From Athripsodes cinereus (Eukaryota; Arthropoda; Insecta; Trichoptera; Leptoceridae): a DNA stretch of 64,000 nucleotides. The notes beneath the pieces are model-generated. The model was given only the letters and a program-made list of their open reading frames with translations, had not been told where the DNA came from and ran no database searches. Location: positions 5,456,001 to 5,520,000 of the forward strand of contig OX388318.1 in the NCBI GenBank assembly GCA_947579605.1, read 5' to 3'. Positions 1 to 64,000 of the stretch are shown one piece after another. Within the stretch, counting starts at the first letter, position 1. Every line of letters starts with the position of its first letter. The position numbers and the translations under genes were made by a program.

Positions 1-224
1 TTATTTTATCAACCGACAGTTCTTGGTGGTAATTCATGATAGTAATGAATGAAACACAATATTTAGTAATTCCAGTGGTGACTTAAATAAATAAAAGGTA
101 TAAATAACTTGAGTTTGTTACTGTAATCTTGCGAGATCACTATTTTGAGGGAAAATATGAATTCTATGATATAACGAACATTCCTATTTTTATTATAACA
201 CTGTATTATAAATTAATGATGCAG

Positions 225-480
225 AAAGGATGACAAAGAGGATATATATATAACTAAAGGAGGGGAAGCGGGAGCGACTAGGAACAACGCGGATTGATCA
301 CGTGGTTCAAATCCTCAAGGACAGTAATTCTCAAGGAGTAAGAGAAATCAACGTACGTGTATGAGAAATTGTATGAATGTAGAAGAAGCGAAAGAAGTAT
401 GCAAGGATAGACCTATATGGCGTTCTGTTCTCTCTGCCTACCCCACTTGGGATACTGCGTGAGGGTATAGATTATGAATG
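225..480 (+). mobile_element. 3' fragment of a non-LTR retrotransposon (degenerate copy)
   Basis: This stretch aligns base by base with the better preserved copy at 9035-9385, from the TGACAAAGAGGATATA segment through to CTACCCCACTTGGGATACTG and the GTGAGGG terminus. Small deletions and substitutions break the reading frame. It is the extreme C-terminal tail and 3' end of a LINE reverse transcriptase ORF, left by 5' truncation. Confidence 0.75.
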
Positions 481-482
481 AG

Positions 483-530
483 ATAATGTGTCATAGTATT
501 CAACAACATTTGAATACTATGACACATTAT
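483..530. repeat. Perfect 20-bp inverted repeat (hairpin)
   Basis: Bases 483-502 and 511-530 are exact reverse complements (left arm ATAATGTGTCATAGTATTCA) with an 8-base loop. It lies directly after the LINE 3' end at 480. Its function is unknown. Confidence 0.85.
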
Positions 531-1564
531 GTATAACACTATACTACAAACGTATTCTACAAACGATGTATAATGCTTTCACTCCACAAAATATTTCAGG
601 ACGTGGGTTAATGATTAACAATCCCAGATTTTTTACATGATATAAATTGAGTAGACCTGATAGGATTATTAGTATGGCAGGAGCAGATCATTTTCCATTG
701 ACCATTAATTATAACCTACTAATACGTTTGTAAAAAACTCAATGACGCTGTGAAAATTTGAAGAATCAATACAGCCATTTTAACCGTAGAACAATTTGCA
801 TGATATTCGATATCAGCCATTGTAATTTGTAATAATTATATTCAGATAACACTTTCAAATGTAACACCAAATGCAGTTAAAAAAACATAGATTTATATGT
901 ACTAAAGTACTAGATATGGTGTTTAGAACAATGAATCACAATTTTCATGTTCCTTTTTTAAATATTAGCAATTTGTAGTACTAGCAGAGAGAAGTAGCAA
1001 CTTTAGAAAAAGGATGTCAAGTATACACTGCATAAGACAACATCAATATGAATGCAATGAATTTTTTTCTATGTGTACGGATATAATATGGTTACAATGG
1101 TACAATATCGAGTCCTTTACGAAGTACTCTTTTACTCATGTGATGCATCCGTATTTCTCTCTCACTCATATATTAACAATAAGGAAGCAAGACTTTTATC
1201 AGGTGTTCACAACATTTTCCGTTGTATGTCTGCAAGTAAAGAGAGAATGTATCTAACTATTTCATACACAACCTTTTTTTTAATGACACAACAAACAAAC
1301 ATGTTATCACCAAATATTATCAAACACGCATAAAATGAAACGATAGTACAATGTTTTTTTTTTATTATTTGAAATTTGAATAAAATCTAATATTTTTCCT
1401 ACATAAATAAAACTTGTTCTGCTCCCTGCAGATTGTTTCTCGGAAAAAGTAAAAATTGACAATAATTTATTGTTTTTATCTGAATGGTCGTATAGTCAAA
1501 AGATATAACTTCATGGATATATGTATGCACTTATATGACATTGAATAAAAGAGTATATTGATCA

Positions 1565-1612
1565 GAAAAGAGCGAGAATCGAACTTGAGACACTGGATTG
1601 CTAACGGTAAAT
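1565..1612 (-). repeat. tRNA-like SINE head remnant
   Basis: On the minus strand the segment contains GTTCGATTCTC, a good match to a pol III B box (GGTTCRANNCC). It is preceded by a TTAGCAATCC segment weakly like an A box. No full cloverleaf can be drawn, so it is a SINE or tRNA-pseudogene remnant and not a tRNA gene. Confidence 0.4.
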
Positions 1613-2991
1613 ATTTTTTTGCCTTTCTTTTATATAACTAAAAACTTAAAAATGTGTGACAATATTTACTCCAAGTAATGGGCTCACCACCTGTTCTGTA
1701 TTTTGTGTGGTTTGGAAAGGGTGTTTAATTTGTTTTTTGGCGCATGATCTTCCACTTATGCTTCCAAGAGGAGCGTGGAGAGTTTTGTGATGTGGAATGA
1801 ACGTTTCGCTCTCCTTATGCCTCATTTGGGGTCTCAGGGCGACATAGTTACGCCATACTGGGAATTTAAGATACTTACAGAAAATTAAATTATAGTTGAT
1901 AAAATTCCATTGAGTTGTATACACCTGAATAGTGCATGTGTAACATGCATTTTTGTAAGGAACGCTACATCTTACTCGAACGATAGTCAATTTCGTACTG
2001 AACAAGACAAAAATGCAGGTCGGCCGATCGGCCGACCTGAGTTGGAACATCGCGGCTAAGCTACCAGCACTTCTATACGAAGTAATATAATTCTATGTAA
2101 AAAAATACATGTCTGCATGTCTTACAGACTGGGCTTCTCAAAAACGCAGCATGAGAAAGCTAGGCACATCACGTTTCCAATAAATTTCATCATCGTTCAC
2201 TCGAAAATTTTCTTGGCTATGAGTTGTATAAATATTATATCCATTCTGTAATTTGTATGCTTGTCAGATGTTATGTCGTTTTTCTATAGGCTGTTTGAAA
2301 GTCAATCAACACAATCAGTAATCAATTGTTGTACTGGTTATTAGTGTTATTTATATTTTTTCCGTTGACATTATAATCGTGAGTCCCTCATCGTGATATG
2401 GTTTTTAAGTCAACAGATCCTTTCATTTTTTATATTAATCTATGCTTCTTATTATGAGTTTTTATCTATTTATTTTTTATTACATATGAATAAAATTGTT
2501 TTCTTTTTAATTTCTGTCCAGGAAATATCCAGCGTTAATAAATTAAATTATTTTATTTATAATATTATAGAAATGAATTTATTTATTTGACAGTATTAAA
2601 AACATAACATGCCATAAAAATCCACCTAACTGGGCATAAGACCGTACCTAGCAGACCGAATCAATTTTTAACTTTGTCTCAGCTCTAAAATATTCTTTAC
2701 TTTAATTGGTAAGTTATACTTCGAATCAACAGTGGATGATAGGATACACAATTTATTGTTTAGAGAAAACTACAATAATTTTGGTTAAAGGAGTGTATAG
2801 TAACTAAGCTATAAATTTGTTACTGAAAAACTGTGGTTAAAGGTAAATACTTCACGATGTTAATGATGGCTTGAATTTAAATTTATAATAGAACGTTGAA
2901 TATAATTCAAAACATGTTTTAGCTATTTTGTTTATTTCACTTTGACATTTCTGGTACCAGAGTTTTGACTTATGATAAATTAAAGTAAACA

Positions 2992-5358
2992 ATGGCGCTT
3001 CAGGAAGTAAGTGATATCATAAATTATATTGAAAAAGAAAAAAATATAAAAATAGACGATTTACCAAATAAAGATGTGATTAAGTCTAAAATAGAAATGC
3101 ACATGGCCAACAAGAAAAACAAAATATCATTAATAAATAAGAGAAAGGAAGACATTTTACAGAACATTGAGAAAGAAAAGAAATCAATAGCTAAAAAATT
3201 CTTTGTTAATCATCCTTATAAAAGTAATTGTGAAAAACGTACATCACAAAATAATTCAATATGTTCCTTTTGTAATTACGAGAAGAGATGCGAGAATTTA
3301 CAAAAACGTTTCAAAAAATGTCAATCTACTATATCTGAAGAATTTATATCTAGAATATCTTCAGAAATTTCAACTGCGATAGAAAAAGAAGGAAAAATTA
3401 TATCTAATAATGATAAATCTGTACAAGAACTCAAAACGGAGAGTACAGAAATCTGTGGTAAAGAATTAGAATATATTAACAAATGTAGTGATTTAATCAT
3501 AAAGGCTACTCCCGATGACACAAAAAGTGAAATTATTAAGAATAAAAGCTCTGAGACAAAAAAACAAAGAAAGATCAAGAAAGTGAAAAAAGAAATATCA
3601 AAAAATGACGATAGAGTGGTGCTGGATAAACTAGAATGTAGTCATGAAAATAATTGTGATAAAGCTATTATCTTTGAAAATAGTCCAGAGCTTTCCACAG
3701 AAGTGGATGAAAAATATGTCTCGCTCAAAATAAGAATCAAATCCAAATCTAGTAAAAGAGCAAAGAAGATAAGTAATTCTGAAAAGATACCCGACAAGGA
3801 AAAAGATTACAAAAATAATTGTTCAGAAGATATGAAAATGACTTCACACAAATTACTTATTCTAAGATCCGAAGATATGGTTAACTCTGTAAATATAAGT
3901 AATAATACAATGTCTGTTGTTGATATTGATGCACGAGATATAATGGACAGTAAAAGTAAAAAGATTAAATTAATAAAGGATAAGAAAAAATCTGACATAA
4001 AAACTGACAGCCGTATCAAAAGTTCTGAGCATTTGGGAGGTCTCACAGAACCAACTCCGTGTAAGCTTGTAGATTACAGAGAAGCTTGTAAAGATATTTT
4101 AATGAAGAAAGAACGATCCTACATCCCTTTGAATTGGTGGGATGTTTTTGTTATAGATCCAGAAGACTTGGTGTTTGAAAACTTTTGCAATGATCAAATA
4201 TATAAAAGACAAGTAAGAATATTAAGCAGATGTGGGAAAATAATGACATGCCGACTTCACACTGTGCAGTTTCAAGATAAAGTGAAGATGAAAGCGGAGA
4301 AAGACACTCTCAAAGTAGATTTAAATACTGAATTCAAGATCTGTCCTGGGTTACCATTTTATTTCAATATAACATTTGCTCCAAAGAATTTTGATGAATC
4401 TTTTATAATTGAAATTCGTTTTACACTTTATGTTAATAATATTACTTATCTTGTAAATATTCCGATACAAGCTCTTATTCTAAAAGATGTGGATGTGCAA
4501 GTGTACCCACAGGTTGTAAATTTTGGCTCTATTGCCATGTGGAATATGAAAAATGAAGAAGATTATGCAAACGAGATCACCATTTCTACTTCAGCAGGGA
4601 GACAGTTGGAAGTTTATGTGCGGAAGTGTGGAGATATTCTCGATGATATTTATGTTGATGATGGTACTGAATTAACAACTCAAAGCAAATTCTCTCTTAC
4701 TTCGGAATCTACTATTCTGAGCCCACGATCCAAAATAAGGAAAAAATTGAAGAGAAATATATCTTCGAATACATATCTGCATATCTATAAACTTCTTTTA
4801 CAATATCTAGAAATCGCAACTGATTCTTTTCGATTTGATAAACATTATATACGCCTCTTACCAAATGTAGAAAAAAAAGTCAAAGTTTATTTTTCTGATG
4901 TTACGTATACAGGTTGTCACCAAATGAAATATAATTTAGATGTTTATGATTCTGGCAAATATCTTACATCAAAAAGGGTTTCATTACTCGCTAAGACATT
5001 TCAGCTTCCTGTAATAATGTCTCCTATGTCGATAGATTTTAAAGATTGTAAAAGATCGCATTCGTTTTTGAAAATTTTCAGCATAGACAACATGCACACA
5101 ATATTTTCCATGCGAGTGTATTTAAAAATGCCAAATTTCAGAAATCATTGTTTAACGGTCAATCCTAAGAAAGCTTATATAAAAGCAGGGACTAGCAAAT
5201 TATTTGAAATATGTTATTTAATTAAAAATGGGGAGAGTGAGAACTTAGAAGAGTTCACCCTTCACGGTGTGATGAAAGTTTATGTGAAAATGAATTGTAC
5301 TAAGTATGCAAAAGCTCCTCCAATATCTATTCCTATATATGCCCCGTATTTAGTCTAG
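2992..5358 (+). CDS. ASH/MSP-type Ig-like domain protein, probable ciliary/flagellar protein, intronless
   Basis: Single open frame of 788 codons with an ATG in good context (AACAATGG) and a stop directly upstream in frame. Residues 1 to about 345 are lysine-, glutamate- and serine-rich and probably disordered or coiled, with a short cysteine cluster (CSFCNYEKRC) near residue 90. From about residue 375 the protein becomes a series of beta-rich segments of the pattern (D/Y)P-x(4)-F followed by hydrophobic strands: DPEDLVF near 387, YPQVVNFGS near 503 and SPMSIDF near 676. That pattern is typical of ASH/MSP Ig-like domains in axonemal and centrosomal proteins such as the CFAP and HYDIN-related families. 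I cannot name the orthologue. AATAAATAAA about 75 bases after the stop is a likely polyadenylation signal. The absence of introns, where every neighbour is intron-rich, suggests a retrogene or a testis-type gene; that is inference. Confidence 0.75.
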   Translation: MALQEVSDIINYIEKEKNIKIDDLPNKDVIKSKIEMHMANKKNKISLINKRKEDILQNIEKEKKSIAKKFFVNHPYKSNCEKRTSQNNSICSFCNYEKRCENLQKRFKKCQSTISEEFISRISSEISTAIEKEGKIISNNDKSVQELKTESTEICGKELEYINKCSDLIIKATPDDTKSEIIKNKSSETKKQRKIKKVKKEISKNDDRVVLDKLECSHENNCDKAIIFENSPELSTEVDEKYVSLKIRIKSKSSKRAKKISNSEKIPDKEKDYKNNCSEDMKMTSHKLLILRSEDMVNSVNISNNTMSVVDIDARDIMDSKSKKIKLIKDKKKSDIKTDSRIKSSEHLGGLTEPTPCKLVDYREACKDILMKKERSYIPLNWWDVFVIDPEDLVFENFCNDQIYKRQVRILSRCGKIMTCRLHTVQFQDKVKMKAEKDTLKVDLNTEFKICPGLPFYFNITFAPKNFDESFIIEIRFTLYVNNITYLVNIPIQALILKDVDVQVYPQVVNFGSIAMWNMKNEEDYANEITISTSAGRQLEVYVRKCGDILDDIYVDDGTELTTQSKFSLTSESTILSPRSKIRKKLKRNISSNTYLHIYKLLLQYLEIATDSFRFDKHYIRLLPNVEKKVKVYFSDVTYTGCHQMKYNLDVYDSGKYLTSKRVSLLAKTFQLPVIMSPMSIDFKDCKRSHSFLKIFSIDNMHTIFSMRVYLKMPNFRNHCLTVNPKKAYIKAGTSKLFEICYLIKNGESENLEEFTLHGVMKVYVKMNCTKYAKAPPISIPIYAPYLV

Positions 5359-5723
5359 TGGAATGTGAACTCATATTATATTGTCCATTGTCTTGTCTTG
5401 TGCTTGGTATCAGTGTTGTAAATTTTAATCAATAAATAAATATCTACTATTTTTTTTAACTAGTAATTATGGTTTTTCCTTTCCATAATCAACCCTCGTA
5501 AAGCAATAAATATATTCAAATTAGACAATACTTACTTGTGTTGGATAATTTGATTTGCAGATTTTCAACTCGTTTCCTTATTTAATCATAAAGAACTACT
5601 TCTCTGTGTATATCACAGCATTAATGACACCCTGTTTATTGCAAAGTATTACTATGATGTCTTGGCTTCACAACGACTGATAACATCAAAAATTATTGTG
5701 CTTTTTTTAATTTCAGGGAAAAA

Positions 5724-8700
5724 ATGGAAATAAGATTACGTCCAGTGTCGTTAATTTTAATAATTTCACTATGGACTGATCAAATAAATTGTTTCGATTA
5801 TGTAAAAACTATAAGTGAAAACAATAGAATTGAACTAAATAAAAACATTCTTACCAAAGATTTAAATAATAATTATAAAAGACAAGAAAGCCAAAGTTCA
5901 AAATTTGAAAATGATGAAGAAAGTGTGAGGGGAGTTGGAGATGATGCCTCAAACATCCCACATTCGAGACAAAAGAGACTTCTGTGGATCACCAATGATG
6001 GAAGATTGGCTTTACCTCCAGGAACCAGTATGGTCATCTCTCCAACTTTGTCCTTACCACTAATAAGGCATCCATTGGATGGTTTCTTTTCCAATATCTC
6101 CATTTCATTACCGCTTACAGGTGAGATTACAATAAAGAATTTTCTTAGAAATTTTATCATTTCGCTGTAGCAAAAAAATTGGTTACATAAGTTTGGGACT
6201 AGCTCGATCTGTGTGAAATGTCTATGTATGTTATGTTATGTTATAAAGTGTAAAGCAAATTCTTAGGTAATTTGGTGAAAACACGTTATATTTTTATTTC
6301 TAACGTGGATCTATTCTACAATAATTATTGTACAGTGTTTTGAAAAACTCTGGCACAACAATGAGTAAGTTAATGTACGATAAAAAATGACAAAAATCAA
6401 AATAATTAAGGATTTCCTACTCCAATATACCATATGCATCAGCTATTTGTAAGTTGTAACATATCTGAGTCCAATAAAAAAAAACACTTTTTAATAGAGG
6501 AATATAAAATTAGGAGCGGATTTTATCAACGTGTGGTAGCAACATGCCTTTAAAATATAGTTTATTAATATTATACATTATAATTTCTATTATTATGTTA
6601 TTTTCAGAAATAAACATTGAACATAAACTTGAATTCAAGCGTTGAGTATTTTCAATAAATTATTTTTGTTATGTGTTGTAGAAATTGTTTCATAACATGA
6701 AAAGTAGCAATTGTTTTTGTTTAGAGTGTCGTTTGTTTAATTCAATTAGGTAGATTTATATTATGATTGTTTAATCCTAGTTTTAGTGTGTGTGTGTGTG
6801 TATTTTTTTATTTTTTAATAACGAAATTATTTATTTCAGAGTTGCTTTTGATTAATTTTTTGCATTATGTAGTCGTAAGATTTTACAAGTTTTTTTTTTT
6901 ACAATATGAACACTATTAGTTATGTGCACATATGTTTGAAGTTTTATTCAGGTTTTTGTTTTTGTTTTTTGTTTATTTGTTTGTTTAATCTTTATTAAGT
7001 TAGAGTTCATAATTTTATGAGACTCTAATATAAACCTTTTTTTTTAATTACATTTATATAAATCTATTACATTATATTACACTACATATAGAAAACCTAG
7101 ATGATTCTTCCTGTATGTGCACTGACATAATTATATTGTTGTGACTAAGATAATTAATTGTTATTTATTTAAGTAGTTTTGTTATAAACTTTTTTGTGCT
7201 TGTGTGTGTCAAACATATATTTTTACTGAAATTTAAAGTGAAACGAACAATCGCCATTGAGTTATGTTTTCAAAAACTTTGTCAATACGAGAATGATGAA
7301 AAAATTATGGTTGTTTCCGATTGCTTTGTTCGTTTCACTTTATGTGCAGAGCCAATTGAGTAATATTGTTTTATAATTAATATAGCTCTCATTGTTATTT
7401 TTGACAATCTGTTAGATAGTATATGTTTGTACGTTGATTGTAAATATTTGTGAGTTTCTTAAGGTTTTTTAAAAAGTGTAGTTTTTTAACACAAATAATA
7501 AAACATGGCCTAAACAAAATATATAAAATATTGCAGTGGATTTCGATAAACTTGGACTAACAGACAATGAGAATCCATTTGGAGACCTCCCTCCTGTATT
7601 CGGCCGATCGTTTGGCAGATCCATAGGACAAATGACAGCTGATTTTATAGGAAAATTTATCTTCAGAAGAAGAGGGAAAAGGGATGTTGAAGACATGCCT
7701 AAGGAATATGTACAGAAAGCTATGGATGTTCTTCACGGTGGAGAAAGGTAAATTAAGGTTTATTTAAAACATTTTACCTATTTCTTCATGTCATTGTAAA
7801 TGAAACAATAATTTGTAGCATAGAATTTGATAAAGATATGTCAAAACTTAGATAACTGAAATATAAGTTTTTAGTAAAATTCTACAAGTTATTGTTTCAC
7901 TTACAATTAATATGGAGTTTTACAAAATACACATAAATAAGATACAATAACATATCTTCACGTCAAGTTTTAAGTAGTGAAGGTAAAACAGACATCATAA
8001 AACCCATCCTTACACAATTGGTCATATAAAGGACAGTTATAATATGACTCATACAGATAACAGTCTGCGAGTTTGTTACATGCAGTTAGTCCGCTGACTA
8101 CCCCAATTTTTTTATGTGGTTGGTTGATATAGCTTTACAAATATTATGATTTCTCTATTAGTCAATTCCAATATTCTATATACCCATTAATGTCAGCAAA
8201 ATTCCTACATGTTATACATAAGATTTTAACTAGTATTAAAAGTGGATAGGCAGATTTTATTAGAACCGACCGTAAATCATCCACTACAACTTCTATAACA
8301 CGATACTTAGACAGTCATATTTCCTTGTAACCATTTCTGTTATAGGTTATAAGTCTTTCGAAAGAAAAAGTTCACCCACATTATATTTCATTGAATACAT
8401 CATACTACTTTGTTTTTAGGGCATTACTTTTCGGAGCTGTTGAGGATCTTCTGGCTAACTTTGGCATTGAGGGTAAGCCATGTCTTTTGAGAGCCATATG
8501 CGAAGTACACGCACACCCGCTCACCAATTTTGGACTATTGGGAGAAATGGTCAAATTATTTTTAACGTACGTATAATGCACAAATTAATTAATTACCTAT
8601 GAACAAACAAATAATTATTTTGTCACGTCGTTTATTGACAAATCTTGTTGATGAAACAAATTGCTTGTTTTGTAATTTATTCGGAGTAAGATATATTTCT

Positions 8701-9791
8701 TTGCCTTTGTATACCTAGTGCCAGCAAATCTCCATACAGTCATCTGTTAGAAGAGTATGTGGAAGCTGAAAAGGCAGGCGTTGGTGGAGAAGATGGACCA
8801 GGGGAATGTTGGCCATATTTCAAGAACTGCTCTAAATCATTATTCATCCCAAAGAAAAACAAATATACGTAAGTCAATGCTGGCTGGATACGCAGAGTCA
8901 TTTATTTAGTTTCATTTAAAAACGTAAAATTAATAAAAAGTTACGTTTCCCAACGTCTAAGGTGGTAGTTATAATCATTAGAATTACTACTTCATGATGA
9001 GAAAATATTAATTCAACAATGAAAAAATCAAGCTTATTACGTGTTGCAAGAGGAGTGTTGTGAATAGAATGCGTGTAAATAAACTGGGATGGTTTGGTCA
9101 TGTGGAACGAATGGAAAGAATGACAAAGAGGATATACTTGTCTGAAAGGAGAGGTGTGAGGAAGCGTGGGCGTCCGAGAATTACATGGCTTGATCATATA
9201 GATCAAATTCTCAAGGACAGCCGTGTTTTGAGTAAGAGAAACCGACGTTCGTGCATAAGAAATTGTATGACTGTAGAAGAAGCGAAAGAAGTATGTAAGG
9301 ACAGATCTACGAGTATATGGCGTTCCGTTCTCTCTGCCTACCCCACTTGGGATACGGCGTGAGGGAATAGATAGATATAATAAAATATTAGTTAGTGCCT
9401 TTCTATCTTTCAATCAAATAAGATGTTAATATAGCGTGTAACTAAGTAAAATAATTTATTTCAGAATCAAATCAACAATTTTCTTAAATGATTTTTTTTT
9501 TTTTTTTTATAAAAGATATATCTGGGTTTTTGTTATAAACCCAAATACAACCTTATACACCTTTCACAGTAAGCTACTAAAAGCTTGTGTCGTGAAAGGG
9601 GAGTTTGCCGGCACCTGGTATCGAACCACGGACCCCATGTTCACGAGGCCGAGACTCTACCTCCAGGCTACCGACGAACTCTTTTATTTATTATATTATA
9701 TTTTTTGATATTTAATTTCAGGGTTGACGCTGAAAAAGAACATCAAGAGGAAGATAAACTTTTAGACAATGTCGATGACTTACATGAATAA
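5724..9791 (+). CDS. DM4/12 family secreted protein, five coding exons
   Basis: Coding exons: 5724-6120, 7537-7747, 8420-8566, 8719-8868 and 9722-9791. All introns are GT-AG and phases join, giving 324 residues. An acceptor (TTTCAG) 7 bases before the ATG implies a non-coding upstream exon. The N-terminus is a signal peptide (about residues 1-23). A furin-like RQKR at 82-85 precedes the family signature LLWITNDGRLALPPGTS. Later come DFDKLGLTDNENPFG, CLLRAICEVHAHP, the GLLGEM helix and CWPYFKNC. These are the conserved blocks and cysteines of the insect DM4/12 family (Pfam PF07841), whose biochemical role is unknown. The C-terminus is acidic (EKEHQEEDKLLDNVDDLHE). Introns carry repeats: a LINE 3' end in intron 1, and a LINE fragment and a SINE in intron 4. 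Alternative uses of the terminal exon cannot be excluded. Confidence 0.88.
6192..6246 (+). mobile_element. LINE/SINE 3' end with (ATGTT)n tail
   Basis: TTTGGGACTAGCTCGATCTG and its continuation recur at 13400-13460 almost unchanged and then run into a short microsatellite tail, (ATGTT)n here and (ATGTA)n there. A conserved 3' terminus followed by a variable microsatellite is the signature of a retroposon 3' end. It lies in intron 1 of the DM4/12 gene. Confidence 0.7.
9035..9385 (+). pseudogene. 5'-truncated non-LTR retrotransposon, C-terminal tail of the RT ORF
   Basis: In intron 4 of the DM4/12 gene, bases 9060-9362 stay open and encode LGWFGHVERM, RGRPRITWLDHI, NRRSCIRNCM, EEAKEVCKDR and SAYPTWDTA. 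This is the familiar C-terminal tail after the reverse transcriptase domain of insect LINEs. The catalytic domains are missing. The copy ends with GGCGTGAGGGAATAGATAGATA, the family 3' terminus also seen at 16719, 28386, 34662, 35022 and 11421. It is a dead 5'-truncated insertion and not a host exon: the DM4/12 reading frame passes over it by splicing. Confidence 0.8.
9491..9681 (-). mobile_element. tRNA-derived SINE, family A (minus orientation)
   Basis: Read on the minus strand it begins with a tRNA-like head (GTAGCCTGGAGGTAGAGTCT as A-box region and GGTTCGATACC as a perfect B box). The body follows with CACGACACAAGCTTTTAGTA, and it ends in TTTGGGTTTATAACAAAAACC and a poly-A (poly-T at 9491-9509). 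A plus-strand copy lies at 24209-24396 and a diverged one around 18240-18620. It sits in the last intron of the DM4/12 gene. Confidence 0.85.
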
Positions 9792-11032
9792 ATATTAAAA
9801 AATTACACATATATTATATTATTGGTAAACAAGGAAATAATAATATAATAACCTTTTACCTGGAGGATGTATAAATTATTGAAATGATTGCATCGTGTAA
9901 AATCAGAGAATGCTGGACATAGTATTGTGATATATTGACGCAAAACTACATTTACACCACATTTATTATGAAAACGCTATGTTTTTTAGTAGTAAGTACA
10001 AGTAATGAAATTATTTTACGTAATTTTTCAATGTTCGTTACAAAGCAAATCATGCAATTATTACTGCATGTAAAGATATTGTAATTGACGTTGAAATTAA
10101 TATGTTTATCAGTTACTCGTACTGGAGTATTTGCAATCAAAGTTGAAAATGTGGACGGGGCCGTCTTTTAGCATTCTGAAGCCCCTGGGCACAGTAGCGG
10201 TACGGGGCCCCGGACGACACAGTTAATTATAATAAAGCAGCGCGATATAGAATCGCGAGGCTGAGGACATCTCGAATAATTTGAAATATAGGAATTTGAA
10301 ATGTTTGACGTTCTCCTCGGTTTTGTTAAGAATGTACTCGTATTTACAGAAGAAATATTTTGTCGCAGTTTTCCAAATTCGTAATTTAGCTTTTTCTCTA
10401 AGTTTCTACCCCCCACCACACCCGATCACCAAATTTTCAATTTGATATACTACACCTCTCTTCTTAAGTTATATGATAGAGAATGCTTGTAAATCTCATG
10501 TGTTAAAGAATATTTTGGAACATTTCGGGCTGAAAACCGAATAAAATGAACTTTTTTTTTGTCTAAGCAAATATGTCAGCATTTCGGGATTCCGTGCACC
10601 CTAATGGTAAAGACGGAACCGTTGTAGATGGAAATTGAAAGATGTGTTGTATTTTTTTTATAGTAGTTATACAAATTTGTATTCTAGTCTTTTATATATT
10701 ATTGTATTAAATATGAAGTGTATTTGATGGTCACTATTATAATATGAAACAAAATGTTTATAATATTGAGTTCTATTTATTTATTGTTGTTGCTTATCAA
10801 AATCAATTATTTATTCATTTAATTAAAATAACTATAGATAAATATTAATATTATAAGTAATGTTAGTATTCTATATAATAGAAATATGTACAAGTCATGA
10901 AATGGCTATTTACTATGATTTTTGTGTCATATTATTTTTACCAGAAAATAAGTGATAGTTTTAGTGTTAGTCAAATAGATTGATTGAATAATATTCAAGA
11001 GTTTTTGTGTTTACACTGTGGAAAACCATTTT

Positions 11033-11310
11033 TAATTTTATTGAATAAAATATAAAAAATATATTATTGAGCACTGTTTAATCTCCACTTTGTTAGGTTA
11101 GTTACTGAACGTTTTCGCCTATACTTGTAGGCATCTTCAGGGAAACTGAAATCTAAAAAATTGTGAGAGATATTGTTCAAGTGGTGAGAAGGGTACAGCT
11201 ACCCTCCCAGGAGCAAAAGGAAGTACACAGGTAGTGGGAGGGGTAACCTAACAAAGTGGAGATTAAAGAGTGCTCAATTATATATTTTTATATTTTATTT
11301 AATAAAATTA
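11033..11310. mobile_element. MITE-like inverted-repeat element
   Basis: The ends are about 65 bases of imperfect inverted repeat: TAATTTTATTGAATAAAAT at the left pairs with ATTTTATTTAATAAAATTA at the right, and the pairing extends through TTTAATCTCCACTTTGTTAG. A GAAAACCA direct repeat at 11021-11028 and 11325-11332 may be an 8-bp target-site duplication. The core contains a hairpin motif shared with the element at 18255-18483. There is no coding capacity. Confidence 0.75.
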
Positions 11311-11420
11311 GATTAATTTAGTTTGAAAACCACCAAAATATTTTTTTTTATTCATATACCTACTTATATTTTTTCCAACATCTTCAAAACATCAAATCGG
11401 TGTTCTTACTTTAATTAATC

Positions 11421-11470
11421 ATACTATCACGCATTATCACCAAAGTAAGGTAGCCAGCAGACCATTCACA
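11421..11470 (-). mobile_element. LINE 3'-end fragment
   Basis: CTATCACGCATTATCACC followed by AAGTAAGGTAGCCAGCAGAC is a diverged minus-strand copy of the 3' terminus of the LINE at 9035-9385 (plus-strand form: CTACCCCACTTGGGATACGG). Confidence 0.45.
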
Positions 11471-12134
11471 AGTAATAAACATGCAAGCTGTTATCTATGC
11501 GCAAACAAAAATATTCAGTATAAGTGGTATGCCTCATCGCTTAATTTCAGAGACCTTTTTTGCCGCGTGCTCCGTGGCTTCCTATTCTTAGATATCTATA
11601 ATGTATTCTTTCTGTAATATACCTAACGTAAAACAATAGGTGCATATTCTTCAAATAAATTAATTATTTATTGAATGGGATGCGTTACGCACCTCAACCT
11701 ATAAGATATATTGTACTCCTTCTGTTTTTCTCATGTTACAAGTTAAAGCAAACCTCTAGTTCCAGACATCCTATGAACCTTAGAACCTTTAGGGAATCAA
11801 AAGTGTTGAAAGATTCCACTTTTAATTACTAGTGCCTGCCTAGGTTTTTGATTCTTGAAAATTTCACGACGTTGTAATCTGCTAAGACGTGCCGAGGAGT
11901 CTGGGCTTTCTTCTCATAATATCTGCAGGTACCTTCAAGTCCCAGTTTGCGTAAGTGCTCCTTGAGTTTACAGTGACCCTCTAAGAAGCCTGTTATTGCT
12001 TTGAGACTTGGTATACTTACATTAGTTAATATAATTATATCAAATAGGTTTTCTTATAGTTTCAGACGTACTGAATTACAATTTCTTAGTTAATTTAATA
12101 AAGATCACAATGTATTATCTAGAATGGATACCAT

Positions 12135-12138
12135 AAAT

Positions 12139-12201
<63 letters not shown>

Positions 12202-12204
12202 TTA
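12135..12204. repeat. (TTTA)n microsatellite
   Basis: About 17 uninterrupted TTTA units. It is followed by ATATACGGCGTGAGCCTTTT, which resembles AAACGGCTATAAGCCTTTAA after a similar TTTATTTATT run near 59040. It may therefore be the tail of a retroposon in minus orientation. Confidence 0.85.
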
Positions 12205-13399
12205 TTACAATATACGGCGTGAGCCTTTTACATGTATAAAATAAAATTGTAGAAATTGCATGACAGACAGTACATTAGACAACAAAGAATAATCATGAAA
12301 AAAGGACAAAACACAATAAAAAAAACAGTATGCTAAATATAATACGTATAAACCATTCAATAAAACTTTTTAAAAATTAATTGATAAAAGACAAAAGAAA
12401 TGAAGATTATAAGATTAAAAATTATGATTTTTTAAGACTGAGTCGGGAATAATCTGTTAAATTTAACACAAGCCTGGTTCAGAATAGGTTAGTAATTTAG
12501 TCGAGTAGTGACTAATTTAGTGACTAAATTGCTCAACGTAACTGAACCGCTTGCAAATTTTACTATTCAGGTATTTAGCTTATTTTGTTCCGTGATGCAC
12601 CCCCCAGCAAAGAATTGGCCTCCCACTCTTTTTTGAAGTTTTTAAGTGTCCTGTTAAAGGCAGGTTCGAAAAAAATGAAGGGTTTTTTCTTGTTCCAGTT
12701 TTGTAGAGGCTTTATAAAAATTATGTTATTTTGATTCGTAAGATTATTATGATGCGTGTTTGTTCCATAGGTATAAGGGAGTGTGATTGTTCTTATTTTA
12801 AAATAATATTTATAATGTTGCCATGTGTGTGAAATACAAATGGATAATTAAGATAATAATTTATTATTATAGAGTTATTTTATCTTTTGTACATTGTGAC
12901 AGTTCTATTCGTTGTATACTATGAAATTATTCTTACGCCAAATTTTGTAAATATGCTATTTTGTGATTAATAATAATAAAGACATAAATTAATAAAAAGC
13001 TTTTTGTTTTTACTTCACACTTCCAGATTTTGTTCCTCAAAAATATTGCATCATTATTCAGAAAAAGTTTCTGTATACACAACTGTCATTTATATCCAGT
13101 TTTTGATATATTTGTACAGTAACATCATAACTGGATATATTTAAAACAAAATATTTTCAAAAAAATTACCAGCTATTCAATTTTGTATGTATTATATCGA
13201 TATTATTATATTGTAAGAAATAAACGTTAAGTACAAATTTATTAAGAATAGGTATATCATGCATATACAATTCCACAAAACTTTACCTTGATTTTCATAA
13301 TTATTAAAGCCTTAAATAAAATAATATTATACATATATGAAAGAAGGTTACTTATATTTGTATCGTCGCGTTAGTACCCATAATACAAGATTCATCTTA

Positions 13400-13460
13400 G
13401 TTTGGGACTAGCTCGATCTGTGTGAAATGTCTATGTATGTAATGTAATGTAATGTAATAT
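13400..13460 (+). mobile_element. Retroposon 3' end with (ATGTA)n tail
   Basis: Second copy of the terminus described at 6192-6246: TTTGGGACTAGCTCGATCTG through CTATGTATGTAATGTAATGT. The tail unit differs by one base from that of the first copy, which supports independent insertions. Confidence 0.7.
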
Positions 13461-13639
13461 TTGTTTGAAATTTTCATACATTTTCTTCTCTGGCAACACA
13501 GAAAATTTCTTTCAATTCCAAAAGGCATTAAAGTGAAATGAAAACCATTGAAAATTGGACGTTATTTAATTGTGAAATAAAGACTAATATCGGGAAAAGT
13601 TTAGGTGAAAATGTGCCTGATAAGTAGGCGTGTCTTCAT

Positions 13640-13647
13640 TTACGTCA
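13640..13647 (+). promoter_or_regulatory. CRE-like bZIP site TTACGTCA upstream of the peptide gene
   Basis: TTACGTCA is one base away from the canonical CRE and lies 83 bases before the proposed start codon at 13730. The next gene downstream has a perfect CRE in the same position relative to its start. The assignment rests on the motif alone. Confidence 0.3.
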
Positions 13648-13729
13648 GAGGAAAAACATTGGCTCTGAGAAACGGATGTATTCCACGAAGAAATGTGATT
13701 GAAAAGTAAATAAAAACTTAAACTGGATT

Positions 13730-16028
13730 ATGATCAAGGTGAGATTAACATTTCCTGTTTTATATCATACAGAAATATTATTTCATTGTTAAGTTATCAT
13801 AATGAACTGATTCTGATTTGGCTACGATTGTTTTTCAAATTATATAGTTATATCTGTAACCTTTAAAGTATTGCTTGAATTTTTATTTATTTTTTTGCAA
13901 ATTGATTTTTACTGTTTTAAATATATATTTAGGGAGGAGATATTTTTAATTAATAAAAATATAACAATTATTATATTTTGTACTTCTATAGAAACATTAT
14001 TAATTTAACATGAATTTCCACCAAGTACCGTCGGTCGATAATATTAACTACGATATTATTAGTAAAGTATGTACCTATAAGTAAATAAAATTGTAATTTT
14101 AACACATTACTAGTTTATGAATTTCAGTGGTTTCTAAACTGTAAATACTTCAATAGTACCTACTTAAAAATTATAATGTAAAAGTATCTAATAACTTTTC
14201 TACTTACTTCATGATATTTCTTATATGTATTAGTTACGAAGAAAAGTATACCATAAAACAAAAGCATATTTTCCAAATATTAGTGAAATTTTACGCAACT
14301 GAAAAGTTATAAAATATTGATATTTTAAAAAACCAATCAGATATCTCGATTGGAGAACTATGTTTACACAAAAAAAAATTGTGCAAAATCTAATCGGAAG
14401 AAGTGAGAAAGGCGACCCAAAGCATACGAATTGTCTCTAGGCTGGCTTAAGCGATCATTTTCGATGTCCATGGACAACTTTCACCAATTTCGTCATTATT
14501 GTTTGTCACCATATTATTAGGTCCACTAATCGAGGAATACTTAATGCAAACCATAGAAGTAACTATTTTTTAAGAATCTCTCATTTCAAATCTCGAATGT
14601 AAGGAATCTTAGTATTTTTTATTGTTTGACCTCGATTAATTCTCCAATCGAAATGTCTTATTGGTTTTATCATCTGTCTGTACGTTGTGTCCAAATTCAG
14701 TTAAACAAGAAAAAAAATGTTATAAACATTTGATGTCTTTAGATAAATTTCACATACCTGTGGGATTTTTCACATAACAATGCATTTAAAACAATTTTCA
14801 ATGTTCAGACTTAATGAACTCCAAATATGTTAGTAAATCACTTATTTTACTGAAATTTGAAATTTAATTAATTAAACTATTGTGAACCACAAGCGTAAAA
14901 TATTTTGCCAAAAATAATATGTGCACTTATTTATTTTATTTTCGCAGATTAGAATATTTATTTTGGTGGCTTTGTGTACATCCATGTGTCGAGGGAGAGT
15001 CATTTCCAAGAGGAGCTACTCAGATCACTCGGTCAAAGGATATCTTACAGAGGTAAGAAATCTTCTACTTGATAGTTTTATTACTCTTATAGATTTCCTT
15101 GTGTAAGTCAGAAAACATATTTTTAGGTGTTGAGTATTCAAAATAGAGAATAAATTTCTTACGATTTATCTTCGGATATCTTTGTCTCTATAGCGCTCTC
15201 TACTGTTTAACTTTTGGAGGCCTCTATTCAAAGTCCCTATTACGACAAGGAAAAACACGAAACCTCAGAGATTAGCGAACATTATTAAATTTTTTGATTT
15301 AGTATTATTTCGAATGATTTAAATTTTAGTCACAATCGGGTGTCGACGTATGATAAGCATAATACTGAGTAATTGAGAATGTTATTTGAGCTTAAATAGT
15401 ACTCAATCAGCCTCATGTCGTTTCATAAGCAACAAAACTCTGTATCATGCATTTTTTTTACAAGAAATATCATGCATTTTTGAAGGAAGTTCACATATGT
15501 GTGCATAATACATAGAGAATACCTTTTTCGAAAAGGGGAACTTATATTCAGCGAGAGGTCGTGGGTTCATTTCCTGGAGTAAACAGAATGTTTCTACTCG
15601 TTTTTCGGAATCTAATCGATGACAATGGGTTAAATCCAAGAATGACATGCAAGCTACCCTCTCTAAGCAAAAAAAATAAAACATTAAGGATGGGTGGCAA
15701 ACCTCATCGCTGAATTTGAGCTGTAAAGTGTCTTTATTTTTCTGAACACCTGCCTCTTATAGGACACTTGAAAACTTACGGAAATTAATGTTAGACCGAT
15801 TCTTTGCAGGGTGTTATCATTGGATAAATTAATAAATCGATCAATTTATTTCAGAGAACCTGCTGGTGGAATGAGGTATGCAAAGAGGAATTCCAGACTT
15901 TGTTCCGTTGCAAATGTCCGCAATGGTCCTACTGCCGGAGTCCTGGAAGATATTACAACGCGGTATGCAGTATGACTGGTACAGGATATATCTGGACACA
16001 ACCACAATCAGGATGGTCCGACACTTAA
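13730..16028 (+). CDS. Small secreted six-cysteine peptide, three exons, function unknown
   Basis: Exons: 13730-13738 (ATG plus two codons, donor AAG/GTGAGA), 14948-15052 and 15855-16028. All joins are phase 0, giving 95 residues. Residues 1-19 form a signal peptide (MIKIRIFILVALCTSMCRG). A KR site at 24-25 looks like a prohormone cleavage site. The mature part has six cysteines spaced C-x5-C-x9-C-x1-C-x5-C-x10-C, is rich in Trp and Tyr, and ends SGWSDT without a Gly-Lys-Arg amidation tail. I do not recognise the family. The strong splice sites and the clean reconstruction of a signal peptide from three codons in exon 1 plus exon 2 make it a real gene. It could be a neuropeptide-like, antimicrobial or other extracellular ligand. 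It lies next to PAL, but co-regulation is inference. Confidence 0.75.
14327..14669. mobile_element. MITE with about 29-bp terminal inverted repeats
   Basis: AAAACCAATCAGATATCTCG at the left end pairs with the reverse complement of the right end (CCAATCGAAATGTCTTATTG). The element is about 340 bp and non-coding, and lies in the first intron of the peptide gene. A fragment resembling its left end and internal start (GAACCATGTTTACACAATG) occurs at about 37612-37640 in a GCP4 intron. Confidence 0.65.
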
Positions 16029-16517
16029 CACTAATTAACATACACAATATTACATAGTAGTTCTTTGTAAAGTACTACACATAGTTTTCTTATGATCAGT
16101 GATAGAATACCACATTGCCATAATTTCTCACAGATTTAAGTGTAAATTTGTTATAAAATACGCATTTAATTTTTGAGTTTGGATCACTTCTCGCGCTTTT
16201 TGAAAAAATGTGATAAAATCACCCTTTGCCAATTGGTAGATACTGGTTATGATATTTACGGAAAAGTCACGTTTTCTTTTTCTATATCGACGAATAGACG
16301 AGAAGAGAAAACTTTCGTTTGCATCATCCGTATGGACGAACCTAATGGAAAATCTTTATCTTCGTTTTCGATGATTGTAAAATTGTGTTGATATACCTAC
16401 ATATATGCAGATAGAATAGAATTTATTAAGTACCTACCTGTGTTTTTCATCGAATATGTTAATTATTTTATCTTACGTACAGGAAATCCCTATAGTTAAT
16501 TTTTGTATCAGCAGGGC

Positions 16518-16718
16518 TACTCTTGACACAATCTAAATACGATCTTAATCTAGTCTTGATCTTGATCATACGACGCACGAAGGGACTATTGTCAAAAACA
16601 CCGCGCTACCGCTACCGCGAGACCGGTATGCGCGTATTTTTGGCCAATAGTCACTTCGTGCGTCGTATGATCAAGACCAAGACTAGATTAAGATCGTGTT
16701 AAGATTTTGTCAAGAGTA
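16518..16718. mobile_element. Palindromic MITE with TA-flanked ends
   Basis: The left 65 bases (TACTCTTGACACAATCT onward) are almost the reverse complement of the right 65 (ending GATTTTGTCAAGAGTA). Arms meet around a GC-rich centre with CGCTACCGCTACCGCGAGAC. Ends of the form TA-CTCTTGACA suggest a Tc1/mariner-type derivative. It is non-coding. Confidence 0.8.
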
Positions 16719-16773
16719 TTATTATTATTATACCATCACGGCACATCCCACAAGTGGGGTAGCCAGGTAGGGG
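16719..16773 (-). mobile_element. 55-bp LINE 3' end with 9-bp target-site duplication
   Basis: TCAAGAGTA at 16710-16718 is repeated at 16774-16782. Between them lies a minus-strand copy of the 3' end of the LINE at 9035-9385, with a (TTA)n tail facing left. The duplicated target is exactly the terminus of the MITE at 16518-16718, so the LINE end landed at the end of that element. Confidence 0.75.
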
Positions 16774-17336
16774 TCAAGAGTAATCCTACTGTATACCACT
16801 TTTAATTATTTATTTTATTCTCACCCCCGAATATTTATTAGGTGCATTTGTATGATTTTATTAAAATAGTTATAAACTATTTGATCCAATTCATATTTTA
16901 AGACAATCGCATCCGAAATAAAATTGAAAATAAATTTAGATTAGTTCGCACTTATCTGTTGTATAACGCAATGTGGTATCAAATGTTTACCTAATTACTA
17001 TTTTAATAGTCATTTATAGTATTTATTTAGTAACTAAATAGAAAAAAAAATACTTATATATTAAACGCCTAGAGTTTAGATCAAAATAATGTTCCTATAT
17101 ATGAAAAACATTTATATAAATGTACTAAAAATATTCCTATCTACTTGATATAAAAATGTATTATCCATTATGTTGAGTTTTTGAGGTCTATGTGCCAAAA
17201 TTTTTGTAAGTTTGTGTTATTTTATTATCTGTAATATTATTTTTTTAAAGAAGTTGTTAATCTCATTATCACTTCAATTAATACATACCTACTACAGAGA
17301 TGTAGAATGTTATGCATCATAGTGGAAATCTATACT

Positions 17337-17581
17337 GAGAAAAATACTAACGAATCATTGCTACGTATGTCCTATCAGATTAGGAGCAGAGATAGTACAA
17401 ACGATTCATTAGCACGAATCTATGTATAATATTAACTTTTCGCAAACAAATTGTTGGTAAATTTACCAACGACTTGTTTGCGATAGATTAATATTACAGA
17501 TTTGTACTAATGAATCGTTTGTACTATCTCAAGTCCTAATCTGATAGTACGTACCAATGATTCGTTGTGAGTATTTTTCTC
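17337..17581. mobile_element. Foldback MITE, nearly full-length palindrome
   Basis: GAGAAAAATACTAACGAATC at the left pairs with GATTCGTTGTGAGTATTTTTCTC at the right. Pairing continues almost without loop to the centre (GTTGGTAAATTTACCAAC). It is about 245 bp with two arms of about 120, and no coding capacity. Confidence 0.8.
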
Positions 17582-18239
17582 ACAACGAATCGAACGAATA
17601 AGGTTTTGAAAAGAGAAACAAGTAATAAAAAAATATAATGATCTTTTATGAACGAAATTGATTATGTGAGTTTTTTTCTGAAGATAAACTTTTCTTTTAA
17701 TTACAATAGTACCTGGACCCATTGCTATGACATGGAATTTAATTACGATCTCAGCTGCTTTTATTAGATAACATCTTATTAATGTATAGCAAATAAATAA
17801 ATACCTTGTTTTCTTCCCTATTATCTATACCTATAGAGACAAAAATTGGTAAAAAAAAAAACAAATAATACCTATTACATTTTTATTGATTTAATTTTCT
17901 AAAGTTTTCTCAAGCAATAGGTATTTTAATAATCATTCATTTATTATTCTATCATATTACATTTGATTGTGTTCATTTTGGTTGTAATTATCATATTTTT
18001 TTTGTAATTTTTTTTAAATCATATTTAATAACGAACATAGTTATTTGGATAATTATGAGTAGTTGGATATATTAAAAAAAGTATATATTGAATATTATAT
18101 AAAACTATATAATTACCTAAAGCAATACTTGATAGTCTGTTTAGAATATGAACTTTATGTATATAAAATAATAAATATATATGACAATGAAGTATTAATG
18201 TCGTGATTATTCCATTTTTCTAAAGACGATTCTGTGTTT

Positions 18240-18620
18240 TTAATAAACCCAAATGCATGATCTTAGGCTTTCACGGCCGGCGTCACTAGTAAGAATATTC
18301 ATTTCCGGGCTGAGTGGCCGTGGTCTGTAGGGTATAGTCTGTGACCCAAAGTGTTTCGAATGTGATAGACAGCTCGCGTACACCTACCCCCTGAAGATGC
18401 CCGCCACAGTTGTGGGTGAAACGTTGGGTCACAGACTACCCTACAGACCACGGCCACTCAGCCCGGAAATGAATATTCTTACTAAACCCAAATACACCTT
18501 TACAGTACGCAACTATAATGCTTGTATCACGAAAACGAAGTAAATCACTCAGCGAAAGGATTCGAAACTATGATTCCCCAATCGAAAGTTTGAGATTCTG
18601 CACATACTTCGACCACTTCT
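18240..18620 (-). mobile_element. Diverged SINE of family A, split by a nested element
   Basis: TTTTTAATAAACCCAAAT at 18238-18254, and ACACCTTTACAGTACGCAAC from 18494 on, are the two halves of the SINE tail seen intact at about 9520-9600. They are interrupted by 18255-18483. The AAACCCAAAT tract occurs on both sides of the insert (18245-18254 and 18484-18493) as a 10-bp target-site duplication. The SINE head side is badly decayed. Confidence 0.6.
18287..18484. mobile_element. Inverted-repeat element nested in a SINE
   Basis: AGTAAGAATATTCATTTCCG and about 40 further bases recur inverted at the right end (GCCCGGAAATGAATATTCTT), giving arms of about 62 bp that are nearly perfect. Counting the short asymmetric left flank (18255-18286), the insertion is bracketed by the 10-bp AAACCCAAAT repeat. 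A 9-10-bp duplication with long arms fits Mutator-like elements; that assignment is inference. Confidence 0.7.
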
Positions 18621-19063
18621 TTAATTAGTTATAAGTTTAAATCTGAAATGCGTTTGTGATGACGAAGAATGTCAACAGCTGAATTTGGACCATGGAATTC
18701 TTCAAGACTTGTCTAAGATAAAATCGTTATGATTTTCAAGAAATATTTAGTTAATTGACAAATTATCCGATATTGGTTAAATTTTGCAAGAATGTTATTA
18801 TACTGAAATTATATTTTTTTTAGATTGTACCATTTCATTTTCCACTAATCTATGTTGAAAACAAAGTGAAAATCTTGAAATCGTAATTGTACTACGTGCG
18901 AAAGTTCTGAAAATAGGTAATGTTGCCATATAAGGAAAAACGTTCTATATTCAAATCATGTTATTAACGAAACTATTCATGAATAACAAAGAACGCATGC
19001 GTATTGAGAGAAATGAATGAAATCAATATTACTTATAACATCCAAGTAGGTACTACCTTATTG

Positions 19064-19071
19064 TGACGTCA
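19064..19071 (+). promoter_or_regulatory. Perfect CRE (TGACGTCA) upstream of PAL
   Basis: TGACGTCA lies 46 bases before the first in-frame ATG of PAL. CREB-type control would fit a peptide-processing enzyme of neuroendocrine cells, but only the motif is seen, and it could lie in the 5' UTR. Confidence 0.35.
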
Positions 19072-19116
19072 TACGTTACGGGTCGGTCCACGAATTCAAA
19101 AGTAGCGAGTGAGTTA

Positions 19117-22100
19117 ATGTGGAACTCACAGCTAACCATGGCGTATGCACTCCACATTATATTCTCCTTAATTTTATCAACTAATCTTCTCACAGACGCC
19201 AGACCGCAATTTCCTTACGACGGAGAAAATATCTCGGATGAATTCTTTCAAGAAATAAGAGAATTGCTCGCGGCAAAAGCGGCGTTACAAAAGGTAAAGT
19301 GAATCAAATAAATTACAAGTAAATTACTGAACATATTGTTTACCATACTTTTATTTATTCTATTATACAAATTGATTGAATGTTTATCTTTATGCAGGAA
19401 AATGACGCACTGGAAAATAACGGAGAACCAGAAGTTTTACCCTCAAGTCCTCCGGTGCCGAAAAAAATAGAAAATTGGCCACAGAAGCCACAAGAGTTTG
19501 GTCAGATAACAGCTGTGTCTATTAATTCTAGAGGACAGCCAATTATTTTCCACAGAGCTGATAGAGTTTGGGACGAAAGGTAAAAAATATTAATATTGAT
19601 TAAATTATTAATCGAAAATGCAATCAAAAAGTCTATAATTATGAAACTGAGTTGACATATCGTCGTTGCATATTCAAAAAGAGACATGTGCACACATTTT
19701 TATTTGGCCATACTCTTTTAAAACTGTTCATTAAGGCATTTAAATTGTTGTTTGGACTTTTTATTGGCACGTGATATTATTCTTTAAGTATTGAATTTTA
19801 ATATTAGATACTAAGAATCACTTTATAAAATGGATATGATGTCATTATGAGCAGTTTATTCTGGAAATGTCAAAACATTTATGAATTCACATGTCCCTTT
19901 TTGAATATGCAACGACGATATGTCGAAAATTATGACGAAGTCAGAGAGCAGATTTATTCGAAGATCCTGCAACCTACTTTCACGAAACATGGTATGAAAC
20001 TATTATTATCTGTCGTATTCTGATTCCAAACTGAAATTATCTGCATGTCCTTCAGTTTACAAATCACTTCAAAACATATTGTAGCATGATTGTACTCCTG
20101 CTGTTTACAACAACTTTTTAACGATATAGTTTAGTCTGTAAATTCAATTCCGTCATTGTTATTTTGAATACTTTACAGTTGATTAACATCATTGCTTAAG
20201 TGGTTACCAATATTATCTCAATTTGTTTATACTATAGCCAGATTGTTCACACTATAGGCAGATTGTTTGCACTATAGCCAGATTGTTAACACTATAGCCA
20301 ATATTGTTTGTACTATTCTATTTTCGTAGGCTATCCACTCGTTTACGAGTGATCAGGTTTTTTTTTAAATTTATTTATTTAAAAAAAATGGGCAACATAC
20401 AATAAAATTTTACAAAATATAACATAATAACTATTAAACATATTTTTTGTACTTGACTAGCCCATCTTTGAGTTCATTATTATTATTTGTACTATGGCTT
20501 AGATTGTTTACAATATATCTTATATTATTTATAGCATGCATGAAATTATTTACAACATGGTTTAAATTGTTTACACTAAAGCTCAGATTGTTTAAGCTAT
20601 ATTCAGATTGTTTCTACTGTGACTCAGTTTGTTCACACTATAACTGAGAATATTTACAACATACCTACCTTAAATTGTTTACACTACGACTCAAACTAAT
20701 TCCACTATAACTCAGACTATTTACAGTTTGCTTCACACTGTTTACATCAAGCTCAGATTATTTGTTTAAAATGCTCAAATTGTGATTGCAAATTTAAATA
20801 TAATATCCTAGTATAACATATATGTTAAATATTTCAACATATTTATGAAAGGTTTCCTTTTTTATTTGGAATAACACCTTGGTTTTAATTTACTAATACA
20901 TAGTTACAATTTTACAGAATTAGATTTTTGAGATAAATAATTTGGAACAATTTTAGCTCTTTCAATGAGTCCCATTCCTACCAGCATTACGGTGAGGGCC
21001 CCATCAAGCAGAATACTGTGGTAGTACTGGAGCCTTCTACCGGAGCTCCTATCCATTCCTGGGGAGCCGACTCCTTCTACATGCCACACGGTCTCACAGT
21101 GGACAGACATGATAATGTATGGCTTACAGATGTGGCGATGCATCAAGTTTTCAAAGTGAGTTTGATGACACAACTTTAATTTATAAATATGTTGGGAGTG
21201 AATAAAAATTCACCTTGAGAATTTATTACATTTCAAAATGAACCCTTGAACATTTAAAGTATTATATACATTGATAAATATTTAGGTGTATTTAGAACCT
21301 TGAATAATATTTTGAAAATTTTTTATAATTTATATAAAAAGTTACAACTTGATAATTTGGGTTTCAAGGAACATCTAAAAAAAATAGTTATTTGTTTTAG
21401 TTATATAAAAAAATATAAAATACTAATACAGTAATTTTTTTACCAACTTTTGTCAAGTGTGAGATACCTTCTGTGTTATTTTCTTACATCAATTTCATAA
21501 TAATATAATTTTAGAAGTAAGTCCATTCATTTCGGGCCTGCATCGTTTATTCTGAAAATTTGTAAAAAAATGAGAAAGAGAAGTTGGAATGTATGTATTT
21601 TGAAACATAGAGGTTTAAAAATATGACTAAAAGTTTTGAGATAATTATATTGTTTTTTAAAAAATAATAATTTAATTATTCCAGTACTCTAGGGACTATC
21701 GCTACCCCAGCCTAACTCTGGGTGAGGCTTTCCGAGGAGGATCTGCTCAGAGGGGCAGGGTGCTGTTGTGTATGCCAACATCTGTAGCCATTGCCTCCAC
21801 TGGGGAGATATTTGTCGCAGATGGATATTGCAACAATCAAATACTCAAATTCAATGCAGCTGGAGGATTACTCCGTGTTATGCCAAGACCTCCAGAGTTC
21901 TTATCTCTTCAGGTTAGTAGATAAGTTGAAATATTTTCCTGATTCCACGCAACAAACTTATACACACAAAATATTTAAATGTTAGATTTATTTTTCTTAT
22001 TATCTTATGGAAATGCAATAAAGACACTCCTTAAATTACTCGAATTGGGTTTACTTCTTTCTAAGACATTTCTCATGCTCAGTTATCAATTTTATAGAAC

Positions 22101-23667
22101 TGGGATAGTGTAGAAAAGTGTCTTCTAAATCTTCTGTGGGTGAAAAATACCTTTTTTTTTTTTTAGTGGAGGGGAAATCCATCATGGACACCCAGCCTTT
22201 CAGACCGGGTAGTGCCGGACTTCTACCGGCTAAAACCCCTCCTCTTCCTTTGCAGCTTGGTTCCTACCTTTCGGTCTACCCAAACTGCAAACTTTGACAT
22301 ATTATCCCTCCATTTGCAGTCGCCTTTCATCCCTTTCTTTCTGGGCTATTATCTCTTCCATGTTACTGCCCACCCTACTCCATACATATGGGGATTGCAG
22401 CATTGACTTTATCATGGAATCGGCAAGGGTGAAAAATACCTGCTGGTCATTCAACAAAGCAACATTCAATTCATGAGAAATATTGATCACAGAGGTTGAA
22501 AAGCTTCCTGGATAGAATATTAACACAGCAAGACTCTATATAAATAGTTCATTGATAATACAAACAAGTTAACATAAATCTTGTTTTTCATAGGTTCCAC
22601 ATGGATTAGCATTACTGGAACATTTGGATTTGGTTTGTGTTGCTGATAGAGAGAACATGCGAGTGGTGTGCCCCAGATCTGGTCTAAAAGGTCGTCAATC
22701 AGCTCTGAGTCCTCCAGCAACAGTACAAGCACCAGACCTTGGCAGAGTATTTGCAGTTGCGGCTTTAGGTGATCTGGTGTACGCTGTCAATGGACCCACA
22801 TCACCAATGATACCGGTGCGAGGATTCACAATTGATCCAAGATCAGAAACAATTATTGATCATTGGGGTCCAAAAGAGGTGAGATTTTTCTTGAACATAT
22901 AAATAGTTTCATAACAGAAAATCAAGACTATCACACATTTTACACATAATCACACTACTTTAGAAAAAAAATTAAAGAGCCCAAATCAAAAATTCTTTAT
23001 TTTTGAGGTAAAATAAAGACAAAAGCTATTTGTAAAAAAGAATTTATAATACATACTAAACACTGTAATGAATGTATTTTTAATAAAATGTGATCACAAA
23101 TCTTTGATGAAAAAATATATATGAAAATTCCGTTGTAAAATACCCTTGATCAATTCTATGTTTCCTTGCAATAAAAAATTAACTAAAATTTAAAATCGGT
23201 GCAATATTATTTTTGTGAAAATTTGTATATAGACATTAAATTTTTTTCTTCCTAGAATGAAAATAATATAGAAATGTAATGTTAAAATAACCTATAAAGT
23301 GTAAATATGTTTATCACTTTTTATATGTTTCATTCTGGGTCACAAAAAAATAACTAAAATTTAAAATATGTGCAATATTATTTTTGTGAAAATTTGTATA
23401 TAGACATTAAATTTTTTTCTTCCTAGAATGAAAATGATATAGAAATGTAATGTTAAAATAACCTATAAAGTATAAATATGTTTATCACTTTTTATATGTT
23501 TCATTCTGAGTCACAAAAAATAACAATTAAAATAAATTCTCTTTTATTTGTTACAGGGATTCACGAATCCTCATTCAATCGCTATCACTCACAACGGCTC
23601 CCACATGTACGTCACAGAGATTGGACCCAACAAAATTTGGAAATTTGAAATGGTGGTGGAAAACTGA
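19117..23667 (+). CDS. Pal: Peptidyl-alpha-hydroxyglycine alpha-amidating lyase (PAL)
   Basis: Exons: 19117-19293, 19398-19579, 20957-21155, 21685-21912, 22594-22878 and 23557-23667. All are GT-AG with matching phases, giving 393 residues (386 if the second ATG at 19138 is used). PAL cleaves peptidyl-hydroxyglycine to the amidated peptide plus glyoxylate in secretory granules. A signal peptide (AYALHIIFSLILSTNLLTDA) starts it. Family marks follow: FGQITAVSINSRGQPIIFHR, the MPHGLTVD and VPHGLAL histidine motifs, DGYCNNQI with the conserved Tyr-Cys, ADREN and NPHSIAITHNG. These match the zinc-binding histidines and catalytic Tyr/Arg region of the NHL-type six-bladed propeller. It is the separate lyase of insects, without the monooxygenase half found in vertebrate PAM. 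No C-terminal membrane anchor is present, so it is likely soluble. Introns hold a MITE, a minisatellite, a tandem duplication and a retroposon. Confidence 0.95.
19654..19924. mobile_element. MITE with about 30-bp TIRs (copy 1)
   Basis: GACATATCGTCGTTGCATAT at the left and the reverse complement at the right (ATATGCAACGACGATATGTC) enclose about 271 bp. Both ends allow a TA target-site duplication (TA-TCGTCGTTG). A second copy lies at 39685-39925. It lies in intron 2 of PAL. Confidence 0.85.
20220..20765. repeat. Degenerate ~20-bp minisatellite in PAL intron 2
   Basis: About 18 imperfect copies of a unit close to ACTATAGCCAGATTGTTTAC run through this stretch. They are interrupted at about 20325-20475 by other AT-rich sequence with TTTATTTATTT. 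The first four copies (20220-20315) are the best preserved, and later ones drift strongly. Confidence 0.75.
22138..22441 (-). mobile_element. Truncated retroposon with 15-bp target-site duplication
   Basis: GGGTGAAAAATACCT at 22138-22152 is repeated exactly at 22427-22441. The insert between them begins with a poly-T run, so it is a minus-strand insertion with a poly-A tail. It is GC-richer than its surroundings. Its 3' end on the minus strand reads AAGTCCGGCACTACCCGGTC then GGGTGTCCATGATGGATTTC. Exact 15-bp flanks imply a young L1-type target-primed insertion in intron 4 of PAL. Confidence 0.85.
23181..23522. repeat. 171-bp tandem duplication in PAL intron 5
   Basis: AACTAAAATTTAAAAT starts at 23181 and again at 23352, and the two 171-bp units then match with only a handful of differences. 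It is a simple local tandem duplication of intron sequence. Confidence 0.85.
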
Positions 23668-24208
23668 CGTGATTCAAAAAACAAGAACATAAAAATAACA
23701 CACAAAATAAAACATCAAAAACAATAACTACTAATAAATAAATAATAGTTTATGCATAAGCAATTCAGTACCTCAGAACTTAAGCAATATGTTTAAAGAC
23801 TTTGTCATAAATAAGGGGTAGAAGTAAATGTTTTAAATATATCAAACAATGCATTTCAATATATATCATTGTTGTGGTAAAAATGAATAGTAACATATCA
23901 AAATTTTTCACTTGGAACAAACTAGCAACGGGTAGACTGTACTTCATAACAAGGTTACATTTAATTTAATAAAAAATTAATAAAACAAGAACTAATGTTT
24001 TAAATTTTGGGTAATAATAAAAGATTTACAAATGCTATGTGACAACTATGAGAACATTTTTTAGGATTGCTTTTGTAAAATATGACATCATCTGAAAAAA
24101 ATACTGCTTTTTTGTGCGGGAAAATGAGACAAAATTTAACAGTTGGACCGCAAAAATGTCGGATGATATTCTCACTTAGAACTTAGCGCAAGAATATTAT
24201 ATTGAGTT

Positions 24209-24396
24209 GAGTTTGTCGGTAGCCTGGAGGTAGAGTCTCGGCCTCGTGAATAAGGGGTCCGTGGTTGGATACCAGGTACCGGCAAACTCCTCTTTCACGA
24301 CACAAGTTTTTAGTAGCTTACTGTGAAAGGTGTATAAGGTTGTATTTGGGTTTATAAAAAACAAAACCCAGATATATTTTTTTTCTTTAAAAAAAT
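24209..24396 (+). mobile_element. tRNA-derived SINE, family A (plus orientation)
   Basis: Head GTAGCCTGGAGGTAGAGTCT, a B box with one mismatch (GGTTGGATACC), body CACGACACAAGTTTTTAGTA, tail TTTGGGTTTATAAAAAACAA and a T/A-rich end. It aligns along its full length with the reverse of 9491-9681. Confidence 0.85.
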
Positions 24397-26824
24397 GCTA
24401 TTAGACGTTTTCCTAAGACTAATATTTCTCTTTGGAAATAAATGGAGATAACCACCTGTCTCCATACATGCCAAAAAGATTTCAAGTTTTGTCATTATAA
24501 GAAATACGAAAAAGCATCTTATTTCTGACATTGGTAAGTTGGACTGAGCTTCCTGATGTTGCAGATAGATGTTTTGCAATTTCATTCTTGCTTTAGTTCT
24601 GAGGTATAAATTTGCTTGTATTGCATCAATTTGTGTTCATATCAATAATACAAAAAATACACAAAATATTTATAGTAGGTACATATATGTTACACAGGTT
24701 TATAGAAATATATGGATTTTATGGAAAAAGAATTTGGAACTGCAAAAAACATTTTTATTTCAATACAAGTATTTAATGCATTCGGTATTTTTTTACCCAC
24801 TCTAGCCATAGTTTAAAAAAAACTGATTTAAAATATAAAAGAGGTGTGTTACATACTTTATGTGATTGCATTAATTTTAAAGTACAAATGACTCAAAGAA
24901 GTAAATATATATCAGAGTTTGATTTCTAATTTATAAATTGTAATTGCATTTATTTTCAGTTTTACAATGAGTGATGATAAAATATTGACTTGTTTTATGT
25001 TCTAAATATTTATATATTTAATTTAACAAAATATTACATGTAGAATATATTATAATGGTAAAATTTGAGTGCTGGTAACTCTGGTGTTGCCAGGAAAAGA
25101 GTTTTTAAATAAATTAAATCAGACAAACGTGGGGAATGGATCTTAAAATTGTACACATTTATATATTGTAATGTGAGTTTTAGTATTATAAAAGCAATAG
25201 AAACTTGAATACAAATAATATATTTAGAGATATTTAGAAAATTTACCATAGAGGTTAATATTAGTAAAACTTATGTATTATTAAAATTAAAACTCCTTAT
25301 TCTTATTTGATTCTAAGATATATCATTTGTATAAAATATCTCTCAGCCATTTTTTTTTACATCTTCTGCCATTGTTAGACTGGAGATTAGTTTCTGATAA
25401 TAAACTCTTAATATACATTTTAGAATCGATGAAATAAAAGTAATTACCAATATTAATATTCTTAATATTTATATGATGTTTTTAGAAAAACTAAAGTATA
25501 CAAATTATTTCTTGTTATTTAAATGATTTTGTGGAATGGAGAAGAATATTACAACTCTTTATTTTCATTGTTTACTTATAATATGTATTTAACCAATGTT
25601 TTAATGGTGACAAAATAAAAATAAAAACAAATGCTGGGATAGCTCGTCCATTTTGTCTATGGTATTTTAAAATTGAATCAATAATTCTAATTTTAAAAGA
25701 TTTTCACGAGTTTCTTATAATTGTCCAAAAATAAAGCATCCTTTTGATTGTTAACTGATAATTTTACAAGAACTGAAACATTTTTCCCAAAATGCACCTA
25801 AGTTTAATTTATTTCTATTTTTTTCAATCAATCTGTTCAACAGTCGATCTGTTTTGTGAGTAATCAGATAAAACTGAAAATGCAATTTCTAAATAAATTT
25901 TGCTTTATTTTTCAAAGTAACTAACATTCTAGTGTTTTCTATACTGATAATTACTTCTTCTATTCAGATAGCAAGTACCTATAAAAAAATATGTCAATAT
26001 GTTAAGGTGATTTGAAAACAGAAAAATACATATAAACGGACTAAAATATACCAGTGGAAATAAAAGAGGTGGGAGATTTTAAAGGTCTATTGTAGTGAAA
26101 AATAAAATATAAATTTATTCTATCAAATGGGAGATATTGAATTTTTTTGATATGGGTATGATTATTTGAAATTTTTAAACAAAATAAGTGAATTACGTAT
26201 CAATTAAACATTAAAAAAAACATATTGGGTAAGTCTAACGCACAAGGATGGACCATAATTTATTGAAAACAAAGGTTTTATTCAAAAAATAATATTAGAT
26301 TATATTGCTAATATTTTGAAATACGTAGAAAATTGTGGATCGCTGTTAGAAAAATAAATATAAATAGTTGATGTTTAGAATAATAATATAATGTTCCATT
26401 TACAAATTATATTATGAGAAGGCATTCTATAATGTCAAATTTAAAAGAAGAATAGTGTAATCAAATATATTATATTTAAAAAAGATGATTCTGTACGAGA
26501 ACAGCAGCAAACTAACATTGATTTGTTTAAATTCTCAAATGATAATACACAACTTTTACAAAAAAAAAATAGCGAACACAACAAATTAATATTTAAACGA
26601 TGTTAAGTAATGTTTCGAAACATAAAACTGAAAATAATTCAGATCTTAAAATGATATTCTTGCTTCGCTAAAATATTTGAGCAGTTAATATGTTTTATAA
26701 AATAAAAATGGATCAGTGAGTTTGTTACAGATGACAACCAAAATGAGGAAAGTACAAAATATTTTCAAGATATCTAGAAATATGTAAATTAAACATATGA
26801 AATTTTCATATAAAGCCCAGAAAA

Positions 26825-26930
26825 GATAATGTCAGCTTATTTGGTAGTTCCCCAGATGGGACTTGAATCTTCAACCCATCCTTTTCAAGAGGTGTGCTTT
26901 GTCCAATTAAATTGCCAGGCGACATACCAA
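26825..26930 (-). mobile_element. tRNA-like SINE head or tRNA pseudogene (second family)
   Basis: On the minus strand GTCGCCTGGCAATTTAATTGG resembles a D-arm/A-box region, and GATTCAAGTCC a B box, about 50 bases apart. A TCTTGAAAAGGATGGG stretch sits where the anticodon arm and variable loop would be. The acceptor stem does not pair well, so it is not called as a functional tRNA. Confidence 0.5.
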
Positions 26931-28020
26931 AGCTCCAAAATTCTCTCCCATAAACCTTAATTACAGCTTAATGCGCATAGGTGTTCTGGTATACCCAGTA
27001 TTTAGAAATATATACCAACATGAGTTAATACTTGAATGACATAATATTATTTTCATAATATATGAATATATATCTACAATATATTCCTAATAACATTTTC
27101 CTATACCTATGCATGTAGAAATTATTTAACTATCTATTTATATATTTTGAAGAAATAAAAATATTTATCATGCGAGATGTTTCACTTACATGGATTACCC
27201 AACATGCAATGTCCACTTGGAAGACTCCTTAATCGATGAAGACGGCTGGGCCTCGACATTGCAAGAAGAGTCTCTCGTATTTTATTCACTTTATTTCAAT
27301 AAAAGGCTTTATTCCCTTTTATAAAACATAAGGTTACATAAAAAAATACAAACAATGCAAATGCAATTCACATTTCTAAAACAAATTTTATTGATTAGAA
27401 TTGTAACCTTTTTGAACAAAAAAATAACGATATTGGTGTTTCTTCCTTTTCTTAAAAAGTATCATGTTAAATTATTATTGAAAAGACATCATATTCTACT
27501 GGGATCTTTGGAAACTTTCTGCCAATGCGATCCCAGAGATAAATATAAACAAATTGGTATCAAAACTACAAAAATAAAACATGAAAACCTTTGTATGAAT
27601 AGACCATAGCATGCTAATAAAAGATCATAATTATGAAAAACACCTTCGAATTTTTCATTGGGCTGACGCTTATTTTGCATAACTCCATGTTTTTATATGG
27701 AAGAAAACACAATTGGTTTTAGTTTTACTGTATAATTTATTAAACAGTGATCTGGTCTCGACTTACACAGTCTTTGTCAAACTAACCTTCAAGGTATTCA
27801 ATTGGTATGAGTTATCTATGAACCTAATAAATCAAATCAGGAATGCAAAATTATTTATTGACATAGGTATAAGAATAAATAAATAACAAGTAATTGGACA
27901 ACATAACATAGACAAAATAACCAATAACAATGAAATGAAATAACCACCTTTTGAAAATATTACATATAAAAAAGTTCTTATTAAAAAATACTCATTATTT
28001 CACTAAAGTCACATATTGTT

Positions 28021-31000
28021 CTATGATTTCTTCACTGTCTTCATAAATAATACCATATCTGAAAGAAAAAAGTAAATAAATATTAATATCTTGATGTATT
28101 TACTTATTTTACAAAATGATCAGCCAAGGATATTTTTTTTTAATAATCAGCCAAGGACTTTTATGGGTTTTGCATTTTCTTATATCCAGAACATGTACCC
28201 TAACTTTTTTCTGTAAAAGTTTTCCATTGTCTAGCAAGAGGCAAAATTTCACAAACTCTAATTTAATAACGAGATATGGATACCATAAAAGTTTTCTTCT
28301 TTGTTCACTGGGAGAGTCTTATGTCAACTAATTACACACCTGTGGAAGATATTATGGCAATAGAACACATAATTTCTTTTTCTATTTATACCATCACGGC
28401 ATCTTCCACAAGTAGGGTAATCAGTGAACTTAAATATATGATTATCATCCTCTTCATGCTAAAAAAAGACATTCAAGATGCCCAAAAACTTACAAAAAAG
28501 AGAGGATGACTCATTTTATTTGTATGTAAATTCTACAGAAACATCAACTTACTGATAAATATAACCATAACAACTATGATCATGACCCAAAGCCAGAGTT
28601 TCCAAGCTTTCTTGGTATGTTCCTCTAACTTCTCACTTTCTGTCTTCAGTGTCACCAGATTTGCATCTGTAAGGTGTGACGATGTTTTCAAAATCTGGAA
28701 AAATACAGAAAATAGAAACCTTAGATAAATCCTTTGCTCCAAAGAAACTCATGCAATTCATCACCCTTTCTTGTTCTATGTTCTTCCATCCACAAAGATT
28801 CTGAAGGCCTGCATAACCTTCTTAACGATACATCATTCCTATGATCATGACATTAGAGTGTTAGGAATGTCGTGAAATGAGGTGACCCCAATCCAGGGAC
28901 TAATTTTTACTCTATGCTCCTGAAAGAAGTTGAAGAGAAAAAAGAAAGGAATATCAGGAAATCCAAAAACTATACTCCAATAAATTCATCACATATTCTA
29001 TCTTAATCAAACCACCTATCACTTAAAACTAAATTAATGGGTAATACAAGTTGTTAATGACATTTTTTAAGTGTGGTTCAACAATAACAAGTAGAAATAA
29101 TACATACCTCAGTATCCTTCTTAATAATTTGATTAGCCAACTCAGTTTGTTCCTTAAGATTCCTAGTGAGTAACAGCATATTCTCTGCCACCTTCTCCTG
29201 CATGGTGTGGTGATATTTCAGCAGACTATCCAGATCCTCAGTTCCATTTGTTACAGACTTGGAAGTGGGAGGTCTTGATATATTTCTATGTCTTAAGGAA
29301 TCTTCGGTGTCTGAAAAATAACATTATTTTGGTTTCATTAACTTCGAGTATATTTTACATACATAAGTACACTGTAGAATATACATCTGAAGAAATTAGT
29401 AGCCTGATGGTAGAGCCTTGGACTTATAATTGAGAGACCCCGGGTTCGATTCTAGACACTGGGTACTTGGATTTACTTCAATTATAGTCCAGATTCATAT
29501 TAATAAAAAATCTGAGTTAGGACATATTATTACATATTTTCTGTGTATCGTAGAGCTACCGGTAAATAATTGGTCTTCCACTCTTTTTCATAAGTTTTTG
29601 AGTGTCCTGAAAAAGGCAGGTATAAAAATAAATACATTTTATATTTTAAAATCAGTAATTCAATTCGCCACCCCTTTCTGAATGTCTTAAATTTAAAACA
29701 AGGCAGTTGGAAAATCATTAAAAATTACCTCAATTACAGAGAACAACATTAAAACTAAAGAACAAAAATAGGCACAATAAGTCCGGGAATTCATACTTCC
29801 TGTCAAACTACATTGAATACTGCTTACTATGAGAGTATTTAGGAGTAAAATTGGAAATAATTTAAATCTAGATTCAACTTGGAAAATACATTGGTTCAAT
29901 ATTTTTTAAAGTACCATTGAAGAATAAGTCAGCCTTAAGTTCTTGATTGTATTTAGCGCTAGTTTTTTGATGTATTTCTTTAGTGGCCATATTTGTTCCT
30001 GTTGCGGCAGCTCCATGAGATAAATGTTGCACAGCTACAACCTGAAACATTAAACAAACATAATATATTGTATTTTAATTTTTATTACCTTTGTTTTTTT
30101 TTTAAATTGGTATTCCGATGCCCGATTCTATATAATGACAATCAATTTTATTAAAAGTTGCGTATTGACCTGAAATACTAGGATTATTTTATTTTTATTT
30201 CTGTCCCTAATGTTTTCATATTATTGTAATTAACATGTTGAGCCGTAGATATGTGATAAATAAAGAAAAAATTAATATCAACAAAACAAGCTTAATTCAA
30301 ACCTCACTGAAACGATTCAGAAATAGCTATGTTTAATAAGTTTCCCAAGAGTGTGCCCAATTTTTTCATTCACTTTTAATCCGTTTAATTTATTCATCTA
30401 GACCTATGACTACATTACTGTACTAAAAAGAAAACCAACCTTTTGCACAGGATTTGTCAATTCTGTAGTTTTAACTAATCCCTTAAGAAAAATATGTCTG
30501 CGATTGTAATCTGCCATTGTGTCTTTGGAAGGTTTACTGAAATTAAGTATAAATCCAAATTAGTAGGAATTAAAACTATGGTATTTGAGTTTTTCCAATA
30601 CCTGTATTGGTAATACACAAACACTGTATTTTCATTTTTCCTTGACCAGTAATATTTATTTATAGCAGTAAAAAGCACATAATCAATATCAACCACAATA
30701 CAGTGAGAAATTATAATTAATACAAAGGTTAAATGCAAGATGATTTTCGTAAAAGGTAATATTTAAATAATCTTTTAACTAGGCAATACAAGTTGCAAGG
30801 CACATATAATTTGAAGAAATCAGTGTTTTTCGCCTAGTTATCGGCACAAATCACGACCCTCAGCAATAAAAAAGAGGAAGAAAAATGAAATGAATTTTGA
30901 CATTGTGATTAGGAATCTGATGTACCTAATGGGAAATGTTCTAACTACTTCAAGAACTGTATTGAATACCTATCAAGATTTAAGATTTTGGAGCAATCAG

Positions 31001-31208
31001 TCAATCAAGTAACAATTTTGGACAAAATAAGGCTTATTTATAAAGTAAAGAGTATTGCTTACTTTGGTAGCTTCTGTAAATCTATCAACATGTGTTCCAA
31101 ATGTTCAAGATATTTTTTCAACCTCCAGTCTTTGTCAGGATCTTCCTTGGCCATTTCTTCACATCGCTGCAGAACTCGCTTTACATCTATTTCAATTTTA
31201 GACAACAT
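28021..31208 (-). CDS. Sec20: Sec20/BNIP1-type Qb/Qc-SNARE of retrograde Golgi-to-ER traffic
   Basis: Exons on the minus strand in order: 31208-31063, 30536-30440, 30041-29915, 29310-29108, 28694-28553 and 28058-28021. All are GT-AG and phases close exactly (753 nt, 250 residues). Sec20 works with Ufe1/STX18, Use1 and Sec22 in fusion of COPI vesicles with the ER. The N-terminal half is helical (LEHLEHMLIDLQKLP, KPSKDTMADYNRRHIFLKGL). The SNARE core runs from about LDSLLKYHHTMQEKVAENML through LANQIIKKDTEILKTSSHLT to LKTESEKLEEHTKKAWKLWL. A C-terminal membrane anchor (WVMIIVVMVIFINMVLFM) and a short basic luminal tail KTVKKS follow. The human homologue is of similar size (about 228). It is divergently transcribed from GCP4, 579 bp away. 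Introns hold a SINE and a LINE end. Confidence 0.9.
28386..28428 (-). mobile_element. LINE 3'-end fragment
   Basis: ACCATCACGGCATCTTCCAC then AAGTAGGGTAATCAGTGAAC is a minus-strand copy of the 3' terminus of the LINE family at 9035-9385. It lies in an intron of Sec20. Confidence 0.55.
29394..29520 (+). mobile_element. tRNA-derived SINE, related subfamily
   Basis: GTAGCCTGATGGTAGAGCCT (A-box region) and GGGTTCGATTCTA (B box) are spaced as in a tRNA. They are followed by a body (GGGTACTTGGATTTACTTCA) unlike family A apart from the head. It lies in intron 3 of Sec20. Confidence 0.7.
29553..29720 (-). repeat. Dispersed repeat, partner at 12602-12680
   Basis: AATTGGTCTTCCACTCTTTT and CTGAAAAAGGCAGGT match the stretch AATTGGCCTCCCACTCTTTT and CTGTTAAAGGCAGGT at about 12611-12672. 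The minus strand is open for about 60 codons but shows no clear domain. It is likely a remnant of an unrecognised transposon. Confidence 0.5.
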
Positions 31209-31787
31209 TTTAGTTTGGTGTATTTATTAATAAATTAATTGGTAAATACAGAATTTGCACAAAATACACGTCACTCAAAACAACTTTTTGCATTATTTTG
31301 ACAATTGCTGTCAGCTGTCAAAGTCTTCTTCTTCTTCTTATTTTGTTTGGCTTTTCACCCATTTAGAGTGTTTTCGCCAGGAAACATGCATTTTTCGATC
31401 ATGTAAAAATTAATTTAGCTATTTATTATTTGAATAAAAAAATGTATTTAACATATAAGTAAAATGTTTCAAAACAAAAGCAATGAAAATAATTATCTTT
31501 ATTTTTTTAATGGTAAATTGAATTATAACTATCCTGTATCAAGCATGATCATTGCATTATTTGGAAATAAAATTAAACAAATCTTACGACTGTCCATTTT
31601 ATTTACATCTAGTAACACTATATAAACGTTCCACTTTGACACTTCGCGTTGTTATTATTTTAATATTTTGTATTTTATCTGAAACGTTTGAAATTTACTC
31701 ACAGAAATTTATTTAAAATTTCTATAACTTTGTGCCAAAATGTTAATCAAATTATTGTAAAAAATATATCAGTATTTAAAGTTAAGA
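31209..31787. promoter_or_regulatory. Shared divergent promoter region of Sec20 and GCP4
   Basis: The two start codons, on opposite strands, are 579 bp apart. The interval contains TTCTTCTTCTTC and only AT-rich sequence with no clear TATA-initiator arrangement I would defend. Both products are housekeeping proteins, so a bidirectional promoter is plausible. Confidence 0.5.
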
Positions 31788-34700
31788 ATGATACACGACG
31801 CTTTATTTTTGTTATGGGATTGTCCCAGCAGTTCTGAATTATTGTCAGAGGTGGTAAGTGAAAAACGTTTATAACACCTTATTGTACAAAATATGTAGGT
31901 ATTAACTGTAAAAAATTCCATTAGCTAGGTACTTTGTATTCGAAAAACCATTTTATTAAAGAAATAAAAACGATTGCATTCAGCTATTTATTTATTGTAT
32001 AATAGAAACAATGAACAGCATTACAGTAAAAACCTTTTAGCTGTCTTTGTACGTAAACATTAAATAATCAAGATAATAATAAAATACAACAGAAAAATAC
32101 AGACACATAGAAATTCTATGACACAAATATACAAGAAAAAGGAACACATATAGCGCGTCGAACCGCACGCAATAATCCACCTTAAGAATATTTGGTAGTT
32201 ATAATCCTTCTCTTTTCTGATTTGATTGACTAATTATGTTTCCAGTATCACAAGGAAAAAATAGCGCATTTAAATTCATGTGAGAAGGAGATATTTAATA
32301 GGATCTTGAAGATTGCCAAGTGCCATGGAATTATTAGGAAGTTTATTGCCAAGAAATCATTCGCTTCCGCTAGGCCTTTAGATTGTGTATTTAATGGTAA
32401 GTGAATTTGTTTTCTTTAAATGTGAAGATTTATTCAATTACATTACTAGTAAGTTTAAGATATAATATAGTCAAAATTAATTAACTTAGTTGTGTGTGCC
32501 TAAGATACTCTTTTTTTGTATCCTCAATGGATGAATTGCTTGTATTAAAAGTTATTCCTTCTGTAAAAATAAACATGACATTCGGGATTGGTGGTATCTA
32601 CTACAGTAAATTTTAAATGTTTTTTTTTGTTTACTTGTATTGTTTTATGAATACCTGAGGTTTTTTATACCTGAAAAACTTCGAATTAAGGATAAAATTG
32701 TTTAGTACTTTGCCAAATCTTTAAAATGAAATCAAAATCAGTTATTTTCATTATAGGAAAATTGGTGACTGCTCTGTCTGGTTCATATATTCAAGCATTG
32801 AGTGAAGGTTTGGATGAAGTGTTGGAACCATATCGCCTAACTCTCGTAGAATTGGAACAAAATGCCCTTGCTAATCCGTATCTTCCTCTCTCCTTTATTT
32901 TGGGAACTGTGGAGAAATATAAACCTCTATTTAATACAATTACTAATATTCTATTTAGCATCAAGGAGAAGAGGTTTTACGGATGTCAGGTGTTGCACAT
33001 ACTTCAGAAACATGCCCTCAGTGGAAACGAGGAGACCACATTGGCTATTAGAAAGTATGTTGAATTTTCCAGTTTCATAATATTATACAAATATTTCAAT
33101 AATAAATATGATGAACCTTAATTTAATTTGAAATATAAGCAATAAACATCTCAAACAGCCTTCAGTAAGTGATTGGTTGACTTTGTGAAAATGGAGTAAG
33201 TCAATAGCTAGAGGATTTGAATTGAGATTTCTCGAATGGAAGTAAATAATTATTTCGTAAACAAATTTTCATATTCCAGACTTATTACTATAGTTCATAG
33301 AGTTTTCTATGATCAGCTGTGCAGTTGGCTTCTGTATGGAGATCTGAAAGACAATCAGAGAGAGTTCTTCATCCATGCTGTTGAGAATGTCAAACATCAG
33401 ACGTCTTCCACTAACTTGAACCAATCCAGAATGAGTTCTGTTCCATCTAGTGATCATAGTAAAAATGGAAGTTCATTACAGGTTATTGTGAATTTTGAAA
33501 TTAATTGTGATTTTAGTATTAATTTATATATAAAAAAAATGTAAATATTCCACTTTCCACGACATGACAAAACCCCTCTTCATTGCCGCTTCCAGGATAT
33601 CTACTTAGCCACTCCAAATCAAATCTTTAAAAAATAATACTGTCTTTATAATATAAATTTCTTATATGTGGCCTGATGATAAAAACCCATTTTTATTTAA
33701 GAGATTTATGTATTTTTATTGTGTGAATAGAGTTTTGTAATTGAAGTGATCTACTGAACAAGGGATTATAATATGTTTAATGAAATATTTATAAAATTTA
33801 GTCATCGATCCTTATTCAAAGTATCACTTAATTTGAATGCTATATTTGTTTATGATGTGTACATATTGTGTCTAAATCTAGTTTTGTCAATGATTATTAA
33901 ATGCAGATAATAATTAACAAATTCACATAAATTATTTTCTACAGAAAATATATTTTCTATTGTTTATTGTTTTCAGGATTCCCTGAGCAGAACCTTGAAA
34001 AATGTAGATTTTGAAATAAATGCTGTAATGTTACCGTACTATATTCCCCTCTCCATGGCACAGAAGATATTGTTTATAGGGAAGTCTGTAGCGCTGCTGG
34101 ATTCCAGTCCTACGGGGATGAGTAAACGAAACATTGGGTTGTTCTCTGTAGACAGAGAGTTGGGAAAAGGGTAAGTTTTTCCAGTGAGGGATTCAGAAAA
34201 AACTCAAGGGGGAGGGGGGGCGCAAAAATTATACACATATACAAGACAATGCCATTTTATTTAAACTGATTATACCCATATACAAGACATCGTCAATAGG
34301 CCCCGTAAGGAGGGGGGGGGGTGCCACTGAAGTTTTCATAAATCATATTATAAAACACAAGGAATCTCTTATAAAGGAATAAGACATTACAATAATTTGA
34401 ATTGACGGCATGCTTCAATTGAAATTATTGTAACGTCTGTGATGTTAAATGTCTCATGCATTATGTTTTTATTAAAATTGGTGCCTTGATAAATTTTAGA
34501 TTTACTATTTGGGGTGAGAAAGAAGCTCACTTCCATGAATCGATTCAGGAACTGAAGAATATGGATGTGTTCAATCTGAGAAAACTGGATGCTGTGCTGG
34601 ATGAAATCAAGTCTTGTGTTACAGAGGTAATAGATATATCAATTAAACCATCTTATCTGTACCTACTATCATAACATATACCATAAGTGGAGTAGCCAGT

Positions 34701-37700
34701 AGACTAACTGTGCTGTAAAATCTAATTCATTCAGGACGAGTTCCAAATTAAAGACGCTAAATGTTTCATGTGAGATGTTTTATTAAGAAAAGAATGGGTC
34801 TAATTATTTTTTATTTGTTTATTTTACATATATAACAAAACATTTTCAGCATCTGTGGACCATCACCGTTGAGGAGTCTGGTGTCCTCAATGAGATACAA
34901 CTGATGAAAGATTTCTTCCTGGTTGGAAGGGGGGAGCTGTTTTTAGAGCTTTTGAGACTGACACAACACATCTTGGATGTGGCCCCCAATCATGTCTCAA
35001 CGAGAGGTAATCTTCTATTTATCTATGTCATGGTATTTCCCACTAGTAGGGTGGCCAATGGGCTAGCTTATGTAATGAACTTTTTATTCTACTTACAATC
35101 TAAGCACCATGCGCTTATGTTGACTTTTTTGTGTAGTCCATTGTTGGATTCAGTTGACTTTCTCGGTTAGATTTCTTAATCTACGTTAAGAAAATGCTTG
35201 TGTATATTTTGTCATTTTATGTTATTATTGTGTTTGTTTCTCTCGGCTAGAGGGACATTGAAAGAGTGTAGTCAAAAAATTTCACACATGGGATATTTTG
35301 TTCGGCTAGCCCTTCAGGCTGCCCACTATGGCATCTTTGGTGTGGAAAAGATTTGTTAAATATAGAATTTCAGATAAATGGAAGTCTTCAAACTTCTGCA
35401 GTATCTAGGTGGATGGTTGGTCTCTTTCAATGTTATATTCAGTTCCAAGATGTCTTTTTTTTAGACTTTACTACAAACTTATAGAGTGTAAAAGATGTAG
35501 CATTCAAAACTTCCTCCTATGCCCAGGTTTCTTAAAAGTCAGAATACTTCTATTTATCCACTCTTCTAGGCAAAACTTTCTTCTGCTGCTACGTAGGAAT
35601 CTTTTATGATAAATGTATGCCTTGCATGTCCCTCTTTAGAGGATAGAATGTTATAATAATCATACAATAGAAATAAATGAATAAATAAGAAGATATAACT
35701 ATGATGTGATAATGTGACATAACAGTTTTGACTATTTTTTTATTTTTAAATTCTAGATGTGAATCAAGCATTTAACATGGCAGCTAGGTCTCTGGCAAAT
35801 AGTCAAGATGTGGAGAAGTTCTATTTCACTCTTCCCTACTCAAAATTTGATGGCTCCACTAGCGATGCTGAATATGGAGTGCTGGGTAATCCATTATTTC
35901 CTATTATACATGTTATTCTTTTAAATCATTCAGAGATAGCTTACTACAGTTTATGAAATGGAAAAAATCATTACTCTGAATTAATAAATGAATCAGACAA
36001 TTAATTTTAGCGAAATTGTTCTATTACAGATGGATGGTCGACACTTGTACTGAATTACAAAGTAAAATGGCCCTTGCATTTACTATTCACTCCCGAGGTA
36101 TTATACCATTACAATGAGATGTTCAAGTTCTTACTGAGAGTTAAGAAGACCCAGCACCATCTGCACCTTTTGTGGTTCACACATACCAAGACTAGGAGAC
36201 ATAGGTAACACAGCGATGGGAAACAAACACAGAACCAAAAGACATTATCTGCTTATTATGGATTTTTTTGAAAAAGGAATTGAATACAATAATTACGTTA
36301 AATACATTTCTACAATACCCCACTGTAGAATCTAATGTCATAAATTTTCCATGGTTCATCTAAAGAGAATTATCTTCTTCTTCATCTTTCACTTTTTACT
36401 ATTCATCTTGGGAGCATAGTGTATTGGCTAACAGACTTTCTTTCAAAAAGTGTATAACTTATAATGATACTAGCCATCGCTCATATCCAAACTGAAATAG
36501 TGATGGCTTGAAGATATTTTTTATTTAACTTCTTTTTTCGACAAATTTGAGAGTTTGAAAAGTCTTTTGAGTGGATATTTTTGACTATACCTAACTATCT
36601 GAAGATGAATTCATATTAAGTTATCTATCTTCAGTTCCTAACTGGGATGCCTCAGGGTTACAAAATCCATATTAAGTTGCATTGGTTTAGCAACACTGTG
36701 TTTGATTTTAGGTTGCCAATCAGGTAATAATTATTTTGTTATTTCTTGTAGGACTTCAACATGGCAACTGCAAACAAAACTGATGTTCCTGGTGGATAAT
36801 CTCCAGCATTATTTACAATCTGATGTGTTGGAGAGCAATTACTCCAAACTGAGACATGATGCTGATAAAGTCAAAGACTTCGAACTACTCAAGAAGGCAC
36901 ACAATACATTCCTCATGGATATATTAAGTCAAGCATTTCTACTCAACCCGGTGAGAATCAATTGATTTCATAGTTTTAAAATATAGCGGATATTCAATGG
37001 TATGTGTGAATGAACTAAAATATTTGTACGAGGGTACTCACTTTACATTAAATGTCTTAGGAGGATATTAGATATTATGAGCACATTCACAAATGACGCT
37101 GTGCACTAACACATTCAGCAAAGATCTGTAGTGTCTTTGTAACACAGGGGAGATGATGGTCTTAGCTGTGTAATGTTTTACTGAGAATGTCTAATGATAT
37201 CAAAATGTTTATAAAAAAAAAGGTTTATTCATCTATAAGGTTTCACCAGTGTTAGGAATGTCGTGGTAGTAGGTGATTGAACTGGCATAGAATCACTTCG
37301 AATGTAGGTGACCTATTTCTGCTCTCTATTCCCAAGATAATTGTAGTAGGGAAAATGAAGAACAAGTAGAATTTTCTTTCCACGAAGTGTATTTTTCTTG
37401 TGTATTTTTATTTCAGGTTACTGAAGAAATGTCTGATAAAGATGAGCCAGACTACGGTTCCAACCCGGTAATGTCCAACATAGTGCAAGTGCTGCAACTG
37501 TGTGATGCATTCTGTACGATGGCCAAAGATACCACAGATCCTGAGGAAGAGGAGTATCACATTGTGGGATACACCAATAGGTGAGTATTTTTTTGTTTAT
37601 GTATTAAAACATCTTGATTAGAGAACCATGTTTACACAATGTTACAATGTCTGAGCTATGCCCAAGTTCAGTTAAGCAATAAATTTCTATTGCATGATCT

Positions 37701-38087
37701 ATATATCATTGGACAATCTCAAAACATTACTTAGCAAGGAGCGTGTTGACACACATCATCATTTGTGATATATTCAGTCTACTAGTTCATATCCTCCTGC
37801 GACATTAATTATTTTCAACCTGTTGGAGTGGAAAAATTTAAACCGGACACGAAAAAACAATTATTTTCAACTATGATAAAAAAAACTGCAAAGGCTTATT
37901 CTGATTTGGGACATTTTTTTACAATGATTACAGATTTGAAGCGTCAGTGGGCAAGTTACTCCAACTTTTAACAGCACTAAGGTCTCAGCCGTGTGGTGCC
38001 TACTTGGCTAGACTTCTCATGAGATTAGACTTCAACAGATGGTTCAGCAATACACACTATCTCAAGCAGTCACATTACCTTAGCTAG
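31788..38087 (+). CDS. TUBGCP4: Gamma-tubulin complex component 4 (GCP4)
   Basis: Twelve exons: 31788-31853, 32246-32396, 32757-33054, 33280-33481, 33977-34170, 34500-34626, 34850-35006, 35757-35885, 36030-36204, 36752-36950, 37417-37580 and 37934-38087. All are GT-AG. They join to 671 residues, close to the roughly 667 of human GCP4. It is a structural subunit of the gamma-tubulin ring complex that seeds microtubules. Family marks: the MIHDALFLLW start, a GRIP1 region with LPYYIPLSMAQKILFIGKSV, DFFLVGRGELFLELL, and a GRIP2 region with GWSTLVLNYKVKWPLHLLF followed by TPEVLYHYNEMFKFLLRVKK (gamma-tubulin-binding side), ending near RLLMRLDFNRWFSN. Neighbouring Sec20 is divergent. Introns carry LINE ends, a foldback and G-rich tracts. 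Confidence 0.95.
34207..34325. other. Two G-rich tracts in GCP4 intron 5
   Basis: GGGGGAGGGGGGGCGC at about 34210 and GGAGGGGGGGGGGTGCC at about 34310 flank a direct repeat of ACACATATACAAGAC / ACCCATATACAAGAC. The arrangement suggests a local duplication of about 103 bp around G-tracts. Confidence 0.6.
34662..34712 (-). mobile_element. LINE 3'-end fragment
   Basis: CTATCATAACATATACCATA then AGTGGAGTAGCCAGTAGACT is a diverged minus-strand copy of the LINE terminus (compare 16719-16773). It lies in an intron of GCP4. Confidence 0.45.
35022..35067 (-). mobile_element. LINE 3'-end fragment
   Basis: TATGTCATGGTATTTCCCAC then TAGTAGGGTGGCCAATGGGC is another diverged minus-strand copy of the same LINE terminus, 16 bases inside the next GCP4 intron. 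Confidence 0.45.
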
Positions 38088-38523
38088 TCCTTCCAATAGT
38101 AGCTTTTTTCTAAACAAATCTTATATTTTTTCAAATACTTATCCTCTCTTCCAACGGATGGCTGAACTGCTTTCAAGCTTTAGTCTCTAATTTAAAATTC
38201 TAAAATTTACTTTTAAAAATATTGGTACTTAGTTCATCATTTTGTGCAATCCTTTATCACGTTGAGGAAACTAAAAGAAGTGCATCTTGTGATTCAAAGT
38301 CCCATCTACTTATTCAATCAATCAAAATAATTTCAAATTGTACTGCATGTGCTAATGTCAACAGTAAAAAACAGCTCTCTCAGCGCGATTCACTAAAAAA
38401 GTTACAATATTTAGTTACATAATATCATATGCTTTGATGTCGGAGATTTTGAACTGTTTCAGTTTTTCCTGACAGATGATGATGAATGCATCTTGAATGA
38501 TAATTGAACAAATTGAAACAATA

Positions 38524-39254
38524 GTTTTCTTCTACTATAGATTGAACTAACATGAGAGAAACGTAAGGTCAACTCCATCTCAATGGTTACCGGTGTTGTC
38601 TAATATCGCACCGCCTGACCTACGCAGGTCCCATGCCATATTACGAGAAATGAATAAAATCAGGGAAAAAAGTCAACTACCAGCCTACGAAGACATATTT
38701 CACCCACCTCATAAAAGGCTCAAATCTCGAAAACCTATATGGACCGTCAATTCTGGGGAACTTGTATTAAAAAACAATAGAGGGAAAGATGGATCACAGG
38801 GGACACTACAAATAGGCACCTGGTAGTGGACCCCACAATCCAAGTACCTGGTTTTGATCTGCCGAGAAGGGTTTGGGTACAGCAAAATAGAGTGAGGACA
38901 GAACATGGATGCTGTAACTACTTGCTCTGGAGGTGGGGAAAAAGAGATTCCCCTGATTGTGAATGTGGAGATGTGCAGAGTGTGAGACACATAGTGCAGG
39001 ACTGCCATCTCAAAAAATTTAGCGGGGATCTGCGGGATATCCATGAAGCGAGACCGGAGGCGGTGAGCTGGCTCTCGACACTAGAGCCAAGACTGTAGAG
39101 GACACGACGCGGCCCACATGGGTTAAGATTCATCAACACTGAGCCATACGAAAAGTAAAGTAAGTAAGAGAAACGTCTTTCAACTGTCTAGGTCATTATC
39201 AAGAAGTTGAAAGTTGTCTTTCTCATATTTGTTTGATCTATAGTAGAAAGAAAC
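38524..39254. mobile_element. Foldback element split by a LINE insertion
   Basis: GTTTTCTTCTACTATAGAT at 38524 is the inverse of ATCTATAGTAGAAAGAAAC at 39236-39254. After removing the LINE insert 38565-39166 and one copy of its duplication, the two arms pair on through CTAACATGAGAGAAACG and CTTTCAAC/GTTGAAAG. The original element would have been about 120 bp. Confidence 0.7.
38565..39166 (+). pseudogene. 5'-truncated, frameshifted LINE fragment with 10-bp target-site duplication
   Basis: AGAGAAACGT at 38555-38564 is repeated at 39167-39176. The insert encodes, in two frames, the C-terminal end of a non-LTR reverse transcriptase ORF: LSNIAPPDLRRSHAILRE, then after a frameshift near 38790-38826 HLVVDPTIQVPGFDLPRRVW, NRVRTEHGCC, CECGDVQSVRHIVQDCHLKK and AVSWLSTL. 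The CxCGxxQ-x(2)-HI-x(3)-C pattern is a conserved end of such proteins in insects. It ends in an (AAGT)n-like tail. It cannot be functional: frameshifted, with no catalytic domains. Confidence 0.85.
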
Positions 39255-39684
39255 GCTTGTTTTAATTTATCCAATCATATAATTTTACTACTTGTGCACC
39301 AATACATTAAGTTGAATGATAAATTCGAAGACTGTATATAAGATGGTCAAGTTCCAAGTTTACCATCATGTAAAACTATTCAACTTATCATAAATATAGA
39401 TACAAGGATTTTTTTTAGAAGTTATTTGAAGCTTTTCTTGAGGTAAGGAATAAGTTGGAGAAAATCTGAAGACATAGAAGACTTTTTTATGTGCAGGGTA
39501 ACTTAAGAATCTCAAAAAATATTGTATGTAACATTTCTTAGTTGTAACTTGTATTTTGTCCCAAATAATTTGTTCATCCAAAATGTTGAGTTCTTTGCAA
39601 ATGTCATTCTCTTTATTTGTCTGAATTCAGCAATAAACACATTCCTCTTTGGAATCATTCTTATTTGATTCAATTCTGGTGTAT

Positions 39685-39925
39685 ATCGTCGTTGCATATT
39701 CAAAAAGAGGTATGTGCGAACATTTTTATTTAGGTATACTCTTTAAAAACTGTTCATTAGGACATTAAAATTGTACGGACTTTTTATTGGCAAGTATATT
39801 ATTCTTTAAGTATTGAATTTTAATATTTGATACTAAGAATAACTTTATAAAATGGTTATGATGTCATTATAAGCAGTTTATTCTAGAAATGTCAAAACAT
39901 TAATAAATTCACATACCCTTTTTTG
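39685..39925. mobile_element. MITE, copy 2 of the 19654 family
   Basis: TATCGTCGTTGCATATTCAA at the left, and about 230 bases with the same internal order as 19654-19924 (TTTTTATTGGCA, AAGTATTGAATTTTAATAT, ATGATGTCATTAT). The right terminal repeat is cut short after CACATACCCTTTTTTG. Confidence 0.85.
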
Positions 39926-40712
39926 TAACATTCATTATTTCCATGAAGTTTGACAAATGCAAACATAATATGTTGCTAAACTTTACTATTCTTTATAACA
40001 TTGAATGCTTTTAACTTAATTAATAAGCCTGGCGGCAACACCGTTCCCACAAATGAAACCCGTTTCACACTTTTTTACTTACATACAAGCTTTAAAAAGT
40101 TTTTGGAATTTAATGGAACAAATAAAATCAATCTCAAATATGTTGTTATTCATTATATATATATGTTAGAGGGAACCTACACTGTGTCAATAATTGTAAT
40201 TTTTTCATTATGGCCAATATATTATTCATGTTTTTTAAAACACTTTCAAAGATGATGGTGGGTCATTTCTAATGGCTATTTCTTACACTTTTTTAAATGT
40301 TAATAGAATATCTTCTTTGTCAAGAATTTGACATAAGTTTTGGATATCACAAAATATGACACACTTTCAATATAGATTAATGTGTCATTAAAAAGATCAT
40401 AAGAAGTGCTATAGCACTATGTTCATAAGTAAATTTGGCAAAAAATTGATATTATGATGATGGTGCAAGATTTGTTTCTTTGGTGCCATTTTATAATCCT
40501 TCTAGCGCCTCAAGAGCGCCGGTGTAGTTTACCTCTGTCATACAAATAAGTACATGTTATAATATATTATTGATTAGTTTATGTGCCATTATAACTACAA
40601 ATTTTACACAAAAGTATTAAAATAAAACAATTGATTAATTCATTTAAAAATTATTATTTCCATCAGTCGTCATTTCTTTGATTGGAAATTTATTTTTATT
40701 TCTCCTGTCATT

Positions 40713-43700
40713 TCATTCGTCCATGGCAACGTCTTCTTGGGCATCTCCAAAATTTTCTTTGCCATCTGGATGCTGCTCAAGGAATGTCCGTATCACAATG
40801 CACTTAGTCATATAGCAGTTGCAAGGAGTCGGATGTGTTTCTGTGAGTGGATCTTGTAAAGTCAGTTGGAGATTGTATCTAAAAAAATATCATCTTCTAA
40901 CTATTTTTTGTTATTATTACAGACTTCCTTATAAGTAAAATATACACAATACATTTGCTCCCTGCCTATTCATCAAATTTGGTCATTCAGGTTTAAGTTT
41001 AAAGCCATATTGTGAAATTTCAAAAATTTGGCTCTATGCATGCATTTACATTCATGTACAATTTGAGTATCTTTTAGGAAGTAATAGAGGTCAGAAAATT
41101 AGTTTCGAAGATAAAGGAATTGAATGAATAGCAGGGGCTTGCCATTCATTCTCAACACCTTAAGGTTTGAGAGATGTGTAAGAAATCCAACCTTAGTGCT
41201 GAATAATGAATGCACTATTGAAGCTGGTAGGTTTAATTTAATAGTCAAGACTGTTTGATAAACCAAAGGAAATCACATATGTCTTAATATTGACATACAT
41301 ACCTTCTTTTATTCTCTGAACATCTCTTCATCTCCAACTCCCAAGCAATGGGTTCACCCTTTTCCAACTCTTGTTCTTCAGGCAGTACTATAACTGTCTG
41401 TTTCCAGTGTGTCACAGGAGCTGATGGGCATGTGCTCAAAACTATAGGTTGGGAGTTGTCCTTATCAATCAGTAGAGGAAATACACATTCAAACCAAATG
41501 CACATCCCTTGGAATTTACCAGCTTTATTAGTACCTAAAATGAATAGATCATTTATAGAAAAATAATCTACCAGCATACATCATTGCTAGGGTCAGTCTG
41601 TTCATAAGGCAAACCAAACAAATACCTAGGGTCCTAAACTTTAACTCATAAGACATGTTTAAAAAAACGAGATTTAAGATATACAAGGATAGCCACAGGG
41701 GAAATTGTTTTTCAATAAACAAGCTATTGGATCTAACACATGGGAAGGATGTTTACAAAATCAACAGACAGTAGTAACAAGCATGTTATTCAATCATTGT
41801 CGTATGTACGACTCAGGGCTTTGAGTAGATATCTTAAGCCAACTGATCATAGCAGCTCATATCGGTCCAATCAGTAAATTTACTATTTGTAACGAAGATA
41901 CAGGTTGTCTTCTTTGTATTATTTTGAATGTTTTTTAAATATTCTACAATGCACATCCGTTACTTGATATTTTAAAATCGCGATCGATTTCGGTAAACCT
42001 TTACCATTGACGAGCGAGATAATACTAGTATTATGTGCATTGTAGAATATTTGCGGATTAGTATTATGTGCATTGTAGAATATTTAATGCGGATTAGTAT
42101 TATGTGCATTGTAGAATATGCGGATTAGTATTATGTGCATTGTAGAATATTTAAAAAACATTCTAAATGTCTCGTAACTGTTACATAGTTAATCCTTCTA
42201 AAATAACTGATATTCTTTGTATTAAATAAAAAAAATCCTCGTGCCTGAATTTGGGTTGGTTTATAAAATAAAATTTAATAAAAATAAAAGTGGATTGGTC
42301 TGTAACCTGATTATATAAAACTTTTAATTGATAATTTGGCATTTAAATTCTGCCTATGAGAAGCAAACATATTACTGTTTCTCGTAGATTTATGACAGCC
42401 GAGGGTTATGATACAACAGAGCAAACAAGTCCTGCTTCTATGATAGGGCTTTTGGCGTCGCAGGACCCGTCATTTGGAACCGACTCCCCGAGGACCTCCG
42501 AAAAAACCAGCCGATTACAACGTTCAGGAGCAAGCTGAAGACTTCGCTCTTCCAACATAGCTTCCCGCGCCCTTGAGATGGATACTCCATTAAACGGCGC
42601 CGAATAAATCATCCAATATAATAATAATAATAATATGATCTACTTTTAAGTATATAGACTTGCATCAACCGAATATAGTGGATTATCTCTACTGTTTTCT
42701 ATGATGAAATTGTGTCACTTTTTAACAAAATGCATACCTACGACATGTTTCAAAATATATTTATCTATTTCAAACGAACTATCTTCCTTTAAGTCTATCC
42801 AACAGAATGCAGTCTTTTCAGCCAGCAGATCATCAACCTCCACTTTCATAACTTCAGGCTTTCCACTTTTACTGTTCCTCAACTGTTTACCAACTGAATT
42901 TAGTTTCACTCCGCATACATCATTCCAGTACTCATAAACCGATGGAACACTGAAAAAAAAGAAAAATACTTACATAGGTTTATACTATAATTAAATTTGT
43001 TTCATTTTATGAAGCCTCTTATAGCACTATGTAAGTATGATTTAGACCTGAGGCCTGAGTCAATAACACATTTTCACGTTACGTTAACGTTCGAGTATAG
43101 ACGAAGTTGCAAGCAAGTGTCAATTTCGTTGCTAAGATACACAATAGTTACGAAAATGTACACTTTGGCGCAACGTCGTTTGCATTTTAACGCTAACGGA
43201 ACGAAAACGTAACGCTAAAATGTGTGTATGACTCAGGCCTCAGTAGTGTGTTATGTAACAGCACCTATAAGATCTATCGCATTCTGGACTAAAATAAGAA
43301 ATTTATCAGATAACTAAATCCTTTGCCCACCAAATAATTGTTGGAAGTCTCACATACTCATAAATACTATGTGGTTCAGATGTTTGATTACAGAAACTTA
43401 TACACGGAATAACAAATTGAAATAAACTTGATTTATTTAAGATGGATTTATCGCAAAAGGTGATATTTCTTCCAAATAACCAAAGAAATGTTTTTAATCA
43501 TAATTTATAAAATAACAAATGTACCTGCATGGAGCAACATAAATTGTGGCACTTTCAGGAAAGATCTTTCCGTCTTCTTTTAAGAATTCATTCCTGGCAT
43601 AAAAGACAGAATCCAACATGCCTTCATGTAAAAGATAGAATCCCATCCATTCGGAGACAATGATGTCAACTTTCTCTCCTTCGGGAAGTTTAACATCTTC

Positions 43701-44216
43701 CACTTTACTATGCAAAATCTGTAAAAATACAATCATGTATATTCATATAAATATAGCCAATCGTGTTTATATAGAAATACTTTATACATGTATTGCCAGT
43801 ATTTACATTGAAATACATATCCAAATGCCATTAGAAGTAAGAGTAAAAGTATTTTGTTATAACAATTATTTTAAATTAATAAAAATAAAACTAATTTTGA
43901 AATCATCCAGAAAATACACCGATATGGTTAAATGTACATGCATCAACCCGTAAGTTTTTTAAAACAAATTTATTATTGCCTCAATAACTCCTTCAAGCTT
44001 ATTCTCCTTGACAACATCATGGCACACTTTAGCCAAGTTACTGGCTTCCACGGCATACACCTTCTTGGCTCCTGCGAGAGCGCAGAACACAGACAAGATA
44101 CCAGAACCTGCTCCCACATCCATCACAACTTTCCCAGAGATGTATTCTTTGTTATCCATTATGGCAGCCTTGTAAGCTAGCATACGAGGTTCATCTCGAA
44201 GCATCAATTGATGAAC
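40713..44216 (-). CDS. Type I protein arginine methyltransferase, PRMT6-like, lacking its 5' exon
   Basis: Minus-strand exons: 44216-43980, 43718-43525, 42949-42738, 41534-41303 and 40878-40713. They give 346 residues to the stop. The enzyme transfers methyl groups from S-adenosylmethionine to arginine. Visible motifs: VHQLMLRDEPRM, motif I VMDVGAGSGILSVFCALAGA, post-I VYAVEAS, the double-E loop SEWMGFYLLHEGML with both glutamates, the THW loop in PVTHWKQT and the C-terminal beta-barrel. The double-E loop is closest in my memory to PRMT6; PRMT1- or PRMT2-like insect paralogues remain possible. The first exon shown starts at an acceptor (TTTTTAG) in phase 0, so the N-terminus with the expected YFxxY helix lies upstream. 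I find it nowhere in the 760 bases before the satellite. The intron between 43980 and 43718 has a GC donor. Confidence 0.85.
41926..42163. mobile_element. MITE with its right end amplified four times
   Basis: GAATGTTTTTTAAATATTCT at the left is inverted at the right (AGAATATTTAAAAAACATTC). The block TATTATGTGCATTGTAGAAT recurs four times at 33-36-bp spacing between about 42028 and 42150, so the right terminal region has been tandemly copied. A palindrome AAATCGCGATCGATTT lies in the centre. It is in an intron of the PRMT gene. Confidence 0.85.
42446..42640 (+). pseudogene. C-terminal fragment of a LINE ORF2 with (ATA)n tail
   Basis: In one frame the strand encodes FGVAGPVIWNRLPEDLRKNQ and then ITTFRSKLKTSLFQHSFPRP followed by a stop. 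This is the standard C-terminus of many non-LTR retrotransposon ORF2 proteins (WNxLPxxLR-x-FKxxLKTxLF). A short 3' end and an (ATA)n run follow at about 42618-42636. It is GC-richer than its intron and 5'-truncated, in the opposite sense to the host PRMT gene. Confidence 0.85.
43048..43243. mobile_element. MITE with about 35-bp TIRs
   Basis: CTGAGGCCTGAGTCAATAAC at the left and GTGTGTATGACTCAGGCCTC at the right are inverted repeats that extend into ACATTTTCACGTTACG / CGTAACGCTAAAATGT. It is 196 bp and non-coding, in an intron of the PRMT gene. Confidence 0.8.
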
Positions 44217-44979
44217 CTAAAAATAAATTAAAATAATATTTCAACTACTAATATTTTAGGAAACTTTGTAGCGATTTCTCAATACTGAGTTAGAATTTTA
44301 TAAATTGAATTCTTTTATCAATTTTCATTCTCAATCTCGATGACAAAATCTTTATATGCTGCAAAGGTATTTCTTTAAGTCGGTTTTTCAAAAATATAAA
44401 ACTAACACCATTTTATGTTCTTCAACAGTATCAATTCAGTAAGTTGAATAGTTTTGTAAACGGTGATACTGCATGGATCACAAAAATACTCATATGGAAT
44501 ATATTCATACACGTTATCGAAAATTTTGAATACAATTTTTAAACACCACACTGCACACGCTATATAGTCAACTGACTTAAAAAATATTAATTTTTAACAT
44601 ATTTTTAAAATAACTCCATGTTTTTGTCAGCTTTCTGATTATTAATATTCAAATAAAGTTGAAATGAACAAATATATTATATACTTTTTGAAACAATTGA
44701 AGTTAACTATTCCCATAAAATGTAATGTTCCCGATAGATTTACATCCCATATACCTACCAAAATATCTATTGGTAGGTATATGGGATGATAAAAATAAAA
44801 TTTCACATAGAACTTAAATCATATTTGCACCATTTGATTTCCTGAAGCATTTATTATCAACAGACAAAACAAAACATGAAGAAAATCTATGTCTTCTATC
44901 TGGTTTTCTAAGAAAGTATATTGCGCAAATAAAAAAACTAACTTTTTATCCATAATAAATACCTAAATGTTATTATTTT
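44217..44979. other. AT-rich stretch upstream of the PRMT exons
   Basis: I searched this stretch on the minus strand for the missing PRMT N-terminal exon and saw none. A perfect 19-bp hairpin (CATCCCATATACCTACCAA, 44743-44761 with 44770-44788) is the only structure noted. Confidence 0.6.
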
Positions 44980-47900
44980 TGGGGTAAATCTATTTTACTG
45001 ACTAGCATATAAAGCTGCTGACCGGGTATTAAATATTGTCGAAATTTCTTGAAATTTGGTACAAACATGTCAACCGTGATCCTTTACAACATGTAAAAAG
45101 ATGCAACCCCTAACTTATATTTTAAGGGTAGTTTTGGTCGAAAAACCGTTACTGACCGCATAAAAACCGACTGACCGGGTATTGAGAGACGGCCGAAATT
45201 GATGAAACTTTGTAAATATATGTATTATTAGGTAACCTATGATGTTGTAAAAAATCAACCCTTTCGAATAATTTTTAAGGGTAGTTTTGTTCAAAAAACC
45301 ATTACTGACTGCATAAAAACCGACTGACCGGGTATTGAGAGACGGCCAAAATTGATGAAACTCTGTAAAGATACGTAACATTAGGTAAGTTATACCATGT
45401 CAAAAAATCAACCCTTTCGAATAACTTTTAAGGGTAGTTTTGGTCGAAAAACTTATTGACCACATAAAAAGCTGCTGACCGGGTATTAAACGTCAGTCGA
45501 AATTGATAAAACTTAACAGATATATGAATCATTAGGGTACTTATATCATGTCAAAAAATCAACCCTTTCGAATAATTTTTAAGGGTAGTTTTGGTCGAAA
45601 AACTGCTACTGACCGCATAAAAACCGACTGACCGGGTATTAAGAGACGGCCGAAATTGATGAAACTCTGTAAAGATGCGTAACATAAGGTTACTTATATT
45701 GCGTTAAAAAATCAACCCTTTGGAATAATTTATAAGGGTAGTTTTGGTCGAAAAACCGCTACTGATCTCATAAAAACTGACTGACCGGGTATTGAGAGAC
45801 GGCCAAAATTGATGAAACTCTGTAAATATACGTAACATTAGGTAAGTTATACCATGTCAAAAAATCACCCCTTTCGAATAACTTTTAAGGGTAGTTTTGG
45901 TCGAAAAACTTATTGACCACATAAAAAGCTGCTGACCGGATATTAAACGTCGGTCGAAATTGATGAAACTTCGCAGGTATATGAACCTTTAGGTTACTTA
46001 TATTGTGTTAAAAAATCAACCCTTTCGAAAAAAAAACAATGGTAGTTATGGTCGAAAAACTGTTACTCACCGCATAAAAACCGACTGACCGGGTATCAAG
46101 AGACGGCCGAAATTGATGAAACTCTGTAAAGATATGTATCACTAAGGTTCCTATATTGTTTTAAAAAATCAATCATTTCGAAAAAAATTCAAGGGTAGTT
46201 TCGGTCGAAAAACCGATGCTGACTACATAAAAAGTGACTGACCGGGTATAAAATATCGGTCGAAATTGATGAAACTTCGCAAATATATGAATCTTTAGGT
46301 TACTTATATTGTGTTAAAAAATCAACCCTTTCGAAAAAAAACAATGGTAGTTTTGGTCGAAAAACTGTTACCGCATAAAAACCGACTGACCGGGTATTAA
46401 GAGACGGCCGAAATTAATGAAACTCTGTAAAGATATGTATCACTAGGGTTCCTATATTGTTTTAAAAAATCAATCATTTCTAAAAGAAATCAAGGGTAGT
46501 TTTGGTCGAAAAACCATTACTGACTGCATAAAAACCGACTGACCGGGTATCAGGAGACGGCCGAAATTGATGAAACTCTATAAAGATATGTATTACTAGG
46601 ATTCCTATATTGTTTTACAAAATCAATCATTTCGAAAAAAATTCAAGCGTAGTTTTGGTCGAAAAACCGTTACTGACTGCATAAAAAGCTGCTGACCGGG
46701 TATAAAACGACGGCCGAAATTGATGAAACTCTGTTAAAATATGTATCACTAAAGTTCTTATATTGGTTAAAAAAATCAATCATTTCGAAAAAAATTCAAG
46801 GGTAGTTTTGGTCGAAAAACCGTTACTCACCGCATAACAACCGACTGACCGGGTATTAAGAGACTGCCGAAATTAATGAAACTCTGTAAAGATATGTATC
46901 ACTAGGGTTCCTATATTGTTTTAAAAAATCAATCATTTCTGAAAGAAATCAAGGGTAGTTTTGGTCGAAAAACCATTACTGACTGCATAAAAATCGACTG
47001 ACCGGGTATCAGGAGACGGCCGAAATTGATGAAACTCTTTAAAGATATGTATCACTAGGATTCCTATACTGTTTTACAAAATCAATCATTTCGAAAAAAA
47101 TTCAAGAGTAGTTTTGGTCGAAAAACCGTTACTGACTGCATAAAAAGCTGCTGACCGGGTATAAAACGACGGCCGAAATTGATAAAACTCTGTTAAAATA
47201 TGTATCACTAAAGTTCCTATATTGGTTAAAAAAATCAATCATTTCGAAAAAAATTCAAGGGTAGTTTTGGTCGAAAAACCGTTACTCACCGCATAAAAAC
47301 CGACTGACCGGGTATCAGGAGACGGCCGAAATTGATGAAACTCTTTAAAGATATGTATCACTAGGATTCCTATATTGTTTTACAAAATCAATCATTTCGA
47401 AAAAAATTCAAGAGTAGTTTTGGTCGAAAAACCGTTACTGACTGCATAAAAAGCTGCTGACCGGGTATAAAACGACGGCCGAAATTGATAAAACTCTGTT
47501 AAAATATGTATCACTAAAGTTCCTATATTGTTTTACAACATCAATCATTTCGAAAAAAATTCAAGGGTAGTTTTGGTCGAAAAACCGTTACTCACCGCAT
47601 AAAAACCGACTGACCGGGTATCAAGAGACAGCCGAAATTGATGAAACTCTGAAAAGATATGTATCACTAGGGTTCCTATATTGTTTTAATAAATCAATTA
47701 TTTCGAAAAAAATTCAAGGGTAGTTTTGGTCGAAAAACCGATGCTGACTACATAAAAAGTGACTGACCGGGTATAAAATATCGGTCGTAATTGATAAAAC
47801 TTCGCAGATATACGCATCTTTAGGTTACTTATATTGTGTTAAAAAATCAACCCTTTCGAAAAAAAAACAATGGTAGTTTTGGTCGAAAAACTGTTACTCA

Positions 47901-50900
47901 CCGAATAAAAACCGACTGACCGGGTATCAAGAGACGGCCGAAATTGATTTAACTCTGTAAAGATATGTATCACTAAGGTTCCTATATTGTTTTAAAAAAT
48001 CAATCATTTCGAAAAAAATTCAAGGGTAGTTTTGGTCGAAAAACCGTTACTCACCGCATAAAAACCGACTGACCGGGTATCAGGAGACGGCCGAAATTGA
48101 TGAAACTCTTTAAAGATATGTATCACTAGGATTCCTATATTGTTTTACAAAATCAATCATTTCGAAAAAAATTCAAGAGTAGTTTTGGTCGAAAAACCGT
48201 TACTGACTGCATAAAAAGCTGCTGACCGGGTATAAAACGACGGTCGAAATTGATGAAACTCTGTTAAAATATGTATCACTAAAGTTCCTATATTGTTTTA
48301 CAACATCAATCATTTCGAAAAAAATTCAAGAGTAGTTTTGGTCGAAAAACCGTTACTGACTGCATAAAAAGCTGCTGACCGGGTATAAAACGACGGCCGA
48401 AATTGATGAACCTCTGTTAAAATATGTATCACTAAAGTTCCTATATTGGTTAAAAAAATCAATCATTTCGAAAAAAATTCAAGGGTAGTTTTGGTCGAAA
48501 AACCGTTACTCACCGCATAAAAACCGACTGACCGGGTATCAAGAGACAGCCGAAATTGATGAAACTCTGAAAAGATATGTATCACTAGGGTTCCTATATT
48601 GTTTTAATAAATCAATTATTTCGAAAAAAATTCAAGGGTAGTTTTGGTCGAAAAACCGATGCTGACTACATAAAAAGTGACTGACCGGGTATAAAATATC
48701 GGTCGTAATTGATAAAACTTCGCAGATATATGAATCTTTAGGTTACTTATATTGTGTTAAAAAATCAACCCTTTCGAAAAAAAAACAATGGTAGTTTTGG
48801 TCGAAAAACTGTTACTCACCGAATAAAAACCGACTGACCGGGTATCAAGAGACGGCCGAAATTGATTTAACTCTGTAAAGATATGTATCACTAAGGTTCC
48901 TATATTGTTTTAAAAAATCAATCATTTCGAAAAAAATTCAAGGGTAGTTTCGGTCGAAAAACCGATGCTGACTACATAAAAAGTGACTGACCGGGTATAA
49001 AATATCGGTCGAAATTGATGAAACTTCGCAAATATATGAATCTTTAGGTTACTTATATTGTGTTAAAAAATCAACCCTTTCGAAAAAAAACAATGGTAGT
49101 TTTGGTCGAAAAACTGTTACTCACCGCATAAAAACCGACTGACCGGGTATTAAGAGACGGCCGAAATTAATGAAACTCTGTAAAGATATGTATCACTAGG
49201 GTTCCTATATTGTTTTAAAAAATCAATCATTTCTAAAAGAAATCAAGGGTAGTTTTGGTCGAAAAACCATTACTGACTGCATAAAAACCGACTGACCGGG
49301 TATCAAGAGACGGCCGAAATTGATGAAACTCTGTAAAGATATGTATCACTAGGGTTCCTATATTGTTTTAAAAAATCAATAATTTCGAAAAAAATTCAAG
49401 GGTAGTTTCGGTCGAAAAACCGATGCTGACTACATAAAAAGTGACTGACCGGGTATAAAATATCGGTCGAAATTGATGAAACTTCGGAAATATATGAATG
49501 TTTAGGTTACTTACATTGTGTTTAAAAATCAATCATTTCGAAAAAAATTCAAGGGTAGTTTCGGTCCAAAAACCATTGCTGACTACATAAAAAGTGACTG
49601 ACCGGGTATAAAATATTGGTCGAAATTGATGAAACTTCGCAGATATATGAATCTTTAGGTAACTTATATTGTGTTAAAAAATCAATCCTTTCGAAAAATA
49701 AACAATGGTAGTTTTGGTCGAAAAACTGTTACTCACCGCATAAAAACTGACTGACCAGGTATCAAGAGACGGCCGAAATTGATGAAACTCTGTAAAGATA
49801 TGTATCACTAAAGTTCCTATATTGGTTAAAAAAATCAATCATTTCGAAAAAAATTCAAGGGTAGTTTTGATCGAAAAACCGTTACTCACCGCATAAAAAC
49901 CGACTGACCGGGTATTAAGAGACGGCCGAAATTAATGAAACTCTGTAAAGATATGTATCACTAGGATTCCTATATTGTTTTACAAAATCAATCATTTCGA
50001 AAAAAATTCAAGAGTAGTTTTGGTCGAAAAACCGTTACTCACCGCATAAAAACCGACTGACCGGGTATTAAGAGACGGCCGAAATTAATGAAACTCTGTA
50101 AAGATATGTATCACTAGGATTCCTATATTGTTTTACAAAATCAATCATTTCGAAAAAAATTCAAGAGTAGTTTTGGTCGAAAAACCGTTACTGACTGCAT
50201 AAAAAGCTGCTGACCGGGTATAAAACGACGGCCGAAATTGATGAAACTCTGTTAAAATATGTATCACTAAAGTTCCTATATTGGTTAAAAAAATCAATCA
50301 TTTCGAAAAAAATTCAAGGGTAGTTTCGGTCCAAAAATCATTGCTGACTACATAAAAAGTGACTGACAGGGTATAAAATATCGGTCGAAATTGATGAAAC
50401 TTCGCAGATATATGAATCTTTAGGTAACTTATATTGTGTTAAAAAATCAACCCTTTCGAAAAATAAACAATGGTAGTTTTGGTCGAAAAACTGTTACTCA
50501 CCGCATAAAAACCGACTGACCGGGTATCAAGAGACGGCCGAAATTGATGAAACTCTGTAAAGATATGTATCACTAGGGTTCCTATATTGTTTTAAAAAAT
50601 CAATCATTTCGAAAAAAATTCAAGGGTAGTTTCGGTCCAAAAACCTTTACTGACTGCATAAAAAGCTGCTGACTGGGTATAAAACGACGGTAGAAATTGA
50701 TGAAACTCTGTTAAAATATGTATCACTAAAGTTCCTATATTGGTTAAAAAAATCAATCATTTCGAAAAAAATTCATGGGTAGCTTTGATCGAAAAACCGT
50801 AACTCACCGCATAAAAACCGACTGACCGGGTATTAAGAGACGGCCGAAATTAATGAAACTCTGTAAAGATATGTATCACTAGGATTCCTATATTGTTTTA

Positions 50901-51943
50901 CAAAATCAATCATTTCGAAAAAAATTCAAGAGTAGTTTTGGTCGAAAAACCGTTACTGACTGCATAAAAAGCTGCTGACCGGGTATAAAACGAAGGCCGA
51001 AATTGATGAAACTCTGTTAAAATATGTATCACTAAAGTTTCTATATTGGTTAAAAAAATCAATCATTTCGAAAAAAAATCAAGGGTAGTTTTGGTCGAAA
51101 AACCGTTACTCACCGCATAAAAACCGACTGACCGGGTATCAAGAAACGGCCGAAATTGATGAAACTCTGAAAAGATATGTATCACTAGGGTTCCTATATT
51201 GTTTTAAAAAATCAACCCTTTCGAAAAAAAAACAATGGTAGTTTTAGTCGAAAAACTGTTACTCACCGCATAAAAACCGACTGACCGGGTATCAAAAGAC
51301 GACCGAAATTGATGAAACTCTGTAAAGATATGTATCACTAAGGTCTCTATATTGTTTTAAAAAATCAATCATTTCGAAAAAAATTCAAGGGTAGTTTCGG
51401 TCCAAAAACCTTTACTGACTGCATAAAAAGCTGCTGACTGGGTATAAAACGACGGTAGAAATTGATGAAACTCTGTTAAAATATGTATCACTAAAGTTCC
51501 TATATTGGTTAAAAAAATCAATCATTTCGAAAAAAATTCATGGGTAGCTTTGATCGAAAAACCGTAACTCACCGCATAAAAACCGACTGACCGGGTATTA
51601 AGAGACGGCCGAAATTAATGAAACTCTGTAAAGATATGTATCACTAGGATTCCTATATTGTTTTACAAAATCAATCATTTCGAAAAAAATTCAAGAGTAG
51701 TTTTGGTCGAAAAACCGTTACTGACTGCATAAAAAGCTGCTGACCGGGTATAAAACGACGGCCGAAATTGATGAAACTCTGTTAAAATATGTATCACTAA
51801 AGTTTCTATATTGGTTAAAAAAATCAATCATTTCGAAAAAAAATCAAGGGTAGTTTTGGTCGGAAAACCGTTACTCACCGCATAAAAACCGACTGACCGG
51901 GTATCAAGAGACGGCCGAAATTGATGAAACTCTGAAAAGATAT
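44980..51943 (+). repeat. Satellite array, ~152-bp monomer, about 45 copies
   Basis: Tandem monomers of 151-153 bp. Each has TGACCGGGTAT, CGAAATTGATGAAAC, a TCAATCATTTCGAAA or TCAACCCTTTCGAAA block and GGTAGTTTTGGTCGAAAAAC. Three monomer types can be told apart after the GACCGGGTAT core: AAGAGACGGCCG (type A), AAAACGACGGCCG preceded by GCTGC (type B) and AAAATATCGGTCG preceded by AAAGTGAC (type C). The left edge decays over the first two monomers, as at a true array edge. It is interrupted at 51943 by a retrotransposon. Open frames in it are a by-product of a period divisible by three. Confidence 0.97.
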
Positions 51944-52824
51944 CGTTGCTAAAAACCATGGCTCAGGAGGTCAAGGACATAAAAAAAACTTTGAGTCTAG
52001 ATAGACTTCCTCACGAAAATAGTGAAAGTAGAATAAGTAAAATGAACAGTGTAAAAACATTCTCGTTGATTGTTTCATCTGTTAATGACATGACAGTGGA
52101 CGATATAGAGAAGTTTATGAAGTCGAATCTGAATCTGGCATCTATCGGTGTGGCAGTGAATTACACAAGAAGACTGAGAGAGAGAGGCCTGTTGATGACG
52201 TGTCCTACAAGAAATGACATACAGATCATCTCAAACTTAATTACAGAAAAATTTGGTGCAACACTTAGAGTAGAAATATTAAAAAAAAGACGACCATGTG
52301 TGGTCTTTAAAAATATTAGTGCGGATTATGATGTAAACGATTTGCCGAATGATATAATCCAACAGAACACCGAAATGAGGGATATGGGCATAAAATCAAA
52401 TGAACTGATTGTGAAAAAGATAATAAAGATTAAAGGAAATAAGGATCAAAATCATTTACTGGCTGAAACAACATCTGGAATGAGAAAATATTTGATTGGG
52501 AAGGGACGAATCTTTTTAGGATACCAGAGACTGCAGGTGGTGGACTCAGACCCGGTGGCCCAATGCTTCCACTGCCTGGGTCATGGACATACTTCTGTCA
52601 CCTGTCTAAATAAGGCAAAACCAGCGATATGTTCCCACTGTGGAGGCAGTCACCACCTGAGAACCTGTGAAAAAAAAGATCAGAAGCCTGTGTGTGTAAA
52701 TTGTGAAAATTTTAATATTAAATACAAATCAGAAAGAAAAAGTGATCATAGTGCGATGGACAAAAATAAATGTGAATGTTACCGACACGCTTTGGCAAGA
52801 GCTATACAAAAAATTGATTACTGA
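51944..52824 (+). CDS. Retrotransposon ORF1 protein (gag-like, CCHC zinc knuckles), 5'-truncated
   Basis: About 293 codons remain. The frame is open at the insertion point, and the first ATG in it is at 51958. The N-terminal part is coiled and charged (QEVKDIKKTLSLDRL). A nucleic-acid-binding middle follows (KTFSLIVSSVNDMTVDDIEK onwards). Then come zinc knuckles: CFHCLGHGHTSVTC (C-x2-C-x4-H-x4-C), CSHCGGSHHLRTC, and a third, longer cysteine-histidine motif starting CVNC. It ends with HSAMDKNKCECYRHALARAI and a TGA followed by CTG. It packages the element RNA. The next ORF starts 21 nt after the stop, in the same frame. Confidence 0.88.
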
Positions 52825-52845
52825 CTGTGTGTTTTTTGTTTTGAG

Positions 52846-54210
52846 ATGGCTTTCAATTGCGTGTCAATATTTAGAAATACACGCTGTATAGAATGTAGAA
52901 ATATTCAATGTCATTCATTGGTTGATATGGTTGGGAGATGTTATCAATCATGGTACACTCGGACCCTGGTTGTGGTGGTGCGAGTGTGCGGACTTGGTAG
53001 CTTAAACCTTGCAATGTATCAGTGTACCCTTTCTGTATCCGATGATTACTTGGAAAGTATAAACTATGTTTCGGAAAGGTTTTTGCATCGAAGAACCGAA
53101 TTTTCTATACCTAAATTTATTGTGTTACTAGGATTAACGCGCTTCTTGTTGCATATTTATTTGAAGAATATGTGCATGTTTAATTGTTTTATTTGTTTGA
53201 ATGTTTTCTTTTTACTGTTTTCTACTACAATTATTACAGAGTATCTCAAAAGTGTAGAATATAAGAATCTTCCAACTAACCAGATTGCATTATTGTTGTT
53301 GAGAAATATTTTTTTCATAAGATTCCGTAATTTTAATTTGAATGAAAACATTTTGAACATAGTTCATAATGATGGGAGAAACATGGTGTTGCAGGGAAAT
53401 AACCATTTTTATGACTTATCTTCTTATGATGGCACATACATGGTTTACACTCTGTTAATGTTTTATATTAAGGTATCAGCGCGCCTTAATGTGAGTTTGA
53501 CTGTGACTGTAAATAAATTTAATTACTATCGATGTGTATGCTCAGCTTCTTACACTCAATTTTCGAATTGTAATTGCATGCCGAAGACTATGTTCACGAT
53601 ATTCTTTAGTGATCATATTCGCAAAGCACAATGCACCAATAGGAAATCATTTCGGGCGACTATACCGCCGCCACTAAAGAATGAATTATATTACTGCAAA
53701 TTATTCCTTGCTAACATGTTTGTTAGGAGTCATATTGTATTGATTGCATTATTTATGTTTGCCGTACTGAATTGGTACTACGCTTATGTACTGGATGTAT
53801 TGTGTATAATATTATGTATATGCGTCCACTTAATATGTATATTTGATGTACTGTACTGGTACTATATTCTGGACTTGTGTGCATTTGATTGTTTGAAATA
53901 TTTGTGTGTGCCGTATGGCATTGATGCAGTTTTTCTTTTTTTATATGATGAGTTGTGGGGATCTGAGATCGAAATAAAACTCAAGTTATGTGAATCACGC
54001 GTTACAAAGTATTTATATAGATATCTAACTAAATCTTATCATCCAAAAATTAATACTGAGATAATTTCGACTTCGGATTGCCTATATTTCTTCCGTGTTA
54101 GCAGTATTGGTGTATTGGAATATATACAACTATTTACTATCGGCTGTGCGACATATTATGTGCGACTTGTGTGTTTCAGTGTTATAAAATTACCTCCACC
54201 TGTTCACTAG
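52846..54210 (+). CDS. Unexplained 454-residue ORF between ORF1 and ORF2 of the retrotransposon
   Basis: A true ATG (GAGATGG context) opens 454 codons in AT-rich, T-rich DNA. All other frames there are broken by stops. By the visible base composition about one codon in sixteen should be a stop, so chance is not a reasonable explanation. The protein is rich in Cys, Phe, Tyr, Leu and Ile. Membrane-like stretches lie near residues 91-106, 111-130, 198-210, 293-345 (the longest) and 428-447. A soluble loop carries clustered cysteines (YYRCVCSASYTQFSNCNCM, 228-245) and RATIPPPLKN. I recognise no family. It is in the frame of ORF1, and the last 40 nt overlap the open ORF2 frame. The overlap ends well before the endonuclease domain, so it is not an N-terminal part of ORF2. 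Alternatives are an accessory or membrane protein, or a structured RNA region that happens to be open. Confidence 0.6.
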   Translation: MAFNCVSIFRNTRCIECRNIQCHSLVDMVGRCYQSWYTRTLVVVVRVCGLGSLNLAMYQCTLSVSDDYLESINYVSERFLHRRTEFSIPKFIVLLGLTRFLLHIYLKNMCMFNCFICLNVFFLLFSTTIITEYLKSVEYKNLPTNQIALLLLRNIFFIRFRNFNLNENILNIVHNDGRNMVLQGNNHFYDLSSYDGTYMVYTLLMFYIKVSARLNVSLTVTVNKFNYYRCVCSASYTQFSNCNCMPKTMFTIFFSDHIRKAQCTNRKSFRATIPPPLKNELYYCKLFLANMFVRSHIVLIALFMFAVLNWYYAYVLDVLCIILCICVHLICIFDVLYWYYILDLCAFDCLKYLCVPYGIDAVFLFLYDELWGSEIEIKLKLCESRVTKYLYRYLTKSYHPKINTEIISTSDCLYFFRVSSIGVLEYIQLFTIGCATYYVRLVCFSVIKLPPPVH

Positions 54211-54302
54211 ATTCAGGTGTGCAGCAGAATTTATTGGAAGATATAGATAGTAATTATAATATCAAGGAATGTATTTGTCGCACGGCTGATCAATGTAACT
54301 AT

Positions 54303-57194
54303 ATGCTTAATTCTTGTGATGATTATTTGATGGTGATGCACTCTAATATTAGAAGTATGCAGAGAAATTTTGACGAGTTTTTGGTACATCTTGGTTGTTT
54401 GAATAAAATGCCAGATTGCATAGTTTTATCCGAGGCTCACTTGAGTCATGACAGTCCTGATTACCACATGACAGAGTACACATATCATGCGACTTCACAT
54501 GTTATCAATAGGAATAGTGGTATAGCTGTATTTACACACAACGTGAATAGTGTCGAATGTAGTGAGGTACAAATAAATAAGGTGAATTGTTTGCATATTC
54601 AATTGAAAAAGTCTGACAGGGATTATCATATATTTGCTTTATATAGGACTCACGGCTCGGTTGTCGAGGAATTTATAAATGATATTAGGGAATTACTTCT
54701 GCAGTACAGAGGTAAAAACGTGATTGTAACGGGCGATATCAATGTTAACGTGGCTGATGACTGCTTTAGTATAGAAAAAACCAATTATTTGAACACAATG
54801 GCGGAGCTAAACTATAAACTATGCTCGAGGTTATATACTAGAGAAGTGGATGGTCAAAGACCATCATGTTTGGATCATTTCTGGACGAATACTTCACTCG
54901 ATAGGTTGACAAATGTGCGGTGTATCGTATGGGCAAATAATATAACAGATCATCACACAAGTATTTTCTTGGAAAATATAAATAATTGTAAACTTGAACG
55001 TAGATCTGTGAAATCAACTTTAACTAAAATAGATATGAAAAAACTGAAAGTAACACTTGAGGCAGAGTCTTGGGACTCAACTTTAGATTCATTAGATACT
55101 AATATCTGTGCTTCAGAGTTTTATAATACTCTTGCATCGCACATATCTCGAGCTACGTATACATTAGACATAAATCAGAATGTAAAGAGTAAACTTAAAG
55201 TTATTGCACCATGGATGACAGTTGGACTAGTAGCTTCAGTTAGACACAGGGAAAAATTATATAGATTAACTAAGAAATTCCCCCATGATTTGATGGCTAG
55301 GAATACTTTCAGAAAATATAGAAATGTATTAACAACTGTTATTAGAGAGTCTAAAAATGAATACTATTCGGGCAAATTGAGCAAAGCTGGCTCATGCAGT
55401 CGTAAGGTATGGGGAGTTGTTAATGAAGTTATTAACAAAAGAGCAAAAAGTGTAGACATCAAAGAGATACAACTGAATTCCGAAGTGTGTAGTATGCGTG
55501 AACAGCCGGATGTAATTGTAAATGGATTCAACTCCTTTTTCACTCAGGTGGGAAAGAATCTTGCTAGTAAAATAAAACCTAGGGCTGTGAGTGAGGTCTG
55601 TGCCTCCGGTATGAGTCTGCATTATTCTCTTGATAAATTTGAGCAGATCAATTCTGACGTAGTACTGAAAGAAATACAGGGTTTGAAAGGTGGCAGCTCT
55701 CCAGGTTTTGATGGTGTGAGTGTTAGTATTTTAAAGGAAAATTCTCAATGCCTTAGTCACCCTATAGCACATATTATAAATGTAAGTTTGAATAACGGAT
55801 CCTTTCCATCTTTATATAAGATATCACACGTGACACCCGTCTACAAATCAGGAGATCGCACGAATATTGGCAACTACAGGCCGATCTCTGTTATCTCCAA
55901 TATAGCTAAGATCTTTGAGAGAGTTGTTAAACGACAAATGATCAATTATTTGGACTCAAACAAGATCATACATGATAATCAGTTTGGTTTTAGACAGGGA
56001 ATGGGAACTGATGATGCTTTGGCCAGACTTACAACAGTGATTAATCAGTCTCTTGATGAGGGAGAAAAGTGTATGGGATTATTTGTGGATCTTAGAAAGG
56101 CTTTTGATAGCATAAGTCACAGTAGGCTACTAGATAAATTATACCAATTAGGAATTAAGGGAAAAGCGGCAAAGTGGCTTCAAAGTTATCTTTTTCAAAG
56201 AGAACAGAGAGTTAAGATCAATTCCTTTCTCAGTGAGCCATTAACCTCTGAGTTCGGGATCCCACAGGGTACAGTACTGGGACCAATTTTATTCATTATG
56301 TATGTTAACCAAATATTTGAACTCCCACTGAAATCGACGGTACTGTCATTTGCGGATGACACCGCACTGATTGTCCGTGGCAAGACGTGGAATGAGGTTG
56401 CGAATACTGCGAATAGGGAAGTGAATAAGCTAAAAAATTGGTTCGATGAAAATTTACTATCCCTTAATGCTGAAAAAACAAATTATGTCAATTTTTCAAT
56501 TAATGTAAGAGGTAAACCAAGTGATCTTAATGTAAGAATTCATGATAGCTCTTGTCAAAACGAATCTGAACAATGTATAAATACTAATTGTGTTACACTA
56601 AAAAATGTTGACAGGGTTAAATATCTCGGGGTATTAATGGACTCTCATATGAAATGGAAGGATCATATACAGGCTACTGTAAATAGAGTGAGAAAGCTAT
56701 TTTACGTTTTTTACAGACTCCGAGATATTATGCAAGTGAAACAATTAAAAGATATATACTATTCTCTTGTTCAGTCGGTCATACAGTATGGCATCTTGGC
56801 ATGGGGTGGTGCTTACAAGAACAGCGTCTATTCACTGGGTGTCAATCAGAGAAGTGTTATGAAGATAATTCTTAGAAAGCCTTTTGACTACCCGACCCTG
56901 AAACTTTTTAAAGAGCTTGCGGTCCCCTCCTTGGAATGCCTTTATAAGAGGAAGGCAGTATACCAAGTTTGTAAGGAATACTTTATACAAAAACTACACC
57001 CGCTGGGGAGTATTAGTGAGTGTCCAAGGTTAGGGGGCCGAATTAAAGTGCCTGCGAAGAGGACAGCTGCTGGACAACACCACTACACATATCTTGGGGT
57101 GGGATGGTACAATGGCTTGAAAAAAGAGAATAAATATAAGTATTCGGATGATTTAAATGCATTTAAACTGAATATAAAAAAGGTAATTCAATGA
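54303..57194 (+). CDS. Retrotransposon ORF2: endonuclease plus reverse transcriptase
   Basis: The frame is open from 54171 (1007 codons). I place the start at the first ATG, 54303 (963 residues), just ahead of the endonuclease domain. Counting from 54171: HSNIRSM near 57, the catalytic Glu in LSEAH near 88, GDIN at 188, CLDHFWTN at 233 and the TDHH end at 260, all of the APE-type endonuclease that nicks the target. The reverse transcriptase has NYRPISV near 568, GFRQGMGTDDALARL, LFVDLRKAFDSI near 640, GIPQGTVLGP and the catalytic SFADDTA near 727. A C-terminal thumb follows with VKYLGVLMDSHMKWKDHI, and no RNase H. No internal stop or frameshift is present, so this copy could be active. Upstream, a pyrimidine-rich TTTCAG at 54174-54179 resembles a splice acceptor. 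Confidence 0.95.
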   Translation: MLNSCDDYLMVMHSNIRSMQRNFDEFLVHLGCLNKMPDCIVLSEAHLSHDSPDYHMTEYTYHATSHVINRNSGIAVFTHNVNSVECSEVQINKVNCLHIQLKKSDRDYHIFALYRTHGSVVEEFINDIRELLLQYRGKNVIVTGDINVNVADDCFSIEKTNYLNTMAELNYKLCSRLYTREVDGQRPSCLDHFWTNTSLDRLTNVRCIVWANNITDHHTSIFLENINNCKLERRSVKSTLTKIDMKKLKVTLEAESWDSTLDSLDTNICASEFYNTLASHISRATYTLDINQNVKSKLKVIAPWMTVGLVASVRHREKLYRLTKKFPHDLMARNTFRKYRNVLTTVIRESKNEYYSGKLSKAGSCSRKVWGVVNEVINKRAKSVDIKEIQLNSEVCSMREQPDVIVNGFNSFFTQVGKNLASKIKPRAVSEVCASGMSLHYSLDKFEQINSDVVLKEIQGLKGGSSPGFDGVSVSILKENSQCLSHPIAHIINVSLNNGSFPSLYKISHVTPVYKSGDRTNIGNYRPISVISNIAKIFERVVKRQMINYLDSNKIIHDNQFGFRQGMGTDDALARLTTVINQSLDEGEKCMGLFVDLRKAFDSISHSRLLDKLYQLGIKGKAAKWLQSYLFQREQRVKINSFLSEPLTSEFGIPQGTVLGPILFIMYVNQIFELPLKSTVLSFADDTALIVRGKTWNEVANTANREVNKLKNWFDENLLSLNAEKTNYVNFSINVRGKPSDLNVRIHDSSCQNESEQCINTNCVTLKNVDRVKYLGVLMDSHMKWKDHIQATVNRVRKLFYVFYRLRDIMQVKQLKDIYYSLVQSVIQYGILAWGGAYKNSVYSLGVNQRSVMKIILRKPFDYPTLKLFKELAVPSLECLYKRKAVYQVCKEYFIQKLHPLGSISECPRLGGRIKVPAKRTAAGQHHYTYLGVGWYNGLKKENKYKYSDDLNAFKLNIKKVIQ

Positions 57195-57368
57195 GAAAGA
57201 TGTGTATGAGGTCAAGTGATTGTGTCGTTGATGATAGGTTTATCGTTGTATTTTTGTTGTTGTTGTTTTTGTTTATTTTGTAAAATTATGGTAAATAGAT
57301 TAAGTGTGTGATGTTCTATAATGATTAAGTTTGATCGAATTTGTTTGATTATTAGTAAAAACCCTATA

Positions 57369-57401
57369 ACCCCTCAAAGCACGAGCTCTGCTCAATTTTG
57401 A
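57369..57401 (+). other. 3' UTR stem-loop of the retrotransposon
   Basis: CCCTCAAAGCACGAGCTCTG with its continuation ending TTTTGAGGG forms a stem (CCCTCAAA with TTTTGAGGG) and an inner near-palindrome (AGCA-GAGCTC-TGCT). The same structure with one arm change recurs at 59474-59506. A conserved hairpin near the 3' end is the kind of element recognised by the LINE reverse transcriptase. Confidence 0.7.
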
Positions 57402-57525
57402 GGGTACAAAAAGAAAAAAAAAAACAGATAATATAAAGATTTGTATAATTGTGCTTATTGTATATTTGTATGTGTTTATTATGATCTCAATAAAAAATAT
57501 TTGAATTTGAATTTGAATTTGATAT

Positions 57526-57812
57526 GTATCACTAGGGTTCCTATATTGTGTTAAAAAATCAACCCTTTCGAAAAATAAACAATGGTAGTTTTGGTCGAAA
57601 AACTGTTACTCACCGCATAAAAACCGACTGACCGGGTATCAAGAGACGGCCGAAATTGATGAAACTCTGTAAAGATATGTATCACTAGGGTTCCTATATT
57701 GTTTTAAAAAATCGGCCGAATCGGAGACGGCCGAAATTGATGAAATTCTGTAAAGATGTGTATCATCAGGTAAGTAATATTGTCTTAGAAAACCAGCCCA
57801 TTCGAGTAGTTT
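57526..57812 (+). repeat. Satellite, continuation right of the retrotransposon
   Basis: The monomer interrupted at 51943 resumes here (GTATCACTAGGGTTCC) and runs for about two monomers in the same orientation as the main array. The second is internally deleted around 57710. It ends at the TTAA target of the next insertion. Confidence 0.9.
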
Positions 57813-57816
57813 TTAA

Positions 57817-59217
57817 CCCTTACAGGACTTCAAAATTGGAGACGATGTTATACCTACGGACGACCACTTTTGTGTACAATATTAAATTCTCAAGTACGCT
57901 GTAAATCTATCATCTATCCGATATTTGTTTATACAATCATTTGAGTCATGATATTGGTGTCCCTTTTGTGTGATACTTGACTCTGACTGTAAATAGACAC
58001 ATAAAACTTAATTATAAAATATTTTTCATATAAACAATACTTTCCTATCCGTCATTTATATGAGGACAGGAACACTACGCCGATGAATGTTTTATGTCAT
58101 TATGTAAAAGTTGTTACAATAATAATCAATCACTAATAAATAAATTACGATTACTATTTACTTTCTTTATGAAGGCATTATGTTCCTTTATTGTCAAATG
58201 ACGATTACGCGTCATTACCATGCAGATTCCAGAAAAAATATATATTTCTGGAATGTTAGTGTCGTAGATATACTTATGTAGATACACGAGAATGCTCAGT
58301 ATGTTGTTTAAGACTTGTCTCGTATACATAAAAAATATTTTTTCGTTTACTATCTTTTCTATAATGTTTTTACTCAAAAAGTGACTGAAAAAATCAAATT
58401 CGGCCGAATTTTCTGTCAGTCCAACAGAAGGAGAAACACCCGATAAGAAGTGGTTGAAATTATATGTTACAAGTACAAATGGTCCTGATGTCCAAGATTC
58501 TAAATGTTCATCAAAAATGGTATTGTTGCTCCACTCGCACTACTAGTTGAAGAGACATTTACAAGAGAAGGAATATCACTGTTTCATAAAAATTCTTCTT
58601 CGAAATCGGCAATATCAAATTCATCCTCATCGTCAGACTCTAAATCTGAGTCCATGTTGATAACAGTATCGAAAATTTCATCATCCCTTAATTTTCTCTT
58701 AGACATAATGGATAATTTAAAGTAATCATGTAAAAATATAAGACATAAAAAAGTACAAAATTAATAACAAAAATCAATTAAAATGACGCGATATCAGCGC
58801 ACAACACCACTTGTACAATCCTTGTAACAAGATCTAACGTGCAAGCCGCGCGATATGATTCGTCCGTGTTATTGCGCGGGAATTTTTAAACTTACCGGGA
58901 CATCGACATGATTTTAGGACATGAATCTTTTGTTTATATTGACGAAAATATAAATTATTTCAAAAGATTTCCAAGAGAGATGTCGACAGTATGATGATTT
59001 CTTGATTTTTTTGATATTTATTTATTTTATAAAATAAACGGCTATAAGCCTTTAACAAAAAATTGAATTTGAAAATATGAATATTATAATATGCAATATA
59101 TATCGCCTATATAGAGAAATTTGTATGAGAAGCGAGTGACAAACGGTATTGACTTGACGGCAGGCCATACGCCATGACTCGTTGTGTCAAACACGTTTGA
59201 CAGCCGTCTGGTAAAGA
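57817..59217 (-). mobile_element. TTAA-flanked piggyBac-like remnant inserted in the satellite
   Basis: TTAA stands at 57813-57816 and again at 59218-59221. The satellite block TTTTTAAGGGTAG is cut exactly there. The ends CCCTTACAGGAC and (inverted) TCTTTACCAGAC match at 8 of 12 positions. TTAA targets are typical of piggyBac elements. On the minus strand, MSKRKLRDDEIFDTV followed by an acidic run (SDLESDDEDEFD) at about 58706-58585 resembles the N-terminus of a piggyBac transposase and soon meets a stop. Most of the transposase is missing. Near 59010-59065 a TTTATTTATTT retroposon-like tail is nested in it. Confidence 0.7.
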
Positions 59218-59221
59218 TTAA

Positions 59222-59276
59222 GGGTAGTTTTGGTCGAAAAACCGTAACTGACTGCATAAAAACCGACTGACTGACG
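59222..59276 (+). repeat. Satellite remnant
   Basis: AGGGTAGTTTTGGTCGAAAA and ACTGCATAAAAACCGACTGA, the second half of a monomer, directly follow the TTAA of the piggyBac-like remnant. They then stop abruptly. Confidence 0.85.
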
Positions 59277-59755
59277 AAGTAGGTACATAATAGCTGCGAC
59301 TTTTAATCCTTTGCTGCATTAATCTTTCTTATATATATGTAATTACCCCTGTTGCTATGCAGATACAATAATTTATATAAACAACATTTTGAGTGAAGGT
59401 ACAGCGATTAGCAAACAATAATATTATTATGCAGGTACGAGTTAGAGTACGTGTAAAAAATAATGGAACTATCCCTCAAAGCACGAGATCTGCTCATATT
59501 TGAGGGAATGAATTATGTTTTGCTTACTGTATAATTATAAGTAAATAATTATAAAAAAAGGTACATAAGTGCAGGGATATTTTAACGTTCGGATTTTCAG
59601 AGTTCTTATAAACTGCATTGTTTTATTTTGAAATCCCGTATGACCTTCTAAATAAAAATTATTATATTTTTAATGATAACTTTCGGCACAATAGCCATAT
59701 ATATCACCGGGCATATCACACGGAACATAGTAGTTATATACTACGTTAGATAGAT
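59277..59755. other. Non-satellite spacer with a LINE 3' hairpin copy
   Basis: AT-rich DNA of unclear origin. It contains a second copy of the retrotransposon 3' stem-loop (CCCTCAAAGCACGAGATCTG with TTTGAGGG, 59474-59506), followed by a sequence unlike the full element. It is thus a 3' remnant of a related LINE or of a SINE that shares its tail. No gene is seen. Confidence 0.6.
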
Positions 59756-60655
59756 TGTTAGAGTGACCAGACCTCTCTATTACATGGTTGTACCATATAA
59801 TTCTTAGAGTGGCGTCCCTTTCTATAACATGGTTGTTCCATATAATTCTTAGAGTGGCGTCCCTTTCTATAACATGGTTGTACCATATAATTCTTAGAGT
59901 GGCGTCCCTTTCTATAACATGGTTGTACCATATAATTCTTAGAGTGGCGTCCCTTTCTATAACATGGTTGTACCATATAATTCTTGCAGTCGTATCTTTT
60001 TCTATCACATGGTTGTACTTACCATATAATTCTTAGAGTGGTGCCCCTTTCTATAACATGGTTGTACCATATAATTCTTGCAGTGGTATCCCTTTCTATC
60101 ACATGGTTGTACCATATAATTCTTAGCGTAGTATCCCTTTCCATTCGATGGTTGTACCATATAATTCTTGCAGTCGTATCTTTTTCTATCACATGGTTGT
60201 ACTTAACATATAATTCATAGAGTGGTGCCCCATTCTATAACATGGTTGTACCATATAATTCTTGCAGTCGTATCATTTTCTATCACATGGTTGTACTTAC
60301 CATATAATTCTTAGAGTTGTGCCCCTTTCTATAACATGGTTGTACCATATAATTCTTGCAGTCGTATCTTTTTCTATCACATGGTTGTACGTACCATATA
60401 ACCTTAGAGTGGTGCCCCTTTCTATCACATGGCTGTACCATATAATTCTTAGCGTAGTATCCCTTTCTATCACCATGTTTGTACTATATAATTCATAAAG
60501 TAGTGCCCTTTCTGACATATATTAATTGTACCATATAATTCTTAGAGTGGTGTCCCTTTTTAACAAATGTTTACACTATACGTATGCAACATAGTAGTTA
60601 TATACCAAGTAAGATTGTAATTCTTCGAGTGGTATCTCTTTGTATTACTTGGCTG
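59756..60655. repeat. 45-bp minisatellite array
   Basis: About 19 copies of a unit close to ACCATATAATTCTTAGAGTG plus GCGTCCCTTTCTATAACATG plus GTTGT. The first five are nearly identical, and the rest vary (CAGTCGTATC, GGTGCCCC). AACATAGTAGTTATATA occurs directly before (59724-59740) and after most copies (60588-60604). One inverted, diverged unit lies at 60734-60770. The open frames on both strands follow from a 45-bp period and are not genes. Confidence 0.92.
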
Positions 60656-60818
60656 TACTAAATGCCAATATACTTAATTCAAATTTCTTTTTTAATACAT
60701 TATTTATGTAACAACAATAGTTGTATACATATCAACCACGTGTTAGAAAAGGACACCACTCCAAGAATTACTATCCCAGGTGGCGCTTTTATCACGAAAG
60801 TGTACAGTCTTATTATCT

Positions 60819-63800
60819 TAGTAACGGTTTTTCGACCAAAACTACCCTTGGTTTTTTTTCGAAATGATTGATTTTTTAATACAATATAGGAACCCTAGTG
60901 ATACATATCTTTACAGAGTTTCAACAATTTCGACCGATATTTTATACCCGGTCAGTCACTTTTTATGTGGTTAGCAACGGTTTTTCGACCAAAACTACCC
61001 TTGGATTTTTGTCGAAAGGGTTGATTTTTTAAGACAATATAAGTACTCTGAAAATTCATATATGTGCGAAGTTTCATCAATTTCGACCGTTGTTTAATAC
61101 CCGGTCAGTCGGTTTTTATGCAGTCAGTAACGGTTTTTCGACCAATACTACCCTTGGTTTTTTTTCGAAATGATTGATTTTTTAATTCCATATAGGAACC
61201 CTAGTGATACATATCTTTACAGAGTTTCAACAATTTCGACCGATATTTTATACCCGGTCAGTCACTTTTTATGTGGTTAGCAACGGTTTTTCGACCAAAA
61301 CTACCTTTAAAAATTATTCGAAAGGGTTGATTTTTTACAACATCATAAGTTACCTAATAATACATATATTAACAGAGTTTTATCAATTTCGGCCGTCTCT
61401 CAATACCCGGTCAGTCGGTTTTTATGCAGTTAGTAACGGTTTTTCGACCAAAACTACCCTTGGTTTTTTTTCGAAATGATTGATTTTTTAATTCAATATA
61501 GGAACCCTAGTGTACATATCTTTACAGAGTTTCAACAATTTCGACCGATATTTTATACACCGTCAGTCACTTTTTATGTGGTTAGCAACGGTTTTTAGAC
61601 CAAAACTACCCTTAAAAATTATTCGAAAGGGTTGATTTTTTACAACATCATAAGTTACCTAATAATACATATATTAACAGAGTTTTATCAATTTCGGCCG
61701 TCTCTCAATACCCGGTCAGTCGGTTTTTATGCGGTGAGTAACAGTTTTTCGACCAAATTACCCTTGCATTTTTTTCGAAATGATTGACATTTTATAACAA
61801 TATAGGAACCCTAGTGATACATATCTTTACAGAGTTTCATCAATTTCGGCCGTCTCTTGATACCCGGTCAGTCGGTTTTTATGCAGTTAGTAACGGTTTT
61901 TCGACCAAAACTACCCTTGCTTTTTTTTCGAAATGATTGATTTTTTAATACAATATAGGAACCCTAGTGATACATATCTTTACAGAGTTTCAACAATTTC
62001 GACCGATATTTTATACCCGGTCAGTCACTTTTTATGTGGTTAGCAACGGTTTTTCGACCAAAACTACCCCTGGATTTTTGTCGAAAGGGTTGATTTTTTA
62101 ACACAATATAAGTACTCTAAAGATTCATATATGTGCGAAGTTTCATCAATTTCGACCGTCGTTTAATACCCGGTCAGTCGGTTTTTATGCAGTCAGTAAC
62201 GGTTTTTCGACCAATACTACCCTTGGTTTTTTTTCGAAATGATTGATTTTTTAATTCAATATAGGAACCCTAGTGATACATATCTTTACAGAGTTTCAAC
62301 AACTTCGACCGATATTTTATACCCGGTCAGTCACTTTTTATGTGGTTAGCAACGGTTTTTCGACCAAAACTACCCTTGGATTTTTGTTGAAAGGGTTGAT
62401 TTTTTAACACAATATAAGTTACCTAAAGATTCATATATCTGCGAAGTTTCATCAATTTCGACCGATATTTTATACCCGGTCAGTCACTTTTTATGTAGTC
62501 AGCAATGGTTTTTGGACCGAAACTACCCTTGAATTTTTTTCGAAATGATTGATTTTTTAACACAATGTAAGTAACCTAAACATTCATATATTTGCGAAGT
62601 TTCATCAATTTCGACCGTCGTTTAATACCCGGTCAGTCGGTTTTTATGCAGTCAGTAACGGTTTTTCGACCAATACTACCCTTGGTTTTTTTTCGAAATG
62701 ATTGATTTTTTAATTCAATATAGGAACCCTAGTGATACATATCTTTACAGAGTTTCAACAATTTCGACCGATATTTTATACCCGGTCAGTCACTTTTTAT
62801 GTGGTTAGCAACGGTTTTTCGACCAAAACTACTCTTGGATTTTTTTCGAAATGATTGACATTTTATAACAATAAAGGAACCCTAGTGAAACATATCTTTA
62901 CAGAGTTTCATCAATTTCGGCCGTCTCTTGATACCCGGTCAGTCGGTTTTTATGCGGTGAGTAACAGTTTTTCGACCAAAACTACCATTGTTTTTTTTTC
63001 GAAAGGGTTGATTTTTTAACACAATATAAGTAACCTAAAGATTCATATACCTGCGAAGTTTCATCAATTTCGACCGACGTTTAATATCCGGTCAGCAGCT
63101 TTTTATGTGGTCAATAAGTTTTTCGACCAAAACTACCCTTAAAAGTTATTCGAAAGGGGTGATTTTTTGACATGGTATAACTTACCTAATGTTACGTATA
63201 TTTACAGAGTTTCATCAATTTTGGCCGTCTCTCAATACCCGGTCAGTCAGTTTTTATGAGATCAGTAGCGGTTTTTCGACCAAAACTACCCTTATAAATT
63301 ATTCCAAAGGGTTGATTTTTTAACGCAATATAAGTAACCTTATGTTACGCATCTTTACAGAGTTTCATCAATTTCGGCCGTCTCTTAATACCCGGTCAGT
63401 CGGTTTTTATGCGGTCAGTAGCAGTTTTTCGACCAAAACTACCCTTAAAAATTATTCGAAAGGGTTGATTTTTTAACGCAATATAAGTAACCTTATGTTA
63501 CGCATCTTTACAGAGTTTCATCAATTTCGGCCGTCTCTTAATACCCGGTCAGTCGGTTTTTATGCGGTCAGTAGCAGTTTTTCGACCAAAACTACCCTTA
63601 AAAATTATTCGAAAGGGTTGATTTTTTGACATGATATAAGTACCCTAATGATTCATATATCTGTTAAGTTTTATCAATTTCGACCGACGTTTAATACCCG
63701 GTCAGCAGCTTTTTATGTGTTAAATAAGTTTTTCGACCAAAACTACCCTTAAAAGTTATTCGAAAGGGTTGATTTTTTGACATGGTATAACTTACCTAAT

Positions 63801-64000
63801 GTTACGTATCTTTACAGAGTTTCATCAATTTTGGCCGTCTCTCAATACCCGGTCAGTCGGTTTTTATGCAGTCAGTAATGGTTTTTTGACCAAAACTACC
63901 CTTAAAAATTATTCGAAAGGGTTGATTTTTTACAACATCATAGGTTACCTAATAATACATATATTTACAAAGTTTCATCAATTTCGGCCGTCTCTCAATA
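60819..64000 (-). repeat. Satellite array in inverted orientation, about 21 monomers, running out of the window
   Basis: The same ~152-bp monomer as 44980-51943, now as its reverse complement: GGTTTTTCGACCAAAACTAC, TTTACAGAGTTTCA, ATACCCGGTCAGTC. Types A, B and C are all present. The array continues to the last base, so its right edge is unknown. Confidence 0.97.

Follow-up and report, generated by a model that had tools for sequence, protein, structure and literature searches.

The 454-codon open reading frame (ORF) that separates ORF1 from ORF2 in a non-LTR retrotransposon of Athripsodes cinereus (Trichoptera) is genuine and not a product of chance, yet it is no isolated third gene. It probably acts as a translational bridge, which ribosomes would enter by reading through the UGA stop codon of ORF1 and leave by termination–reinitiation on ORF2. 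Here, we describe this frame in a stretch of 64,000 nt (the window; contig OX388318.1, positions 5,456,001 to 5,520,000) and its counterparts in the same genome. The features of the window that bear on the argument are the following.

51944-57520, + strand: copy of a non-LTR retrotransposon, 5′-truncated, inserted in a 153-bp satellite
51946-52821, + strand: ORF1, C-terminal 292 residues with zinc knuckles, stop TGA at 52822-52824
52822-52830, + strand: stop codon of ORF1 and its context, TGA CTG TGT, of the readthrough type UGA CU
52825-54207, + strand: bridge, 461 stop-free codons in ORF1's frame
52846-54210, + strand: reported ORF, 454 codons from an ATG, between ORF1 and ORF2, equal to the bridge from its first ATG at 52846
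54208-54210, + strand: bridge stop TAG, with 8 nt between it and the position aligned to the first residue of ORF2
54219-57191, + strand: ORF2 (endonuclease–reverse transcriptase), in the −1 frame relative to the bridge
57371-57404, + strand: hairpin of 34 nt in the 3′ UTR of the element, fold z −4.4

The host element displays the traits of a CR1/Jockey-type retrotransposon, namely an endonuclease and a reverse transcriptase (RT) in ORF2, a zinc-knuckle ORF1, a target-site duplication and a repeat at the 3′ tail. The duplication, GATAT, occupies positions 51939-51943 and recurs at 57521-57525, the flanks joined across the insertion restore the satellite array (97.5% over 160 nt), and the tail is a short (TTTGAA)-like repeat. 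The zinc-knuckle motif of ORF1 was found both by eye and by pattern, and another copy (L024) carries a 396-residue ORF1, with some 104 N-terminal residues beyond those of the window copy. Against Pfam, ORF2 matches RVT_1 (2.7e-36) and, weakly, two endonuclease models (7e-5 and 0.011, below Pfam's cut-offs), and RNase H is absent among the Pfam matches of the element. ORF2 has its best relatives, at 41-45% identity, among proteins whose sources are labelled jgi and lgn, and those named as eukaryotes among the matches listed are insects. The 3′ UTR hairpin, perhaps a recognition hairpin for the RT, recurs in the window at 59473-59506 with 91% identity, beside the end of another element. The 153-bp satellite forms two arrays of opposite orientation, at 45124-51943, 57643-57792 and 60818-63990.

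An earlier, sequence-only reading had reported a 454-codon ORF between a zinc-knuckle ORF1 and an EN-RT ORF2, with the other frames closed. Both points hold: the ORF is present, and each of the other five frames of the stretch contains 28-40 stops. The longest open run in 5000 Markov sequences of equal dinucleotide make-up was 203 codons, as against 454, which, together with the per-group odds given below, rules out chance as the source of the open frame. Counted from ORF1's TGA, the frame is open for 461 codons, so that ORF1 and the reported ORF share one frame with a single stop codon between them; and because the ORF ends 8 nt before the aligned start of ORF2, it fills the whole ORF1–ORF2 gap. 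The base composition breaks at ~52814, the end of ORF1, and next at ~54428, some 200 nt inside ORF2, which is no exact match to the end of the ORF. Apart from its absent stops, the ORF looks like non-coding DNA: its amino-acid composition is that of a random stop-free translation (chi-squared 13.2, 19 df), its codon periodicity of 0.017 is exceeded in each of 1000 bootstraps of ORF1 and of ORF2, and three measures are all lower in it than in the 27 other coding segments compared (283-454 codons). These composition tests are weak in power, since ORF1 likewise passes as random by its amino acids, but not by its codon periodicity.

Copies were sought in the same 716 Mb genome. A search with the ORF returned 22 matches (near-identical, decayed, and remote at ~30% identity), most of them with long open frames, and a search with ORF1 returned 134 scored matches. 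For inspection we took the surroundings of 19 ORF matches and of 40 ORF1 stops, the latter picked from the 134 for diversity, not at random. The 51 copies viewed, 48 of which were counted (L025, L035 and L037 stand outside the count), fall into 17 groups, which are our own sorting by ORF1 identity and frame length, with the bridge defined as whichever of the three frames at the stop of ORF1 is longest. L071, whose ORF1 stop is not at the expected place, and L088, which has no ORF1 tail, were left out of the group table, and copies lacking ORF1 (L029-L032, L038, L041 and L042) were not countable.

An open frame of 116-625 codons fills the gap between ORF1 and ORF2 in 16 of the 17 groups, and it is uninterrupted in 37 of the 48 counted copies (interrupted or lacking in 11), counts that are not independent because the groups are related by descent. 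With the stop rate taken from the two remaining frames, the odds of such openness by chance are 10^-5.6 to 10^-24.6 per group, and the groups themselves are not independent either, since the bridges of groups B and F1 are 90% identical and C shares the first part. Within the window's own family, the full 461-codon frame is present in four of the six copies viewed with an ORF1 stop; in one copy (L025) an indel carries the open frame on into that of ORF2, and another (L028) has a frameshifted bridge. The earlier proposal that selection keeps this frame open is borne out by these numbers. Mutational avoidance of stops is ruled out as their cause, since decayed copies carry both stops and frameshifts in the bridge.

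What recurs among the groups does not look like a free-standing gene, as the sequence-only reading had supposed, since in 13 of the 17 groups the bridge (134-625 codons) continues ORF1's frame directly after TGA-C. Three further groups have the bridge in the +1 frame, after TAG in F9 and F12 and after TGA CTT in F10 (copies L061, L067, L062, L064 and L090). There, the +1 frame is also open through at least 140-158 nt of ORF1's tail, the extent of the fetched sequence, and a +1 frameshift or an overlapping start is possible at these overlaps. In the two copies (L066 and L089) of F14, the most distant group, we found no open bridge in the gap. The ORF1 stop of F14 is TAA, followed by an A run.

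We propose that most ribosomes would terminate at the UGA of ORF1, and that a fraction would read through it owing to its UGA-CU(A) context, translating the stop-free bridge as a C-terminal extension of the ORF1 protein. Having translated the bridge, these ribosomes would meet a stop sited at the start of ORF2, and some of them would reinitiate there on ORF2, using an AUG in half of the groups and a near-cognate or some other codon in the remainder. With two leaky steps in series, reverse transcriptase would be rare relative to the ORF1 protein, and selection would act strongly on keeping the way from the stop of ORF1 to the start of ORF2 open, but only weakly on the peptide. The anatomy, recurrence, stop-freeness, stop contexts and substitution pattern are direct observations; readthrough, reinitiation and the supply of ORF2 by both are what we infer.

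Within most groups, the bridges appear to drift near the stop-purged neutral rate. For the window copy against L026 and L027, bridge dN/dS is 0.65 and 0.50 (neutral null 0.60 and 0.62), and further pairs within the window's family range from 0.35 to 0.78, with few changes to go by. ORF1 and ORF2 yield 0.15-0.26 when the window copy or L024 is set against L026 or L027, as does ORF2 of the window copy against L024; the ORF1s of L026 and L027 yield 0.77, on four changes. Elsewhere, bridge dN/dS is 1.55 in F3 (null 0.73; 97% of simulations lower), 1.09 and 0.72 in F6, 1.17 in F9, 1.07 for B against F1, 0.65 in F2 and 0.77 in F4, with lower values in F7 (0.38, null 0.82; 8% of simulations as low) and F12 (0.35, null 0.69; 4% as low). 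Between groups, the bridge values fall below the null, at 0.51 (0.81) for C against B, 0.58 (0.86) for C against F1 and 0.43 (0.87) for A against C, the last aligned at 50% nucleotide identity and possibly flattered by the alignment. None of 100 simulations was as low in any of the three comparisons, which suggests a weak constraint on the peptide over longer times. A comparison of dN/dS across copies, which the sequence-only reading had put forward as a check on selection, thus has a split outcome: values close to the null within the family, and values below it in the three between-group comparisons.

These between-group values, together with conserved blocks common to the bridges of A, B, C and F1 and a similarity between the F2 and F3 bridges that spans the whole F2-like part (30% identity over ~370 residues, E 3e-32), speak for a reading that we nonetheless regard as unlikely, namely that the selected thing is the readthrough product, an ORF1 isoform extended at its C terminus by a long and fast-evolving part, ribosome delivery to ORF2 being incidental. 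It sits poorly with the spread of bridge lengths and with the near-neutral rates within groups, as well as with a frame that is open just to ORF2's start. Moreover, most bridges are unrecognisable across groups, forming 12 clusters without recognisable mutual similarity (blastp, E 1e-3, one copy per group), and two structure models of the ORF contain no confident part or fold (mean pLDDT 37.5 from one sequence and 29.8 from six). Still, the blocks shared by A, B, C and F1, the between-group constraint and the F2–F3 likeness seem to exceed the needs of a pure spacer.

Groups C and B are mosaic elements: between L033 and L039, which represent them, the first ~245 bridge residues are 72-85% identical and the following ones 22-40%, and their ORF2s are 43% identical. 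The F3 bridge consists of an F2-like bridge plus ~250 codons that include a degenerate copy of the first ~120 residues of ORF2, from its endonuclease start, at bridge residues 387-508 (26%, E 8e-7 in L068; 21%, E 0.002 in L054). The nearly invariant glutamate of SEAH is an aspartate in this relic, and a complete ORF2 start follows it; it looks as if recombination had left an old ORF2 end in the gap, which was then kept open. In F12 copy L064, 117-nt tandem repeats occupy bridge nt 28-376, and, 117 being a multiple of three, a bridge can grow in multiples of three.

The entry proposed for the bridge lies at a stop codon of the leaky type. TGA CTG TGT is identical in the six ORF1-bearing copies of the window's family. 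Among the 48 counted copies, all 42 TGA stops are followed by C, 39 of them by CT and 25 by CTA, compared with 12% C-initial, 4% CT and 1% CTA among the codons inside bridges. UGA CU is present in 12 of the 13 groups whose bridge continues ORF1's frame (frame-0 groups), and the published readthrough motif TGA CTA in eight groups (B, C, F1, F2, F3, F4, F8 and F13); the other frame-0 contexts are CTG (A and F6), CTC (F5), CTT (F11) and CGG (F7), and in three of the 17 groups the ORF1 stop is TAG or TAA. UGA CU(A) is reported to be read through both in a fungus and in HeLa cells (PMC4207609), with UGA CUA G as the strong form (PMC12233894). The element resembles stop-codon readthrough genes in having a leaky-type UGA CU(A) and, right after the stop, an open extension that is apparently kept by selection. 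RNA folding around either junction of the window copy is unremarkable (z −0.02 to −1.35).

It is considerably less probable that the bridge is a separate third cistron, with an AUG of its own reached by reinitiation after ORF1 and an accessory protein as its product. The ATG of the window copy, 21 nt past ORF1's stop and with G at −3 and +4, would suit such a start, and A, F2, F5, F6 and F7 have an in-frame AUG 2-7 codons past the stop, so that reinitiation into the bridge is possible there. However, the first AUG comes 14-74 codons past the stop in eight of the 13 frame-0 groups, and the codons ahead of it (2-74 in each frame-0 group, 243 summed) are all stop-free, which fits readthrough better than initiation at an AUG. 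A third cistron would also leave unexplained the use of ORF1's frame in 13 of the 16 bridged groups and the invariable C after TGA.

The exit proposed for the bridge is equally close to a landmark: in one intact copy from each of the 16 bridged groups, ORF2 starts −25 to +15 nt from the bridge stop. Since the closed frames of bridge DNA have one stop per 9-13 codons, an end at ORF2's start would be expected if openness were selected just that far. The bridge stop overlaps ORF2's AUG in eight of the 16 groups, as ATGA in F3, F4 and F6, and with the AUG 5-16 nt ahead of the stop in F13, F9, F7, F8 and F11, the overlap being true of some copies only in F6, F9 and F13 (in F6 copy L058 the AUG lies 15 nt past the bridge stop, and F9 copy L061 is without an ORF2 AUG at the junction). 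We found no ORF2 AUG at the junction in A, B, C, F1, F2, F5, F10 and F12. In the window copy, where ORF2's frame is open from 54102 and its first in-frame AUG lies at 54303, the codon at 54219 is a GTG; seven of the relatives aligned have the initial Met of their ORF2 at this place, and the GTG is shared by the other copies of the family. Neither entry nor exit is uniform, as the +1 groups, F14 and the missing AUGs show, and the openness of the bridge is the common element.

The eight groups without the AUG, and the −1 position, in most groups, of ORF2 relative to a bridge that it overlaps, could also reflect a single polyprotein of ORF1, bridge and ORF2, made by readthrough plus a −1 frameshift. 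We consider this very improbable: slippery heptamers occur in the overlap in four of the 13 groups tested (F3, F6 and F13 were left out), the overlap of the window's group has none, that of C measures only 7 nt, and the ATGA geometry of other groups yields −1 by itself.

That the ORF encodes a membrane protein, perhaps acquired from elsewhere, as the sequence-only reading had suggested, is hardly credible: the window copy does show frame-specific hydrophobic clustering (p 0.008 and 0.017, two of the 10 statistics tried) and a strongest 19-residue peak of 2.97, which 3.4% of random stop-free sequences reach, but its mean hydrophobicity lies below random expectation, it has seven segments against an expected 5.5 ± 2.1, its composition is that of a random stop-free translation, clustering is absent from 14 of the 16 groups (p < 0.05 only in A and F4, with a control frame of F4 equally low), and sister groups have related bridges, which speaks against a recent capture. 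The ORF had no match in Pfam, PHROGs, PDB sequences, 5.8 billion proteins or viral contigs; these blanks say little, since ORF1, an undoubted coding region, was also without a match in the same protein search.

The way in which ORF2 of non-LTR elements is translated is not settled. In SART1, stop–start coupling has been reported, and for LINE-1 ORF2 termination–reinitiation has been proposed (PMC5972666). The bridge model resembles both in that ORF2 of a non-LTR element would be served by ribosomes terminating just upstream, with an overlap of stop and start (ATGA) in three groups; it differs in that there ORF1 itself terminates or a 63-nt spacer intervenes, whereas here a long stop-free bridge does, and in that the window's group shows neither SART1-type overlap nor abutment, having no AUG at ORF2's start and the GTG 8 nt on (PMC5972666). 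In TART of Drosophila, also a non-LTR element, the route from the gag stop to the downstream frame is called unknown; unlike the bridged groups, TART has no bridge but a spacer of 37 nt, whose +1 frame contains a stop (PMC5009743).

Parallels exist outside non-LTR elements as well. As in murine leukaemia virus Gag-Pol, a leaky-type stop after a gag-like ORF would feed downstream translation; in the virus, however, the downstream frame is Pol after UAG, whereas here a bridge follows UGA CU(A) and ORF2 lies in another frame in most groups (PMC5009743). Functional readthrough genes with UGA CUA share the context of eight of our groups, but their extensions serve as targeting or protein isoforms, whereas the bridge is long and variable and leads to a second gene (PMC4207609, PMC12233894). 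Extra ORFs are known in other retroelements, as exemplified by the ORF3s of bdelloids (PMC5408684), an esterase ORF1 (PMC3905857) and a shrimp non-LTR element whose putative ORFs 2 and 3 lack BLASTp matches (PMC3849965). Like these, the bridge adds coding capacity, which in them comes partly with transmembrane segments or without known relatives; unlike these mostly recognisable modules, located after pol or inside ORF1, it is unrecognisable across groups. Within the open-access literature consulted, which besides the papers cited here included PMC7140322, PMC11203168, PMC7998251 and PMC5718144, we came across no account of a non-LTR element whose bridge is fed by readthrough.

More broadly, and tentatively, selection in such elements may favour the openness of a frame over its product. 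The bridge would then be a sequence-indifferent ribosome conveyor of 100-600 codons, loaded by readthrough or, in sister groups, through the +1 frame and unloaded by reinitiation, which sets the ratio of ORF1 to ORF2 and can recruit any stop-free DNA, even a fragment of a dead endonuclease. With a leaky-type stop where it begins and overlapping stop and start codons where it ends, such a bridge offers a concrete and cheap test of ORF2 translation. Should its peptide be indifferent, the bridge would be a natural example in which openness alone is selected, and it would caution against assuming that every long ORF without relatives encodes a functional protein.

Elsewhere in the window, positions 2992-5358 hold an ORF of 788 residues that looks intronless and has a weak match to CFAP74 Ig-like, short of the Pfam cut-off.
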